A DNA stretch of 64,000 nucleotides from Bacteroidales bacterium (GTDB lineage Bacteria; Bacteroidota; Bacteroidia; Bacteroidales; M50B96): NCBI GenBank assembly GCA_021740905.1, contig JAIOYV010000030.1, positions 1 to 64,000 on the forward strand. Reading direction: 5' to 3'. Both the position numbers and the translations under genes were made by a program. Shown here in pieces: positions 1 to 64,000 of the stretch (its first letter is position 1; every line of letters begins with the position of its first letter). Under the pieces are notes generated by a model that worked only from the letters and a program-made list of their open reading frames with translations, made no database searches and was not told the origin of the DNA.

Positions 1-303
1 CGCAATTTGTATCAAAAAACCTGAGATGCCGCCTCAAATCCCTTAAAAATAGCGCGAAGATTGTTTTTTAGGGTGCTCACTATAAGGCTTTGCTGTCAGG
101 CTGTTAGGGCAAAAGTTAAATTCATAAGGAATAGCTGGAAATCGTATGGAATAGTCACATTTATAAGTCGATTTCAAGCACTGTTCAATAACACGAAAAA
201 ACATGCTGTGAAATAGATTTTTGTCATTTTTCAGGGTCAAATTTTCTTCTATTTTTACAGCTCAAATTTTTGAACTTTAATGAGGTAAACAAACAGGATC
301 GAC
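1..303. other. Intergenic region before acpS, no gene recognised
   Basis: No recognisable gene. A 65-codon open frame on the minus strand has no family features and looks like chance. An AGGA sequence at about 295-298 lies five bases before the TTG start of acpS and may act as a ribosome site. I see no tRNA, terminator or clear promoter. Confidence 0.5.
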
Positions 304-681
304 TTGATAGTAGGCATTGGCACCGATATGATAGAAGTTGAACGGATAGAGAAACGGCTATCCCGCGAATCTGGTCTAAAACCAAGTCTTTTTACACAGA
401 CCGAAATTGATTATTGCGAGTCGAAAAAATATCCATATCAACATTTCGCTGCGCGCTTTTCGGCCAAAGAAGCATTTTTTAAAGCACTTGGAACCGGCTG
501 GCGATATGGGATGAAATACACCGAAATTGAAATTCAAAATGATAAATTGGGAAAACCATACGTCACCTGTTTTGGAAAAGTGAGCGATGAATTGAAAAAG
601 AGAAACATTACAGGGGTGCATGTTTCCATCTCTCACTTAAAGGAAATGGCAAATGCCATGATTGTTTTAGAAAGTAATTGA
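304..681 (+). CDS. acpS: Holo-[acyl-carrier-protein] synthase
   Basis: Transfers the 4'-phosphopantetheine arm of CoA to a serine of apo-ACP, activating acyl carrier proteins for fatty acid synthesis in the cytoplasm. The 125-residue length is normal for the family. The N-terminus MIVGIGTDMIEV carries the Mg-binding Asp8, and FAARFSAKEAFFKALGTG (about 48-65) holds the second metal ligand Glu56 and the CoA-binding lysines. The start is TTG; it is chosen because the family motif begins exactly there and no ATG lies closer. An AGGA sits five bases upstream. An ACP gene, a plausible substrate, lies about 3 kb downstream. The acetyl-CoA synthetase gene follows after 33 bases on the same strand and may be co-transcribed. 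Confidence 0.95.
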   Translation: MIVGIGTDMIEVERIEKRLSRESGLKPSLFTQTEIDYCESKKYPYQHFAARFSAKEAFFKALGTGWRYGMKYTEIEIQNDKLGKPYVTCFGKVSDELKKRNITGVHVSISHLKEMANAMIVLESN

Positions 682-714
682 ATACAAACAAATAATTGAA
701 AAACAGATTAAACT

Positions 715-2415
715 ATGTCAAACATTGGATCGTACGACGAAAGGATAAAAGACTTTGATTGGTCGATTGCCGAAAAGGAATTGGGCTACAAACAAGGAGA
801 TAATATCAACATTGGCTGGTATTGTTCCGACCGGATTTGTGAGATGGGAAAAGCCGACAAGCTGGCTCTTATTTGGGAGGGACTTGGAGGCGTTGAAAAA
901 CGCTACACTTTCAACGATGTAAGGGTTCGCAGTAATACCATTGCAAAATATTTGCAAGACCTCGGAATTAAAGATGGCGACAGGGTTTGCTTGTTCATGG
1001 ATAAAATTCCTGAACTCTACATCGGATTTTTAGGTGTGTTGAAATTAGGAGCAATTGCTCAGCCTTTGTTCTCAGCTTTTGGCGATGAATCCTTACATGT
1101 TCGTTTGGACAATGCAGAAACAACAGCCATTATCACCCAACGCAAGCATGTATCGAAAGTGCGGAAATTGCTCGAACGCGCCCCCTATTTAAAGCATATT
1201 ATCCTTGTTGATCATGATGGCAAAAAATCGTTGAATGATCGCGAAACTTTTTTCAACATGGACGAAGCTGAACCCGTTGAGAATTTTGATGTCTTCCCAA
1301 CCAAAGCCAATTCTCCATCGGTACTGCATTATACATCCGGGACAACAGGTCAGCCTAAGGGCGTGAAGCACGTTCACTATTCATTGATTTCCCAATATCT
1401 TACTGCCAAGTGGGTGCTCGACATCCAGGAGGATGATATTTATTGGTGTACTGCCGACCCGGGTTGGGTTACCGGAACATCGTATGGAATTATTGGTGCC
1501 TGGAGCAATGGAGCAACCCAATGTGTGCTCGATACCGGTTTTAGTGCCGAATCGTGGTATGCTTTTGTTGAAAAGAACAAAGTGAGCATGTGGTACAGTG
1601 CACCTACTGCCATCCGTTCGTTGATGAAGGCTGGAAATGATGTAGTTAAAAAATATGATCTTTCATCGCTTCGCCATTTGGCAAGTGTGGGCGAGCCGTT
1701 AAATGCAGAAGCTGTAATTTGGTCGGAAAAAGTTTTAGGACTTCCATTTTACGATACTTTTTGGCAAACAGAAACTGGTTCGATGATGATTTGCAATTAC
1801 CCTGGCATGAAGGTGAAGCCTGGCTCCATGGGCAAGCCATTCCCCGGAATTACCGCAGCTATTCTCGACCCTGATACGTTTGAAGAAATTAAAGAACCTA
1901 ACAAACCTGGATTGATTGCCTTCCGACCGGGATGGCCTGCCATGATGCGCATGTACTGGCGCAACGAAGAAACCTACAACAAAAAATTTGTGAACGGCTG
2001 GTATCTTTCGGGCGACCGTTCCACGTTCGATGCCGATGGTTACTGGTGGTTCGTAGGCCGCGACGACGATGTTATCAATACAGGTGGTCACCTGGTTAGT
2101 CCGTTCGAGGTTGAGTCAGCCTTATTGGAGCACGAAGCAGTGGCAGAATCAGCAGTGGTAGCGAAACCCGACGAGGTAAATATGGAAGTGGTAAAAGCTT
2201 TTGTAACATTAAAGCCTGGCTTCGAAGCTGGTGAAGAATTGGAGTTGCAGATCATGAATTTCATCCGCAAAAAGCTTTCCCCTTTGGCCATGCCACAGGA
2301 AATCGAGTACATGGAAACGTTGCCAAAAACCCGCAGTGGTAAAATCATGCGCCGCATGTTACACGCAAAAGAGTGGGGCCTTGAGATTGGTGATACCAGT
2401 ACGCTGGAAGATTAG
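715..2415 (+). CDS. acsA: Acetyl-CoA synthetase (AMP-forming), AcsA type
   Basis: Activates acetate with ATP and CoA through acetyl-AMP. The 566-residue protein belongs to the ANL adenylating superfamily. The phosphate-binding loop YTSGTTGQPKG lies at about 206-216, the adenine-site motif YDTFWQTETG in the middle, and the C-terminal catalytic lysine at about 543 in RSGKIMRR, the residue commonly acetylated for regulation. Its length fits the shorter AcsA branch rather than the ~650-residue Acs. Acyl specificity cannot be read from sequence, so a propionate- or other short-chain-acid activating relative is possible. It follows acpS by 33 bases. A repeat-rich spacer of 267 bases follows. Confidence 0.9.
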   Translation: MSNIGSYDERIKDFDWSIAEKELGYKQGDNINIGWYCSDRICEMGKADKLALIWEGLGGVEKRYTFNDVRVRSNTIAKYLQDLGIKDGDRVCLFMDKIPELYIGFLGVLKLGAIAQPLFSAFGDESLHVRLDNAETTAIITQRKHVSKVRKLLERAPYLKHIILVDHDGKKSLNDRETFFNMDEAEPVENFDVFPTKANSPSVLHYTSGTTGQPKGVKHVHYSLISQYLTAKWVLDIQEDDIYWCTADPGWVTGTSYGIIGAWSNGATQCVLDTGFSAESWYAFVEKNKVSMWYSAPTAIRSLMKAGNDVVKKYDLSSLRHLASVGEPLNAEAVIWSEKVLGLPFYDTFWQTETGSMMICNYPGMKVKPGSMGKPFPGITAAILDPDTFEEIKEPNKPGLIAFRPGWPAMMRMYWRNEETYNKKFVNGWYLSGDRSTFDADGYWWFVGRDDDVINTGGHLVSPFEVESALLEHEAVAESAVVAKPDEVNMEVVKAFVTLKPGFEAGEELELQIMNFIRKKLSPLAMPQEIEYMETLPKTRSGKIMRRMLHAKEWGLEIGDTSTLED

Positions 2416-2420
2416 TTTTC

Positions 2421-2640
2421 AGTAGGCAGTAAGCAAAAGGTGGGATTAATCCCAACGGAAGTGTTCTATTGTAATGGAGCGAAATTGGAAAATAGAAATT
2501 GGAAATTTGGCATAGCCCCGAAGGGGTGATATCAATAGCCCAGTCCGACCTAAGGGAGGGCTGGGGCATAAGGTCAAATAATATTTTTCGCCGGCGAAGA
2601 CAAGTAGTTTGAAACACTACTGTTTTTTCCGGCGAAACTT
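2421..2640. repeat. Composite of palindromes and hairpins after acsA
   Basis: This spacer is built of short palindromes. TGGGATTAATCCCA is at 2441-2454; a CCCC/GGGG hairpin at 2516-2526; AGCCC pairs with GGGCT at 2537-2562; TTTCGCCGG (2586-2594) pairs with CCGGCGAAA (2629-2637) around an inner AGTAGT/ACTACT stem. It begins with CAGTAGGCAG, also found on the minus strand at the 3' end of hydE. It resembles non-autonomous dispersed repeats; one hairpin may also end acsA transcription. Confidence 0.55.
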
Positions 2641-2682
2641 GGAGACAGGTAAAAACCTCCAAGTGTCATTCAATGTTGAAAA

Positions 2683-2967
2683 ATGATAAGATCAAAAGAC
2701 ACAGAAAAATTCATGGCAAAATGGGAGAAGCGCCGAAACCATAAGAGTCGGTACTTGCTCGTTTTTATTTTGTTCTGGAGTGTGTTTACGGGAGGGTTCA
2801 CCTTGTTATTCCTGAGTCTTGTCAATATCATGGAATTTACCTGGATCAACATGGCAATCTATTTTGTCATTTATGCAATTGGAGGATTGATCTTTGGACT
2901 CCATACTTATAAATTGAACGAGAAGAAATATTGGAAGGTAATGGATTGGGAAGCTGCGAATAAATAA
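2683..2967 (+). CDS. Small protein with two membrane segments
   Basis: A 94-residue protein with a basic N-terminus (KWEKRRNHKSR) followed by two hydrophobic stretches: about 26-48 (LLVFILFWSVFTGGFTLLF) and about 54-76 (INMAIYFVIYAIGGLIFGL). The tail is charged. This architecture is common among small inner-membrane proteins of Bacteroidota. The first ATG of the frame is used; a second in-frame ATG at residue 11 is possible. Function is unknown. It sits alone after the repeat spacer, 46 bases before the toxin-antitoxin pair. Confidence 0.65.
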   Translation: MIRSKDTEKFMAKWEKRRNHKSRYLLVFILFWSVFTGGFTLLFLSLVNIMEFTWINMAIYFVIYAIGGLIFGLHTYKLNEKKYWKVMDWEAANK

Positions 2968-2970
2968 TGT

Positions 2971-2978
2971 TAAATTTG
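2971..2978 (+). promoter_or_regulatory. Putative -7 box TAAATTTG for the toxin-antitoxin pair
   Basis: Matches the Bacteroidota TAnnTTTG consensus and lies 36 bases before the antitoxin start. No clear -33 TTTG was found at the usual distance. Confidence 0.35.
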
Positions 2979-3013
2979 CATAAGGTAATTGAAACTTATC
3001 AAAATATGTAATT

Positions 3014-3256
3014 ATGGAAAAAATAGCGATACAGCAACCTCTAAGTAATTTGCAGTTGGAATTTTTAAAGCTGTTCTCCCAAACGGTCTCTGATGATGAT
3101 TTGCTGGAAATAAAAAAGCTTGTTTCATCCTATTTTGCAGAAAAAGCAATGGATGCCGCCGATAAAGTTTGGGAAGAAAAAGGCTGGACAAATGAGGATA
3201 TGGAAAGATTGGCCAATACTAGAATGAGAACTGCTTATAACTCGAATAATGAATGA
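3014..3256 (+). CDS. Putative antitoxin of a PIN-type toxin-antitoxin pair
   Basis: An 80-residue acidic, helical protein whose stop overlaps the start of the next gene by four bases (ATGA), an arrangement typical of co-translated antitoxin and toxin. The ending WEEKGWTNEDMERLANTRMR resembles the C-termini of small antitoxins found before PIN proteins. No DNA-binding domain is obvious, so the antitoxin class is unclear. The role is inferred mainly from its position directly before a PIN gene. Confidence 0.7.
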   Translation: MEKIAIQQPLSNLQLEFLKLFSQTVSDDDLLEIKKLVSSYFAEKAMDAADKVWEEKGWTNEDMERLANTRMRTAYNSNNE

Positions 3257-3666
3257 AAGTAGTAATTGATACAAATATACTTTTAACTTCGATTTCAAGG
3301 AATTCTGACAATCATTGGATATTTAGAGATATTGTAAAAGGAGCTTTTGAATTATGTGTTACAACTGAAATATTAAATGAATATGCTGAGATTTTGGAAT
3401 GGCACATGGGTTTCGAGGTGGCACAGTTAACACTAAATACAATTATTGCTTTACCAACTATTCAAAAAGTTGAGGTTTACTATAAGTGGAATCTTATTAA
3501 AGATGCAGACGACAACAAATTCGCAGATTGTGCAATTGCTTCAAATGCATGGTATATAGTCAGTCATGACAAACATTTCAATGTGTTAAAAGAAATTGAT
3601 TTCCCAAAAGTTGAAGTAGTTTCTGCTGATGAGTTTAAAAAACTATTAATGAATAAAAGGAAATAA
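3253..3666 (+). CDS. PIN-domain toxin (putative ribonuclease)
   Basis: A 137-residue PIN protein of the putative toxin-antitoxin toxin component family. PIN toxins are Mg-dependent ribonucleases held inactive by the partner antitoxin. The first acidic residue is in MKVVIDTNILLTS (Asp6), a conserved Glu in TEILNEYAEIL, and the later acidic cluster in KDADDNKFADCAIA, followed by YIVSHDKHF near the C-terminus. These are the expected active-site positions. The start overlaps the antitoxin stop, so translation is probably coupled. A solitary chromosomal pair like this can be lost or gained easily. Confidence 0.85.
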   Translation: MKVVIDTNILLTSISRNSDNHWIFRDIVKGAFELCVTTEILNEYAEILEWHMGFEVAQLTLNTIIALPTIQKVEVYYKWNLIKDADDNKFADCAIASNAWYIVSHDKHFNVLKEIDFPKVEVVSADEFKKLLMNKRK

Positions 3667-3694
3667 ATTAACATTAAACTAAAAATAAAAAGAC

Positions 3695-3943
3695 ATGGAA
3701 GACATTAAAGATGTAGTATTAGCGTATGTGATTGAAGAATACTTAGAAGACGAAGAAGATGAGTTGACGTATGATTCACCTCTTATCTCAGGTGGTATTG
3801 TTGATTCTTTTTCGATGGTTTCATTGAAGCGTTTCCTGGAGATGAAATACAAAATTTCTATCCCCGACGAAAAAGCATCACCAGAGGCTTTCGACTCAGT
3901 AACCAAGATTACTGCACTGGTAGAAGAGTTTCTAAATAAGTAG
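3695..3943 (+). CDS. Acyl carrier protein
   Basis: An 82-residue acidic helical protein with the phosphopantetheine site GGIVDSFSMVSL; Ser38 is the attachment serine. It shuttles acyl chains as thioesters after activation by AcpS. The sequence differs from a housekeeping AcpP (the motif is DSFS, not DSLD), so it probably serves a specialised pathway. It lies 165 bases before an alpha-oxoamine synthase on the same strand. ACP genes next to such synthases are known in sphingolipid clusters, which hints at a lipid role, but the spacer contains a strong hairpin and co-transcription is unproven. Confidence 0.85.
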   Translation: MEDIKDVVLAYVIEEYLEDEEDELTYDSPLISGGIVDSFSMVSLKRFLEMKYKISIPDEKASPEAFDSVTKITALVEEFLNK

Positions 3944-4014
3944 TTTTTTTTTAATTATACACTAGAACAAGTGTCTTTTATAAGTGCCAAGAACAAGGCA
4001 TGTGAGGCTTTTAT

Positions 4015-4047
4015 GTCGGGAGTCCCGAAAAAATCGGGATGACCGAC
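4015..4047. repeat. Nested hairpin between acp and the KBL-like gene
   Basis: An outer stem GTCGG (4015-4019) pairs with CCGAC (4043-4047), and an inner stem TCCCGA (4023-4028) with TCGGGA (4034-4039) around an A-rich loop. There is no T-tract, so it is more like a dispersed palindromic element or a processing site than a classic terminator. Confidence 0.55.
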
Positions 4048-4108
4048 TTGAAAGGTGAACATAACGAAGTTATTGGTGCTTATAAATGGCACGCAAAAAC
4101 AAAAGACT

Positions 4109-5356
4109 ATGGCTTATAGCGATAAAGTTAGAGGACAGTACGAAGACACCCTCCAGGGAATAAAAGATGCCGGGATTTTTAAAACCGAACGTTTTATCCA
4201 TTCCTCGCAAGCTGCCGATATTGAAGTGGAATTCCCCACCGGTTCGGAGTTGAAAAAAGTGATCAACATGTGCGCCAACAACTATCTGGGACTTTCGAGC
4301 CACCCCGAAGTTATTAAAGCAGCCCACGAAGGTTTGGACACCCGTGGATATGGAATGTCATCGGTTCGTTTTATTTGCGGGACACAAGACATTCACCGCG
4401 AATTGGAAAAGGTAGTGACTGAATTCCTCGGAACAGAAGACACTATTCTATTCCCATCCTGCATGGATGCAAATGCCGGTGTTTTTGAAGCCATTCTGAA
4501 CGAAGAGGATGTAATGATCTCCGACCGTTTGGTCCATGCCTCCATCATCGATGGTATCCGTTTGTGCAGTGCCATGCACGATACATTCAAGCACTCGAAC
4601 ATGCAGCACCTCGAAAGTAAATTGCAACTGCACGCCGACAAGCGTCAGAAAGTGGTAATTACCGATGGTGTATTTTCTATGGACGGCGACACGGCCAAAC
4701 TCGACGAAATGGCTGCTTTGTGCGAAAAGTACGATGCAATGCTTTTTGTTGATGAATCCCACTCATCAGGATTTATTGGAAAAACCGGTCGTGGAACGCA
4801 CGAGAAATATGGGATCATGGGCAAAGTTGACATTATCACCACTACCTTTGGAAAAGGTCTTGGAGGGGCATCCGGTGGATGTGTTTCCGGTCGTAAGGAA
4901 TTGGTTGAAATGTGTCGTCAAAAGGCCCGTCCATATTTGTTCTCAAATACCATTGCCCCCGTTGTTGTGTCAGGTGTGTTGAAAGTTTTCGATCTGATTT
5001 CAACCAATACCGAAAGAAGGGACAAGCTTGAAACTAACACAGCTTACTGGAGAAAAGGTTTGGATGAACTTGGTTTTGTGTTGAAAGAAGGCGATACTCC
5101 TATTGTTCCTGTTATGCTTTTTAACGCCAAGTTATCACAGGACTTTTCACGCGACCTTTATGATGAAGGCATTTATGCCATTGGATTCTTTTTCCCAGTA
5201 GTTCCAAACGGACAAGCAAGGATCAGGACCCAGATTTCGGCGGGCCACGAAATCCATCATTTAGATAAAGCTTTGGCTGCTTTCAAGAAAGTAGGTGAAA
5301 AGCACGGAATACTTGGTTTAAGCAAGCAAGAAATTATTGCTAAGTACGGTTTGTAA
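4109..5356 (+). CDS. kbl: Alpha-oxoamine synthase, glycine C-acetyltransferase (KBL) like
   Basis: A PLP enzyme of 415 residues. KBL condenses glycine with acetyl-CoA, or splits 2-amino-3-oxobutyrate in threonine breakdown. Family signatures are strong: NMCANNYLGLSSHPEV, YGMSSVRFICGTQDIH, VITDGVFSMDGD, DESHSSGFIGKTGRG, and the PLP-lysine loop TTTFGKGLGGASGG. The start is set at the ATG of MAYSDKVRG, because an upstream extension of 18 codons shows no family features. Some positions depart from textbook KBL (FPSCMDANAG, SDRLVHASI), and no threonine dehydrogenase gene is adjacent. With an ACP gene just upstream, an acyl-ACP-using relative (serine palmitoyl- or cysteate acyltransferase type) is a fair alternative. 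A terminator follows at 5400-5425. Confidence 0.82.
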   Translation: MAYSDKVRGQYEDTLQGIKDAGIFKTERFIHSSQAADIEVEFPTGSELKKVINMCANNYLGLSSHPEVIKAAHEGLDTRGYGMSSVRFICGTQDIHRELEKVVTEFLGTEDTILFPSCMDANAGVFEAILNEEDVMISDRLVHASIIDGIRLCSAMHDTFKHSNMQHLESKLQLHADKRQKVVITDGVFSMDGDTAKLDEMAALCEKYDAMLFVDESHSSGFIGKTGRGTHEKYGIMGKVDIITTTFGKGLGGASGGCVSGRKELVEMCRQKARPYLFSNTIAPVVVSGVLKVFDLISTNTERRDKLETNTAYWRKGLDELGFVLKEGDTPIVPVMLFNAKLSQDFSRDLYDEGIYAIGFFFPVVPNGQARIRTQISAGHEIHHLDKALAAFKKVGEKHGILGLSKQEIIAKYGL

Positions 5357-5399
5357 TACCAAGTACTTAATATTAAGTATCAAAATAAAATTAGAGAGA

Positions 5400-5425
5400 G
5401 CCTCACAAAAGTGGGGCTTTTTTTT
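5400..5425 (+). terminator. Rho-independent terminator of the KBL-like gene
   Basis: GCCTCAC pairs with GTGGGGC (one G-T pair) around AAAA, followed by eight T. It lies 43 bases past the stop codon. Confidence 0.85.
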
Positions 5426-5504
5426 GCTTAGTGAAATATTCAAAATAACATACCCATTGCGCCGTGCATGTCCATAAGGTGGGGAATAATTAGGCGTATT
5501 AATC

Positions 5505-5576
5505 AAGAAAGTAGGTGAAAAACATGGCATTTTAGGTTTAAGCAAACAGCAAATTATTGATAAGTACGGATTATAA
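5505..5576 (+). pseudogene. Relic 3' end of a second KBL-like gene
   Basis: These 72 bases encode 23 residues and a stop that match the last 23 codons of the upstream KBL-like gene (5285-5356) without gaps. By eye, 12 of 72 bases differ; nine of the eleven changed codons are synonymous and only two change the residue (E to Q, A to D). It has no start and no body. A second copy of the gene's terminator follows. The rest of the paralogue is missing from the window. Confidence 0.85.
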
Positions 5577-5603
5577 AATCACCCTATCCAAATTGATTTA
5601 AAG

Positions 5604-5626
5604 AGCCTCGCAAACACGGGGCTTTT
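5604..5626 (+). terminator. Terminator following the relic KBL tail
   Basis: GCCTCG pairs with CGGGGC, followed by TTTTT. It is the counterpart of the terminator at 5400-5425 and shows that the duplicated stretch includes the 3' untranslated end. Confidence 0.75.
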
Positions 5627-5692
5627 TAATTTTAAAAGCCGATCAGGTCAGGATATTTATTTATATTTAGCCAACTATTTGTGGATAGAAAA

Positions 5693-7564
5693 ATGGGAAT
5701 ATGGATTCGATTTGCGGGGCTTTTAACTTTCTTGTTTTTAAATACATACGCCTACTCTTTTTCGCAAATTGACAGCCTGCGAAACCTACTTCATCATTCG
5801 GATACATCAAATACTGCAAAAATCTATAATGAATTGGCTTATGCGTATCATAGGATAAACTTTGATTCAACCGGGTACTATGCCAACCAGGCAATTCATG
5901 AAGCTGGGAAAAATATGGATAAGCCGAATATTGCACAGGGCAATTACTATTTAGGCTTAGTGCAATATTTATCACAACATTATGATTCAGCCATTACTAA
6001 ATTCACTCAAAGTTTATCGTCTTGGGAAGATATAGGGAACAGACAAAAAATCGCCGATCTTATTAAATTTATTGGAATTTGTCATGCGGCCAAAGGTGAT
6101 AATATCGAAGCCATAGATTTTTTTGACCGGGCACTTCAAATAAACCAGGAACTTGAAAATGATAATGAAGTAGCACAAATCTACGGTAATCTTGGCATGG
6201 CGTGTCGAAGTTTATCAAAATATCAAGAAGCTATCGACTATTTTATAAACGCATTGGACTATTTTGATAAAACGGAAAACATATCCGGGAAGGCCAATAC
6301 CTACAACCATTTGGGCAATATTTTCAGAGATTGGGATAACTACGGTAAAGCCTTGGAATACTATGAAAAAGGGATAGCGATTATACAAGAAATTGACAAT
6401 CCTGCCCTAAAAGCTGGGATCTTAAACAACATGGGGATCATCTATCGAAAGATGGGCGATTTTGAGAAATCTATTGATTTGCAAACCCAATCGCTGGAAA
6501 TTAAAAAGGAGCTGGGCAATAAAAGAGGGATGGGCGATTCATACCTCGGCCTTGGTATTACCTTCAAACAAAAGGGTGATTTTTCACAGGCACTCGAATA
6601 CTATCTGAAAGCTGTGGAAATTAAAAAGGAGGTACATGATAAAACCGGTGAAGGTGCTACGCTGGGAAATATTGGGCTATTATATATTGCGATGAACCAG
6701 CCCGATAAAGCCATCACATTCTTCGAGCAAAGCAATAAAATTGCGGAGCTTTTGCAGTACAAGGAGTTATTGAAAAATAATGCCGAGGGATTGTCGGAGG
6801 CTTATGAACTGAAGAGGAATTATAAAAAAGCTCTTTACTATTCAAACCTGCATCATGTGTTGCAGGACTCCATATTTAATGTGGAAAAACACAGGCAGAT
6901 CGAAGAAATAGAAACCCGATACGAAACCGAAAAAAAGATACAGGAGATCGCCTTGCTCCAGGTTCAGAATGAATTGAAAGATGCCAAGAGCGAAGAACAG
7001 ATCAAAGAGATTGAAATGAAAGATATGCAGTTGATGGGCTTGATTGTTTTTCTGATATTCGTTTTAATCAGTGTTTTGCTTGTAGCCATCCAATTGCGAT
7101 ACAAGAATAGGGCTTATAAAGACCTGGTAAAGAAAAATATCGAATTGACAGCACTGCAAAACCCCGCGAGTAAAACGAAAACCCAGGTTCATTTAAGTGA
7201 TGAAAAAATGGCCATCCTCCTTTCCGAGCTTGAGGTTTACTTCAAAAGTGCAAAGCCTTATATCTCCCCAGATTTTCATTTGGCCGAATGTGCCAAGCAC
7301 TTGGAGACAAATTCAAAATACCTTTCGCAAACCATCAACGAAGTGTATCAAAACAACTTCAATAATTTCATAAACGAGTTTCGGATCAAAGAAGCTCGCG
7401 TCCTTTTATCAAACAATACAGCAAAAAACTATACGATTGAAGCGATTGCCGCTGATGTTGGGTTCAACTCAAAATCGACTTTCAACAGTGCTTTTAAGAA
7501 ATTTACAGGTGTTACGCCTTCCTATTATCAAGCCAACATTAAGAGCATGAATTTCATGGATTAA
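5693..7564 (+). CDS. TPR sensor with C-terminal AraC-type DNA-binding domain
   Basis: A 623-residue membrane-bound regulator. It has a signal-like N-terminus (about 1-24), a long run of tetratricopeptide repeats (about 35-400; e.g. YGNLGMACRSLSKYQEAIDY), a charged coiled coil (about 405-445), one membrane segment (LMGLIVFLIFVLISVLLVAI, about 448-467), and a cytoplasmic AraC helix-turn-helix domain (about 525-615) with the family ending VGFNSKSTFNSAFKKFTGVTPSYY. Such one-component proteins of Bacteroidota are thought to sense periplasmic signals or partner proteins through the TPRs and act on nearby genes. The ATG of MGIWIRFAG is preferred over the GTG four codons upstream. The giant surface-protein gene begins 154 bases downstream on the same strand and is an obvious candidate target. 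Confidence 0.88.
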   Translation: MGIWIRFAGLLTFLFLNTYAYSFSQIDSLRNLLHHSDTSNTAKIYNELAYAYHRINFDSTGYYANQAIHEAGKNMDKPNIAQGNYYLGLVQYLSQHYDSAITKFTQSLSSWEDIGNRQKIADLIKFIGICHAAKGDNIEAIDFFDRALQINQELENDNEVAQIYGNLGMACRSLSKYQEAIDYFINALDYFDKTENISGKANTYNHLGNIFRDWDNYGKALEYYEKGIAIIQEIDNPALKAGILNNMGIIYRKMGDFEKSIDLQTQSLEIKKELGNKRGMGDSYLGLGITFKQKGDFSQALEYYLKAVEIKKEVHDKTGEGATLGNIGLLYIAMNQPDKAITFFEQSNKIAELLQYKELLKNNAEGLSEAYELKRNYKKALYYSNLHHVLQDSIFNVEKHRQIEEIETRYETEKKIQEIALLQVQNELKDAKSEEQIKEIEMKDMQLMGLIVFLIFVLISVLLVAIQLRYKNRAYKDLVKKNIELTALQNPASKTKTQVHLSDEKMAILLSELEVYFKSAKPYISPDFHLAECAKHLETNSKYLSQTINEVYQNNFNNFINEFRIKEARVLLSNNTAKNYTIEAIAADVGFNSKSTFNSAFKKFTGVTPSYYQANIKSMNFMD

Positions 7565-7718
7565 TTCTAAACTTAGTTGTTCGAATCATAAGCTCCTGTT
7601 TACTTGATGTTTATTAATGTATGGATTCAAGAATTCGTACAACTTTGAATTGCTCAAACCCTCACCTATTCCTACATTGCTTTCCTAAACAGGATCATTT
7701 AATTAATACTTTTTGGAT

Positions 7719-10700
7719 ATGAAAACAGCAAGACTTTTCGTTGGACTTCTATCGCTAATTTGGGTATGCTCCGCAAATGCCCAAACTATTTACTCAACCT
7801 CAAGTGGAGGAAACTGGAGCGATACCCTTACCTGGGTTGGTTACGAAATTCCGTATTACACGGATGATGTGGTAATCGACGGGCCGGTGATTGTAAACCA
7901 GGGGGGGTGGTGCAACAACCTCACGATAAATTCTGGAGCCAGCTTGAAAAACCATGTCATCAACAGCCAGGAGCTACTTGTGTATGGATCTATTACAAAC
8001 TATGGTTCCATAAGCGATTATGCCGGTTATGTCCTGACAATCAAATTGTCGGGTAACATAACCAACTCAGGATCGATCGATAATTATCAAATTAATTTCC
8101 GATCGGCCAATGATAAAACCCTAATCAATAGCGGAACGTTTAGCCCAACAAATATGTACACCGAAGGAACAAGCGGAAATATTATTGCGGGGTCAAATCT
8201 CATAATTTCAAATTGTTCCATATATTTTCCAAGCCAGAATCTCGATTTAAACGGATACATGGTCGAATTTAGCTCAGGCCATTATCATGGTCAAATTGCT
8301 GGTAGCTCAGGGATTTTAAAAATGAGTGCAGGTGCCTACCTTTATGCAAGTTCATTATACGGAACCATTGAACTTCAAGGAAATATTCAGGTGCACGGGA
8401 CCTGCAATTCGTATGGCAATCTGCTTGTTACAGATACACTTCAGAATTATTCGACCTCGTCGTACGAGTTTAATTCGTATGGTTCTCTTACCAACAATGG
8501 ACTTATTCGGAATTATGCCGGCTATATCCTTTCCATATACTGCCATGCCGATTTCACGAATTTTGGTGTGGTCCAAAACAATCGGATTGAATTTACCGGA
8601 GTTTCGGCTCACTCAATTTCCTCATCAACTCCACTAAATATGAGTTATTTGTCCTCGACCTCCTCAACTGGAATAGTTTCTGCTGCATCCAATCTGGAGT
8701 TTGTAAATTGCAATATAAGCATGAACTCGGGAACTTTCGATTTGGATGGGTACACCCTTTCACTTTCAGGAGGATATTTAAATGTGAATGCTTTGTATGC
8801 TGGGTCAGGGATATTGAAAATGACCAATAATTCGAGGATGTGGCAAACGCACATTTACGAGGACATTGAATTTCAGAATTGTATTCAGGTCGATGGAGGA
8901 AACTCCGTTCATGGTAATTTGACGCTGACTGATACCCTGCAAAACTATTCAACTACTTCATTTGATTTGACTATTTATGGAAACATTGTGAACAATGGAT
9001 TAATCAGAAATAATGCGGGTTATGCTCTTTTCCTGTATTGCAAAGGAAATATTACAAACTACAGTGTATGGGAAAATCACACAACAAATATTACTGGAAC
9101 CGGTATCCAGGAAATAAGCTGTACATCCCCATTTTCTTCCCAGAATTTCAGCCAACTAAATACAACAGGATATTTATCGGCTGTTTCGTCAATATCTTTT
9201 AAGCAATGTAATATCTACCTAAACAACAATGCTTTTCATCTGAATAGTTATCCATTGAGCATAAATGGGAACACGCTTCAAGGGGGTAATTTAAATACCG
9301 GTAACTCATCCATCGAATTATTGGGCGATGCCTATTTATACCAGCTAAAAATATATGACGATGTTGAATTTAAAGGTAAAATACAGGCTCATGGAGGAGG
9401 CGTAAATGTGTATAACACAATCACTGTTACCGATACACTCTGTAATCGACATGGTTCTTCGTCATCCTTAAATGCTTATGGAGATATTATAAACAATGGA
9501 GTTATCGAAGATTTTGGGGGCTATTCGTTTACACTAAATTGTTATGGCAATGTAAGTAACAATGGAGACTGGACCAACAACTCAACCAACCTGTCCGGTG
9601 ACAGTATCGAATATATCACGCAAACAACACCCATTGGCCCTACAAATATTTATGTATCCGACACAACCGGGTATATTATAGCTGGTAGCAACCTTGATTT
9701 TGTAAATTGCAATATCAACTTTAACCACGAAGAGATATACCTGAATGGCTATCAACTTTCGATGGCCCAGGGTGAACTTTTATATGCCAATCTCATGTCG
9801 GGAAGTGGAATCCTTTCCATGACAAACGATGCCTATTTGAACAGTTCTCACATATATGGAGACATCGAACTAAAGGGGAAAGTCTTAATCTATGGCGATG
9901 CAAACTATTTTTATAATACGATTACGGTAACCGATACACTTTGCAACCGAAGCAATTACAACTACACCTGCCATGCGTGGGGCGATGTAATCAATAATGG
10001 AGTTATCAGCAATAATTATTGGTCTTTGAATATGGCCTGTAAAGCAAACATTACCAATAATGGAGCCTGGACTGTTTCCTATACATATCTATCGGGCAAT
10101 GGTATTCAATGGCTTACGTTTACCCAGCCAATAACAACAGGCAATTTTATGTCGACCGACACAGCCGGGTATATAATGGCTGGCAGTAACCTGGAATTTA
10201 CCAATTGTACGGTAAACCTCCAGGGAGAAGAACTGTACCTTTCGGGATATGATCTGAAAATCAACAATAATAGCCTTCAGAATGCCAATATATATGCCTC
10301 TAATGGATCGTTAACAATGACAAATAGTGCCTATATGCAAAGCTGCCAGGTGCTCGACAATATTGAACTGAAAAGAAAAGTGCAGGTTAATGGGGATGCC
10401 AATCATTTTTATGGCGATGTGATAGTTACCGACACACTTTGCAACCAGCCTGGGTACACCTATACTTGCAATGTGCATGGGAATATTATAAACAATGGCT
10501 TGATCACCAATAACAATTACAGCCTTTATGTAAATTGCTGGGCAAATATTACCAATAATGGGATTTGGAATTGCAACCGGATTTCTATGATCGGCGGATC
10601 TATGCAATATATTACTTGCACTGAGCCTATTTCAACCTATTATTTTTTCTCAAGTGATACGGCAGGACATCTTGCAACTACCACTAACCTGGAATTTGTC

Positions 10701-13700
10701 GATTGTAGGATTGACCTGGCGGGTGAAGAATTGTATATGAATGGATATGAGCTAAAGATTAATGGCAATTACATCCAAAACTCAATTATTTATTCCGGAA
10801 ATGGGAGCTTAAAGATGACAGGCAATTCTTATTTGACCGCCTGCAACATATATGATAACATCGAACTTCTTGGACAGGTTCAGGTTTATCAGAACAATAC
10901 TTACTTTCATGGAAATGTGTCAGTTACTGACACATTACAAAATCATGCTTCGTATTCTTATACGGCCTATGTTAAAGGGAATCTTATAAATAATGGCCTC
11001 ATCCGGAACAACTACTACAATCTCTCTATTGAAAGTGAAGGTAATCTTTACAACAATGGAACCTGGACAAACTATTATACTGTTTTAGGAGGAAGTGACA
11101 ATCAATCTGTATTTCTGTATAATAATGCAACCCTTGGGGGATTGCTTTGGATGAGAGCACAGGTTACGGGGGCTTCTTCTTTCGAATGGTTCAGGGACAA
11201 TCAAAGTTTAATAGGAGAATCGGCCAATCAGTTTTCGAATGAATCAGGGGAAGTCCTTCAATCAACCGGGCCAGCGGGAACCGATTATTATGGAACCTAC
11301 TATTGTGCTACCGACAGTGGCAATTCAAGAAATATTTTCATTCAATCGGCCACTCCTCCTTTTATTGTGAATGTTGGGGCCGACATTAGTTTGTGCAGTG
11401 GCAACGAAACCACACTCGATGCAGTAATTTCAGGTGGAATGAGCCCTTACTCTTATCTTTGGTCGAACAATGAAACTACTCAAAGTATTTCTGTGTCTCC
11501 ATTGACAAACACAGATTACCATATTATTGTAACTGATAACAATGGTGCTCTGGCTTTTGATACAGTTTCTATAACTGTTTTTTCTGCACTTACTGTTGAT
11601 TTAGGTCCCGATCAGGAAATCTGCGAAGGAGGCAATGCAATCTTTGAAGTGTACAACGGAACTTCCTTTCTCTGGTCCGATGGTTCAACAGCATCCTATA
11701 TCTCCCCATCAACCTCAGGAACATATAGTGTAACCGTAACAGATGCAAACGGATGTACCGGAACCGACGAGGCAGATGTGATTGTAAATCTTTTACCGAT
11801 TGTTGATTTGGGTGTCGATATTTCTGCCTGTGAAGGAGATTTTGTTATTATCGAACCCTACCTTTCGGGAACTTTTCTTTGGTCGACAGGTTCAACCATG
11901 AATCATATTCCAGTCACCTCTTCAGGTACGTACAGTCTTACATTTACTGATACAAATGACTGCAGCAACAGCGATGAAATAAATGTCACGATCAACTCTT
12001 TGCCAATTGTCAACTTGGGGCCTGATCAGATTCTTCCTAATGGTTCAACACCTACTCTTGACGCTGGGGCAGGGGCTACGGCTTATTTATGGTCGACGGG
12101 GGCAACTTCACAAACCATTACAGTTTCAATCAGTGGTTTATATTCGGTCACAATTACCGATGCCAATGGATGCGAAAACGCTGACGAAGTGCATATAACC
12201 ATTGAGCCCCCAGTAAATACTTTGACCGTAACACTTGTGCCCGACTTCTCCCTTTGTGAAGGCAGCGGTACAATGATATTTGCAAATAGCACGGGTGGTA
12301 CTCTCCCTTATACCTTTTTGTGGAGCACCGGGCAAACACTTCCTCATATTCCTGTTACGCCAGTTGTTACAACCACCTACTCAATTACTGTAACCGATGC
12401 TCAAAGCAACGTGGCCATTGACTCAGTGGTAATAACAGTCAATCCTCTTCCTGTTGTCGATCTGGGGGTAGACATTATAGCCTGCGAAGGCGATTTTGTA
12501 ATTATTGAACCCAATCTTTCTGGCACATTCCTTTGGTCAAACGGTTCAACGATGAATCATATTCCTGTAACTACATCCGGTACATATAGTCTTACTTTGA
12601 CTGACGGAAATGGATGCAGCAATAGTGATGAAATTAATGTCACATTTAATCCATTGCCAGTTGTAAACCTGGGTCCCGACCTTAATCTACCAACTGGTTC
12701 AACCCCTATTTTAGATGCAGGAGCCGGATTTACTTCCTATATATGGTCGACCGGTGAAACGACTCAAACCATTTCGGTAAATACATCAGGGACTTATTCA
12801 GTGACAGAAATTGATGCAAACGGATGTTCCAATTCAGATCAAATTGTAGTAACTATTTCAGGAGTCTCCACTTCTGGTGCATTCTGGGTTGCCACCACCG
12901 GATCTGATATCACTGGTACCGGGACTGAATCAAATCCATACGCAACAATTCAACATGCAGTTGATCAATGTGTTGACCTGGATACTGTAATCGTAAAAGA
13001 CGGAACCTATTCGGGGACCGGAAATTGCGAAGTTAGCATCGATAGTCTGGATATAGTAGTTCGCTCGGAAAATGGCCCTGACAATTGCATTATCAATGGC
13101 ATTGGGACATTCCCCTACTCGTATGCGTTTGCTATTTCGGGTGAGAGTACCAACCTCAACAAAATCATGGGTTTTACCATTCAGAATTTTAGCGATTATG
13201 GGATTAAGATAAACAAGGCCAGCCCTCATATTCATAATTGCATACTAAAAAGCAACGATACAGGGATTGCAAGTTTTGGTGGGTATCAGGGAGCTCCAAT
13301 TACCCCAGTAATTTCGTATTGTTTAATTCTTGATAATCCATTTAGTGGCATTGGCCTGTTTGACAATGGGCACCCAACTGTTTTTAATAATACGATAGTT
13401 GGGAATGGCCATGGGATTAATTGCTATTATGTTGTTGCAACTGTTTATAACAATATTATTGTTGCCAATATTAACGGCATATTTAATGACATCTTTGGTC
13501 CGGCAGTAGTCAATAATACATTCAACAATGCGTGGAACAATACCACAAACTATGAAAATCTTACAGCCGGCACCGGTAGCATTTCCATCGACCCGCTTTT
13601 TATTGGTTCTGGTGATTATCATCTTCAGTCAACATCTCCTTGTATCAATGCAGGCGATTCATCAACTTACGACCCGGATGGAAGCATTGCCGATATGGGA

Positions 13701-16340
13701 TGCTATCCCTATTTGGGAACTGTTATCCCATCCATATCGGTAAATCTTGGAGCGGATCAGTCGGTTTGTGAAGGAGTTTCAATAACCCTTACTTCCACAG
13801 TGTTGGGCGGGACTCCTCCCTATTCATATCTTTGGAGTACTGGTGATACGACCCAATCAATTTTATTTTCACCCACTATTACAACCACTTACACGGTTAC
13901 AGTTTCCGATTCGGGAGCATTAACAGCTACCGATGATGTAGAGGTGATTGTAAATCCACTTCCGGTTGTTGATCTGGGTGCCGACATTGTTGCCTGTGAA
14001 GGAGATTTCATAATCATTGAACCTAACTTAACAGGAACTTTCCTATGGTCAACAGGTTCTACCATGAATCACATTTCAGTAACTACATCTGGAACATACA
14101 GCCTTACCCTCACTGATGGAAATGGATGTATTGATAGCGATGGAATAGTTGTGAATTTCAACCCACTTCCTGTGGTTGATTTGGAAGCGGACTTTGAAAT
14201 TTGCGAAGGTGGTACCGGTTTCTTTGGTGTTTACAACGTGGGAACCTATCTCTGGTCTGATGGTTCGACGGATAGCTACATCTTACCGACAGTAGCCGGG
14301 CCTTATTCTTTAACTGTAACTGACAATAATGGTTGCAGCGGATCGGACACTGCCGAGTTAATCATAAACCCCCTTCCTATTGTCGATTTAGGAGCTGATT
14401 TTAGCTCCTGCGAAGGAGAGGTGGAAGACATCCATGCCAACACAACAGGTTCTTACAATTGGTCCACGGGCTCAACCAACAGCTATATTTTAGCTACAAC
14501 CTCTGGAACTTATTCTCTCACAATTATAGACAGCAATGGCTGCTATGGAAGTGATGATGTTGATGTGACTTTTAATCCACTGCCGTTGGTAAACCTTGGT
14601 CCCGATCAAACAATTCTTCTAGGAAATGATTTCACTTTTGATGCAGGTGCGGGATTTGTATCCTATCTCTGGTCGAACGGAGCCACAACGCAAACTATTA
14701 CTGTTGGAACACAAGGACAATATGAGGTGGTTGTAACGGATAATAATGGATGCTCCAATTCCGATGAGGTATATCTCACCGTAACTACTTCTGGCACAGG
14801 CCCAGGCTGGCTCCCAATCAATACTAGTGTTATGCACACGATCCTGATTCCCGATACGGCGGAGATAACAATTGATGGTACTCCCATTGCCGTAGGAGAT
14901 TATATTGGTGTATTTTACGACTCATCCGGGACTCCTGCATGTGGGGGCTATGCTGTTTGGGACGGACAAACAACTAACATTACTGCCTGGGGAGATGATT
15001 TTGTGACTACTGAAAAAGATGGTTTTTATTCAGGTGAATCATTCACCTTTGTTATCTGGCAGGCATCAACGGCAACTACATTCATGGCGATTGCTGATTA
15101 TATGCCCCAACCACTAATGCCCAATCAGGGAGACTATTTTGTAAATGGATTGAGTGGAATCGTATCGCTCAATTCAACATCAACCGATTATCAATACATA
15201 AACTTGCCGCAGGGCTGGAGCTATTTTTCAACCTATATCGATTTGTTTGAGCCGGGCATCGACTCTTTGTTCTCGAATATTGTTTCAAATGTATATATTG
15301 CTAAAGATGGGGATGGATTTACCTTCTGGCCACAATGGGGGCTTAATACGATTGGCGATTTGGTAATTGGGAAGGGCTATCAGGTTAAAATGGTTTCCGC
15401 ACAAACTTTGGTGGCTGAAGGGGTGGCTGTTCAACCACAATTGACCCCGGTAACAATTCCTACGGGCTGGAGCATGTTGGGTTACTTAAGGCAAACCCCA
15501 GCTTCCATTGCAACCATGTTAAGCCCGGTTGTAAGCAATGTGGTAATTGTGAAAGATTCAAACGGCCTTACCTATTGGCCACAATGGGGATTAAATACCA
15601 TCGGCGATATGGATCCGGGCGAAGGTTTTCCTATAAAAATGACAGCTGCCGTCCAGTTGATTTATCCAGCCAATTCGGTGCAGTCAAAAAGCAATCCTGT
15701 AACAAATCTATCAACTAAACATTTCAAAGATGCTAGAAATACCGGATCAAACATGACTCTTGGAATTCCATTGGAAGCCTGGGGTAAAATCCCGGAATTT
15801 GGCGATGAAGTTGGGATATTCAACATGCAAGACCAACTCGTTGGGGCATCGGTTTTTGAGGGAAGGTTCATGGCCGTTACACTTTGGGGGAGCGATCAAC
15901 ATGACCCATCTGTTTTTGGCATAGAAGAAGGGGAAGCGTACACGGCTAAGATTTGGAATTCAATCGAAAAAGAAGAAAGGAATATTGAATTCGAAGCCTT
16001 CTCTGAAGGGAGCAGTAGCTATGAAAACAATGGGATTGCCATACTCTCAAAGATGTCCATTACCGGACGAAGCCTTGGGGGAATTTCAGCCATAAAAGTA
16101 TATCCAAATCCCACCAATTCCTTTGCTCAAATTAGCCTATCGGCCTATGAAAACACCATAGCTGAAATGGTCCTTTACAATAGCAACGGAGAACAAGTCC
16201 TTCAACAAAAGAATATTGCAATACTGAAAAGTCAGCAATATTTCAAAATTGATTTATCAGAATTTCCAGCAGGTCTTTATATCCTGAAAATTCAAACCTC
16301 AAAGGAAATACTTTCCCGTTCCATTGAGCTAATTAAATGA
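7719..16340 (+). CDS. Giant T9SS-exported surface protein with tandem repeats
   Basis: A 2873-residue cell-surface protein with signal peptide MKTARLFVGLLSLIWVCSANAQ. Residues about 94-1124 hold seven copies of a ~166-residue repeat marked by NNGLI or NNGVI followed by an N-rich stretch. About 1210-1715 and 2004-2358 hold roughly 12 Ig/PKD-like domains with the VDLGxDxxxCEG start, split by a right-handed beta-helix stretch (about 1721-2001; FWVATTGSD, NPYATIQHAVDQC). A module with IGVFYDSSG follows, then two copies of a ~75-residue module containing WPQWGLNTIGD. A type A sorting domain (YPNPTN at the start, GLYILKI near the end) closes the protein. It is probably an adhesin or structural surface protein. 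The ATG is used rather than a TTG two codons earlier. Confidence 0.88.
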   Translation: MKTARLFVGLLSLIWVCSANAQTIYSTSSGGNWSDTLTWVGYEIPYYTDDVVIDGPVIVNQGGWCNNLTINSGASLKNHVINSQELLVYGSITNYGSISDYAGYVLTIKLSGNITNSGSIDNYQINFRSANDKTLINSGTFSPTNMYTEGTSGNIIAGSNLIISNCSIYFPSQNLDLNGYMVEFSSGHYHGQIAGSSGILKMSAGAYLYASSLYGTIELQGNIQVHGTCNSYGNLLVTDTLQNYSTSSYEFNSYGSLTNNGLIRNYAGYILSIYCHADFTNFGVVQNNRIEFTGVSAHSISSSTPLNMSYLSSTSSTGIVSAASNLEFVNCNISMNSGTFDLDGYTLSLSGGYLNVNALYAGSGILKMTNNSRMWQTHIYEDIEFQNCIQVDGGNSVHGNLTLTDTLQNYSTTSFDLTIYGNIVNNGLIRNNAGYALFLYCKGNITNYSVWENHTTNITGTGIQEISCTSPFSSQNFSQLNTTGYLSAVSSISFKQCNIYLNNNAFHLNSYPLSINGNTLQGGNLNTGNSSIELLGDAYLYQLKIYDDVEFKGKIQAHGGGVNVYNTITVTDTLCNRHGSSSSLNAYGDIINNGVIEDFGGYSFTLNCYGNVSNNGDWTNNSTNLSGDSIEYITQTTPIGPTNIYVSDTTGYIIAGSNLDFVNCNINFNHEEIYLNGYQLSMAQGELLYANLMSGSGILSMTNDAYLNSSHIYGDIELKGKVLIYGDANYFYNTITVTDTLCNRSNYNYTCHAWGDVINNGVISNNYWSLNMACKANITNNGAWTVSYTYLSGNGIQWLTFTQPITTGNFMSTDTAGYIMAGSNLEFTNCTVNLQGEELYLSGYDLKINNNSLQNANIYASNGSLTMTNSAYMQSCQVLDNIELKRKVQVNGDANHFYGDVIVTDTLCNQPGYTYTCNVHGNIINNGLITNNNYSLYVNCWANITNNGIWNCNRISMIGGSMQYITCTEPISTYYFFSSDTAGHLATTTNLEFVDCRIDLAGEELYMNGYELKINGNYIQNSIIYSGNGSLKMTGNSYLTACNIYDNIELLGQVQVYQNNTYFHGNVSVTDTLQNHASYSYTAYVKGNLINNGLIRNNYYNLSIESEGNLYNNGTWTNYYTVLGGSDNQSVFLYNNATLGGLLWMRAQVTGASSFEWFRDNQSLIGESANQFSNESGEVLQSTGPAGTDYYGTYYCATDSGNSRNIFIQSATPPFIVNVGADISLCSGNETTLDAVISGGMSPYSYLWSNNETTQSISVSPLTNTDYHIIVTDNNGALAFDTVSITVFSALTVDLGPDQEICEGGNAIFEVYNGTSFLWSDGSTASYISPSTSGTYSVTVTDANGCTGTDEADVIVNLLPIVDLGVDISACEGDFVIIEPYLSGTFLWSTGSTMNHIPVTSSGTYSLTFTDTNDCSNSDEINVTINSLPIVNLGPDQILPNGSTPTLDAGAGATAYLWSTGATSQTITVSISGLYSVTITDANGCENADEVHITIEPPVNTLTVTLVPDFSLCEGSGTMIFANSTGGTLPYTFLWSTGQTLPHIPVTPVVTTTYSITVTDAQSNVAIDSVVITVNPLPVVDLGVDIIACEGDFVIIEPNLSGTFLWSNGSTMNHIPVTTSGTYSLTLTDGNGCSNSDEINVTFNPLPVVNLGPDLNLPTGSTPILDAGAGFTSYIWSTGETTQTISVNTSGTYSVTEIDANGCSNSDQIVVTISGVSTSGAFWVATTGSDITGTGTESNPYATIQHAVDQCVDLDTVIVKDGTYSGTGNCEVSIDSLDIVVRSENGPDNCIINGIGTFPYSYAFAISGESTNLNKIMGFTIQNFSDYGIKINKASPHIHNCILKSNDTGIASFGGYQGAPITPVISYCLILDNPFSGIGLFDNGHPTVFNNTIVGNGHGINCYYVVATVYNNIIVANINGIFNDIFGPAVVNNTFNNAWNNTTNYENLTAGTGSISIDPLFIGSGDYHLQSTSPCINAGDSSTYDPDGSIADMGCYPYLGTVIPSISVNLGADQSVCEGVSITLTSTVLGGTPPYSYLWSTGDTTQSILFSPTITTTYTVTVSDSGALTATDDVEVIVNPLPVVDLGADIVACEGDFIIIEPNLTGTFLWSTGSTMNHISVTTSGTYSLTLTDGNGCIDSDGIVVNFNPLPVVDLEADFEICEGGTGFFGVYNVGTYLWSDGSTDSYILPTVAGPYSLTVTDNNGCSGSDTAELIINPLPIVDLGADFSSCEGEVEDIHANTTGSYNWSTGSTNSYILATTSGTYSLTIIDSNGCYGSDDVDVTFNPLPLVNLGPDQTILLGNDFTFDAGAGFVSYLWSNGATTQTITVGTQGQYEVVVTDNNGCSNSDEVYLTVTTSGTGPGWLPINTSVMHTILIPDTAEITIDGTPIAVGDYIGVFYDSSGTPACGGYAVWDGQTTNITAWGDDFVTTEKDGFYSGESFTFVIWQASTATTFMAIADYMPQPLMPNQGDYFVNGLSGIVSLNSTSTDYQYINLPQGWSYFSTYIDLFEPGIDSLFSNIVSNVYIAKDGDGFTFWPQWGLNTIGDLVIGKGYQVKMVSAQTLVAEGVAVQPQLTPVTIPTGWSMLGYLRQTPASIATMLSPVVSNVVIVKDSNGLTYWPQWGLNTIGDMDPGEGFPIKMTAAVQLIYPANSVQSKSNPVTNLSTKHFKDARNTGSNMTLGIPLEAWGKIPEFGDEVGIFNMQDQLVGASVFEGRFMAVTLWGSDQHDPSVFGIEEGEAYTAKIWNSIEKEERNIEFEAFSEGSSSYENNGIAILSKMSITGRSLGGISAIKVYPNPTNSFAQISLSAYENTIAEMVLYNSNGEQVLQQKNIAILKSQQYFKIDLSEFPAGLYILKIQTSKEILSRSIELIK
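7998..11090 (+). repeat. Seven in-frame repeats of about 498 bp
   Basis: The marker coding for NNGLI, NNGVI or a close variant recurs near 7998, 8494, 8992, 9494, 9990, 10492 and 10990, a period of 496-502 bases or about 166 codons. The DNA copies have diverged, so this is an old protein-level expansion rather than a recent one. Confidence 0.8.
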
Positions 16341-16370
16341 TCCTAAAGAAAGGGATACTATAGATTTGCA

Positions 16371-16399
16371 ACTGTCCCCGGATTTTTCCGGGGGCAGTT
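16371..16399. terminator. Bidirectional terminator between convergent genes
   Basis: ACTGTCCCCGG pairs with CCGGGGGCAGT (one wobble pair) around ATTTTT and is followed by a run of T. It lies between the giant surface-protein gene and the convergent cyclodeaminase-like gene and can serve both. Confidence 0.85.
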
Positions 16400-16411
16400 T
16401 TTTTTTAGGTA

Positions 16412-17389
16412 TTAAATCTCCACATTTATCCCTATCCCCGCCGCAAGGGCTTTATCGTAAACCAGTTTGGCTGTGGCTACATCCTGGATAGCGAGGCCGT
16501 TTGATTTAAACAGGGTGATTTCCTTGTCGTTAACACGAGCCGCTTTTTTGCCAGTTATAATTTCGCCTAGTTCTGCATAGAAATGCGACTCCTTAATCTC
16601 GCCGCTTGCCAGGGGAATGATAATATCGCCAGCCTCATTGAAGCAGGCCTCTCTCGAATCGCCCACGAATTTTGAGCGCTTTACGATTTCAGAGTCAAGC
16701 TCGCGGGCATTAGGGGTATGGCTGCCAATGCCATTTATGTGGGCACCTTCTTTCACTTTCCTTCCATCAAAGATGGGGGTTGGCGAAGATGTGGCAGTAC
16801 AAATAATATCGGCCATCAGCACATCATCGGGCGATTTCGCTTTGATGATCTCAAGGTTGAGTTTCTGGCTCATTTCAGCAATAAAATCGTCTGCCGCCTG
16901 ATCTGATACATCATATACAATTGCGTGGCTCAATTTCCGTGCTTCGGCAACTGCCCAAAGCTGCATTTTTGCCTGGACCCCTGAGCCAAAAATACCGGCC
17001 ACCTGATTATCGTCTTTGCGAGCCAGGTATTTTGTTGCCACTCCACTTGCAGCCCCGGTACGCACTGCAGTCAGAAAACCACCATCCATGATACAGACCA
17101 CATCGCCGGTGGCAGGGTCTTGCACGAGGACTTTCCCAATGGTTGTGGGAATGTTAAATTTCGCAGGGTTGTTTTTGTACACAGTCACAACCTTGCAGGC
17201 CAGCGCGCCCATTTCTTTCAAATAGGCGGGCATGTACAGGGCCAATCCATCGGGTGGCTTAATGTTGGTACGCAAGGGCAATACAGCCGTTCCATTGGCC
17301 AATTCAGCAAAAGCCGTTTCAACTACATCCATGCAATCGCTCATTTTCAGCACCGAGGCCACATCTTTTCTGTTCAGAATTAAAGTCAT
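16412..17389 (-). CDS. Ornithine cyclodeaminase / mu-crystallin family enzyme
   Basis: A 325-residue NAD(P)-dependent enzyme of the family that includes ornithine cyclodeaminase, alanine dehydrogenase and delta-1-pyrroline-2-carboxylate or ketimine reductase. The Rossmann motif GIFGSGVQAKMQLWAV (starting near 130) is typical, as are KVVTVYKNNP, DGGFLTAVRTGAASG and the late motif INGIGSHTPNARELD. Substrate choice cannot be settled from sequence. It converges with the giant surface gene and diverges from the helicase gene across 251 bases. No amino-acid pathway genes adjoin it. Confidence 0.82.
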   Translation of the reverse strand: MTLILNRKDVASVLKMSDCMDVVETAFAELANGTAVLPLRTNIKPPDGLALYMPAYLKEMGALACKVVTVYKNNPAKFNIPTTIGKVLVQDPATGDVVCIMDGGFLTAVRTGAASGVATKYLARKDDNQVAGIFGSGVQAKMQLWAVAEARKLSHAIVYDVSDQAADDFIAEMSQKLNLEIIKAKSPDDVLMADIICTATSSPTPIFDGRKVKEGAHINGIGSHTPNARELDSEIVKRSKFVGDSREACFNEAGDIIIPLASGEIKESHFYAELGEIITGKKAARVNDKEITLFKSNGLAIQDVATAKLVYDKALAAGIGINVEI

Positions 17390-17595
17390 ACTATTCTCCT
17401 TGTTTTGTTAGATTATTTAGTTGTTACTACTTCAGGGATTCAAAATAAGTTAGTTCATCATCATAATAAAATAGGATTCCGAAAGTAATAAATATTCCTG
17501 TGACAAGCTAAAATTCAAGTAATCTTTTTTTATTTTGAAGATGGAAGAATCATAATTAATATTTCACATAAGCATCGTATCTTTAGCCTTTTTTA

Positions 17596-17630
17596 CTGCC
17601 GCGAAGGCAGGATATTTTTATTTTTTTTTG
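17596..17630 (+). promoter_or_regulatory. Hairpin plus T-tract just before the SNF2 start
   Basis: CTGCC (17596-17600) pairs with GGCAG (17606-17610) around GCGAA, followed by a T-rich tract ending ten bases before the ATG. It looks like a terminator placed in the leader, perhaps an attenuator; it may also be a fragment of a dispersed repeat. Confidence 0.4.
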
Positions 17631-17640
17631 TTTAAATGAT

Positions 17641-20601
17641 ATGGACAGCCATCTGGCAATAATACTTTATAAACATCGGAATTTCGGATATGTCGCTTCG
17701 GCTTTTTTGATCAAACTGAAAGAAGGCAAAGTGTTTTATCTTGTGGAAGAACGTATTGACCCTGTGAACCTGGACCATTACAATTTCACCACGGCCCAAC
17801 AAACCATTGTACGAAAATGCGACGACATGAGCGACAAAACCATTGTCCGGATATTCGACAAAAAGAAAAAGGGTTTCACTTCATTCTTCAAAGGGATTAA
17901 CAAGGATTACGTCCAAACCCACATCCAGTCTTATATAGAGAAAAGATTATCGGCAGTCCTCGACCTGGTGCGCGAACATGAAATTCCGCTTTATATGGTT
18001 TTGGAACGGAGCAAGACCCTTTTCCCTGAAGACCAGCTCGTGACAAGCAAACAATCAGCCGAGGCCCTGTTCAACTTCATAAAGACCCAAGACAGTTTCC
18101 GCTATTACCTGAGCATCGACCATCCTGAAAAAGATATAAACCTGACTGGAAAAACCGGGCAGGTGCTTGTCAATTTTCCTTGCTACCTGGTGCTTGAAAA
18201 TCATTTATATCATTTCGAGGATATCGATGGAAAAAAATTGATGCCCTTCTTTGAAAAGGAATTTATCACCATCCCAAAATCAGCAGAAAAAAAATACTTT
18301 GAAAGCTTTGTGCTGCTTAGCCTGAAAAAATACAAAGTGAAAACTACGGGTTTTGTGTACGAAAAAATACAGCCTAAGCCAGCGGGCATCCTTTCGCTCG
18401 AAAAAAACCTGAACAATACACCCGTTTTTATCCTGAAATTTAGGTATGCCCCCAAGGTTGTTTTTAACCGGAGCAGCCTAACGGCAAGCTATGTAGACAT
18501 GAAGGAAGAAAACGGGGACTTCAGCTTTTCAAAGATTTTCAGGGATTATGACGAAGAAAGGACGATAGCCTATCTGTTGGCCGGGATGGGATTGCTTGAG
18601 TTTCAATTGGGCCAGCTTATGCCACCGGGGCAAGAGGCAGAAAAGGGCAGTGTGTACCATTTCGTCGCCTGGTTGACCGAAAACAGAGAGGAGCTGGAAA
18701 AGAACAATATCAGCATTGAACAAAAAGACATTGGCAAGAAATTCTCGCTGTACAAGGCTGAGTTGAAGTTTGAGGTGAAAACCAAAATCGACTGGTTCGA
18801 TATTCATGCCATGGTGACCTGTGGCGATTACTCTTTCCCTTTTATCGAATTCAGGCAATATATTTTGAAGGGGATCAAGGAGTTCCCGTTGCCAAATGGC
18901 GAATTTATTGCCCTGCCCGACGACTGGTTCGAGAAGTACGACGACTTTTTTTTTCATGCCAAAAGTTCGCCAACCGGGCTTCAATTGAAACGGCAGCACC
19001 TCGGCGTATTGCGCAAAGCCTACATCGGCAGCGCATCTTCTTATATCGAAAAAATCCAGGACATGGGAAACTTGTTCACCAAGCCGGTGGTCGAGCTGCC
19101 CGACAAATTGAACGCCCAGCTACGCTCCTATCAAAACGAAGGCTTTTCGTGGCTGTATTTCCTTCAGCAAAACAATTTTGGGGGTTGCCTGGCCGACGAC
19201 ATGGGCCTGGGGAAAACACTACAAACTTTGGCACTGTTGCTAAAGACCATAAAAACGAAAGGCAAATTAAGGCCTGGGGGAGACACACCAAAATCAGTGG
19301 TGCAATTAAGTTTGTTTGATCAGTCAGGGGAGGCGAATAAGGATGAAATAGCCTACCGGAGCCAGGCCACTCTTATTGTAATGCCCACATCACTGATCCA
19401 CAACTGGGAGAATGAAATCTTGAAATTCACGCCCTCCCTTCGCGTTTACAAATACACCGGCCCCAATCGTGCAACCTACCGGTCGGTACACAAAACCTTC
19501 TACAACTACGACATCATCCTGTCGTCGTATGGGGTTGTTCGCAACGATGTGGAATATTTGCGCGACTATAAATTTTTTTACATCATCCTCGATGAAAGCC
19601 AATATATAAAGAACCCCGAATCGAAATCGTACCGGAGCATCAGTCAGTTGGATGGACTGAACCGCCTGGTGTTGACTGGCACACCCATTGAGAATTCGCT
19701 AAAAGACCTATGGGCGCAAATGAATTTTATCAACCCTGGATTGTTGGGCAATTTCGAGTTCTTCAATAAACGCTACCTCCTTCCTATCGAGAAAGCCCGT
19801 AGCGACAGGCAGCGGGAAAACCTGAAAACACTTATACAGCCCTTTATCCTTCGCCGGACTAAACAGGAAGTTGCCAAGGATCTCCCCGATATTACCGATC
19901 AGCATTATTTTGTTTCCATGACCGAGGAACAGGAGGAATTGTACCGGAACGAAAAGAACCGCATCCGAAACAGCATTATCGAGGCCATCGAGCAAAAGGG
20001 GTATGCACAATCGGCCATGTATATATTGCGGGGTTTGCTGCGGCTACGGCAAATGGCCAACCATCCCGGTTTGATCGATGAAGCATATATTAATGGTTCG
20101 GGCAAGTTTGAGGAAGTGTGCCGGGTTATAGAGAGCCTGATAGCCGAAAACCACAAAGTGTTGATTTTTTCAGGTTTTGTGACCCACCTGGCAATTTATG
20201 CCCGCTTCTTCGAGGAGAACAATTGGAAGTACTCGAAGCTTACAGGGCAAACCCGAAACCGCGAGGAAGTGATCAACAGTTTTCAGAATGATGAAGAAAA
20301 CCGCCTTTTCCTGATCTCGATAAAGGCTGGGGGTGTGGGCCTTAACCTTACGGCTGCCGACTATATTTTCATCCTCGATCCGTGGTGGAACCCTGCTGTT
20401 GAATTACAGGCCATTAGCCGGGCGCACCGGATTGGCCAGGACAAAAAGGTGTTTGTGTATAGGTTTATCACCGAAAACAGCATCGAAGAAAAAATCCAAA
20501 AACTCCAGGAAAAAAAGTCGAAACTGGCCGATGTGTTCATCAACTCGAACAACCCCTTTGCCCAATTGGATCAGGAAAGCATTATGGATTTGTTGGATTG
20601 A
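17641..20601 (+). CDS. SNF2-family DEAD/DEAH helicase-like ATPase
   Basis: A 986-residue Swi2/Snf2 ATPase related to bacterial HepA/RapA-like proteins, expected to translocate on double-stranded DNA or remodel protein-DNA complexes. The N-terminal ~460 residues are a family-specific extension with no SWIM zinc finger visible. Motif I is DDMGLGKT (about 519-526), motif II is DESQ (about 651-654) in place of DEAH as in other SNF2 proteins, then VLTGTPIENSLKDLW, and the helicase C lobe with SIKAGGVGLNLTAADYIFILDP and AISRAHRIGQ. The ATG follows a T-rich leader. No methylase, nuclease or other defence gene flanks it, so a housekeeping role is likelier than defence. Confidence 0.9.
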   Translation: MDSHLAIILYKHRNFGYVASAFLIKLKEGKVFYLVEERIDPVNLDHYNFTTAQQTIVRKCDDMSDKTIVRIFDKKKKGFTSFFKGINKDYVQTHIQSYIEKRLSAVLDLVREHEIPLYMVLERSKTLFPEDQLVTSKQSAEALFNFIKTQDSFRYYLSIDHPEKDINLTGKTGQVLVNFPCYLVLENHLYHFEDIDGKKLMPFFEKEFITIPKSAEKKYFESFVLLSLKKYKVKTTGFVYEKIQPKPAGILSLEKNLNNTPVFILKFRYAPKVVFNRSSLTASYVDMKEENGDFSFSKIFRDYDEERTIAYLLAGMGLLEFQLGQLMPPGQEAEKGSVYHFVAWLTENREELEKNNISIEQKDIGKKFSLYKAELKFEVKTKIDWFDIHAMVTCGDYSFPFIEFRQYILKGIKEFPLPNGEFIALPDDWFEKYDDFFFHAKSSPTGLQLKRQHLGVLRKAYIGSASSYIEKIQDMGNLFTKPVVELPDKLNAQLRSYQNEGFSWLYFLQQNNFGGCLADDMGLGKTLQTLALLLKTIKTKGKLRPGGDTPKSVVQLSLFDQSGEANKDEIAYRSQATLIVMPTSLIHNWENEILKFTPSLRVYKYTGPNRATYRSVHKTFYNYDIILSSYGVVRNDVEYLRDYKFFYIILDESQYIKNPESKSYRSISQLDGLNRLVLTGTPIENSLKDLWAQMNFINPGLLGNFEFFNKRYLLPIEKARSDRQRENLKTLIQPFILRRTKQEVAKDLPDITDQHYFVSMTEEQEELYRNEKNRIRNSIIEAIEQKGYAQSAMYILRGLLRLRQMANHPGLIDEAYINGSGKFEEVCRVIESLIAENHKVLIFSGFVTHLAIYARFFEENNWKYSKLTGQTRNREEVINSFQNDEENRLFLISIKAGGVGLNLTAADYIFILDPWWNPAVELQAISRAHRIGQDKKVFVYRFITENSIEEKIQKLQEKKSKLADVFINSNNPFAQLDQESIMDLLD

Positions 20602-20616
20602 TAAGGAGGGAGAAAA

Positions 20617-20686
20617 AAAAATTGTCGGATATAGAGGATGCTTTTGATGCTTTTCAAAAATCTGCCCTATATATCCAACAAATTTT
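20617..20686. repeat. Large imperfect hairpin after the SNF2 gene
   Basis: AAAATTGTCGGATATA (from 20617) pairs imperfectly with TATATATCCAACAAATTTT (to 20686). It lies 16 bases past the helicase stop and may end its transcript or be a small palindromic element. Confidence 0.5.
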
Positions 20687-20802
20687 AGGATGAGAGGGAT
20701 TGATAAAAAATATATCTTGGTGTAAAGAACATTGGGTCAAGCCAAGAATTTATGCAAATTATCTTATGACTTATTGGTCATAACATGGGCAAGGTTAAGC
20801 TA

Positions 20803-21055
20803 ACAGATTTCTCCCTGCGGTCGAAATGACAACAGCGTAGTTGTTTGGGGGTGAGTGGAATTGGGCACAAAGAGAGATGACAAAAGAAAGGATTTAGGAT
20901 TGATGATTAACGATTTTAGATATAAGATGTGTGGCACGAACCACCAGATCAAAAATCAAAAATCGTTAATCTTCATTCTTAAATCAAATTTACATACCTC
21001 CTAACATACAGTCATTTACAAAAAGATGTCATTGGTACCGCAGGGAGAAATCTGT
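20803..21055. mobile_element. MITE-like element with nested inverted repeats
   Basis: A perfect 19-base inverted repeat bounds this 253-base stretch: ACAGATTTCTCCCTGCGGT at 20803-20821 and its reverse complement at 21037-21055. Inside, a 13-base pair of arms (20905-20917 and 20959-20971) forms a second inverted repeat. No coding sequence is present. The arrangement resembles a non-autonomous dispersed element. Confidence 0.55.
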
Positions 21056-21157
21056 CACTTTACTACTTGCACATTAGTATAGCCCTCTTGTATATTTTGG
21101 GTCAATTATTTTGAAAGATTCTCTTAGCGGATTCCGGCCTACCCTAATTTCGAATTT

Positions 21158-23875
21158 CTAATTTCCCAATTCCTCTTTTTCCTCTTTGAAATAATTCTTC
21201 TTGAAATATTCCATGTACTTCTCGATATTCTGATCTTTAAAAAATACGGCAAAGTTGTCGGATGTCATCACAAAGTCGCGATAATCGGCTTCTGTAAAAT
21301 CTTTGTAAACATCGGGGTTGGCCTTAATGGTTTTGTAGTAATCCATAGCTTTGGCCTGATTCTCCATACTTTTTATGGTAATTATCTGATAGTCGTCGTT
21401 CAACATTATGCTGCTCACATTGAAGTTGATCATACTGAAAAACTCGATATTAAAATTCGAGATATTGTATTTCATGCGGTTCACGTTCTTGAGTTTATTC
21501 CCTACCACTACAACATAATAATGGGTCATCTTCTCGTTCATGAAATAAATTTCCTCGGCAGGCACCTCCACTTTTTCCTCCACTTTCTCCTCAACAACAC
21601 CCAGTTCCTCCGCCGAAATGTCCATCTTGTTATTTTCCTTCAACACCATCAACATATCTTTGGCGGGAGGCTTCACTTCGCTTTCAGGGTAGTTCTTCAC
21701 AATGTCCGACAGAGCATCAACAAACTGGGTTATCATTGCCGATTCCCCATACGAAACAGCCTTCAGGAATTTAAACTTTGGGATAAGCTCATCATCGGGG
21801 TATTCGGTTTCGGCCATCTGGCAACTCGAAATAACCTGGCTGTAATTTTTGTTTTTGAAGGAGGCAAAAGTCTCGTTGTATAAAAGCTTTACTGCTTCCT
21901 TCATGGCATTAAGTTCCTGCAAATAATTGGGGTTAGTGAACATCTTTGCATATTTGCTTTCGGGGAACCCATTAATGATTTTGCTCTTGTAGTCAGAAGC
22001 TTCAACTTGTTTGCCAATACTCTGGTTTAGCTTGTATAGGTTATAATATGAAAAAAGGAGGTAATCGTTGCCGGGATATCGCTTGTTCAATTCTTCGAAA
22101 TTTTCGATCGCAAGCTTTAAATCATTAAGTTCATTTTGATAGATTTCACCTACAGCAAAAAAAGCATCGATAATTTTTTGGTGCGAAATTTTCATCAGAG
22201 AATCAGTCAAAGGCAAATCGACTAGGTAGTATTCTTTCGACTTTGGGTCGGTTGGTCGTGGCTTTTGGCCTGGAATGGAATCGCCTTCTGCCAATGCACC
22301 CGACAGGTCATCCCCAAAATCAACCACTTGTTTGTTCTTTCTGCGCCAATTGTCTTCAAGTTTACGTCGGCCCCAAAGTTTCACAAATTCGGTTTGCCCA
22401 AAGCTAAGGGCTGTTGGGTTATAAAAATACCATTTCCCACCCGAGGCCAGGTTTCTGTTCCTGGGGTCACGCTCCTGTTGCTTGAAAAGGGCAGAGTTCA
22501 TTTCTGCCATCCGCTCTTCTTCTGCCAATCGCTTTTCTTCTTCAATCACTTCATTTATCAACGACTGAATAACAGCATCCCGTTGTTTCTCGGTCATGGC
22601 GGCTACCAATTGCAAGCTGTCCTGGTTATTGATAATATCAAGGTTTTCAATCAGTTTAGTGAGGCTTTTCGTTTTCGCTGTCAAAGGTTCGATGTCGGGA
22701 TAAGCAGGATCGATGAAAAATAAAGTCGAATCGTAATAAGTTTGTGCATGTCTGTATTCGGGCCTTTTAAAATATATATCGGCCATAGCCAGGAAGGTCA
22801 TTGCCTTTTGGTTGGTATTCGAGATACTTTTCTCAGCCGACAATTTGTAATATTCAAGAGCCTCATCTTCCTTATTTTGTTTCATGGCAAGTTCGGCCAT
22901 GGCATAATAAATCTGGTCTTTGTATTCAATGTTTTTGTCGTCTTTGAGCATTTTGTTCAGCTCTTTCATCAGCTCTTCGCCCCCACCCAGACTGGTACTA
23001 AACGAACTGGCCTTTCTTAATTTCGCGTTGAAAGCCATATCGTAGTTGCGGTTCTTCTTTATCACTTTCGTGTATAACTCAGTAGCAGCTTTGAAATTCT
23101 CCATCTTCTGGTACACCTGTGCAAGGATAAACATGTATCGCACTTTTTTCTTTTTCCCCCGGGTAAGCTCTATTGATTTTTCAAGATAAGGGATGCCTTC
23201 TTCGTATTTTTCTTGTTTGAAATAATAATCGGCATAAGTAATCTGTAGCTCTTTGTTATACTTATCAGGCATCTTTCGGTCGGCATCCACAAGATCGAGT
23301 ATTTCGCGTGCTTTCACATATTCTTTCTGCTCGTTGTAGGCGCGTGCCATCCAAATATAGGCTTCAAACCGCGAAGGTTCATCTTGGTATTCTCTAATCA
23401 TGTATGTGAACGATTCGTGTGCTGAGAAGAAATCGCGTTTGTAGAAATGTGATTTTCCCATCAAAAGGTAGGCTTCATCTACCCAATCGTTGTACTCCTT
23501 TTTTGCATAGAATTCGCGTTGCTTGGTCGACTTTTTCCCTTTTTTCCTTTTTGGCTTTACAGTGATCGAATGAAGTTTTATCAGCTTCGAACATTTTTTA
23601 ATGGCCTTGTCCATATCGGGATAGATCCCCTTTGCTGCCGTTTCGTCGCCGTATTTAAAAATAGGAAGAATGGCATTGTAGTTATCGACATATCCGTTTT
23701 CGAGGCGTTGAACACCCAATTTAAAAGCTTCGTTGCCATTAAAATATACATTGTAATGCGAAGTAAGGTTGTGGTACGAGCGGCTCAGGACCGTATTTTT
23801 TTTGGTCGAACAACTTATCAGCAACCCAATTATAAAAAGGGCGGGGAGTATATATCCTAATCTTCTTTTAATCAA
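21158..23875 (-). CDS. sprE: SprE/PorW-like TPR lipoprotein of the type IX secretion system
   Basis: A 905-residue lipoprotein with lipobox LLISC (Cys22) and tetratricopeptide repeats through most of its length (e.g. AYIWMARAYNEQKEYVKAREI). SprE in Flavobacterium and PorW in Porphyromonas are lipoproteins needed for T9SS function and gliding; overall size, an early STKKNTVLSRSYHNLTSHYN segment and TPR layout agree with that family. A charged stretch (EEEKRLAEEERMAEM) lies mid-protein. The C-terminal part holds a repeated sequence of about 60 residues ending in a FAVFFKD and YMEYFKKNYF region. Assignment rests on architecture and remembered family features, not on a search. Several T9SS substrates in the window fit the role. 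A TATTTTTG box lies 45 bases upstream. Confidence 0.75.
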   Translation of the reverse strand: MIKRRLGYILPALFIIGLLISCSTKKNTVLSRSYHNLTSHYNVYFNGNEAFKLGVQRLENGYVDNYNAILPIFKYGDETAAKGIYPDMDKAIKKCSKLIKLHSITVKPKRKKGKKSTKQREFYAKKEYNDWVDEAYLLMGKSHFYKRDFFSAHESFTYMIREYQDEPSRFEAYIWMARAYNEQKEYVKAREILDLVDADRKMPDKYNKELQITYADYYFKQEKYEEGIPYLEKSIELTRGKKKKVRYMFILAQVYQKMENFKAATELYTKVIKKNRNYDMAFNAKLRKASSFSTSLGGGEELMKELNKMLKDDKNIEYKDQIYYAMAELAMKQNKEDEALEYYKLSAEKSISNTNQKAMTFLAMADIYFKRPEYRHAQTYYDSTLFFIDPAYPDIEPLTAKTKSLTKLIENLDIINNQDSLQLVAAMTEKQRDAVIQSLINEVIEEEKRLAEEERMAEMNSALFKQQERDPRNRNLASGGKWYFYNPTALSFGQTEFVKLWGRRKLEDNWRRKNKQVVDFGDDLSGALAEGDSIPGQKPRPTDPKSKEYYLVDLPLTDSLMKISHQKIIDAFFAVGEIYQNELNDLKLAIENFEELNKRYPGNDYLLFSYYNLYKLNQSIGKQVEASDYKSKIINGFPESKYAKMFTNPNYLQELNAMKEAVKLLYNETFASFKNKNYSQVISSCQMAETEYPDDELIPKFKFLKAVSYGESAMITQFVDALSDIVKNYPESEVKPPAKDMLMVLKENNKMDISAEELGVVEEKVEEKVEVPAEEIYFMNEKMTHYYVVVVGNKLKNVNRMKYNISNFNIEFFSMINFNVSSIMLNDDYQIITIKSMENQAKAMDYYKTIKANPDVYKDFTEADYRDFVMTSDNFAVFFKDQNIEKYMEYFKKNYFKEEKEELGN

Positions 23876-23919
23876 AACAAAACCGTTTTAGTATGTGTCA
23901 CTACTTAACTTACTTTCTG

Positions 23920-23927
23920 CAAAAATA
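23920..23927 (-). promoter_or_regulatory. Putative -7 box TATTTTTG for the sprE-like gene
   Basis: TAnnTTTG match on the minus strand, about 45 bases before the ATG. Confidence 0.4.
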
Positions 23928-24002
23928 TTTTATTTTTTTGATGTGTGGGTGTAATAATTTGAAGTATTCGATAAATCTGCTGGAAATTTGTGAATTGTCG
24001 TT

Positions 24003-24010
24003 TACATTTG
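24003..24010 (+). promoter_or_regulatory. Putative -7 box TACATTTG directly before the outer-membrane gene
   Basis: TAnnTTTG match ending four bases before the ATG at 24015. If used, transcription would begin at or next to the start codon. Confidence 0.4.
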
Positions 24011-24014
24011 CGAC

Positions 24015-24764
24015 ATGAAAAAGTTGATTGCCCTATTTCCGATTATTCTCTTTTCGTTGTTTGCTATGGCGCAACCTAATATCAAAGAGGCTGCCACTAT
24101 CCCCATGTTTTCGGTTTCGTTTGCTTATCAAATGCCCCAGCAAGACATGGCCGATCGATTTGGCCCAAACTCTAACGTTGGTGCAGCATTCACCTTAAAA
24201 GTAAAAAAAGGCTGGTTGGTAGGGATAGATGCTTCTTATCTGTTTGGGGGCGACATAAAAGAAGAAAATCTACTGAACGGCATCCTAACATCCGATGGTC
24301 ATATCATTAATCAATATGGCGAATTTGCCAATTTTGTAATGAGCGAGCGCGGCTACTTTGCGGGTGTCAAACTGGGAAAGGTAATAAACCTTGCCAAATC
24401 ATCACCCAACTCGGGTTTGTATGTTACCGGTACACTTGGGTTTTTAGAGCATCACATAAGGATTGAAAACCAAGGCAACAATACTCCCCAGATTCTCGGC
24501 GATTACAACAAAGGCTACGATCGGCTTACCAATGGCTTGGCAGCAAAGGCTTTTGTTGGATATATGTACATTGGCAAGAATCAATTTGCCAATTTCTTTG
24601 GCGGGGTCGAATACCTCCAATCATGGACTCAATCCCGTCGCGATTACAATTTCGATACACACGAGACTGATACCCACAAGCGCAACGACAACATGATTGG
24701 TATCCGTGTAGGTTGGATAGTCCCTCTTTACCGCCGGGTTCCGGATAATTATTTTACGTTCTAA
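24015..24764 (+). CDS. Outer-membrane beta-barrel protein before waaA
   Basis: A 249-residue exported protein with signal peptide MKKLIALFPIILFSLFAMAQ and alternating aromatic/polar segments typical of an 8-10 strand barrel (e.g. VGAAFTLKVKKGWLVGIDASYLFG, near 55). It ends in Phe (VPDNYFTF), as outer-membrane barrel proteins commonly do for BAM recognition. It lies 13 bases before waaA on the same strand, so the two are likely co-transcribed and a link to the lipopolysaccharide-bearing outer membrane is plausible. No specific function is recognised. Confidence 0.7.
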   Translation: MKKLIALFPIILFSLFAMAQPNIKEAATIPMFSVSFAYQMPQQDMADRFGPNSNVGAAFTLKVKKGWLVGIDASYLFGGDIKEENLLNGILTSDGHIINQYGEFANFVMSERGYFAGVKLGKVINLAKSSPNSGLYVTGTLGFLEHHIRIENQGNNTPQILGDYNKGYDRLTNGLAAKAFVGYMYIGKNQFANFFGGVEYLQSWTQSRRDYNFDTHETDTHKRNDNMIGIRVGWIVPLYRRVPDNYFTF

Positions 24765-24777
24765 AACTTGCCGGGAA

Positions 24778-26007
24778 ATGGTATTGATCTATCGGCTATC
24801 GCTTTGGTTTTATGTATTGTTTATCCATCTTGCTTCTTTCAGGAGCGAAAAGGCAAAACAATGGATCGATGGTAGAAAAGGCTGGCAGGATAAGCTTCAG
24901 CATTTCAATCCCGAAAAAGCAAAGGTCGCCTGGTTTCATTGCGCATCGCTTGGCGAATTTGAGCAAGGGAGACCAATCATCGAAGCCTTCAAAAAAGAAA
25001 AACCCGAACACAAAATATTGCTCACTTTCTTCTCTCCCTCGGGATACGAAATCAGAAAAAATTACGAAGGTGCCCACACCATTATATACTTGCCCATTGA
25101 TTCGCCCTCACACGCACGGGAGTTTATTTCGTTAGTTCGGCCCGATGTAGTTTATTTTATCAAATACGAGTTCTGGTATTTTTACATGCGCGAACTTTAT
25201 AAATTGAAAACCCCCGTTTATCTAATTTCGGCCATTTTTCGACCAAATCAAATTTTCTTTAAAAACTATGGAAAATGGTACCGGAAAATATTAGCCTGGT
25301 ACACACACATTTTTGTACAGAACGAAACATCTGCTTCATTGTTGAAGTCAATCGGGATCGAACATCTCAGCATTGCCGGCGATACCCGTTTCGACAGGGT
25401 GGCCTCAATAGCAAAAGCAGCCAGGGATCTTCCAATAATCAGTCAATTCAAAGCCGAACGAAAAATGATTGTAGCTGGTAGCACCTGGCCTCCCGACGAG
25501 GTTTTGTTAGCCAGGTACATCGGCGAAACCAAAAAGGGCATTTGTCTTGTTATTGCCCCGCACGAAATTCACCCTTCCAATGTTGCCCGTATCCAAAAGC
25601 TTTTTGGTGATACAATTTTATATTCCGAAGCTTCTGACATAGATTTATCGAAAGCACGTGTGATGATAATCGACAATATTGGCTTGTTGTCGTCCATTTA
25701 TCAATATGGCGAAATTGCTTATGTGGGTGGGGCATTCAAAACCGGGTTGCACAATGTGTTGGAGCCAGCTTGCTTTTCGATGCCCGTATTATTTGGCCCC
25801 GAATATTCAAAGTTCCAGGAAGCAATCCAATTGGTCGAAATTGGCGCAGCCATCCCGGCAGGAAATTATGAAGAACTAAAAAGCCAACTCAACGGGCTTT
25901 TGTCGAATCCAAAACACCTGACTGAATTATCTATAAAAGCAGGCAAGTTTATCGATGACAACAAAGGGGCAACTGACATGATCCTTGAAAAAACAAGAGA
26001 GCTCTGA
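24778..26007 (+). CDS. waaA: 3-deoxy-D-manno-octulosonic acid transferase
   Basis: A 409-residue GT30 glycosyltransferase that adds Kdo from CMP-Kdo to lipid A precursors at the inner membrane. It has an N-terminal hydrophobic anchor (LSLWFYVLFIHLASF), the conserved WFHCASLGEFEQGRPI with the catalytic Glu, the DVVYFIKYEFWYFYMRELY region, IAGDTRFDRV, and the acceptor/donor lobe motif YVGGAFKTGLHNVLEPACF. The length fits the family. It forms a pair with the preceding outer-membrane gene. A repeat-rich spacer of about 520 bases follows. Confidence 0.93.
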   Translation: MVLIYRLSLWFYVLFIHLASFRSEKAKQWIDGRKGWQDKLQHFNPEKAKVAWFHCASLGEFEQGRPIIEAFKKEKPEHKILLTFFSPSGYEIRKNYEGAHTIIYLPIDSPSHAREFISLVRPDVVYFIKYEFWYFYMRELYKLKTPVYLISAIFRPNQIFFKNYGKWYRKILAWYTHIFVQNETSASLLKSIGIEHLSIAGDTRFDRVASIAKAARDLPIISQFKAERKMIVAGSTWPPDEVLLARYIGETKKGICLVIAPHEIHPSNVARIQKLFGDTILYSEASDIDLSKARVMIIDNIGLLSSIYQYGEIAYVGGAFKTGLHNVLEPACFSMPVLFGPEYSKFQEAIQLVEIGAAIPAGNYEELKSQLNGLLSNPKHLTELSIKAGKFIDDNKGATDMILEKTREL

Positions 26008-26028
26008 GTTGAGGAGTTGAAAAGTTGA

Positions 26029-26236
26029 GGAGTTCTGAGTTGAAAAGTTTAAAGAGGTTGAATGTTCTGAGTTTTTTGTGTTGGGGCATCTGGTATCACA
26101 TTCGCTAAAGTTTCGGGATGCAATTGAACAATTTTCTATATTGAAAACCAGATCGCAAACTTTAATGAAGAACTTCCTGTTCTGAACTTTCGAACTCAGC
26201 ACTTTTCAACTTTCAATCTTTTCAACTCAGAACTCC
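26029..26236. mobile_element. MITE-like inverted repeat block after waaA
   Basis: GGAGTTCTGAGTTGAAAAG at 26029-26047 has a perfect 19-base reverse complement at 26218-26236. Further partial copies of the GAGTT/AACTC motif occur on both sides (26001-26035, 26190-26215, 26240-26265). No coding sequence is seen. It fits a small dispersed palindromic element that has grown by local duplication. Confidence 0.6.
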
Positions 26237-26418
26237 AAACATTTCAACTTTTTAACTCAGAACTCACGCCACCGCTATTTAGACTAAATAAGAATAGGAA
26301 AACATTTTGTGTTTGTAAGTTTTCATAAATATTAAAATGAACATTCTATCAGACATGTTATCATTCACTTACAGATTTGTTGTTAATAAATCGTTTAAGA
26401 ATTCTTGAAATCTCTGCT

Positions 26419-26426
26419 TACTTTTG
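26419..26426 (+). promoter_or_regulatory. Putative -7 box TACTTTTG for nrdJ
   Basis: TAnnTTTG match about 104 bases before the nrdJ ATG, giving a leader near 95 bases. No cobalamin riboswitch element was recognised in the leader. Confidence 0.4.
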
Positions 26427-26529
26427 CGTTGTATGTAAAACACAGGAAAAGCATATTGTTACCCTCTGTTAGACAGACATCTTTCACAGAAAGGAACAAA
26501 CTTATTAAACTTAGATAAATCAAAATAGT

Positions 26530-29088
26530 ATGTTGATTGAAAAACAAACTGTTGTAAAAAAGGACAAACTTCGGACCTACAAATTTGAAGAGGCAGTAGC
26601 CGATTCGCTCGAATACTTTAATGGTGATGAACTTGCAGCCAAAGTGTGGGTAAACAAATACGCCTTGAAGGATTCGTCCGGGAAAATATACGAAAGCAAT
26701 CCCGACCAGATGCATCGGCGGATTGCAAAAGAAATACACCGGATAGAAAAGAAGTATAGCAACCCTCTTTCGGAGGATGCCATTTATCAGGTGTTGAAAG
26801 ATTTTAAATACATTGTCCCACAGGGGGGGCCTATGAGTGGCATTGGCAACGATTTGCAAATCGTTTCCCTGTCGAACTGTTTTGTAATTGGCCAGGAAAA
26901 ACCTGCCGATTCGTACGGGGGCATCCTGAAAGTAGACCAGGAACAGGTGCAATTGATGAAGCGCCGGGGTGGTGTAGGCCACGACTTGTCGCACATCAGG
27001 CCATCGAAAAGCCAGGTGCTGAATTCCGCACTCACATCGACAGGGATCGTACCTTTTATGGAGCGGTATTCGAACTCGACACGCGAAGTGGCACAGGATG
27101 GCCGCCGGGGTGCACTCATGTTAAGCGTTTCGATCAAGCATCCCGATGCCGAAGATTTCATCGATGCTAAAATGACCAGTGGCAAAGTTACAGGGGCCAA
27201 TGTTTCGGTAAAAATCGATGATGAATTCATGCAATCGGTTGTCCAAAAAAAGCAATATACCCAACAATGGCCAATCGACTCAACCGAACCATCCAAGACA
27301 AAATCAATTGACGCAAATGCCTTGTGGAAAAAAATTGTGTACAATGCATGGAAATCTGCCGAACCAGGTATCTTGTTCTGGGATACGATAATCCGCGAAT
27401 CGGTTCCGGATTGTTATGCCGATTTGGGGTATCGCACAGTATCGACCAACCCATGTGGCGAAATCCCTTTGTGCCCTTACGACAGTTGCCGGTTAATTGC
27501 GCTGAATTTGTACAGCTATGTTGAAAACCCATTCACCGATAAGGCAAAGTTCAACTTCGAATTGTTTTCAGAACACGCTCATTATGCTCAACGAATAATG
27601 GACGACATCATCGATCTTGAGCTTGAAAAAATAGATTCAATTCTTGATAAAATAAATAGCGACCCCGAAGAATTCGATATAAAGCGTGTTGAAAGGCAAT
27701 TGTGGGAGAACATTAGGATTAAAGCCGAAGAAGGCCGCCGGACCGGAATCGGGATTACAGCCGAAGGCGATATGCTTGCAGCGCTCGACCTTCAATACGG
27801 GAGCGAAAATGCCATTGACTTTAGTTCGGAAGTACACAAAACCCTTGCTGTCGAAACGTATCGTTCTTCTGTTCACCTGGCCAAAGAAAGAGGGCCATTT
27901 GCCATTTACAATTCAGCCCGCGAAAAGAACAACCCTTTTATCCAGCGCCTAAAAAATGCCGACGAAGGCTTGTATCAGGAAATGATGGAACATGGTCGGC
28001 GGAACATTGCCCTGTTGACCATAGCACCAACCGGCACAACCAGTTTAATGACCCAGACCACCTCGGGTATCGAACCGGTATTTAGGCCGGTTTACAAACG
28101 CCGTCGTAAAGTCAACCCCAACGACAAGGATACAAATGCCATTTTTGTGGATGAAATGGGAGACCATTGGGAAGAGTTCAATGTTTTTCATCACAAATTT
28201 GTTACTTGGCTTGAAGCAAATGGCTATAATGTTGACGATGTAAAACAATATTCAGACAAGCAAGTGGACGAGTTAGTAGAGAAATCGCCATACAACAAAG
28301 CCACTGCCAACGACATTGACTGGCTTCAAAAAGTAAAGATGCAAGGCCAGGTCCAGAAATGGGTCGACCATTCCATCTCAGTAACCGTAAACCTTCCCGA
28401 AGATGCTACCGAAGAACTGGTTGGCAATGTATATCTAGAAGGTTGGAAACACGGGTGCAAAGGCATAACCGTGTACCGCGAAGGATCTCGCGATGGGGTA
28501 TTGATTTCGAATGGCAAAACAAAAACGGGAAACGACACATCAGACCTGAAGCGACCTCGCGAACTGGATGCCGAGATTGTTCGCTTCCAAAACAACCATG
28601 ATAAATGGATTGCCTTTGTGGGTCTTCGCGATGGTCAGCCGTATGAAATATTTACAGGTTTGGCCGATGAGGAAATGTTCCCCATCCCAAAAACCATTAC
28701 CCATGGGAAAATAATCAAACACCGCAACGCAGAGGGAAAATCGCGCTACGACTTCCAGTTTGTCGACAGGTTCGGTTATCGGAAAAACCTCGAAGGCTTG
28801 TCGCACATGTTCAATAAAGAATATTGGAATTATGCAAAATTAATATCGAGTGTGCTCCGTCATGGGATGCCATTGGAATATGCTGTCAACCTGGTTGGTT
28901 CGTTGAAATTCGAAGATGAAAACATCAACAGTTGGAAAGTGGGCGTTGAACGAGCTTTGAAAAAGTATATCCCCGATGGGACAAAAGCTAAGTCGGGTGT
29001 AAAATGTACAAACTGCGGATCCACGAGCCAGGTATATCAGGAAGGTTGCTTGATTTGCACTGACTGTGGACATTCGAAGTGCGGGTAG
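26530..29088 (+). CDS. nrdJ: Adenosylcobalamin-dependent ribonucleotide reductase (class II)
   Basis: Reduces ribonucleotides to deoxyribonucleotides using coenzyme B12 and works with or without oxygen. The 852-residue protein has the substrate-loop cysteine in SLSNCF (about 117), the active-site NPCGE (Cys309, Glu311), the phosphate-site motif APTGTTS, and a Cys-rich C-terminus (CTNCGSTSQ, GCLICTDCGHSKCG), probably a zinc ribbon with redox-active cysteines that regenerate the active site. No ATP cone was recognised at the N-terminus. The length suits the vitamin-B12-dependent branch common in anaerobes. It is monocistronic and ends in a strong terminator. Confidence 0.93.
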   Translation: MLIEKQTVVKKDKLRTYKFEEAVADSLEYFNGDELAAKVWVNKYALKDSSGKIYESNPDQMHRRIAKEIHRIEKKYSNPLSEDAIYQVLKDFKYIVPQGGPMSGIGNDLQIVSLSNCFVIGQEKPADSYGGILKVDQEQVQLMKRRGGVGHDLSHIRPSKSQVLNSALTSTGIVPFMERYSNSTREVAQDGRRGALMLSVSIKHPDAEDFIDAKMTSGKVTGANVSVKIDDEFMQSVVQKKQYTQQWPIDSTEPSKTKSIDANALWKKIVYNAWKSAEPGILFWDTIIRESVPDCYADLGYRTVSTNPCGEIPLCPYDSCRLIALNLYSYVENPFTDKAKFNFELFSEHAHYAQRIMDDIIDLELEKIDSILDKINSDPEEFDIKRVERQLWENIRIKAEEGRRTGIGITAEGDMLAALDLQYGSENAIDFSSEVHKTLAVETYRSSVHLAKERGPFAIYNSAREKNNPFIQRLKNADEGLYQEMMEHGRRNIALLTIAPTGTTSLMTQTTSGIEPVFRPVYKRRRKVNPNDKDTNAIFVDEMGDHWEEFNVFHHKFVTWLEANGYNVDDVKQYSDKQVDELVEKSPYNKATANDIDWLQKVKMQGQVQKWVDHSISVTVNLPEDATEELVGNVYLEGWKHGCKGITVYREGSRDGVLISNGKTKTGNDTSDLKRPRELDAEIVRFQNNHDKWIAFVGLRDGQPYEIFTGLADEEMFPIPKTITHGKIIKHRNAEGKSRYDFQFVDRFGYRKNLEGLSHMFNKEYWNYAKLISSVLRHGMPLEYAVNLVGSLKFEDENINSWKVGVERALKKYIPDGTKAKSGVKCTNCGSTSQVYQEGCLICTDCGHSKCG

Positions 29089-29110
29089 TCATCCAAATAA
29101 ACTTATAAAT

Positions 29111-29144
29111 GCAAAGAGGGAAGTTGGCTACTTCCCTTTTTGCA
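29111..29144 (+). terminator. Terminator of nrdJ
   Basis: GCAAAGAGGGAAG pairs with CTTCCCTTTTTGC around TTGGCTA, with the T-rich arm downstream. It lies 22 bases past the stop. Confidence 0.85.
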
Positions 29145-29244
29145 TTGTGAGGGCAAAAATTCAATTCCCACAGATTTTCCGAATGATCCGGATTTTGTCC
29201 TACTCCCCTTTTAAAATTTCCAGTTCATTCGAATAATAAATTCT

Positions 29245-29252
29245 TACCTTTG
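29245..29252 (+). promoter_or_regulatory. Putative -7 box TACCTTTG for tatA
   Basis: TAnnTTTG match about 17 bases before the ATG. The same TACCTTTG octamer precedes prfB, the adenosine-kinase-like gene and the kor operon in this window. Confidence 0.5.
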
Positions 29253-29269
29253 TCAAAAATTTTACAGAC

Positions 29270-29470
29270 ATGGATTTTACAGGATTATTTGTATTACTTG
29301 GAATGATCGGCCCCTGGCAGATTGTAATTATTATTGTAGTGGTAGTGTTGCTCTTTGGCGGCAAAAAGATCCCTGAACTTTTTAAAGGGGTAGGACAAGG
29401 CCTCAAAGAGTTTAAAGATGCCACAAAGGACAAAGACGAGAATCAGGACAAGATTGATGAGAAAAAATAG
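29270..29470 (+). CDS. tatA: Twin-arginine translocase subunit TatA/TatE
   Basis: A 66-residue protein forming the channel of the Tat system, which exports folded, often cofactor-bearing proteins. It has a short periplasmic N-terminus, one membrane helix ([21 protein letters not shown], broken by the FGGKKIPEL hinge), an amphipathic helix ([16 protein letters not shown]) and a charged tail. These are hallmark TatA features. ATG at 29270 is used; an internal Met at MIGPWQ would shorten the N-terminus by 11 residues. TatC is not adjacent. A terminator follows. Confidence 0.92.
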
Positions 29471-29490
29471 TGAATTCGTGAGAATTAAAA

Positions 29491-29526
29491 AAATCCCGGT
29501 CTGTATTTGCAGATCGGGATTTTTTT
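29491..29526 (+). terminator. Terminator of tatA
   Basis: AAATCCCGGTCTG pairs with CAGATCGGGATTT (one mismatch), followed by T7. It is 20 bases beyond the stop. Confidence 0.85.
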
Positions 29527-29702
29527 ATGTTAAAATTTCTGGGATCAGCCGAAAACCTGGAAAGAGGTTCGGTGTAACAAAAGGTCAAGCCGACACATGC
29601 CTCGAAAGATTTAGGGAAGGATTACTTATTTTGAATAGTTCCGAATAGCTGTTGAAATTCATGTTTTTTTAAATTATGCTGATACAGGAATTAAAAAAAT
29701 AG

Positions 29703-29710
29703 TATTTTTG
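29703..29710 (+). promoter_or_regulatory. Putative -7 box TATTTTTG for the zinc-ribbon/nfn cluster
   Basis: TAnnTTTG match lying 30 bases before the ATG at 29741. It overlaps the only upstream alternative start (TTG at 29708), which supports the ATG as the true start. Confidence 0.45.
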
Positions 29711-29740
29711 AACGGATACGAACATGAAAATATAAATACA

Positions 29741-30610
29741 ATGTACAATTTCATTTCATTAAAAGTAAAATGTCCTAAATGCAGAGAATCTCTGTTAGAC
29801 CCCCAAAGAAAAATTGACAATGTGCCCGGCATCAAACTTTTGGTTTCTTGTAATGATCAAAAGGGAAGTATATGGTTAAGCTCCATATATGGCAGTTATA
29901 ATTATATGACTGATATTGAAATCCCCGAAGGAACGATTGCTGAGTTTTCTTGTCCCCATTGCAAAGAAGAAATTACGGGCAAAGCATCTTGTGAAATCTG
30001 TGAGGCCCCAATGGTTCCTTTAAATCTCGAAATGGGTGGATATGTCAGATTTTGCTCACGTAGTGGATGTACCGACCATAATGTCGAATTTGCGGACCTA
30101 AGCGTAGCCCTTAAAAAGTTGTACCAGGAATATGGATATACAGGGAAGGGGCTTGAACGAAAAGAAACTCTGCCAAGGAGCGAAAATTTAGTTGAGAAGA
30201 AAGTTGATGAAGTAGCAGAGATCATTGACAGCGGGACTTTTTTACAAGCATATTGCCCACATTGCAACAAAAGCCTTATTGAAGATGAAATGCTGAAGTT
30301 GAAAATTGTGAACGGCAAAGAAGGTTTCCTGATGTTAAGTCCATACATGAATACCTTCTCCTCGAAATCGACGATATATTTGCCTGAAGATACAGTGGTG
30401 AAAGATATAAAATGCAACCACTGCAACACCAGCCTGATTGCCAATGACAAATCGTGCAAAACCTGTGGGTCGAGTGTGGCAAAAATTCACATAAGTGCCC
30501 GTACCAAACTAATCGCTTTTTATATCTGTATGAAAAAAGGATGTAAATGGCACGGCCTTAACGAGGATGACTATTTCAATATCAAACTTGAAGATAGCCT
30601 GGAGTGGTAA
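29741..30610 (+). CDS. Tandem eight-cysteine zinc-ribbon protein linked to nfnAB
   Basis: A 289-residue cytoplasmic protein of unknown function made of two copies of one module. Module 1 has cysteines at 11/14, 71/74, 84/87 and 105/110; module 2 at 172/175, 225/228, 239/242 and 263/268. Each fits the pattern CxxC, ~50-56 residues, CxxC, ~10, CxxC, ~17-20, CxxxxC, with features such as CPHC before KSLI, LSPY in the middle and GCKWHGL at the end. A charged linker (about 135-165) joins them. The four cysteine pairs suggest two metal sites per module, zinc or possibly iron. The same module forms the N-terminus of the nfnB product two genes downstream. The gene starts 44 bases before nfnA, so co-expression is likely. 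Confidence 0.75.
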   Translation: MYNFISLKVKCPKCRESLLDPQRKIDNVPGIKLLVSCNDQKGSIWLSSIYGSYNYMTDIEIPEGTIAEFSCPHCKEEITGKASCEICEAPMVPLNLEMGGYVRFCSRSGCTDHNVEFADLSVALKKLYQEYGYTGKGLERKETLPRSENLVEKKVDEVAEIIDSGTFLQAYCPHCNKSLIEDEMLKLKIVNGKEGFLMLSPYMNTFSSKSTIYLPEDTVVKDIKCNHCNTSLIANDKSCKTCGSSVAKIHISARTKLIAFYICMKKGCKWHGLNEDDYFNIKLEDSLEW

Positions 30611-30654
30611 CTTTCAGGCATAATTAATTTGATGTTCCATTAAAATTCAAAAAT

Positions 30655-31479
30655 ATGTTCCAAATAGTTCGAAAGCAAGAAATGGCAAAGGGGACAATTA
30701 TCCGTTTCGACATTAGTGCTCCTTTAATTGCTAAAAAAATTAAAGCCGGGCAGTTTGTAATATTACGGGTAAACGAAACAGGCGAAAGAATACCTTTAAC
30801 AGTAGCCGATAAGGATGAATTTGCCGGGATCATCACAATAATTTTTCAGGTAGTCGGAAAAACAACTGCCTTAATGCGTTCGCTGAAAGAAGGAGACCTG
30901 ATAAAAGATGTGGTAGGACCACTCGGCCGTGCTGTTGAGATGGAAAAAGTCGGGACTGTTGTAATGGTTGGTGGCGGAACCGGAGTAGCCATTTTGCATC
31001 ATGTTGCAAAAGCCTACAAGGAAGCAGGGAATTATGTAATCGGGATCATGGGGTCAAGGGATAAGGAGATGTTGATCCTCGAAAATGAAATGGAACAAAT
31101 TTGTGACGAACTTATTATCACCACCGATGATGGTAGCTTCGGTATACGTGGATTTGTGACACAACCTTTAGAAAAATATCTGGGCGAACGTGATGACATT
31201 AAATTGGTGTATGCCATTGGCCCCATCATTATGATGAAAAATGTAGTGAAACTGACCGGTAAATATAAGGTCAAAACAATGGTAAGCCTTAACCCAATTA
31301 TGATAGATGGTACCGGAATGTGTGGCGGATGTCGTGTAAAGGTCGATAATAAAACTCAATTTTGTTGTGTCGATGGGCCCGATTTTGATGGCAGTAAAGT
31401 GGATTTTGATGAGCTAATGAATAGAAATTCGCTCTATATGAAAGAGGAAAAAGATTCGCTATTGTTTTCGATCAGATAA
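30655..31479 (+). CDS. nfnA: NADH-dependent ferredoxin:NADP+ oxidoreductase small subunit
   Basis: A 274-residue FAD/[2Fe-2S] protein of the ferredoxin-NADP reductase superfamily. With NfnB it forms an electron-bifurcating transhydrogenase that couples NADPH oxidation to reduction of NAD+ and ferredoxin, or the reverse. The FAD domain has RIPLTVAD, the NAD-binding lobe has VVMVGGGTGVAILHHVAKAY, and the C-terminus holds the cluster motif GTGMCGGCRV followed by FCCVDGPDFDG. Length and motifs also match sulfide dehydrogenase subunit SudB and dihydroorotate dehydrogenase electron-transfer proteins; the adjacent nfnB fixes the assignment. A 97-base gap separates it from nfnB. Confidence 0.87.
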   Translation: MFQIVRKQEMAKGTIIRFDISAPLIAKKIKAGQFVILRVNETGERIPLTVADKDEFAGIITIIFQVVGKTTALMRSLKEGDLIKDVVGPLGRAVEMEKVGTVVMVGGGTGVAILHHVAKAYKEAGNYVIGIMGSRDKEMLILENEMEQICDELIITTDDGSFGIRGFVTQPLEKYLGERDDIKLVYAIGPIIMMKNVVKLTGKYKVKTMVSLNPIMIDGTGMCGGCRVKVDNKTQFCCVDGPDFDGSKVDFDELMNRNSLYMKEEKDSLLFSIR

Positions 31480-31576
31480 TCTTTTCTCAATGTTCAAATA
31501 TTCAATATACCAAATGGATTCAAAACTAAATTTTGGCTTCTATTAATTTATAATCAGGAATTTAAATTGTTCGATT

Positions 31577-33403
31577 ATGCTTGACCATGATGTTAAATAT
31601 CTTAAGTTCAAAACTTATTTAAACACTTATTGCCCGCATTGTCATAACAGTTTCAATGTAGAGAAAAAAGACATTAACCAGATTGCATTCAAGGCTAAAT
31701 ACAAAGGCGAAGAAATAGATCTTGTTTTAAGTCCGTACCTCGATGTGTTTGATATTGAATCTTCGGCAGATATACAAAAAGATGAAGTGCTGGATGATAT
31801 CATTTGCCCTCACTGTAACAAAAGCCTGCTCAATAAAGAAATAGTATGCGGTGAATGTGGATCGCCTGTAGGCGAGGTTATCATCTCCGCCCTATCGGCT
31901 TTGATACCCTTCAACCTGTGCCTGAAATATGGCTGCGAATGGCATGGCCTGAGCAAACGAGACGAACGCCGAATAAAATTGAAAATCCCCAGGCAGGCCA
32001 TGCCCGAACAGGATCAAACTTTGCGGGTTCATAATCATCAGGAAGTGCCTTACGGATATACCACCGAGCTTGCTCTCCTGGAAGCCGGGCGGTGCTTGCA
32101 ATGCAAAAATCCACAATGTGTATTGGGGTGTCCGGTAAATGTACCGATCCCCGAATTTGTAGCATTGGTAGCCGATGAAAAATTTGATGAAGCAGCCAAA
32201 AAAATAAAAGAAACCAATTTGTTCCCGGCCATCTGTGGCAGAGTTTGTCCACAGGAATCGCAATGCGAAGCCAAATGTATTTTAGGTCACAAAGATGATC
32301 CGGTAGCCATTGGCAGGCTCGAACGCTTTGTTGCCGACTTCGAGCGTAAAATGGACCTGGTAAAAATACCTCTTATCAAGGATAATACGGGCATGAAAAT
32401 AGCCGTAATCGGATCCGGCCCCGGGGGGTTGACCGTAGCTGCCGACATGCGTCAATTGGGTTATGCTGTTACTGTTTTCGAAGCCTTACACGAAACCGGT
32501 GGAGTGCTAACTTATGGGATACCCGAATTCCGCTTACCCAAAGCCATTGTCCAGTTCGAAATTAATTTCCTGAAGGAATTAGGCGTTCGTATTGAAACCA
32601 ACATGGTAATTGGCAACATTCATACAATAGATGAGCTTCTGGAAGAATTTGATGCCGTATTTATTGGAGTAGGTGCCGGGCTACCAACTTTTATGGGCCT
32701 GGAAAACGAAAGCCTTGGAAATATATTCTCATCCAACGAGTACCTTACTCGGATGAATTTGATGAAGGCTTACCGTTTCCCTGAATACGATACACCCATG
32801 CCCAAAGGCCATAAGGTAACTGTAATCGGCGGCGGGAATGTGGCTATGGATTGCGCCCGTACCGCCAAGCGTACCGGTGCCGACGAAGTAACCATCGTGT
32901 ACCGTAGATCGCGCCATGAGTTGCCCGCTCGTGCCGAAGAAGTGCACCATGCAGAAGAAGAAGGAATTAAGTTCAAGCTTCTCACCAATCCAATAAAATA
33001 TATAGGCACCGATTTCAATACCATTAAAGCAATGGAGTGCATAAAAATGGAGCTTGGCGAGCCGGATGCCTCGGGCAGAAGAAGGCCTGTACCTATTGAA
33101 GGTTCTAATTTCATTTTGGAAACAGATCTCTGTATCGTGGCTGTGGGGACAGGGCCAAACCCGATTATCTTCCAATCGACCCCCAATTTAAAAAGGAACA
33201 AATGGGGTTATATCGATGCTGACCCAGAGACCAACGAAACCTCCATACCCTTTGTGTATGCAGGCGGCGATATCGTAACCGGATCGGCTACTGTGATTGA
33301 AGCCATGGGCGCAGGCCGAATTGCTGCACGGGCTATGCACGCTAAGTTGATGAATGGGAAAAAGGGGACTAAGAAGGATAAAAAGGAGCAGGTGAAGGTT
33401 TAA
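31577..33403 (+). CDS. nfnB: NfnB large subunit with an N-terminal zinc-ribbon module
   Basis: A 608-residue protein in two parts. Residues ~1-135 are the eight-cysteine module seen twice in the protein two genes upstream (Cys 19/22, 77/80, 91/94, 115/120). Residues ~150-600 are a GltD/NfnB-like flavoprotein: two [4Fe-4S] motifs (Cys173, 176, 181, 185 and 220, 224, 230, 234), an FAD-binding AVIGSGPGGLTVAADM, and an NADPH-binding VIGGGNVAMDCARTAKRTGA. Typical NfnB is about 460-470 residues, so the module is a true fusion. The enzyme is the bifurcating half that holds the b-FAD. A lysine-rich tail ends it. A weak CGGGT/ACCCG hairpin follows at 33411-33424. The glutamate synthase small subunit is the alternative, but nfnA next door and no gltB argue for Nfn. 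Confidence 0.85.
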   Translation: MLDHDVKYLKFKTYLNTYCPHCHNSFNVEKKDINQIAFKAKYKGEEIDLVLSPYLDVFDIESSADIQKDEVLDDIICPHCNKSLLNKEIVCGECGSPVGEVIISALSALIPFNLCLKYGCEWHGLSKRDERRIKLKIPRQAMPEQDQTLRVHNHQEVPYGYTTELALLEAGRCLQCKNPQCVLGCPVNVPIPEFVALVADEKFDEAAKKIKETNLFPAICGRVCPQESQCEAKCILGHKDDPVAIGRLERFVADFERKMDLVKIPLIKDNTGMKIAVIGSGPGGLTVAADMRQLGYAVTVFEALHETGGVLTYGIPEFRLPKAIVQFEINFLKELGVRIETNMVIGNIHTIDELLEEFDAVFIGVGAGLPTFMGLENESLGNIFSSNEYLTRMNLMKAYRFPEYDTPMPKGHKVTVIGGGNVAMDCARTAKRTGADEVTIVYRRSRHELPARAEEVHHAEEEGIKFKLLTNPIKYIGTDFNTIKAMECIKMELGEPDASGRRRPVPIEGSNFILETDLCIVAVGTGPNPIIFQSTPNLKRNKWGYIDADPETNETSIPFVYAGGDIVTGSATVIEAMGAGRIAARAMHAKLMNGKKGTKKDKKEQVKV

Positions 33404-33474
33404 AACTATACGGGTCTAAACCCGCTCCTTCTTAGAATTGTTTTCAATTGAACACCTTGACGATTTGCTGGGTT

Positions 33475-33636
33475 TCATTCATCATACGCTTTATAATCAT
33501 CCATCAATTCCCACATTCCATGTTGGTGTAGCCATATCGGGTCGGCATTCCTTCTTATGAATTCATCTTCGTCCATACCTTCAATAGTGGGTGGCCTGAG
33601 AACTCTTTTTTGTTTTCCATTTATAAATATGGTCAT
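33475..33636 (-). CDS. Small conserved-looking acidic protein
   Basis: A 53-residue ORF that begins MTIFINGKQKRVLRPPTIEG and ends MDDYKAYDE. Its ATG is preceded by AAGGAG at a good distance, so this start is preferred over an upstream TTG (33705) that would add a very basic 23-residue extension. No family is recognised. It lies downstream of glgC on the same strand with an 82-base gap and may be carried on its transcript. Coding potential is moderate only. Confidence 0.5.
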   Translation of the reverse strand: MTIFINGKQKRVLRPPTIEGMDEDEFIRRNADPIWLHQHGMWELMDDYKAYDE

Positions 33637-33718
33637 ATATTTCTCCTTCCTATCCCTTTTTTCTCTCTTTTGGGCTGTAGTGTGCTTTCTCCTTTTTTTT
33701 GCCAAAGTAAAACTATCA

Positions 33719-34984
33719 TTATAGCATAAACTTCTCAGGTATGACCGCTCCTTTCTTTATCACCACAATGCCATCTTTAATGGTATACATGTCGTTGTTG
33801 TCGTTGGCCAGGTGTTTGCCACCGTTTATACGGACATCGTCGCCAATGACACAGTTCTTGTCGATGATGCAATTTTTCAGATAGCAACGCTCACCAATGC
33901 CTAGAACTTTCCCTTTGAAATTGGGATCGTTTATTTCTACCAAGTCCTGGTAAACATCAAGCCCCATAACATAACAATCAATAATATGGGTGTCTTTCCC
34001 AATTCGCGACCGTATTCCGATTACAGAACCTTCAATTTTACTCGCCAAAAGAATGCAACCATCCGAGATTATAGATCTTTCGATTACAGTACCCAGTATT
34101 TTCGACGGGGGCAGCAAACGTGCCCTTGTATAGGTGATGTTGTTATTATCGTACAGGTTGAATTTTGGAATATCGTCGGTCAGCTCCAGGTTTGCTTCAA
34201 AAAACGATTCGATATTCCCGATATCGGTCCAATAGCCTTCGTATTGAAAACTAAAAACCTTCTTTTTTCCAATGCTTTGAGGGATGATTTCCTTTCCAAA
34301 ATCTTTGGTCGATTCATCCGCCATTAATTCTTCGAGCACTTTGCGATTGAAAACATAAATCCCCATTGAGGCAAGGTGTTCCCGTCCGGCATTTTTCATT
34401 TCTTCGCTTACGTCCGATTTCCAATCGGGAAGAAGATCGGCTGCCGGTTTTTCAATAAATTCGGAAATAAAACTTTTGCTATCTGTTTTTAGTATTCCAA
34501 ATTCAGGTGCCTCCCTTTCGGAAACAGGCAAGGTAGCTAGCGAAATATCTGCTTTATTTTTCTTATGGGTTTCAATCAATTCGTTAAAATCCATTTGGTA
34601 CAATTGGTCGCCCGACAGAATTAGCGCATACTCAAATTCATAATTCAGAAAATGGTGCATACATTGCCGCACGGCATCGGCTGTTCCCTGAAACCAGGCA
34701 TGGCTATGGGGGGTTTGTTCGGCAGCCAGGATATCCACAAACGAATTGTTGAAATGGTCGAATTGATAAGTAGTTTGTATATGCTTGTTTAGCGAGGCCG
34801 AGTTAAACTGGGTCAATACAAATATCCTGTTGATGGCCGAGTTCAGACAGTTTGAAATGGGTATGTCGACCAATCGGTATTTCCCCGCTATGGGCACTGC
34901 TGGTTTCGATCGGTTTTCAGTTAAAGGATATAAGCGTGAGCCTTGGCCTCCGCCCAATACGATAGCTAATGTTCTCTTTTTCAT
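33719..34984 (-). CDS. glgC: Glucose-1-phosphate adenylyltransferase
   Basis: Makes ADP-glucose from ATP and glucose-1-phosphate, the committed step of glycogen synthesis. The 421-residue protein has the nucleotide-binding VLGGGQGSRLYPLTENRSKP, the PNCLNSAI-like region (ISNCLNSAINRIFVLTQ), EFIEKPA, and a C-terminal left-handed beta-helix (VIGIRSRIGKDTHIIDC, GAVIPEKFML at the end). Family enzymes are allosterically controlled by glycolytic intermediates. It follows glgA by eight bases as a two-gene operon. Confidence 0.95.
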   Translation of the reverse strand: MKKRTLAIVLGGGQGSRLYPLTENRSKPAVPIAGKYRLVDIPISNCLNSAINRIFVLTQFNSASLNKHIQTTYQFDHFNNSFVDILAAEQTPHSHAWFQGTADAVRQCMHHFLNYEFEYALILSGDQLYQMDFNELIETHKKNKADISLATLPVSEREAPEFGILKTDSKSFISEFIEKPAADLLPDWKSDVSEEMKNAGREHLASMGIYVFNRKVLEELMADESTKDFGKEIIPQSIGKKKVFSFQYEGYWTDIGNIESFFEANLELTDDIPKFNLYDNNNITYTRARLLPPSKILGTVIERSIISDGCILLASKIEGSVIGIRSRIGKDTHIIDCYVMGLDVYQDLVEINDPNFKGKVLGIGERCYLKNCIIDKNCVIGDDVRINGGKHLANDNNDMYTIKDGIVVIKKGAVIPEKFML

Positions 34985-34992
34985 AGTCTATA

Positions 34993-36399
34993 TTATTTCG
35001 TGTATAATTCAATATAATCCGATGCTGCTTTTGTCCAGGAGTGATCAATCTGCATGATTTCCTTTCGTATTTTCGAAAACCTTTTTTGATCCTGATAAAG
35101 CTGCAATCCCCGCTCGATGGAATAAATTACATCTCCGGCAGTGCATTGGTCATGACAGATACCAAAGCCGCCATCGCCTATGTCAATTACTGTATCTCTT
35201 AGCCCACCTGTCCTTCGCACCACGGGAACAGTGCCATATCTCAGCGCATACAACTGGTTAAGCCCACAAGGTTCAACCCGTGATGGCATTAACAGGAAGT
35301 CGGCCCCGGCATACATCGTGTGCGAAAGTTTTTCGTTGTAGCCAATGTACGAACAATAGTTCCCTTTTAACTGATGTTCAAGATGAAGCAAACCTCCTTC
35401 GATATCTTTGTCGCCCGATCCAAGCACAAGGATATTAAACTCTCTTCCAAGTTTAGCAAAAGCATAATAGATAGCCTGAGGAAGGATGTCTGCCCCTTTT
35501 TCGATAGCCAAACGGCCAATGAATACAAACAAGGGTTTTTCTTTATCGAGACCGTACACATTGCAAAGCCAATCTTTGTTTGCTCGTTTTCCACTTACCA
35601 ACGTCCTTGCCAAGTATTTCTTTTCCAGCATTGTGTCGGTGGCAGGATTCCAAATATCATTGTCGATGCCATTTAAAATCCCTGTGCATTTTCCACGTTC
35701 AATCTGTAGCAATTTTTCAAGGCCACCCATACTGTACTGTACTTCTTCCATATAACTGGGCGAAACAGTGGTTACTTTATCCACACTCTTTATGGCACAA
35801 GCTACTGGATTGATGGCATTGTCCCAATCCAAAATCCCATTAAAAAAGGAATGAAAGGGCGGCAGATAGTGAAGTTTATCCCAATCAAACTGACCTTGGT
35901 ATTGCCCATTGTGAATGGTATAGATTGTCTTTATGTCTTTGAGCCTTTCGTAATCCTTGATTTTGTTCATAAAGAAAGGTATGAAACCAGTTTGTCCGTC
36001 GTGACAATGCACCACATCGGGCACTGTATCCTGCATGTTCATCCAGTTGATGGTGGCCACTTGAAAAGTAATGAAACGCTCAGTGTCGTCATCGTACGAA
36101 TAAATATCGGGGCGGTCGAACAACCCTGGAATATCGATCATACAAAGTTCGTATCCTAAATCGAGACCCTGTGGAACCAACACATTAAAGGTGTAGTTGT
36201 GCCATCCCAATTTTGCCTTTCCTGTAAAGATTGATTCAAAATGATTCTCGTTTCGAAATTTATTATGATAAAAGGGCATCACAACACTGGTTTTGTGCCC
36301 CAACAAGGCCTGGTATTTTGGCAGCGCACCCACAACATCCCCAAGCCCACCAGCTTTGGCGGCAGGGTAACATTCTGCGCTAATATGTACTATGTTCAT
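34993..36399 (-). CDS. glgA: Glycogen (starch) synthase
   Basis: A 468-residue GT5 enzyme that extends alpha-1,4-glucan chains from ADP-glucose. The ADP-binding loop is KAGGLGDVVGALPK (about 15-28), and the C-terminal Rossmann lobe carries VFIGRLAIEKGADIL and the motif PSRVEPCGLNQLYALRYGTVPVV (split here: PSRVEPCGLNQ, then LYALRYGTVPV). Length fits the family. First gene of the glgA-glgC operon. Confidence 0.95.
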   Translation of the reverse strand: MNIVHISAECYPAAKAGGLGDVVGALPKYQALLGHKTSVVMPFYHNKFRNENHFESIFTGKAKLGWHNYTFNVLVPQGLDLGYELCMIDIPGLFDRPDIYSYDDDTERFITFQVATINWMNMQDTVPDVVHCHDGQTGFIPFFMNKIKDYERLKDIKTIYTIHNGQYQGQFDWDKLHYLPPFHSFFNGILDWDNAINPVACAIKSVDKVTTVSPSYMEEVQYSMGGLEKLLQIERGKCTGILNGIDNDIWNPATDTMLEKKYLARTLVSGKRANKDWLCNVYGLDKEKPLFVFIGRLAIEKGADILPQAIYYAFAKLGREFNILVLGSGDKDIEGGLLHLEHQLKGNYCSYIGYNEKLSHTMYAGADFLLMPSRVEPCGLNQLYALRYGTVPVVRRTGGLRDTVIDIGDGGFGICHDQCTAGDVIYSIERGLQLYQDQKRFSKIRKEIMQIDHSWTKAASDYIELYTK

Positions 36400-36578
36400 C
36401 GTAAATAATATTGCCCAAGATACTTGGGTGTGCTACATAAAAATTTGTTATTTAACCATTTGAGTGGAGTGAAGGAGTGGTGGGCGGGTCTTTACTAATT
36501 GCTCTCCAATACTCCATCATTTATCCACCATAGCTTTAGCGAAGGCGGACTCCAATTCATTTCCTCTTTGTTTTCAAA

Positions 36579-37681
36579 TCTATCCATTCTTTTCCATTCC
36601 GCCAAATTCCATCAAATAGGCTTTGATGAAATCGTTCAACCCACCATCCATAACGGCTTGCACATTTCCGGTTTCGTGACCGGTGCGAAGGTCTTTCACC
36701 ATTTTATAGGGGTGCATCACATAACTTCGGATTTGGCTACCCCACTCGATTTTCTTTTTCGTGCCTTCAACAAGGGCCTGTTCGTCCTGTTGTTTTCGCA
36801 GCTCCAGTTCGTATAAATGTGATTTCAGGATGCGCATGGCATTTTCCTTATTTTTGAACTGCGAGCGACTTTCGGTATTTTCGACCGCAATACCTGAAGG
36901 AGCGTGCCTAACCCGAACGCCAGTTTCTACCTTGTTCACGTTTTGCCCACCTGCCCCGCCCGAGCGAAAAGTTTCCCAGGTTATGTCGGCAGGGTTTATT
37001 TCGATTTTAATGGTATCGTCGATAACAGGGGACACAAATACCGAGGCAAAGGTTGTGTGCCGCTTGTGGTTGGCATCGAATGGCGACAAACGAACCAACC
37101 GGTGAATGCCACTTTCGCTTTTCAGGTAGCCATAAGCCTGTTCGCCTTCAAACTCAAGGGTAACCGATTTTACCCCTGCTTCGTCGCCTGCCTGATAGCT
37201 CATTTCTTTTACCTTGTAACCGTTTTGTTCGCCCCAGCGAATGTACATTCGCATCAACATGCCTGCCCAGTCGAGGCTTTCGGTACCACCAGCGCCCGAA
37301 TTAATTTTCAAAATGGCGCTAAACTGGTCCTCCTCGTTGCGGAGCATATTCTTCAGTTCCAGGTCTTCGATGGCAGAAAGGCAAAGGTTGTATTGATCAT
37401 CAAGTTCCTGGTCGGTAGCTTCACCTTCTTTATGAAAATCTTGCAACACCACAAGGTCTTCCACAAGGCTTTCGACATTACGGAAAGCATCGGTCCATTT
37501 TTTTATTGTGGTGATGAATTTTAATTGTTCTTCAGCGGCTTTGGGGTTATCCCAGAAATCGGGCGACTGGGTTTTCTGTTCCTCTTCTTCTATTTGGATA
37601 AGCTTGCTATCGACGTCAAAGATGCCTCCTCAACGCTTCTTGGCGTTTGACTGTTTCCTTTATCTGGTCTGGTGTTATCAT
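36579..37681 (-). CDS. prfB: Peptide chain release factor 2 with programmed +1 frameshift
   Basis: RF2 recognises UGA and UAA and triggers peptide release. The main ORF (36580-37617 on the minus strand) lacks the N-terminus; the missing part is in another frame from the ATG at 37679-37681, encoding MITPDQIKETVKRQEALRRH then Leu and a UGA at 37616-37618. The site reads AGGAGG-CAT-CTT-TGA-C: a Shine-Dalgarno-like stimulator, the CUU slip codon and an in-frame UGA followed by C. Skipping the T at 37618 joins the frames and gives 366 residues. The catalytic motif GGAGGQ is within FRSGGAGGQNVNKVETGVR and the stop-codon motif region is SGIHRLVRLSPFD. Starting at the internal Met (37464) would lose 73 residues. 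Confidence 0.95.
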
Positions 37682-37706
37682 CTCAATTGAAAAAATATGT
37701 AAGCTG

Positions 37707-37714
37707 CAAAGGTA
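37707..37714 (-). promoter_or_regulatory. Putative -7 box TACCTTTG for prfB
   Basis: TAnnTTTG match on the minus strand, 26 bases before the prfB ATG at 37679-37681. It supports that ATG as the real start. Confidence 0.5.
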
Positions 37715-37740
37715 GGAAAAAGGTTTGGGGTTTTTTAGTA

Positions 37741-37820
37741 GTCCAACTACGCCAAGGCTTCGTTGAATAAATCGGCAGGAGATAGTCGGTTTACCCGCCG
37801 AAGCTTTAGCGTAGTTGGGC
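37741..37820. repeat. Inverted repeat carrying a GCTTTAGCG-type core
   Basis: The 22-base arms 37741-37762 and 37799-37820 match at 19 positions when reverse-complemented; the centre is unpaired. A related core, AGCTTTAGCG, also occurs alone at 36532-36541. The 361-base spacer from 37682 to 38042 holds no gene; otherwise it contains the prfB promoter and the region upstream of the next gene. Confidence 0.55.
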
Positions 37821-38042
37821 ATATGGCAAAAGGATTGAGGTACTATTTGGAAGACAGGCGAAAAATACAAATTTGGAGGATATATTTTTTCAATTTCACA
37901 TAGTCACCCGATCACTATACGAATTGACCCAGCAACCTAATTCAAATCTCTCCGTCTTTTAGTACAACTTAAAACCAAGGAAATATAAAGGCAGCAATCA
38001 TTGAACGATTTAGTAATCACATCAACTAAATAAGGGGCTAAG

Positions 38043-39290
38043 ATGAAATCAATAAAAATTAAATTTGACTTCCAGACTTGGAGCACAGCGATTCTTATAT
38101 TTACAATACTCTCAATGTTGATTCCATTTCAGGTAAAATCACAAGGTTGCCTCCCCCAGGGGATTGTTTTTAACAGTCAATCACAGATCGACAGTTTCCT
38201 GATAAATTACCCGGGATGTACCGAAATTGAGGGGGGTGTTACAATAAGCGGAAGTGATATTACTAATTTACAAGGACTGAGTACTATCACAAAAATTGAC
38301 TGGTGGCTGAATATTGTAGGTAATGATTCCCTTGTCAGTTTAAATGGTATGGATTTATTAGATTCTATTGGCTGGGGAATGCAAATTAATGGGAATAATA
38401 ATCTACAGAGTTTGTCAGGATTAGGATCTCTGAAATTTATTAGTGGAGATTTCTGGCTGGTTGAAAATCACAAATTGCAAAACTTCGATGGACTTAATTC
38501 ATTAAAATATATAGGAGGGTCCTTTTACCCTCAAAGCAACAACTCCCTAATTAATTTTATTGGTTTGGATTCACTGGTTCATATAGGAGAGGGATTAGTA
38601 ATCTACAACAATAATTCAATGATTAATTTTTCAGGTATTGAAAAATTAACAACCATAGATGGTTTATTGGAGATATCTAATAATGATTCTATCATAGATT
38701 TTACAGGATTTGAAGGAGTAGAGACTATTCAAGGAAGATTAATAATTGATCAGAATGGAAATCTATTAAGCCTTAATGGATTGCAATCGCTACAAACAGT
38801 AAATGAGATGTTATTTATATACAATAATATAAACCTTACAGATATTTTTGCTCTTGAGGATGTAGTTTTCAATGTAGGTGGGAATTTCAGCTTACAAAAT
38901 AATATTAGCTTATCCGATTGTAGTATACTTAGTGTTTGTGGTTATCTTGCTTATATCCCTCCTGGTCATATATTTAATAATGCACCCAACTGCAATACTA
39001 CCGAAGAGGTTGATTCTATCTGCAATTCAATTGGTATTGAAAACATCGAACCCTTACCGGATATATTAATTTTGCCAAATCCGGCAAGCAAAATACTAGA
39101 CCTAAATCTCACAAACGGTAGCCTTGATTGGATTGAGATTTACTCCCAATCAGGGCAACTCCAACAAATAATAAAAAGTGATAATAGCCAGTTGCAAATT
39201 GATATATCCGGTTTATCGCCCGGCAACTACTTTATTCGAGCCATTACCAGGGAAGAAGTGTTTGTGAGAAAGTTTGTAGTGGTGAAGTAA
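38043..39290 (+). CDS. T9SS-exported receptor-L-domain-like surface protein
   Basis: A 415-residue secreted protein. A signal peptide (about 1-34, LMLSMLIPFQVKSQ-like end) is followed by leucine-rich, receptor-L-domain-like repeats of about 23-25 residues with a LxxLxGLxxL rhythm, as in NNLQSLSGLGSLKFISGD and NSLINFIGLDSLVHIGEG. A type A T9SS sorting domain closes it (ILPNPASKILDLNL, GNYFIRA, FVVVK). Predicted to be surface-attached and involved in recognition or adhesion. The gene stands alone between prfB and the PorE-like operon. Confidence 0.82.
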   Translation: MKSIKIKFDFQTWSTAILIFTILSMLIPFQVKSQGCLPQGIVFNSQSQIDSFLINYPGCTEIEGGVTISGSDITNLQGLSTITKIDWWLNIVGNDSLVSLNGMDLLDSIGWGMQINGNNNLQSLSGLGSLKFISGDFWLVENHKLQNFDGLNSLKYIGGSFYPQSNNSLINFIGLDSLVHIGEGLVIYNNNSMINFSGIEKLTTIDGLLEISNNDSIIDFTGFEGVETIQGRLIIDQNGNLLSLNGLQSLQTVNEMLFIYNNINLTDIFALEDVVFNVGGNFSLQNNISLSDCSILSVCGYLAYIPPGHIFNNAPNCNTTEEVDSICNSIGIENIEPLPDILILPNPASKILDLNLTNGSLDWIEIYSQSGQLQQIIKSDNSQLQIDISGLSPGNYFIRAITREEVFVRKFVVVK

Positions 39291-39433
39291 AAATAGTCTT
39301 TTTGTCATTTTTCAACCTATCAGATAGTCATCGGATGAAAGATTCTGCAAGTATCCACCAAAAAATCAAACTACCTTTTAATTGGCCAACAATTTATCCG
39401 ATGACTTGTGCAAAGCCAGGCCTGCCATTCAAC

Positions 39434-39470
39434 ACGAGACTCGAAGCCCGAGACTCGAAACCCGAAACTC
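39434..39470. repeat. Short direct repeats GACTCGAAxCCCGA
   Basis: Two full copies of GACTCGAAxCCCGA and a partial third lie just before the converging PorE-like stop. Low-complexity repeat of unknown role. Confidence 0.45.
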
Positions 39471-39473
39471 TTT

Positions 39474-41660
39474 CTAATTCCCAATCACCTTAAATTCTGT
39501 CCTCCTGTTTTGCTGGTGGAGGCTTTCTGGGCAGGGGACGCCGTTTGCGCAGTTGTTTTTGAGGCGGGTTTCACCATAGCCTTTAGGGATAATGCGGCTT
39601 TTCTCGATGCCTTTCGAGATCACATATTCGGCCACTGCATCGGCGCGCTTTTGTGACAATTCCAGGTTGTATTCGTCGCTGGCCCGCGAGTCAGTGTGCG
39701 AACTCAGCTCGATGGTGATGTGCGGGTTGCTCTGCAAAAGGCCAACAAGCTTGTCACATTCTTTCAGTGCCTTGGGCTTTAGATCCCATTTGTTCAGATC
39801 ATAGTAAATATCTTTCAGCTCGATGGCCTTGTCGACAACCATCCGTTTCATGCCCAGCAAAACATCGTAATGGATTATTTCCGATTCGCTTTTACCAAAA
39901 GTGCTGAGGTCGTTTATGCTTTCCGAAAAGTATCCATCCTTTTTGAAAACCACTACATAAATGGATTGTGGATCCAGGTCGAATTCAAATTTTCCTTCTG
40001 CCGTTGAGTTCATGGTAGTGGAAATGTCGTAGGTCTGGTTTTTCAATTCAACCGAAACCAAGTCGATGGGCGTGTTTGTTTCGGCATCCGAAATAAAGCC
40101 CTCCAGTTTAATCCATATCGACGATTCTAACTCAATTTCAAGGTAAGGTTCCATAATGTTTTTATAGTCTATTTCGGAATACGAGACCGACTTTGTTTTG
40201 AAACCCGGTTTGCTTACTACAATATTGTAGTTTTGTCCGGGGTCCAACTTGAAATCGAATGCGCCTTCGGGATTTGTCAATTTCTGCATGTCGGTATTTA
40301 TGTAGTCCTGCAAAATCACATTCACTTCGCCAATTGGCATTTTGGAAGCAGCGCTTATTACCCGGCCTTTCAACCCTTTCAACAAGTCCAGGTTTTTCTC
40401 GAAATAATAAATATCGTCCCCTCCTTTGCCGCCCTCGCGGTTCGAGCTAAAATATCCAATTGTGTGGGTCTTGTTCACGGTGTACGCAAAATCGTCTTTC
40501 GATGAATTAAAGGGATGCTTCAAATTGATGGGGTGCTCCCACTTGAAACCATTGTAACGGGTCACAAAAATATCAAGCCCGCCAAGCCCTACATGACCAT
40601 CCGACGAAAAATACAAGCTGCCATCGGGGTGTATAAACGGGAACATCTCGTTGCCGGATGTATTTACGTTGGCTCCCAGGTTTACAGGCTTTGTCCAATT
40701 AAAGCCCAGCTTCCGGCAAACATATATGTCGGTGCCCCCAAAGCCGCCGGGCATATCCGAAATAAAATACAATACCTTCCCATCGGTTGATATGGAGGGA
40801 TGCCCAATGGAATACTCCGGGTTATTGAAGTCGAACAACTTGATTTCATCCCATTCATCATTTTTCTCACAGGCGGTATAAATGCTTAATTTGTTTATTC
40901 CGGCCGAACTTAAATTAGTTTTCCCTTTATTGAAGTTATTGCGTGTAAAGTACACAAAAGTCTGGCCCGTAGCGAAAGATAATGGGCCTTCGTGAAATTT
41001 CGTGTTTATCTTGTCGGAAAAGGGGACAGGTTCTCTGAATTTGTCCTGGTGCCCACCGGACGAGAAATAAAGGTCGAGGTAGGGTTCATCAGTCCAGCCG
41101 AATCTCATAAAAAACTTTGTTTGGCCTTCTCGGGCCGAGGCATATACTATCCCGTCTTTATAAGAGGTTGCCCCAAAATCGGATTGCTCGGAATTAATAT
41201 TAAGGTTGAAAACCTTATATTTTGTGGAGTCGCTCTTGAGCAATAAGTCCACATTTTCACATGCCCTTATGTAATCCTGGGCATATTTATCGCTTGGTAC
41301 AGCTTTATAGTACTCGATGAACCAGTCTTTGGCCTCGCTGTATTTTTTATTGCCCATAAGGGTTTTTGCATAATTCAAATAATGGATAGGCAAGGCCTCG
41401 TTCGACCTTACCACGACTTCGTACAGGCGTTCCGCTTTTACACCATCATTTGTAAGTCGGTAACAATTGGCCAGTTTTGCCATTACCCGGAAGTCGTCGC
41501 CCGAAGCCAGGTAATTAATATAAGGTTCGATGGCTTTTGAATAGGCCTGTTGATCGTAGTACCTGTTTGCCCTGTTTAGAAAATAACCCTGTGAAAAGAC
41601 AAGGGCTGGCAAGAGGAGTAGCAAGCTTATTATGAATACTATTTTATTATGAATCTTCAT
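39474..41660 (-). CDS. PorE-like OmpA-family T9SS component
   Basis: A 728-residue protein with the PorE domain order: signal peptide (MKIHNKIVFIISLLLLLPAL), TPR region (about 25-130), beta-propeller PD40 repeats (about 165-430; YSIGHPSISTDGKVLYFISD), two carboxypeptidase-regulatory-like folds (about 435-600; LKGRVISAASKMPIGEV) and an OmpA peptidoglycan-binding domain (about 612-728; LSSHTDSRASDEYNLELSQK). PorE of Porphyromonas links the T9SS to peptidoglycan. It is last in an operon behind a PorP/SprF-like barrel and a type B surface protein. OmpA proteins of this layout are numerous in Bacteroidota, so the exact subtype is uncertain. Confidence 0.82.
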   Translation of the reverse strand: MKIHNKIVFIISLLLLLPALVFSQGYFLNRANRYYDQQAYSKAIEPYINYLASGDDFRVMAKLANCYRLTNDGVKAERLYEVVVRSNEALPIHYLNYAKTLMGNKKYSEAKDWFIEYYKAVPSDKYAQDYIRACENVDLLLKSDSTKYKVFNLNINSEQSDFGATSYKDGIVYASAREGQTKFFMRFGWTDEPYLDLYFSSGGHQDKFREPVPFSDKINTKFHEGPLSFATGQTFVYFTRNNFNKGKTNLSSAGINKLSIYTACEKNDEWDEIKLFDFNNPEYSIGHPSISTDGKVLYFISDMPGGFGGTDIYVCRKLGFNWTKPVNLGANVNTSGNEMFPFIHPDGSLYFSSDGHVGLGGLDIFVTRYNGFKWEHPINLKHPFNSSKDDFAYTVNKTHTIGYFSSNREGGKGGDDIYYFEKNLDLLKGLKGRVISAASKMPIGEVNVILQDYINTDMQKLTNPEGAFDFKLDPGQNYNIVVSKPGFKTKSVSYSEIDYKNIMEPYLEIELESSIWIKLEGFISDAETNTPIDLVSVELKNQTYDISTTMNSTAEGKFEFDLDPQSIYVVVFKKDGYFSESINDLSTFGKSESEIIHYDVLLGMKRMVVDKAIELKDIYYDLNKWDLKPKALKECDKLVGLLQSNPHITIELSSHTDSRASDEYNLELSQKRADAVAEYVISKGIEKSRIIPKGYGETRLKNNCANGVPCPESLHQQNRRTEFKVIGN

Positions 41661-41675
41661 ACATAGTTCTCTAAA

Positions 41676-42614
41676 TTAAAAATACCTTGGCGATAAAATA
41701 TGACCACTTTTGGAATGGAACATATAACTTAATACTATCTCGTGGGTGGTTGGCCTGTTAAATGCCAAATCGGACGAGGTTAGATCGAAGCTATAACTCA
41801 GCACCAAACTTTCGCTCAGGCTATAGCCCAGCATAAACACATACGAATCTTTTAGGTGGATGCCCAGCCCAAAATTCAAACCATTGTTCAGAAAAACATT
41901 TGTATTGAAATCGAATTGGTTGGGGGCATTTTTAACCCTTTTTATCATAACCGACGGTTTAAAAGCTACGCCCCCTTTTAGAAAGAACACATACCCCGCG
42001 GTAAGATATGTATGGATTTGTGCACCCGACATCGAAAACATATCCGCTACGCTATTATCGACCGGAAGCTCGTTGGCAAATATTCGTGGAATTGACAATC
42101 CGAAATATAATTGATCAGAATAATAATAGGCGCCAAAACCCATATTGGGCATCCAGAAGTTAACATCAGCTTGTGGAAAAACAGGGTCTGTTTCGTTGAA
42201 TTCTATTTCTGAGGCAGTTCTTATTTTATTCCAATTTACATTTTTGTTGATAAGGCCGGCTTGAATGCCGAATGACAGATACGATTTGGGAAAGCGGATG
42301 TGATAGGCATAACTCAGGAAGCAGCCAAAATCATTTTGTATCCCCAGCTCCTCATTGTAGAGCAAAGCACCCAGGCCAATTTTCTTGCTACTGACAGGTG
42401 CTTGCACCGACACTATTTGTGTGGTAGGCTGTCCTTCAATGTTCATCCACTGGTTACGGTAAACCATGTTCGACATAATGGCATTTTTACTGCCTGCATA
42501 AGCCGGGTTTACCGATAGTTCGTTGAACATGTATTGCGAGAACCGATAGCTGTTTTGAGCCATTGAAGAAAACCCAAAAACAACGAAAAGCAAAGCAAGA
42601 AAGAAAGTTCTCAT
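41676..42614 (-). CDS. PorP/SprF-family outer-membrane protein
   Basis: A 312-residue outer-membrane barrel with signal peptide MRTFFLALLFVVFGFSSMAQ and the family N-terminus YRFSQYMFNELSVNPAYAGS, followed by MVYRNQWMNIEGQPTTQ. PorP/SprF proteins act in T9SS export; SprF serves the SprB adhesin, and extra copies are usually encoded next to a T9SS substrate with a type B C-terminal domain, exactly as here. The start is placed at this Met rather than twelve codons earlier because it begins the signal peptide. Gaps are 35 bases to the upstream gene and 15 to the downstream gene, so the three genes form one operon. Confidence 0.88.
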   Translation of the reverse strand: MRTFFLALLFVVFGFSSMAQNSYRFSQYMFNELSVNPAYAGSKNAIMSNMVYRNQWMNIEGQPTTQIVSVQAPVSSKKIGLGALLYNEELGIQNDFGCFLSYAYHIRFPKSYLSFGIQAGLINKNVNWNKIRTASEIEFNETDPVFPQADVNFWMPNMGFGAYYYSDQLYFGLSIPRIFANELPVDNSVADMFSMSGAQIHTYLTAGYVFFLKGGVAFKPSVMIKRVKNAPNQFDFNTNVFLNNGLNFGLGIHLKDSYVFMLGYSLSESLVLSYSFDLTSSDLAFNRPTTHEIVLSYMFHSKSGHILSPRYF

Positions 42615-42649
42615 TGTAAGCAGGCTTTTATATTTCAAGTTCTGTCCCA

Positions 42650-45600
42650 TTAATATTTCAGTATTATGAATGATGATTTGCGGACCGAAGAATTGGAAAT
42701 AGAAAAATAATAATAATATGTCCCTTCGGGCAACTTTTCGCCTTTTACAGTTCGCTTAAGCGAGCTGTTCGATTGTCCTTCCCAGCGTTTGTCCGGTTCG
42801 TCGTTCTTATATCCTTCAACAGAAAAGACAAGCCCCCCCCAGCGATTGTACACCTCAAACTTGTTAGGTAAAGGGTTATCGAATGCATCCTTGAAATTTT
42901 CGAGGCCCAAAATCTCAAAATAATCGTTTATCCCGTCCCCATTGGGCGAAAATCCGTTGGGGAAGTATATATCGTAGTCAACAATAATAAAAATGTAAGC
43001 CTCATCACAAAGGCTGTCATCGTCACAAATCCTGTAAAGAATGGTATCGTTTCCAAGATAATCCGGGTTGGGGGTATATTCAAAAATACCATTGTAGTTT
43101 TCGGTAAAGCCATTCGAGCTTGAATCCTGAATGGAAAAAGTTATTGCAGCAAGCGCATCATCGGGGTCGTATACATTTTCGGTCAGGTCAATTTCCATCG
43201 ACTGGTTCAGATATGCCTTAACCAGGATATCGCTGGCTATGGGCGGGTCGTTTACCGGAATCACATTTACAATTACCAGGATTTCGTCGCAAAGCGGAGG
43301 CATCCCATTGTCGCATATATAAACTATAAGCGTGTCGACCCCATTGAAACCAGTATTGGGAGAATAAAAAATACATGTATCGCTAAGGTCTGGTGTAGGA
43401 TAAAGGCTTCCGTTCCCGGTAATCGACAAACTTGTGGTTGAAAAAGTCAACAGCTGGTTTTCTTCGTCCTCAACATCGAAACATAATAGCAGTGGAATAT
43501 CCTCCGGGGTTTCAAAATAAAGGGTGTCACCGGCCGTTTCACCGTTTACCTCTATAATATTGGGTGCATCGTTTACCTCAAGCACTTCGATAATTACCTG
43601 AATGGTGGTACATGCCTGGGGAGTACCGTTGTCGCAAATTAGCACCTCCACCGTATCGGGGCCTAAAGTGCCCGGGAGCGGGGTATATGTAAAGCAATTG
43701 TCGCTGGTATCGGGATCGGTAACAACAGCCAGCCCGGTAACTGAATATATTTGGCTGATACTTACAATATGCCCATCCGCATCGAACATATCCAGGCAAA
43801 TTTCGAGGGCTTGTTCTTCGTGGGTGGTATCACGTAAAACATCAGACACAATGCCATCGTGGTCGTAAATCATGGGCGCATGGTTGTAGGGTATCACCGT
43901 AATTACCACTATGGCAGTGTCGGTGCTGGTTCCATCCGAAACAATTACAAGTACCGAATCGATTCCAACAAACAAGGTGTCGGAGGTGTAGAGAAAACAG
44001 GTGTCGCCAGGCGAGATCAAAGTAAGAGAACCGTTTCCAAGCCCTTGCAAAAATCCGATGGAGGCAATAAAAACACTATCGTTATCGGCATCCTGGGTTT
44101 CGATACAAATAATCTGGGGAATGCTTGAAGTGGCAATTTCGTATATCGTATCTGCCTGATTTAATGTTTGAGGATCGAGTATCAGGGGGGGATCGTTTAC
44201 CGGGGTCACGTCGATTATCAACAATACCGTATCGCATAAGGGATCGGCATTATCATCGCAAAAATAAACTTCGATGGAATCGATCCCAAAAAAGTTTTCG
44301 TATGGCATATAGGTGATGCAAATTGTATCGCTCAGGGTATCAACCACAATCCCGTTTGGCACCAGAAGGTTCCATCCCGAAATGGACACATTATTTCCCT
44401 CAATATCAAAAAATTCAAAGCAATAGGTCAGCATCGAATCCTCTGGTGTGGTCGTATACAAAACATCCGTGGCAGTTGTTGTGCCTGGAATAAAAACCAA
44501 TGGGCCATCGTTTACTGGCAGCACATCAATAATCAACAAAAAAGTATCGCATAGCGAAGGGGTATTATTGTCGCAATAAAACACTTCAATAGTATCGACG
44601 CCAACAAAATTAGGATCTGGCAGATAGGTAATACAGATTGTATCGGTCAAGGTGTCGATCACAATCCCATTGGGGTTTGGCAAGTTCCATCCTGTAATAG
44701 AAACAGTGTCGCCGTCGATGTCGAAAAACTCAAAACAGTGGGTAACCGGTGTATCTTCGGGTGTACTAATAGAGATTTCATCAATAGAAGTAGTTGTTCC
44801 TGGAGCAAGCACTACGGGTTGGTCATTCACCGGGATTACATCGATAATCAACAAAACAGTATCGCATAGCGAATTGGAATTATCATCGCAAAAAATAACA
44901 AGAATGGTGTCAAGTCCAACAAAATTTGAGTCGGGCAACCAGGTAATGCAAAGAGAATCGTTGCCGATAACCGTACCATTGGGATCAGGAAGTATCAAGT
45001 TGCTTATGGAAACCACATCGCCATCCACATCAAAAAAATCGAAGCAGAAAGTTACAGCCTCTTCTTCAAATGTTGATGTTGTGATTTCGTCTGTTGATGT
45101 TGAGGTGCCAGGTAAAAAGGCCACCGGAACATCGTTTATTGAGTTGACTGTAATAAAAACCGTATCGGTGGCACAGGGATAAAGCAGCGAGTTACAAACC
45201 TGGTAAATTAAATAATCTTCGCCGTAAAAATTGGGATCAGGGGTATATTCGATGGTCGAGTCGGAGGTAATAAGAAAAGTCCCATGAAAAGGACCATTGG
45301 TAATATTGGTAAGGACCAAGACATCCAAAGGATCGGGATCGTAATCGTTCAAGAGTGGGTATATAGTAACCTGGGTATCTTCTCCGGTAATTACAAAATC
45401 AGTTTGTGTTATGGGTGGATCGTTGTGTTCGATTACTGTAATATATATGAAAGATGTATCACACGACAAACCATCGCATATAAGCACTTCAATGGTATCG
45501 GAGCCAAAAAACAAATTATTAGGGATATATTGAACCTCGTTATTAGGCAAAACAATAGCTGTTCCATTTACCGGATTTGTCAGGATGCTCGTTCCTAACG

Positions 45601-47629
45601 TACCACCAAAAGGATCGTAGTCGTTGCTCAATACATCAATAGCAACAGTATCCCCCTCCATCAAAACAATGGAATCGTTGTTGGCTATCGGGGGCTTATT
45701 AATGTGGAGTACATTGCTGGCCGCTTGCGACAGAATATATTTAGGTTCGTAAATAAAAGACGAGTTGTTATTGTTCAGGTTTTCCTGAAGAGCGACTACA
45801 TAATAGGCATTTTGTGAGGTGTCGAGCGAAAGGGGAACCGACCAAGTCGAGCCAACGTAATTAGAAGTGGTTGCAGCAAAATACCAGTTGCTTCCTTGAG
45901 GCTGGATATAAATCCATATCGGGGAGCCATTGCCTGTCCCTGTAAGAGTGAAGTTCTGGTTTACCAGGTTTACACTCTGCGTTGAGGGACCAATCCCAAA
46001 AGTGAAAGAATCGCTTAAGTTATTGAAATTTTGATACGTTCCATCTATCCTTATCCGGCCACCACCGCCATTTCCACCATCGTGAGAGATAGTGGTGTCT
46101 TGCTGGTCGCCAAGTCCTTTTGCGCCACCATTTACTTCGAAGGTATTGGTGCCGGTATGGTTAATCTTAGCCCCAATAATAATATTTCCGCCCGAGCCTC
46201 CGCCACCACCCGATGCGCCTTTCACGCCTACCGAGCTGGGGTATGGGACATAGCCATCGCCGCCATCGCCGCCATTGGCCGTAATTTTTCCAATGTTGGT
46301 TTGCTGATGGCTGTAGAGGGCAATTCCTCCACCTCCACCTCCACCGCTTCCGCCAGGGAACAAAGACCATACATTACCGGCTCCACCCCCTGAACCACCA
46401 CCAAAGGGGACAATAAAATTGTTGCCTGTGATGTTGCCCCCATTGCTGTTATAGTTGGCTTCGCCCCGTTCGCCTATTGTACCGTTTCCGCCACCGCCAC
46501 CGCCAAATGGCATTTGCAGACTATCCGGTGGAAGATTGATTTCTCCTCCAGCGCTACCTCCCCCAAACATACCCGGAAATGCGTCTGAATTATTTTCTGT
46601 AATTGTGTAAGCTTCGCCGTAAGCGCCACTATATCCAAGTGGGTGACCTGTGCCGCCGCCACCTCCCTGGTCGCAACGGCCCAACCCTCCGGGAATGCCA
46701 TTGATGCTGTAATTTCCACGAAGACTTTCGTAATTCGATTGGGGCGAATTGACAATTTTTCCTGTTGATTCACCCGATTGATTCCAAACAGTAAGAGAAT
46801 CATATGGCCCTGGAGTACAGCTATACCCTCCCGAGGTAAATCCATGTCCACCATCACCTTGTTTCGAGCCGGCTCCACCACCACCACCGCCGGGCGCAGC
46901 ATTTTTGAAACTGGCATCCAAATTAAGTATTGTGTTCGATCCAATGGTAATATTTCCTAGGCTGATTAAGGTGATAGGCAAATAGCCCTGGTTTCCTTCG
47001 AGGTTAGGGTCGCAATCCAAAGTCGATATAACATAATCCTGGCCGGTACCGGTAATACTAAAGCTTTCCAATATCATGGCACCTCGTGGTGACCGTTTCC
47101 CGGCACTACCCCCTCCTCCAATTGAGATGGAAGGTGTGGTTGAATTAATGGCCGGTTGGGGTTGCAAAATATAAAAAGTATCGATAAACTGTGTGACGCC
47201 TAGCACTTTCACTCCAATTGGTATTTTGAAAATACTATCTAATAATTCCCAGTCGTTGGAATTCGGATTTACATTTTCGTGGACAAAAATATGGGTCGAT
47301 ATCATTTGGCCTTCCCAGCTTACACAAATAGGACCAATGGTAACTTTTGAATAATCGTCAGGGTTGGTACAAACTACCCTGACAGCATCCGTTGAATTAT
47401 TTGCAAATAAAGGAGTAATCCCTGTGTAAAAATGGGCCACATTCGTATAGTACAAAGAATCTTCAGGCGACAAGCTCAAAGGAATGTATTTGCTGATAAT
47501 CTCGATCTTAGTGGCATAGCCCGGTGTGCCTATATCGGGCAACATATAGCTTTTGCCTTCGCTTATTTGCGCCAAACTTTCGACCGAAAATGCCAAAATA
47601 AGAATACCAAATACGATGAACTTCTTCAT
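42650..47629 (-). CDS. Large surface protein with cadherin-like repeats and type B T9SS domain
   Basis: A 1659-residue exported protein. After the signal peptide (MKKFIVFGILILAFSVESLAQ) comes a Gly-rich region (about 176-530) with repeated GGGGG patches, then roughly nine cadherin/Ig-like repeats of ~105 residues (about 640-1545) marked by VNDxP and by D-rich turns such as DVLSNDYDPFGG and DPNFVGVD. Residues ~1550-1659 are a gliding-motility-associated, CHU_C type B sorting domain (YFPNGFSPNGDGINDYFEIL, YNRWG, GTYYYYF). It is the likely substrate of the downstream PorP/SprF-like protein, similar to SprB-type adhesins. Aspartate-rich repeats suggest calcium binding. A TATTTTTG box lies upstream. 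Confidence 0.87.
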   Translation of the reverse strand: MKKFIVFGILILAFSVESLAQISEGKSYMLPDIGTPGYATKIEIISKYIPLSLSPEDSLYYTNVAHFYTGITPLFANNSTDAVRVVCTNPDDYSKVTIGPICVSWEGQMISTHIFVHENVNPNSNDWELLDSIFKIPIGVKVLGVTQFIDTFYILQPQPAINSTTPSISIGGGGSAGKRSPRGAMILESFSITGTGQDYVISTLDCDPNLEGNQGYLPITLISLGNITIGSNTILNLDASFKNAAPGGGGGGAGSKQGDGGHGFTSGGYSCTPGPYDSLTVWNQSGESTGKIVNSPQSNYESLRGNYSINGIPGGLGRCDQGGGGGTGHPLGYSGAYGEAYTITENNSDAFPGMFGGGSAGGEINLPPDSLQMPFGGGGGGNGTIGERGEANYNSNGGNITGNNFIVPFGGGSGGGAGNVWSLFPGGSGGGGGGGIALYSHQQTNIGKITANGGDGGDGYVPYPSSVGVKGASGGGGGSGGNIIIGAKINHTGTNTFEVNGGAKGLGDQQDTTISHDGGNGGGGRIRIDGTYQNFNNLSDSFTFGIGPSTQSVNLVNQNFTLTGTGNGSPIWIYIQPQGSNWYFAATTSNYVGSTWSVPLSLDTSQNAYYVVALQENLNNNNSSFIYEPKYILSQAASNVLHINKPPIANNDSIVLMEGDTVAIDVLSNDYDPFGGTLGTSILTNPVNGTAIVLPNNEVQYIPNNLFFGSDTIEVLICDGLSCDTSFIYITVIEHNDPPITQTDFVITGEDTQVTIYPLLNDYDPDPLDVLVLTNITNGPFHGTFLITSDSTIEYTPDPNFYGEDYLIYQVCNSLLYPCATDTVFITVNSINDVPVAFLPGTSTSTDEITTSTFEEEAVTFCFDFFDVDGDVVSISNLILPDPNGTVIGNDSLCITWLPDSNFVGLDTILVIFCDDNSNSLCDTVLLIIDVIPVNDQPVVLAPGTTTSIDEISISTPEDTPVTHCFEFFDIDGDTVSITGWNLPNPNGIVIDTLTDTICITYLPDPNFVGVDTIEVFYCDNNTPSLCDTFLLIIDVLPVNDGPLVFIPGTTTATDVLYTTTPEDSMLTYCFEFFDIEGNNVSISGWNLLVPNGIVVDTLSDTICITYMPYENFFGIDSIEVYFCDDNADPLCDTVLLIIDVTPVNDPPLILDPQTLNQADTIYEIATSSIPQIICIETQDADNDSVFIASIGFLQGLGNGSLTLISPGDTCFLYTSDTLFVGIDSVLVIVSDGTSTDTAIVVITVIPYNHAPMIYDHDGIVSDVLRDTTHEEQALEICLDMFDADGHIVSISQIYSVTGLAVVTDPDTSDNCFTYTPLPGTLGPDTVEVLICDNGTPQACTTIQVIIEVLEVNDAPNIIEVNGETAGDTLYFETPEDIPLLLCFDVEDEENQLLTFSTTSLSITGNGSLYPTPDLSDTCIFYSPNTGFNGVDTLIVYICDNGMPPLCDEILVIVNVIPVNDPPIASDILVKAYLNQSMEIDLTENVYDPDDALAAITFSIQDSSSNGFTENYNGIFEYTPNPDYLGNDTILYRICDDDSLCDEAYIFIIVDYDIYFPNGFSPNGDGINDYFEILGLENFKDAFDNPLPNKFEVYNRWGGLVFSVEGYKNDEPDKRWEGQSNSSLKRTVKGEKLPEGTYYYYFSISNSSVRKSSFIILKY

Positions 47630-47660
47630 AAAAAAACTTACATTAACCTATACTGCTACG

Positions 47661-47668
47661 CAAAAATA
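47661..47668 (-). promoter_or_regulatory. Putative -7 box TATTTTTG for the type B surface operon
   Basis: TAnnTTTG match on the minus strand about 32 bases before the ATG of the 1659-residue protein. Confidence 0.45.
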
Positions 47669-47798
47669 CAATTTAAGATACCTAAAATTGCAAATTTGTA
47701 CCATTTGCGTAAATGTTGTTACGGGGATACGGTTTTTTCTTTGAAAAGTTCTGAGTCTCGGATTTCGGATTTCGGGGGCCTCGGGGCTATGGTTTCTG

Positions 47799-47826
47799 GT
47801 AGAGACGCACGGCCGTGCGTCTCTAC
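47799..47826. repeat. Perfect 28-base palindrome near the end of hydE
   Basis: The 14-base arm GTAGAGACGCACGG is followed directly by its reverse complement. It lies 28 bases beyond the hydE stop. Highly repeated palindromes beginning GTAGAGACG are known in some bacterial genomes; here it may end transcription or be a mobile palindromic unit. Confidence 0.7.
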
Positions 47827-47853
47827 GGCTGTTGCCTGCCGACTATCTACTGT

Positions 47854-48963
47854 CTACTGCTGGCTGCCTACTGAGACCTGTTTCCTTCGCTCGAAAAAAT
47901 GCTTCGAGTCGCCCCAGTGGCCGTAGCCGATTTCATCACCAGCAAATTTAATGCGGGCTTCCAGACAGTTGCTGCATTCATCTGCCCCTTCGTCGATACA
48001 GGGTTTGTTTTCGTAAAGCAGATAATCGCCCCTGAAATCGGTCGGGGTAATATTGGGCATAATAATGTTGGCTCCCACTTTCAAAGCTTTTTCACGACCA
48101 ATGGGGTCGATGGCCTGCAGTGCCGTGGCTGCTGCAATGTTAATGTCCTTCATCATGATGCGAAGGATGGCAATCATTTTCAGGGCAAGGGTAAACCTGT
48201 CCTGTAGGGGTATTAGAAGATGGCGATGTTGATAGAGGGGAGTGTTTTCGTGTTCTATATAAGGCCCCATCCCAACCATGTCAACACTTAATTTTTTGAA
48301 AAACAACAAGTCGTCAGCCAAGTGTTCGCTGGTTTGAAAAGGTAGACCGATCATCACGCCTGTGCCCGTTTGATAGCCTACCCTTTGCAATTTATACAGA
48401 CATTCAAGGCGGGTATCGAAATCGTGTTTTGGGTTATTTGGGTGGATTTTATAATACAGTTCGGGGGTTGACGATTCGATGCGCAACAAATAGCGGTGTG
48501 CCCCACTATCGAACCACCGTTGGTAAGTCTTCTCGGTTTGTTCGCCCAGCGAAAGGGTGATGCCAAGTTCGCCGTTCGAGAGTTTTTTAATTTCTTTTAG
48601 AAGATGGTCAATCCGATCCACAAAAACAGGGCTATCAAGCTCCCCACCTTGTATCACCATCGAGCCATATTTGTTTTCGTGGGCAAAACGGGCTGCCTCA
48701 AGAATATCCTCATCGGTGATATTGTAACGATGGGCATTTTTGTTGCTCTTGCGAATGCCACAATAATAGCAATCTTTCGAGCAGATATTTGAGAACTCCA
48801 CCAATCCCCGGAAGTACACCTTGTTTCCGATAAATTGTTGTTTTACTTCGTGGGCCTTCTGAAAAAGCTTTTTCTTTCCCTCATCATCAGAATCAATCAA
48901 TGCAATCAAGTCGTCTCTTGAGAACTCTTCCTGAAGCAATATTTCGTCAATTGTTTTTGTCAT
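47854..48963 (-). CDS. hydE: [FeFe] hydrogenase maturase HydE (radical SAM)
   Basis: A 369-residue radical-SAM enzyme that takes part in making the diiron part of the hydrogenase H-cluster. The radical SAM motif CSKDCYYCG sits near the N-terminus; YRIESS-like, GVMIGLPFQT and MGPYIEHENTPL segments match the HydE/BioB-like barrel. A late CSNC motif (DECSNCLEARIKFAG) is also present. The start is ATG at 48961-48963, 22 bases after a TATTTTTG box; an upstream extension of 11 residues is unlikely. The last codons (about QVSVGSQQ) are formed by a dispersed CAGTAGGCAG-type repeat. HydF, HydG and the hydrogenase are not in the window. The adenosine-kinase-like gene lies upstream on the same strand. 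Confidence 0.88.
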   Translation of the reverse strand: MTKTIDEILLQEEFSRDDLIALIDSDDEGKKKLFQKAHEVKQQFIGNKVYFRGLVEFSNICSKDCYYCGIRKSNKNAHRYNITDEDILEAARFAHENKYGSMVIQGGELDSPVFVDRIDHLLKEIKKLSNGELGITLSLGEQTEKTYQRWFDSGAHRYLLRIESSTPELYYKIHPNNPKHDFDTRLECLYKLQRVGYQTGTGVMIGLPFQTSEHLADDLLFFKKLSVDMVGMGPYIEHENTPLYQHRHLLIPLQDRFTLALKMIAILRIMMKDINIAAATALQAIDPIGREKALKVGANIIMPNITPTDFRGDYLLYENKPCIDEGADECSNCLEARIKFAGDEIGYGHWGDSKHFFERRKQVSVGSQQ

Positions 48964-48984
48964 GCCTGCTTGTGTTTCGGGGAG

Positions 48985-48992
48985 CAAAAATA
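48985..48992 (-). promoter_or_regulatory. Putative -7 box TATTTTTG for hydE
   Basis: TAnnTTTG match on the minus strand, 21 bases before the hydE ATG. It supports the shorter hydE start. Confidence 0.45.
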
Positions 48993-49040
48993 CCACATGT
49001 AAAGGAGCTGGGAAATGATATTTGTGGGGTATAATTAGAC

Positions 49041-50021
49041 CTATCCCTCCACTTCGGCGACCATCCTCTTTATTTCGATCCAGGTTTCAGCCGTCATCTT
49101 TGCGCCCATCACCTCAATCACTTTTCCTGAGAGAATGGAGCCAATTGCACCACACTTCTCCATCGATAAATTCTTTGTGAGGCCATATAGAAAACCCGAA
49201 GCATAAAAATCGCCAGCACCAGTGGTGTCTTTTGCCGTAGCATGGATTACATCCGCTTTATATTGAATCCCATCTTTTTTAATGAAAGAACCCTTCGCCC
49301 CAACCTTGACAACAGCTATTTCGCACCCTTTGGCAATCTCATTGAGTGCTTCTTCCGGTTCCTTGCCTGTAAAAGCTTTGGCCTCTTCTTCGTTGGCAAA
49401 TATTATATCGACATATTCAATAGCAACCTTTTTTAGGAAATCAAGATTGGCCTCCACCACATTGTAACTGGCGAGGTCGAGGGAGATTTTAAGACCAGCC
49501 TTTTGGGCCAGTTTCATGGCTCGTTCCAACAATTCGTTATTGAAGACAAGGTAGCCTTCAATGTGCACAATATCGTATCCTTCAAAATCCTTTTCGCTTA
49601 GGTCGCTAGCCGATAACTCGACAGCTGCTCCAAGATAGGTAGCAAACGTGCGCTCCGAATCGGGACTTACCAAGGCCATTGCCACACCGGTCTCAGTTTC
49701 GGTTTTAAAAAGGATGGGCTGTATGTTATTGTTCCGCAGGTCTTTTTCGAAAAAGTCCCCGAAATCGTCCTTGCCCACTTTACCAATGTATCCACAAGTT
49801 GTCCCTAAGTTGGCCAGACCATTGATTGTATTTGCTGCCGATCCGCCCGAGGTGATGTCCTTTTTTAAATGGCCAGTGTTTGAATTTACATGTTCCGACT
49901 TGTCCTTGTCGACCAATTGCATGCTGCCTTTAGGGAGTTCGAATTCTGCTAAAAGAGTATCATTGTCGAGTTGTGTCATTATGTCAACCAACGCGTTGCC
50001 TATGCCGAGAATCTTTTTCAT
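49041..50021 (-). CDS. PfkB-family sugar kinase, adenosine-kinase-like
   Basis: A 326-residue ribokinase/PfkB protein. The signature I region is SGGSAANTINGLANLGTTCGY (split: SGGSAANTINGLANLG), and the catalytic-base/anion-hole motif is DTTGAGDFYASGFLYG near 270, with the Asp of GAGD as base. The N-terminus ILGIGNALVDI resembles adenosine kinase and the related Bacteroidota sugar kinases, so phosphorylation of adenosine to AMP is the leading idea; ribose or fructose derivatives remain possible. A TACCTTTG box lies 39 bases upstream. hydE follows after 77 bases. Confidence 0.83.
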   Translation of the reverse strand: MKKILGIGNALVDIMTQLDNDTLLAEFELPKGSMQLVDKDKSEHVNSNTGHLKKDITSGGSAANTINGLANLGTTCGYIGKVGKDDFGDFFEKDLRNNNIQPILFKTETETGVAMALVSPDSERTFATYLGAAVELSASDLSEKDFEGYDIVHIEGYLVFNNELLERAMKLAQKAGLKISLDLASYNVVEANLDFLKKVAIEYVDIIFANEEEAKAFTGKEPEEALNEIAKGCEIAVVKVGAKGSFIKKDGIQYKADVIHATAKDTTGAGDFYASGFLYGLTKNLSMEKCGAIGSILSGKVIEVMGAKMTAETWIEIKRMVAEVEG

Positions 50022-50060
50022 ATCTTAATGTCTTTTTTGAAACAATATTGAAATTTTGTG

Positions 50061-50068
50061 CAAAGGTA
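50061..50068 (-). promoter_or_regulatory. Putative -7 box TACCTTTG for the adenosine-kinase-like gene
   Basis: TAnnTTTG match on the minus strand, about 40 bases before the ATG. Confidence 0.5.
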
Positions 50069-50085
50069 TTTTAGATTAGACATTT

Positions 50086-52236
50086 TCATCGTTTTAAGAC
50101 TACTTTCTTTTGTGTAAGCTTATAGGCCTCCTCCAGAAACTCTACAAACTTTGGCCATTCAGACTTGTCTGCTTGATGAATTTTATATGCCTTTTTGGTA
50201 TCAAGCTTAATAAACCCCTCTTCAACTTTTGCTGTGCTTATGAATTCACCCATATTGTTTGAAACGTTTATATTGAATTCTTCCAAGCCTTCTACACTAT
50301 ATCCTTCAGGGATTTTCACATGGATATGATATAGGTATGATTTTGGGAAATCAATATTGATATTAGCGGTTCGTTCCATGTCTTCTTTATCCAGTTCTAT
50401 CTGGCTCCCTATCAAGCTTCCAAGATTAAGAATATAATTATTCCCAGCTTTGTGTGCAAATTCCTTGGCCGTAAACTCTTCGTTGTAAATAAGTTCTTTT
50501 GAATTTTCATATCGCCCATCTGATACCAGATCGAACTTGCTATACGATTCAACTTCAAATTGATCGTGGTGAGATTCTTTAAACATTTCAATTTTCTTCT
50601 GTTTCTTTTCGCGTTCTTCTGCTTTTTCTTGTTTACTCTTTTTCTCAGGTTTCTTTTTTTCAGCTTTGCCAATAGTTGGGGCATTCGCCATATAATCGAC
50701 ATTGAAAAGTGCCAATTCATTGTAACTGCCCTTCATGTTTCCTTTTACTTCGATATGGGATTTTACATTCACCAAATTAAAATCGTTATCGATGGAAAGA
50801 TCCATGGTTTGTTCGTACACATTGCTGTCGTGATCCGAAATAGGGATAGTGAATCGTGTAAAGTCAACTACTTCGGATTTGCTTTTGGGGTCATAATCAA
50901 ATTCTATTGCTTCCGCACCCATTAATTCAGAAGGGATAAAATCAGGGTTGGTGAAGTTTGAAAACGGGAAGTAATAGTTGTCGCCAACCTTTATTCCTGT
51001 TGTCGTTTCGTTTATAATCAACACATCGTCGAATGAGCCATAATCTCTGTCAACCACAATCACATATTTGTGTTTGATCTTTAATTTGGTAAGGATTTCG
51101 CTCAATGATAAAGTAAATACATGGGGGCTAATTTTAAACTCCGATCCGTCCATTCTTGCTTCTGCACCAAAAAAACCATCAAAGTTGCTATTCGTGAAAT
51201 AGTCCCTTAGTTCATAATATAATTCATCTGTTATTTTCTTTGCATCCTTCTTTCCTTTGTATCGTTTATAATCAATTGCTTTGACAAATTCATCGGTCTC
51301 CGCTGTTTTCATCAAAACACGGTCCTTAATTTCTTTTATGTCGATGGGGTCGTTGATCATTCCGTCCTCATTCACAAAAATTGGGGTTTCATCCCTAAAT
51401 CTTTTTGGCACATAATGAACCTGTAGCTTTATAGTTGGTTCTTCCAAATAAGGATATTTCCAGTATTCATCCTTTTGCTTTTCCCTGTCTTCATCCTCGA
51501 AAAGGTAAGTCCTGATATGTTCTTTCGAGTGGCCTTTTTCATTAATACCAGGGCCTCCTTCCACAATTTTTTTTGCACCATTGTAGGATCTAAAGTTCAC
51601 CTGATAAGTACGGCCAACATTGAAGAAATACTTTTGCTTAACAATGGGGTAGACCGCACTGAGTGTGTAAATTTGGGGAAAGAAAGAGTATGTGGTCCTA
51701 ACTCGATGATAACTTTCTGCCTTAAAGTAGTAGTCCAGGATATCTCCTTTTTCAAGATTTGGGATCGAAATCTTCTTATACATGGCGCTGCTGTTCATCA
51801 GATAGTAAACTGGCACTTCGCTCGGCGCGGCTGGCACTGCATCTTCAAGATCCAGCTCAATTTCCCTTCCATCGGGTTTGATTAATTTGATGCCGCTCTC
51901 TTGCGTGTTTGGAGGCAGCGAAAAGCTGAAATAGAACACTGCATATTTTTCGACCGCATAATTATCATTCAGAAGGATCCTCCTTCGGGCCACTTCGCGG
52001 TGAAACAAATAACCATTGAGCATCCGGAAATATTCATGTTTTATTTTCTGGCATAAGATCACGGCAGATTCATCCTTCCATTTTTCAGGGGCTTCTGTTA
52101 CCTGAAAATCGGGGTCATTGTCTCCAAAAACGCCGGTATCTTTATCTGGTGCCATTATGCTGCTTTCGTTCCCAAGCAATAAGAAAGAAAAAGACAGGAG
52201 CATTAGTAGTGTCAAAGTTGATTTTAAGTTTGTCAT
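50086..52236 (-). CDS. DUF3857 protein with a degenerate transglutaminase-like core
   Basis: A 716-residue exported protein with signal peptide MTNLKSTLTLLMLLSFSFLLL. The first ~250 residues look like the DUF3857 beta domain, followed by a region aligning with transglutaminase-like domains and a long C-terminal part containing a Lys/Glu-rich stretch (KKKPEKKSKQEKAEEREK). The catalytic Cys of the family aligns with His in SPHVFTLSLSEIL, and the usual His and Asp positions are not conserved either. It is probably non-catalytic. The start is the Met of the signal peptide, eight bases after the stop of the upstream paralogue; a further-upstream Met would overlap that gene by 70 bases. Confidence 0.7.
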   Translation of the reverse strand: MTNLKSTLTLLMLLSFSFLLLGNESSIMAPDKDTGVFGDNDPDFQVTEAPEKWKDESAVILCQKIKHEYFRMLNGYLFHREVARRRILLNDNYAVEKYAVFYFSFSLPPNTQESGIKLIKPDGREIELDLEDAVPAAPSEVPVYYLMNSSAMYKKISIPNLEKGDILDYYFKAESYHRVRTTYSFFPQIYTLSAVYPIVKQKYFFNVGRTYQVNFRSYNGAKKIVEGGPGINEKGHSKEHIRTYLFEDEDREKQKDEYWKYPYLEEPTIKLQVHYVPKRFRDETPIFVNEDGMINDPIDIKEIKDRVLMKTAETDEFVKAIDYKRYKGKKDAKKITDELYYELRDYFTNSNFDGFFGAEARMDGSEFKISPHVFTLSLSEILTKLKIKHKYVIVVDRDYGSFDDVLIINETTTGIKVGDNYYFPFSNFTNPDFIPSELMGAEAIEFDYDPKSKSEVVDFTRFTIPISDHDSNVYEQTMDLSIDNDFNLVNVKSHIEVKGNMKGSYNELALFNVDYMANAPTIGKAEKKKPEKKSKQEKAEEREKKQKKIEMFKESHHDQFEVESYSKFDLVSDGRYENSKELIYNEEFTAKEFAHKAGNNYILNLGSLIGSQIELDKEDMERTANINIDFPKSYLYHIHVKIPEGYSVEGLEEFNINVSNNMGEFISTAKVEEGFIKLDTKKAYKIHQADKSEWPKFVEFLEEAYKLTQKKVVLKR

Positions 52237-52244
52237 AGCAATTC

Positions 52245-54188
52245 TTATTTGTTCATTTTTATGATTATCTGATTGTTGTAAAATTGGTTTAACGAAGCAA
52301 TACTTTCGTTCCATGTTGCTATATTTTTAGCTTTAACCGAACCTTTTTTAATACATATTCTTTTGGTATACAGAATGCTACTCTTATCTTTTTCATATTC
52401 AAATTTCAAGAGAAATTTGTACTCGTCAGTCTCAAAGTTTATCGGTTCGGGCAAATAGTCAACAGAATAGGATGTGGGGATTTTTATAGTTGTTAACTTA
52501 TTAATATCAACTTTATAATGGAAGTCAAGGTCGTTTATTCTGGTTGAATCAACATCATAATGTGCAAAGGTTTTCTCAAAATCGGTATTCAAATAGATTT
52601 CTTTCGATAGAAAAGTAGCCTGGTTGCTCAATGCTATATTATATTCTAAAGTGATAGGGATGTTTCTGTTTTTTAGATCTGAGGTTGTAATATTTGAAAC
52701 AGATATGTTTTTGTCAGAGTTGCTTATCGTTTCCATCAAACCATCTTCGATATCAAGGGCTGGTGTGTTGGCCACCAAGTTGAACAATATGTTTTTCTCT
52801 TCCCCTTTGTATTTGCTCGTACCGGTTCCAATTAATTTATCATCGACTAATTCTAAATTCAATATTTCTTCGCGGGTATTATGGGTGCAATCAAATTCTG
52901 GGACTGTATCAATAATATATGACTCGCTATTTTCTATAAGAACATCCTGACCCTGTATCCTGTGGGCGTAATCTCCCAAAGCAATCCCGTTCTCGGTTGC
53001 ATCCAGAAAATAGGTTTCACCGTTATAATATAGCGTAGTTATCATGTGGTTGTCGACAATTAGCGATGGAATATCGTAGCTGTACGGTTTACTTCTGGTA
53101 CCGATCCATGTTAGACGGGCATCGAATCCGGCAAGCTTTAGCATTTCGCAAGTTAGGTTTGCCATCCCCTTGCAGTCGCCATATCGCTCGTGATAAACTT
53201 TCTGAACAGATGCAGGTTTAAATCCCATTATACCCTCCTCGTAGGCCAGGTATCGAATATTGTCCTGGATCCAATAAAAGATATTCTCGATCTTTTCTTC
53301 ATCCGATGTTGAGGTTTTTACGAGACTCTGCACCAGATCCTGCAATGTGTCGGATTTGTTGCCAATTTCTTTTACCAATGGGCTGTACCAATTGTATAAA
53401 TCATGGGTGCTGTTGAATAGCACCTGGGGTTTGCCATCGGCACTTTGACTTTTATGTAGTACCAATATATGGGGTAGTGAAAGAGCATAGCTCGAAACTA
53501 GCTTTTCATTCTTTATAGCTTGAATATCATTAAGCGTATAGGTAATTGTCTTATTGCCTTTTTTGTCGGTGGTTTCTGATTTTTGAATATCAAAGTTTTC
53601 AAAGTTTACTTCAATCAAATCAAGCTCCAGCCATTTTGGGATCTCAAACTCAATTGATTTTCTTCGTGTATTGTAGGCGGAGTGAAAATAGGCAGAGGTA
53701 AAGTATTTAACGTCGTAAAACTCCTTCGTATACTCATAAGTTCTTTTATCGCCAATGCTATCAAAATCCAGGGGGATATACATTACCATGTAATCGTCGT
53801 AAAAAATGCCAGCTGTTTTATATTTTTCACGCCATATTTTACAAGGGTACCTCCTTCCTTTATAATTATAATTATGTGCATCGTACGCATAAGATTCATC
53901 ATCGTACCAGACTTTCTTTATGTATACATTATCAAGCTCTTTCAGGCACAGTACAGTTTCTTCGGCATACATATAGGCCGACACGGTATTCTCACTCGAT
54001 TTGTACTTGTATGTATATCTTTCGTTTGATGAGATTGAATAGAAGGTTTTATCCGGATATTTTTTACTCAATTCATTGGTGGATGGGATACCGCCTCCAA
54101 TAACTTTATCCTCTTGGGCTGGGGAGCTAATTGAAAAATTCAATGTAGAGAATAGAATTAGAAAAGTGTAAAGTTTGTTTATTTCCAT
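52245..54188 (-). CDS. DUF3857 and transglutaminase-like exported protein
   Basis: A 647-residue protein with a signal peptide (MEINKLYTFLILFSTLNFSIS), DUF3857 in the first half and a transglutaminase-like core with intact residues: Cys in YGDCKGMANLTCEML, His in VDNHMITTLYY, Asp in YFLDATENG. A C-terminal beta region of about 170 residues follows. Family members are predicted periplasmic or surface cysteine-type enzymes of unknown substrate. It is translated just before its degenerate paralogue and the pair appears to be one operon. Confidence 0.8.
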   Translation of the reverse strand: MEINKLYTFLILFSTLNFSISSPAQEDKVIGGGIPSTNELSKKYPDKTFYSISSNERYTYKYKSSENTVSAYMYAEETVLCLKELDNVYIKKVWYDDESYAYDAHNYNYKGRRYPCKIWREKYKTAGIFYDDYMVMYIPLDFDSIGDKRTYEYTKEFYDVKYFTSAYFHSAYNTRRKSIEFEIPKWLELDLIEVNFENFDIQKSETTDKKGNKTITYTLNDIQAIKNEKLVSSYALSLPHILVLHKSQSADGKPQVLFNSTHDLYNWYSPLVKEIGNKSDTLQDLVQSLVKTSTSDEEKIENIFYWIQDNIRYLAYEEGIMGFKPASVQKVYHERYGDCKGMANLTCEMLKLAGFDARLTWIGTRSKPYSYDIPSLIVDNHMITTLYYNGETYFLDATENGIALGDYAHRIQGQDVLIENSESYIIDTVPEFDCTHNTREEILNLELVDDKLIGTGTSKYKGEEKNILFNLVANTPALDIEDGLMETISNSDKNISVSNITTSDLKNRNIPITLEYNIALSNQATFLSKEIYLNTDFEKTFAHYDVDSTRINDLDFHYKVDINKLTTIKIPTSYSVDYLPEPINFETDEYKFLLKFEYEKDKSSILYTKRICIKKGSVKAKNIATWNESIASLNQFYNNQIIIKMNK

Positions 54189-54534
54189 ATTTGAGTTAAT
54201 CCTGTTGGTTGATGCTTTTCTCCTCCCGCGAACATATCAAAAGATTGAATAATAAATATTTCAAAAAAGTTTGGAACTTGTGCTAATAGAGAGCACCTTT
54301 TAAATCATTGAACAAATTTACTGAGAATAATCAGATAGGCAATTATTTCAGGAAATATTCTAACATTTTATGGCATCTATCCCCGACTGGTGCACTATGA
54401 TTTACTATATATTAAAGGATATTGGTACCATGTCTCAAAGAAAAAGGCCATCTTCACAGACAGCCTTCCTACTAATTAAAAACTAAAACTATTGCAGCAG
54501 GGCAATCCTACTACTATGAAAACTATGATATCAT
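54189..54534. other. Intergenic region between the kor operon end and the DUF3857 pair
   Basis: No gene seen. The kor operon terminator lies within it (54441-54467). A degenerate TATGTTCG box at 54229-54236 on the minus strand may precede the DUF3857 genes. Confidence 0.4.
54441..54467 (-). terminator. Terminator of the kor/vor operon
   Basis: Read on the minus strand, AAGGC pairs with GCCTT and is followed by TTTCTTT. It lies 68 bases past the end of the gamma subunit gene. Confidence 0.7.
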
Positions 54535-55083
54535 TTAGGGAACATATTCGGTCACGGTATTCATGCCATTTTTAATGGCTTCCTCATTTAGAGGTATTAA
54601 TTTGTGATAGCGTTCCGGTAAAGACTTTTTCAGGCCCAAAATTACATTCTCAAGCTTAACAATGGGTTTCACTTTAAGATACCCTCCCAATACGATCATA
54701 TTGAATATTTTGGTATTCCCCATCTCGGAAGAAGATTTGGCAGCTTCGATGGAATAGATGCTGATGTCCTTACGGGTTGGGTGGTGGGTAATCCCATTAG
54801 GGTCGTACAACAAAGTGCCTCCCGGCTTTACCGATTTCTCAAATTTATCCATCGACTGTTGGTTGAGGATAATGGCCGTGTCGAATTTGTTAAGCACCGG
54901 CGAACTGATGCGCTCGTCGCTCACAATTACGGTAACATTGGCCGTACCCCCACGCATCTCGGGACCATACGAAGGCATCCATGAAACTTCTTGGTCTTGC
55001 ATGATGCCTGAATAAGCAAGGATTTTTCCCATCGACAAAACACCTTGTCCTCCAAATCCGGCAATTATTATTTCTTCAGTCAT
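54535..55083 (-). CDS. korC: 2-oxoacid:ferredoxin oxidoreductase gamma subunit
   Basis: The 182-residue gamma subunit of a 2-oxoglutarate or branched-chain 2-oxoacid:ferredoxin oxidoreductase. The N-terminal GFGGQGVLSMGKILAYSG motif is diagnostic of the family, followed by MPSYGPEMRGGTANVTVIVS. With alpha, beta and ferredoxin-like subunits it makes the cytoplasmic complex. It is last in the operon, 43 bases behind the beta subunit, and is followed by a terminator. Confidence 0.92.
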   Translation of the reverse strand: MTEEIIIAGFGGQGVLSMGKILAYSGIMQDQEVSWMPSYGPEMRGGTANVTVIVSDERISSPVLNKFDTAIILNQQSMDKFEKSVKPGGTLLYDPNGITHHPTRKDISIYSIEAAKSSSEMGNTKIFNMIVLGGYLKVKPIVKLENVILGLKKSLPERYHKLIPLNEEAIKNGMNTVTEYVP

Positions 55084-55126
55084 ATCTTTATTTTTTTCTG
55101 TTTAACGATTAGAAATCTGCCCCCTT

Positions 55127-55894
55127 CTATTTTTCAGGGACTTTAATATCACCTAAAGGATAAAATGGGAACATATTTTCTTCCATCCACTGATTCGATT
55201 GTACCGGGGTCATTTTCCATCCCGAGTTGCAATTGGAAACGATTTCCACAAAGGTGGTCCCTTTTTTTTGGGTTTGCAGTTCGAATGCAGTTTTGATTGC
55301 CTTTTTGGCTTTCCTTACATTTCGGGGTGTGTGCACTGCCTGACGGCTTACAAAGCTTACTCCTGGCAATTGAGCTACCAGTTCTGTAATCCTCAATGGA
55401 TTTCCCATAGTCTCCACATCGCGGCCATAAGGAGAAGTTGACGACCTCATTCCTGGCAAGGTGGTTGGAGCCATCTGTCCACCTGTCATCCCATAAATAC
55501 CATTGTTGATAAAGATGATGGTGATGTTTTCACCCCTGTTGCAGGCATGGATTGTTTCGGCAGTCCCAATGGCAGCTAGGTCTCCATCGCCCTGATAGGT
55601 GAAAACTGTTTTATCGGGCCAGCATCTTTTTACCCCGGTGGCAACGGCAGGGGCACGTCCGTGAGCGGCTTGTTGCATGTCGATATTCATAAAATCGTAG
55701 GCCAAAACTGAGCAACCCACAGGGGCAATCCCAATGGTGTTTTCAGCAAGGCCTAACTCTTCGAGCACTTCCATGGTAATCCTGTGTGCCGTTCCGTGGC
55801 CACAACCAGGACAGTAACTCAGCGTGTTATCTGTCATGAAACTGGTTTTTTTGTAAACCAGGTTTTCTGTTTTAATAATATCTTCGAATACCAT
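55127..55894 (-). CDS. korB: 2-oxoacid:ferredoxin oxidoreductase beta subunit (TPP-binding)
   Basis: A 255-residue subunit that binds thiamine diphosphate. CPGCGHGTAHRITMEVLEEL carries cluster/TPP-site residues, and GDGDLAAIG with the Asn-rich NNGIYGMTGGQ matches the TPP-binding GDG...N motif. It decarboxylates 2-oxoacids and passes electrons to ferredoxin. The gene begins three bases after the alpha-subunit stop, consistent with coupled translation. Confidence 0.92.
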   Translation of the reverse strand: MVFEDIIKTENLVYKKTSFMTDNTLSYCPGCGHGTAHRITMEVLEELGLAENTIGIAPVGCSVLAYDFMNIDMQQAAHGRAPAVATGVKRCWPDKTVFTYQGDGDLAAIGTAETIHACNRGENITIIFINNGIYGMTGGQMAPTTLPGMRSSTSPYGRDVETMGNPLRITELVAQLPGVSFVSRQAVHTPRNVRKAKKAIKTAFELQTQKKGTTFVEIVSNCNSGWKMTPVQSNQWMEENMFPFYPLGDIKVPEK

Positions 55895-55897
55895 TGT

Positions 55898-56983
55898 TTA
55901 TCCTCCTATAATTTTTTCTTCCAAAGCCTTTACTATCTCATCGGGAGTCGGAATGTTCCCACCAAAACGTCCAAAATGTTCAACCGGGACTCTTCCGTTC
56001 ACCGCCAGTTTTACATCTTCTACCATTTGTCCTGCACTCATTTCAACCGATAGAATCCCCTTCACCTTTTGGGTCATTAATTCAACCTCCTTTTTAGGAA
56101 ATGGGAACAAAGTAATGGGACGCATCAAGCCTACTTTTATGCCTTTAGCACGGGCAATTTCGATGGCTTTTTGGCAAATCCTTGCGCTTGATCCGTAAGC
56201 TACAAAGGCATATTCAGCATCGTCGCAGCGAATTCTCTCAACACGGACTTCCGCTTCTTCTATGGTTTTGTATTTCGCCTGTAAATGAATATTGTGCCTT
56301 TCCATTTCATCAGACTTCAGAGCTAACGAAGTAATGATATTTCTTTCGCGCGACTTAGGTTTTCCTATCGTTGCCCATGGATATTTTTCAGCAATTTCTG
56401 CATCCGAAATTCGTGGCATTTGCTCAAACATCATTACCTTTTCCATCATCTGTCCAATCACCCCATCTGAAAGGATCATAACTGGTGTCCGATATTTGAA
56501 TGCCAGTTCATATCCTTCTTTTACAAAATCGGCCATTTCCTGAACCGATGCCGGAGCCAAAACGATTAAGCGATAATCGCCATGTCCTCCTCCTTTGGTG
56601 GCTTGGAAATAATCGGCTTGCGATGGCTGAATGGTACCTAAACCGGGGCCTCCACGAACCACATTCAAAATAACGCAGGGCAGTTCCGCACCAGCGATAT
56701 AGGAAATACCTTCCTGTTTCAGGCTAATGCCCGGACTTGACGAGGAGGTCAGGCAATGTTTGCCGGATGCTGCTGCACCATACACCATGTTAATGGCTGC
56801 AACCTCGCTTTCTGCCTGTAATACAACCATGCCTGTGCGATCATAAGGTCGTTCGGCCATCAGGTATTCAATTACTTCCGACTGGGGGGTAATGGGATAT
56901 CCAAAGTACGCATCGGACCCGGCACGAATGGCAGCCTCGGCAAAGGCCTCGTTGCCTTTCATCAATTTTAACTCTTTTGCCAT
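55898..56983 (-). CDS. korA: 2-oxoacid:ferredoxin oxidoreductase alpha subunit
   Basis: A 361-residue alpha subunit. It has GNEAFAEAAIRAGSDAYFGY, the YPITPQSEV motif that contacts TPP, and SSSSPGISLKQEGISYIAGA, all typical of KorA/VorB. The sequence resembles the VorB-type branch often named 3-methyl-2-oxobutanoate oxidoreductase, so substrates could be branched-chain 2-oxoacids, 2-oxoglutarate or both. It follows the ferredoxin-like subunit by 27 bases. Confidence 0.92.
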   Translation of the reverse strand: MAKELKLMKGNEAFAEAAIRAGSDAYFGYPITPQSEVIEYLMAERPYDRTGMVVLQAESEVAAINMVYGAAASGKHCLTSSSSPGISLKQEGISYIAGAELPCVILNVVRGGPGLGTIQPSQADYFQATKGGGHGDYRLIVLAPASVQEMADFVKEGYELAFKYRTPVMILSDGVIGQMMEKVMMFEQMPRISDAEIAEKYPWATIGKPKSRERNIITSLALKSDEMERHNIHLQAKYKTIEEAEVRVERIRCDDAEYAFVAYGSSARICQKAIEIARAKGIKVGLMRPITLFPFPKKEVELMTQKVKGILSVEMSAGQMVEDVKLAVNGRVPVEHFGRFGGNIPTPDEIVKALEEKIIGG

Positions 56984-57010
56984 TATATTAATATTTTTCT
57001 GATTAAACTT

Positions 57011-57241
57011 TTATGCTTCCACTTTTGCCCTGTAAACAGTGATGACCCCATCGGGGCAAACGATAGCACAATTTGCACAACCGGTGCATTCTTCTTTTAA
57101 TTCGGGGTAGGCAAAATTATACCCTTTGCCGTTAACTTCGCTGGCCATGCTGATTACATTGGTAGGACAAGCTGCCAGGCAGACTTCGCAACCTTTACAT
57201 GCTTCCTTGTCAATTACGATGGCCCCCTTTACTTTTGCCAT
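57011..57241 (-). CDS. korD: Ferredoxin-like delta subunit of the 2-oxoacid oxidoreductase
   Basis: A 76-residue 2[4Fe-4S] ferredoxin, with CKGCEVCLAACP and CTGCANCAIVCP as its cluster motifs. It relays electrons from the alpha/beta active site to free ferredoxin. First gene of the operon, which runs korD-korA-korB-korC. A TACCTTTG box lies 44 bases upstream. Confidence 0.93.
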   Translation of the reverse strand: MAKVKGAIVIDKEACKGCEVCLAACPTNVISMASEVNGKGYNFAYPELKEECTGCANCAIVCPDGVITVYRAKVEA

Positions 57242-57622
57242 TTGCTATAGTATTTTAAAGATGTGTATTACTCAAAATCACCCGCAAAGGTAAGTAAAAT
57301 AGGCTAATATGGTGGTATGATTAATATCAGCTTTTCAGGAGGCTAAGACTTTGATTGATTAGCAATTATTGAATGATTTCTATTTGTAATTATTCTAAAT
57401 TGAGAGGTGCTTGGGGTATATCCAAATTAGTAAGCAATTACCGAATCTTAAGTTTTTGGGATTGAAGGTTAAATTTTGGAAATGGAAATCACAAACAAGC
57501 TGAAAAACTGCTTACTGCCAAATTTTTTCAGGAGGGGGGCAGATGGGCTTTCCGTTTGCTGTTTTGCAAGAAAACTGATTATAAAGAAGGGATCAAAACT
57601 TTTACAGTGATGTCCTCTGTTT
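57242..57622. other. Intergenic region upstream of the kor operon
   Basis: About 380 bases without a gene. It contains the kor operon promoter box near 57285-57292. I found no strong hairpin, repeat or RNA motif in the remainder. Confidence 0.45.
57285..57292 (-). promoter_or_regulatory. Putative -7 box TACCTTTG for the kor operon
   Basis: TAnnTTTG match on the minus strand, 44 bases before the korD ATG. Confidence 0.5.
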
Positions 57623-58945
57623 TCAGGACGGCGGCAAACCATCACTCAACGCCTCAATGGCATAAAAAGCAAGAGACATGATTGGGGATTCAATCCCGGT
57701 TTTCACTTGTGATATTTTTATCCCTTTTTCGATCTGATAATTATCAAGAAAGATCATCATACTTTTCATCATTGCTATTGAACCTGCCTTAATTTCAATT
57801 GGAATGATTTTAGCGTCGAGTTCGATTAAATAATCCAGTTCGGCATTGCTGTTTTTTGCTTCCCTTGCCCAATAGTACAGCGAAGGTTTTGAATATGGCG
57901 CATGGTAGGCCATCAATTCTTGTCCGACAAATTGTTCGGCCACTGCCCCTTTAAACACAGCCGTAAAATCTTTCGCCATAGCAGTATCGGAATACACTTT
58001 ACTTACAGCATGTAACAAACCTATATCGAGAAAAATCATCTTAAAAAAACTTTCTTTCACGCTGGTCTCCAGTGGCAAGCCCGCACCGCTTGTACGTTTA
58101 ACGCGATAAACTACCCCTGCCATTTCTAATAGTTCGAGGGCTTCTTTCAATTCCCTCGATTTAATCGTATTGTCTACATGGGCATAAATAAATTTCTGAC
58201 CCACCATTGTTGGCACAGCATTGAATATTTTTCGAAGGTAACGATGCTTCGATTTCTGGGCATATTTTGCAAAGTCGTCCATGTAGGTGTCTAAGATTGA
58301 TTGCTGAATCCCTTGACATTTTATTATATCCCCCGAAAGGCAATATTCGCTTACTACTTCGGGCATGCCACCAATGAGGAAGTATTTTCGGATATACTCG
58401 TTAAGATTATCGTGAATCCCACCGGGAATTTTTATCAGGTTCTCGAAATTGAGCACATAAGTACGCAAATGCCCCTGTCCTATTCCATCTAAAAATTCAC
58501 CAAACGACATGGGGAACATATACGCATATTGGATGCGACCAACGGGCATTCTAAATTCTTCTGATTCGAGGGCAAACTCCAATAGCGATCCTGTAGCGAT
58601 TACATGCAATTGAGGCCGCTCTTCATAAAAATACCGGAGGGCCATCAATGCTTTTGGACAGTCTTGCACCTCATCAAAAAAAAGAAGGGTTTTCCCAGCT
58701 TTGGCGAGCTGCCCTGTAAACAGGCTAATTCTTTCGATAATTTCTTTTGGGTCAAACGAAATAAAAATGTCCTTAAATTCAGGATTTCGTTCAAAGTTCA
58801 AGTGGATGAAAGACTCAAATTCAGTTCGTCCAAATTCTTCGACGACATACGTTTTCCCAACCTGACGAGCACCTCGTAGCAACAACGGTTTATGTAGTGT
58901 ATCATCCTTCCAATCGCATAAGGTTTTATACACATCTCGTTTCAT
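57623..58945 (-). CDS. AAA ATPase with DUF4143 domain
   Basis: A 440-residue ATPase common in bacteria and archaea, of unknown cellular role. Walker A is LLLRGARQVGKT (about 18-29) and Walker B is LLFFDEVQD (about 87-95), followed by ATGSLLEFALESEEFRMPVG and a DUF4143 C-terminal part with a nuclease-like fold region (ELDYLIELDAKIIPIEIKAG, resembling an E-x-K motif). Proteins of this family often move horizontally. Directly upstream lies a four-copy, 33-base-period dyad array that may be its operator. It appears monocistronic. Confidence 0.88.
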   Translation of the reverse strand: MKRDVYKTLCDWKDDTLHKPLLLRGARQVGKTYVVEEFGRTEFESFIHLNFERNPEFKDIFISFDPKEIIERISLFTGQLAKAGKTLLFFDEVQDCPKALMALRYFYEERPQLHVIATGSLLEFALESEEFRMPVGRIQYAYMFPMSFGEFLDGIGQGHLRTYVLNFENLIKIPGGIHDNLNEYIRKYFLIGGMPEVVSEYCLSGDIIKCQGIQQSILDTYMDDFAKYAQKSKHRYLRKIFNAVPTMVGQKFIYAHVDNTIKSRELKEALELLEMAGVVYRVKRTSGAGLPLETSVKESFFKMIFLDIGLLHAVSKVYSDTAMAKDFTAVFKGAVAEQFVGQELMAYHAPYSKPSLYYWAREAKNSNAELDYLIELDAKIIPIEIKAGSIAMMKSMMIFLDNYQIEKGIKISQVKTGIESPIMSLAFYAIEALSDGLPPS

Positions 58946-58989
58946 ACTGTTATCTGTTGAATATTAGTCTATTATGCAAATACTATTTT

Positions 58990-59111
58990 CAATATGGTCA
59001 ATTTCCAATGTAAATATGTAATTATTTTGGACATTATCCAACCATGATTTGCAATATTTTTGGACATTTTCCAAGGTTAAATAAGGCTGATTTTGGACAT
59101 TATCCAACCAT
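58990..59111. repeat. Four-copy 33-base-period dyad array before the DUF4143 gene
   Basis: TTTTGGACATTATCCAACCAT at 59025-59045 (21 bases) recurs in variants at 59058 and 59091, and a degenerate fourth copy has its GG at 58996-58997. The GG pair falls at 58996, 59029, 59062 and 59095, an exact 33-base step. Each clear copy has the dyad TTGGA-N5-TCCAA. A small open frame over the array (58964-59176) has an 11-codon rhythm, but that follows from the DNA repeat. Confidence 0.7.
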
Positions 59112-59157
59112 AAGCTGATTTTAGTGAGGAAGTACATTGCACTATTTGAGTTAATTC

Positions 59158-59895
59158 TTACGCAAAAATCTCCCATGCTTTTTCGGCCTGATAGCGCAGC
59201 ATTTTTAAACCGTTTAGGGAGGTTGCACCTTGTGCTTTTCCTTTTTTTAGAAAGAGGGTTTCTTCGGGGTTATAAATCAGGTCGACAAGCAAATGCTCCG
59301 GGGTTAGGGCCGAGTAATCGAGGTTTGGTAATCCATCTACATGGGGGAACATGCCCAGGGGTGTTGTATTTATTATGACATGACTATTTTTAACGATTTC
59401 AGAAGATAAATCAGCATACGAAAAAATATCAGTTTGGCTGTATCTCGAAACAAAAGTAAAATCGATCCCAAGTTTTTTCAGCACATAAGCCACGGCCTTT
59501 GATGCTCCCCCGGTTCCTAATATCAAGGCTGAATTGTGTCCAGGGTTCAATTCCGGAGCAATCATTTTCTCAAAGCCAAATACATCGGTGTTAAAACCTT
59601 TGGTGTGGATCTTTTTTCCCTGCCGGGATATTTGGATCGTATTTACGGCCCCTACTTCTTTTGCTGTTTCATCCAGTTCATCAAGGTAAGGGATAATTTC
59701 TTCCTTGTATGGGATCGTGACATTGAGGCCACACAGGGCGGGTTGTGATCGGAGTAGTTTAGGAAATTCAGAAATAGCCTCGATTGGATAATTTTCGTAC
59801 GCGGCATTAATCCTTTCCTTCAAAAACTTTTCGGTGAAATATTTTTTCGAGAAGGAATGACCGAGTGGGTATCCTATGAGGCCGTATTTTTTCAT
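59158..59895 (-). CDS. aroE: Shikimate dehydrogenase
   Basis: Reduces 3-dehydroshikimate to shikimate with NADPH in aromatic amino acid synthesis. The 245-residue protein has GYPLGHSFSKKYF (substrate site, Ser pair), the catalytic Lys in NVTIPYKEEI, the NADP-binding LILGTGGASKAVAYVLKKLG, and INTTPLGMFP. The length is typical for short bacterial AroE. The region upstream is full of hairpin repeats, and a promoter is not obvious there, so it may be read from the DUF5723 operon. Confidence 0.93.
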   Translation of the reverse strand: MKKYGLIGYPLGHSFSKKYFTEKFLKERINAAYENYPIEAISEFPKLLRSQPALCGLNVTIPYKEEIIPYLDELDETAKEVGAVNTIQISRQGKKIHTKGFNTDVFGFEKMIAPELNPGHNSALILGTGGASKAVAYVLKKLGIDFTFVSRYSQTDIFSYADLSSEIVKNSHVIINTTPLGMFPHVDGLPNLDYSALTPEHLLVDLIYNPEETLFLKKGKAQGATSLNGLKMLRYQAEKAWEIFA

Positions 59896-59901
59896 TTTAT
59901 T

Positions 59902-60218
59902 ATCACCAAAATAAATTGTGGTGTTGTCTCAACCAATTTACACTTTTACTTCATTACTTTATTTCACCACAATAAATTGTGGTGTTGTCTCAACCAGGAA
60001 ACCTTTACCATTGATCCTAAATCACCACAATAAATTGTGGTGTTGACTCAACCAAGCACCTTCCACCGCTGATCCTGAAATCACCACATTGAAATGTGGT
60101 GTTGTCTCAACCAAGAAACCTTTACCATTGATCCTAAATCACCACATTGAAATGTGGTGTTGTCTCAACCAGGAACTGTCAAATCCCCTTGAGACATCAC
60201 CCGAATTTATTCGGGTAG
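59902..60218. repeat. Six-unit hairpin repeat array upstream of aroE
   Basis: Six units start (CACC) at 59904, 59965, 60023, 60082, 60140 and 60198, 58-61 bases apart. Each contains a perfect or near-perfect hairpin CACC-N5...N5-GGTG, usually followed by TTGnnnCAACCA and a loosely conserved tail. Stem interiors are ACAAT/ATTGT (units 2-3), ACATT/AATGT (units 4-5) and CGAAT/ATTCG (unit 6, whose last stem pair is imperfect); unit 1 has one mismatch. There is no coding sequence. The spacing is not that of CRISPR, and the repeats are not identical. Confidence 0.75.
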
Positions 60219-60287
60219 TTTCGTAGGTTTACCAGGTGGTTTTGCCGTGTAGTTTTGCTACGGTGCTTGTACCTAATGTGCCTCGTG

Positions 60288-61694
60288 TTAGTTTGCCTTT
60301 GTGCGTCCAAACAAAAAGGCCATCCCAAAACGGAAATCCAAATTCTGGCTGGTGGCTGGCCACAGGGTGTTGAGCTTGGGGTCGTACTTTATGCCCAGGA
60401 TATTGTCGGTGATAAGGTGCAACTGCCAAGGGCCAAGATTGAAGGCAAACCCCAATCCCAGGTTGGCACTGCCCGAACCAAACATGGTGAAAGTACCAGA
60501 CATGCTGACAAAACGGCTTAGTTGGGCATTTCCCGAAATGCCATAAGCCATATACAGTTTGTCGTTGTAGTATTTCCCGTTCAGTATAAGCCCTGCATCG
60601 AGCCAGGTGTTTACAGCATAGTCCCCTGCGAGGAAAAACCGGGGGCCAATCTTGGTTTTATAACTTTCCTGTGTCGACTTTATGGCAAAGGCATCGCTAA
60701 TTGTATCGATCAATCTTTCCCACAAATGATCGGGATCATCGGCTCCGTCGGGTACAATATAAGGTGTTAGGTCAACTCCTTCCAGGGTAAACACGGTGTC
60801 CTGGCTAAAATTCAACACATTGCTTTGCCATTTAATATGGCTAAACAAGTCAATAACGCTAGCCGACAGGGTGATTTTTTCATTATAGTTATACACTGCC
60901 CCCAGGTCGAAGCCCAAACCACGGTTTTTGTTTCCAAAAAAGAAATCGGAAGCCGACAAATCCTGCTCTGTGAGGTCGTGCAGTTTTTCAGGATCTTGAT
61001 CGTCGAATTCGGCAGTAAGTGGTATGGAGGCATTCATTCTAATATTTGAATGAAGATCCCAGATGTAAGTATCTTCGTAAGTATAAATGCCCATGTCCCA
61101 GCTTTGGGTGTCGAAATTTACCATACCACGCAAAAATTTAAGTTTTGCCCCAACTTTTAGATTGTCCATAAGCTGGTAATTGTATCCGAAGGAATACTCG
61201 AAATAGTTCGATGCCTGAAGTTTAAGACCACTAAAATCGGCCATTTTGCCAATGTGATCTTTGTTGCCGTTCCAAAGAAAATAGAGAAGGTCCTTGGGCA
61301 AAGAAATTCCAGTGGTTGTTTTGTTGCTGATATCAAAAGTGATAAAACCTTTGCCAATCCCGTACCCCAGGCTAATGGGCGAGTACCGTAAATCGAAACC
61401 AAAACTATTGTTGCGCGATAGGACATCTTCGAGATGATCGGTATTTTCGAGCACTTCGAGTATTTTCATGCCCCGGTTCTCGTAGCCCAGGTTTATGGAC
61501 GATAGTCCGGGGAATCCAAAATAAAATTTACAATCGGGAGTAAGGGCGGGGTTTACAAGATGCCTGTCGCTAAGGCTGTGCAGGTTGTACATGGTAAGTT
61601 CCTGGGATAAACACACAGTACCGAACATCACCAAAAAGGATATGCCCAACAATATCTTATTTAATGTGCCCTTTATGCATTCTAAAGTTTTCAT
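60288..61694 (-). CDS. DUF5723 outer-membrane protein
   Basis: A 468-residue exported barrel-like protein. The signal peptide is long (to about 31, FLVMFGTVCLSQE), followed by the family N-terminus NLHSLSDRHLVNPAL and many beta segments with alternating aromatic residues. DUF5723 proteins are common in Bacteroidota; function is unknown, and a role with T9SS substrates or surface assembly is only a guess. It is 19 bases behind the large lipoprotein gene, so they form an operon. Confidence 0.8.
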   Translation of the reverse strand: MKTLECIKGTLNKILLGISFLVMFGTVCLSQELTMYNLHSLSDRHLVNPALTPDCKFYFGFPGLSSINLGYENRGMKILEVLENTDHLEDVLSRNNSFGFDLRYSPISLGYGIGKGFITFDISNKTTTGISLPKDLLYFLWNGNKDHIGKMADFSGLKLQASNYFEYSFGYNYQLMDNLKVGAKLKFLRGMVNFDTQSWDMGIYTYEDTYIWDLHSNIRMNASIPLTAEFDDQDPEKLHDLTEQDLSASDFFFGNKNRGLGFDLGAVYNYNEKITLSASVIDLFSHIKWQSNVLNFSQDTVFTLEGVDLTPYIVPDGADDPDHLWERLIDTISDAFAIKSTQESYKTKIGPRFFLAGDYAVNTWLDAGLILNGKYYNDKLYMAYGISGNAQLSRFVSMSGTFTMFGSGSANLGLGFAFNLGPWQLHLITDNILGIKYDPKLNTLWPATSQNLDFRFGMAFLFGRTKAN

Positions 61695-61713
61695 ATTCGT
61701 GAAGTTTGAAAGA

Positions 61714-63801
61714 TTAATTAATATCGTACGAATAGTTCACCAATATCCCCACCCGAACATCGAGGGTATAGTCTGAATAAAAAACAGCTTCACCAGTAGA
61801 ACTTGAAGACGTATTCACAAGAGCCTTAAGAATAATCTTATTGGCATTTTTCAAACTATTAAAACGATCTGTATCCATTTCAATTTTGCTGACTTTTGTT
61901 ACCGTTGAAGTAACTTTCCCATTAGCATCCACTGGCGCAGCTTCCAATAAATCGATCAAATAGGTATCGAAAACCTGGAAATTTGTCGTGTCCACAAAAT
62001 CGAGTTGAAGCGAGGTCTCGAAGGGGATCCCATTCACCGCCACAATTGACAAGTGGCCACCAAAAGCATCTTCTACCAAATTATCGTCGATGCTGAAATC
62101 AACCGTATCGACAAATTGAAGATTTTGAATACTGAACGATAGAGGCAGTTCAAACTCAAGCCCGATGTTTACCCTGCCATCCGAAGTCACAAAATTGGAG
62201 TACACAACACCGGTGTTGACCGAATCGGGATTAGTCACAACGCCACCCCCCATCACCATACGATCGGGAAATACCGATAAAAATTCGGAAAGCTGAGAGT
62301 TGGAATTGTCGATTGTAACTATCTCTCCAATAATTTCCTCACCGGGATTAAACGGATAGGGAAAATGGAAGGGATCGGCCAATAATGATTGGGATAACCC
62401 TTCGTTGGTGCGGTTGATCAGATCGACAGAAAAATCGACAGGCAGCCCTATGTTATTATCAACGATAAGGTGAAACATGGGGTCGGCAAGGTAGATAGAA
62501 CCTGAGATATTGGCCAGCTCCGAAAAATTAAAATCTACGGTATCCGGCCCGACTGACAGTTCCTTCACTCCTATCCATCCTTGCACGAGGTCGAACGAGA
62601 AAGAGTCAATCTCGTATTTCAATATTACCGTTAAGGACGAATCGAATTCAACCCAGGTATCCGATCCTGCCAATTGAAGGCTTAAAACAACTGGCAAAAA
62701 ATTATAAGGTTGAAGGGGATTTGTGGTCAGATCGAAAATGGAATTTGATAGATCGAGGCTACCGGAAGATCCTTGACTGGCATCGAACTGAAACGAAAAG
62801 GGGACCCCATTTTGGGTAACCGCTGGCAATTCGAGAGAAAGAGAGGCATCGAGGTCGATAAAGGATTCCACGGAATAATGCAAGGATGCTTGATTTAAAG
62901 CAACAAGAGTAAGCCGTTCGTTGCCCTCTGCGCTTAATTCTGTACTATCCACCACACCATCAAGATCCTGGGCTGGAATTTTCCCTTTTCCGGCAATCAC
63001 TTTCACTCCATACGAATTCAGTTCAAAGTAAATACCATCACTTAAATTGACAAGAACAGGTCCTGCGCTGGCATACGTTTCAAAGCTATTAAGGATGATC
63101 ATGAAATCGTTATATAAAGTTAGCCCGGCCAGTGGAATGGAATCGATCTGCACAATTCCTGGTTCAAGATTAGTAAAAGTGAAAACCCCCACCAGAGTGG
63201 AATCACCCATCGGGTCGATTGTATAAAGCGAAGTTGGGGCCGAGGCAAAAGTAACAGGGATATTGTTTTTGGCACCCAATATCAGCCAGCCATCGGAAAA
63301 CGTAACATACTCGAATTCTTCGAAATCATCGAAATCAAAACGTTTTTCATAGGTCGACACAATAGCCGGTAAATTGTTTGTAGTGCCATCCAAAGCCTGA
63401 ATAGCGGCAGCGTCGGCTGTGTCGATCACGGTAGTAAGATCGTCTAAGCTGGCCACTGCGGTAATTGGCCCAAAATTATTCAAGGCTATTTCGCCTAACT
63501 TATACTTAAATACTTCCTCCTCCTGATTGGGAATCTCGAATAAATCATCGACAGAATAGCTCAATATCGAATCTTCGCGGTAGATAAAACTGATACTTCC
63601 ATCCTGTCCAACCGCAAAGTTTGGATCGTCATCAGGGATCAAATCGGCCAGGCTCAGTTGAGCATGTGCAAGGGCTACTGCAAGCCCTGGTTCGTAGGTA
63701 AGGGCAACAGGTTCGATTTCTTTTTTACAATTTGTAAAGATAAATAGAAGCACCAAAAGTATCGGGTAGTGCTTTCCGAAAACATGCCGAAGTTTTTTCA
63801 T
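61714..63801 (-). CDS. Large lipoprotein of unknown function
   Basis: A 695-residue protein with lipobox LFIFTNC (Cys25) after a basic N-terminus, so it should be anchored in a membrane. The rest is rich in beta segments with no recognised domain; D-rich turns such as DDDPNFAVGQDGSI recur. The Lys-Lys after the lipid Cys is common in outer-membrane lipoproteins of the phylum, which may allow surface exposure. It is the first gene of the two-gene operon with the DUF5723 protein. Hairpin repeats lie just upstream at 63838-64000. Confidence 0.7.
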   Translation of the reverse strand: MKKLRHVFGKHYPILLVLLFIFTNCKKEIEPVALTYEPGLAVALAHAQLSLADLIPDDDPNFAVGQDGSISFIYREDSILSYSVDDLFEIPNQEEEVFKYKLGEIALNNFGPITAVASLDDLTTVIDTADAAAIQALDGTTNNLPAIVSTYEKRFDFDDFEEFEYVTFSDGWLILGAKNNIPVTFASAPTSLYTIDPMGDSTLVGVFTFTNLEPGIVQIDSIPLAGLTLYNDFMIILNSFETYASAGPVLVNLSDGIYFELNSYGVKVIAGKGKIPAQDLDGVVDSTELSAEGNERLTLVALNQASLHYSVESFIDLDASLSLELPAVTQNGVPFSFQFDASQGSSGSLDLSNSIFDLTTNPLQPYNFLPVVLSLQLAGSDTWVEFDSSLTVILKYEIDSFSFDLVQGWIGVKELSVGPDTVDFNFSELANISGSIYLADPMFHLIVDNNIGLPVDFSVDLINRTNEGLSQSLLADPFHFPYPFNPGEEIIGEIVTIDNSNSQLSEFLSVFPDRMVMGGGVVTNPDSVNTGVVYSNFVTSDGRVNIGLEFELPLSFSIQNLQFVDTVDFSIDDNLVEDAFGGHLSIVAVNGIPFETSLQLDFVDTTNFQVFDTYLIDLLEAAPVDANGKVTSTVTKVSKIEMDTDRFNSLKNANKIILKALVNTSSSSTGEAVFYSDYTLDVRVGILVNYSYDIN

Positions 63802-63837
63802 ATTTAAGATTTTTAATAACTAGTATCACCTCCATAA

Positions 63838-64000
63838 TATCACCACAATAATTTGTGGTGTTGATCCAACCATAGAACCTCTTACATTGAGGTGTCACCC
63901 GAATAAATTCGGGTGGTTGTGCCGAGCAATGTTGCTTCAACCAAGTAACTCCCTGCGTTGAGGTATCACCCGAATTTATTCGAGTGAGGTGTGCCAAACC
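63838..64000. repeat. Three more hairpin repeat units at the window end
   Basis: Units start at 63841, 63896 and 63967. The stems are CACCACAA/TTGTGGTG, CACCCGAAT/ATTCGGGTG and a slightly imperfect CACCCGAAT/ATTCGAGTG. The first is followed by TTGATCCAACCA and the second by a longer variant ending CAACCA. They belong to the same family as the array at 59902-60218 and sit upstream of the lipoprotein gene, possibly continuing past the window. Confidence 0.7.

Follow-up and report, generated by a model that had tools for sequence, protein, structure and literature searches.

The hairpin array between the DUF5723 gene and aroE in this 64,000-nucleotide window (contig C70, bases 1-64000; Bacteroidota genome of 6.54 Mb in 160 contigs) is very probably a BIME-like cluster of REP-like elements served by a single-copy TnpA encoded on another contig, C52 (a REPtron). 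The best-known REPs and domesticated REP transposases are those of Gammaproteobacteria, where the hairpins carry a GTAG tag. In the present genome the elements are dispersed, have compensated stems, a fixed foot, a TTNA loop and a 5' tag, and flank tnpA on both sides; across genomes, hairpin type co-varies with TnpA type. We infer mobility and cleavage, and the elements were probably moved or amplified by the C52 TnpA acting on folded single-stranded DNA.

Tandem Repeats Finder identified a tandem array at 59902-60175 (period 58, score 326), and five tandem units were placed at 59900-60173 with spacings of 61, 58, 59 and 58 nt, so the array described in an earlier note on this DNA is real. That note had counted six units with a CACC...GGTG frame; five have it, whereas the sixth hairpin, at 60184-60221, lies in the opposite orientation. 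The sixth (60198-60217, CACCCGAATTTATTCGGGTA) ends in GGTA, not GGTG, and has no downstream tail; its tag, CTTGAG, lies on the other side, and it is therefore the same element, inverted. Read on the minus strand, a tandem unit is GGTTGAG-NNNN-CACC-N4-TTNA-N4'-GGTG, and TTGnnTCAACCA is present in all five. The stem is CACCACAAT/ATTGTGGTG (ACAAT/ATTGT) in units 1-3, with a single mismatch in unit 1 (CACCAAAAT), and CACCACATT/AATGTGGTG (ACATT/AATGT) in units 4-5; stem position 8 thus changes from A:T to T:A on both sides between the two groups, as the note had observed. Two subtypes were distinguished, A with linker NCAA/NCAG and B with linker NTAT and often the stem CCGAAT. The features, with covariance model (CM) scores, are as follows.

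59900-59937, minus strand: unit 1, type A, tag GGTTGAGACAA plus hairpin at 59904-59923 with one mismatch (54.6 bits)
59961-59998, minus strand: unit 2, type A, hairpin at 59965-59984, CACCACAATTTATTGTGGTG (58.6 bits)
60019-60056, minus strand: unit 3, type A, hairpin at 60023-60042 (62 bits)
60078-60115, minus strand: unit 4, type A, compensated stem ACATT/AATGT, loop TTCA, hairpin at 60082-60101 (60 bits)
60136-60173, minus strand: unit 5, type A, compensated stem, hairpin at 60140-60159 (58.6 bits)
60184-60221, plus strand: inverted unit, type B stem CCGAAT/ATTCGG, tag CTTGAG-ACAT, hairpin at 60198-60217 (36.1 bits)
63837-63874, minus strand: type A unit of a second small cluster (31.4 bits)
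63896-63915, orientation ambiguous: CACCCGAATAAATTCGGGTG hairpin of the second cluster, partial model match
63953-63990, plus strand: type B unit of the second cluster, tag GTTGAGGTAT, hairpin CACCCGAATTTATTCGAGTG with one mismatch (29.5 bits)
59158-59895, minus strand: aroE (shikimate dehydrogenase, PF08501), downstream of the array, context only
60288-61694, minus strand: DUF5723 protein gene (PF18990), upstream of the array, context only

Unit 1 ends 5 nt from the start of aroE, and the type A unit at 63837-63874 precedes the gene at 61714-63801, with 36 nt between the unit and the gene start. A search of the window against Rfam at gathering thresholds gave no match. Single units folded as RNA moderately better than shuffled sequences (z from -0.3 to -4.1), a result that is weak by itself; the strong evidence for a hairpin family is repetition and covariation rather than the folding energy of a single unit.

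A covariance model (R1) built from 29 genome copies retrieved 63 copies from the window's own genome at E<=0.01, with genome-wide counts drawn from a search whose first pass scored 150 candidates per genome. Tag, foot and loop are common to about 60 copies at scattered sites, which upholds the proposal that the units belong to one family, and 56 of 65 copies lie between ORFs. The CACC..GGTG pattern alone was uninformative (1739 matches), and a genome search for the tail found it elsewhere with other stems. The hairpin is 20 nt long with a 9-bp stem. Across 66 copies, 96.4% of cells are paired, a percentage inflated by a model that includes pairing and by seeds partly chosen through a hairpin search, so the count of paired changes is the informative part. 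Among the 29 copies, two-sided changes affect four of the nine pairs and 16 cells, where shuffles give 2.1; the 66 distinct copies contain 31 such cells, compared with 3.8 after shuffling and no more than 6 when the structure is slid. Changes are thus compensated across the genome, in agreement with the earlier idea that the folded hairpin is kept and not the sequence, and independent change of the two arms did not occur in either set. Covariation alone is no proof of selection, because self-templated repair of palindromes also yields two-sided changes. Stem positions 1-4 are nearly fixed, and position 9 together with the loop reads TTNA; at positions 5-8 both arms change (A:T/C:G, C:G/G:C/U:A, A:U/G:C and A:U/U:A/C:G, respectively). 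The 5' tetranucleotide is mainly NCAA/NCAG and NTAT in this genome.

Arrays in the genome have periods of 46, 48, 51 and 58-63. Spacers of separate arrays had no 9-mer in common when compared, which suggests that an array forms when a hairpin is duplicated locally together with its own flank. Types A and B face each other tag to tag in the window, as A(-)x5 B(+), and on C11 and C52, in both cases as B(-)A(+)x3, the C11 group lying between nuoB- and nuoC-like genes; the inverted and tandem arrangement that characterizes BIMEs is present at all three places.

The earlier note had advised looking nearby for a transposase of the IS200/IS605 or RAYT type. None was seen near the array within the window; the cognate gene lies on C52 and is surrounded by hairpins of this family. 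Searching the genome with Pfam Y1_Tnp gave five matches, the best at C52:22236-22577, between spoVR and prkA, with four family hairpins upstream and six downstream. This locus has the layout of a REPtron, a TnpA gene together with cognate REP-like hairpins. The product is a single-copy, IS200-like HUH/Tyr protein of 145 aa that scores 74 bits against Pfam Y1_Tnp and 60.2 bits against NCBIfam IS200 (cut-off 55); against NCBIfam REP_Tyr_transpos (RAYT, NF047646) it reaches 21.6 bits, below the cut-off of 80. PDB entries 2f4f and 2xm3 match at E~1e-4. Its HUH motif is EHVH (E55-H-V-H58) and its Tyr motif YIRTQDKHH (Y116), of which Y, Q and HH are invariant in alignment A4 and near-universal in the homologues read. 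The signature Y---Q--HH, the length and the C-terminal motif would place the enzyme in TnpA_Y1 subclass 1.2, an assignment made on these sequence traits.

Four further, distant Y1_Tnp genes are present in the same genome (L048, C11:6779; L049, C65:42695; L050, C141:35885; L051, C4:35334). Most of them adjoin their own, different palindromic repeats, for example GAACCCTTTCAGGGTTC, CCCCGGCATAAATGCCGGGG and GGATTTGCAATCCGTGCC, which suggests that one genome holds several enzyme/hairpin pairs.

Hairpin and enzyme were compared across relatives. With falling TnpA similarity, the CACC/GGTG foot was found at 13/15, 9/17, 6/58, 2/40 and 0/49 loci. The nearest homologue in the order, in G078, is 53% identical and has CACCACAATTTATTGTGGTG beside its gene. 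Over 38 genomes, the covariance model matched 63 times in the own genome, 17 times in G078 (several on other contigs), 16 times in G097 and one to three times in each of G276, G091, G181 and G192, with no match in the other 31. Five of the matching genomes have a G000-like TnpA (G000, G078, G097, G276 and G091), G181 has a partial TnpA that is 41% identical, and G192 is a sister species of G091. Among these 38 genomes, the hairpin family was confined to those whose TnpAs are closest and to sister species of those genomes. One case counts against the partnership: G002 encodes a TnpA that is 40% identical, yet the model search found no family hairpins there.

These distributions bear on a different reading, in which the hairpins are regulatory RNA leaders upstream of gene starts, bound by a protein or small RNA and defining a regulon, with the proximity to tnpA incidental. 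Type A does tend to precede start codons in the sense orientation, often just upstream (aroE, tnpA, prkA, nuoC), and type B to follow stop codons, just 3' of genes; an exploratory hand tally by locus gave 13/8 against 1/11 for A versus B placement (Fisher p 0.004). About eight type A loci nevertheless point at the 3' ends of genes, the neighboring genes have no obvious common function, and REPs can gain such roles secondarily. Leaders also leave aside that the family occurs only in genomes with close TnpAs or sister species and that homologous tnpA genes elsewhere are flanked on both sides by a matching hairpin type. We consider this reading improbable.

TnpA homologues (E<=1e-15) were present in 158 of the 393 genomes of the order. 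A hairpin common to both flanks was found at 31 of 100 homologue loci and at none of 265 control ORFs (both flanks readable, within 600 nt; controls from 400 kb of the same order). Near the 57 closest loci, 118 of the 139 distinct hairpins had the TTNA loop, compared with 8 of 124 in control DNA, and TTNA hairpins occurred at 50 of the 57 loci; the 81-fold odds ratio beside tnpA homologues overstates significance, as hairpins within one locus are not independent. In a sample of GTDB genomes that partly overlaps the first, TTNA hairpins were found at 67 of 76 loci, and a hairpin was common to both flanks at 30 of 70. Stems differ widely between genomes: among 220 distinct 20-mers, positions 3-7 each have four pair types, with pairing and loop, though not the foot, given by construction, as the 20-mers were chosen as hairpins with a TTNA center. 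The 5' tetranucleotide in other genomes is NYAR.

The loop also bears on the proposal that we are dealing with transcription terminators or other palindromes of a generic kind, whose perfection would be due to template switching and not to recognition. Self-templated repair would account for the two-sided changes, and leaves the fixed tag, foot and TTNA loop unexplained; control DNA lacks the same loop frequency, in contrast to the enrichment beside tnpA homologues. A search of 59700-60400 for intrinsic terminators and sigma-70 promoters found none. We regard this proposal as still less credible than regulatory leaders. A CRISPR array or an integron attC cluster, which the regular 58-61 nt spacing and palindromic ~35-nt repeat might recall, is hardly conceivable: the supposed spacers are near-identical and so contradict CRISPR (those of units 2 and 4 are the same but for one position), solitary hairpins are scattered through the genome, the units have no cassette ORFs, and no integron integrase (TIGR02249) exceeds its cut-off in the genome (best 111 versus 265 bits).

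Several features of the relatives' loci stand apart. At L242-L252, L258, L265, L267 and L272, a second, shorter hairpin type (AACCGCTTCAGCGGTT-like) lies beside the CACC type, often in the order CACC+ AACC+ tnpA AACC- CACC-, like inverted ends; the C52 tnpA locus showed no hairpin of this second type. Close TnpA homologues at L242-L261 come from MAGs labeled Bacteroidota, Marinimicrobia, KSB1, Chlorobiota, Eremiobacterota and SAR324. Matching hairpins accompany most of them, and the spread may reflect either horizontal transfer of the pair or mis-binned contigs. Loci with TnpA below 95 bits (L063-L081, L194-L213) mostly have another hairpin type (odd loops, for example CATAGGGCTTCACCCTATG and GGAGTCCGGCAAGGACTCC) or none, and the TTNA rule therefore marks one clade.

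Under the REPtron reading, TnpA would bind the strand on which the tag precedes the hairpin, at times when that strand is single (as lagging-strand template, for instance), and would read the foot, the TTNA loop and the 5' tetranucleotide, which by analogy with TnpA_REP are likely the recognition features. It may then cut near these through Tyr116, thereby moving or amplifying hairpins. The stem interior would need only to pair, and for that reason would drift by paired changes. Arrays would grow by local duplication of a hairpin and its adjacent spacer; the array in the window would consist of five copies that arose by tandem duplication along with the local spacer, and of a further copy in inverted orientation. 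The nearest relatives compared belong to other genera of the family.

The TnpA_REP enzymes of Escherichia coli, Stenotrophomonas maltophilia and Marinomonas bind the strand with the tag in its folded, single-stranded form and use their Tyr to cleave; in vitro, REP_Mb requires the T, T and A of its TTNA loop, and the motif helps to choose the cleavage site (PMC8266576). We compared the present system with REP/BIME elements and their TnpA_REP (RAYT) enzymes (groups 2.2 and 2.5, E. coli, Stenotrophomonas and Marinomonas; PMC6006769, PMC8266576). It resembles them in having a short palindrome with a 5' motif, intergenic dispersal, tandem and inverted clusters and a flanking single-copy HUH/Tyr gene, and it shares with group-3 REP_Mb a perfect stem and a TTNA loop. 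Two defining REP traits are present, a palindrome of 20-65 nt able to fold as a single-stranded hairpin and many dispersed, mainly extragenic copies; the third, GT[AG]G at the 5' foot of the hairpin, is absent, and its place is taken by NYAR with a GTTGAG tag. The elements are therefore named REP-like and not canonical REPs. Both the tetranucleotide and the copy number, about 60 and below typical REP numbers, speak against the REPtron reading. The enzyme differs from RAYTs in its signature, Y---Q--HH in place of YI--NP, and in its REP_Tyr_transpos score below the cut-off.

TnpA_Y1 subclass 1.2 has been described as low-copy, with signature Y---Q--HH, occurring in Cyanobacteria and Bacteroidetes and scored "no" for REPs (Quentin et al. 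2018, PMC6006769). The present system shares the signature, the length of ~145-150 aa, the low copy number and the occurrence in Bacteroidota. It departs from the subclass as published, without REPs or terminal hairpins, in that most close homologues here have hairpins; the reported absence is a published description, not a defining trait. The enzyme itself has EHVH and WS where the subclass consensus has DH[IV]H and WQ. IS200/IS605 elements (subclass 1.1) have a related TnpA and recognize subterminal hairpins with a 5' guide; here, unlike there, tnpA is present in a single copy with no TnpB seen beside it, and the hairpins, many times more numerous than the gene, are arranged in arrays. Subclass 2.6 TnpAs ("atypical secondary structures", Bacteroidetes; PMC6006769) are similar in occurring in Bacteroidota with non-GTAG hairpins copied elsewhere in the genome, and differ in enzyme signature (NH[LIV]H, YIH[QN]NP; PMC6006769).

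Our best reading is that these are REP-like elements of a previously unrecognized REPtron type; the literature covered was open access, and an earlier description in a subscription paper is possible. We lean toward the broader view that subclass 1.2 TnpA_Y1 constitutes a large, multi-phylum REPtron class with a simple recognition code: a TTNA loop, a clade-specific foot, an NYAR-type guide and a free but paired stem interior. If so, enzyme and hairpin foot diversified together, and the TTNA loop is either shared with group-3 REPs or arose twice. The present data document the partnership known from REPs for an enzyme class that a survey had recorded as lacking them, both within Bacteroidota and in genomes placed in several other phyla, and they explain one class of palindromic repeats between the genes of these genomes. 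More than 100 natural enzyme/hairpin pairs, whose stems differ widely while the loop is constant, make recognition of folded single-stranded DNA directly testable through swaps of loop, foot and guide.

Other repeats were seen in the window. Three 33-bp repeats at 59004-59108 (core TTTTGGACATTATCCAA, containing the imperfect short palindrome TTGGACATTATCCAA) lie just upstream of an AAA_14/DUF4143 gene, and two small tandem arrays of 30-31 bp at 25997-26264, GAGAGTTCTGAGTTGAAAAGTTGAAAG and AACTTTTCAACTCAGAACTTCC, are apparently reverse complements of each other.
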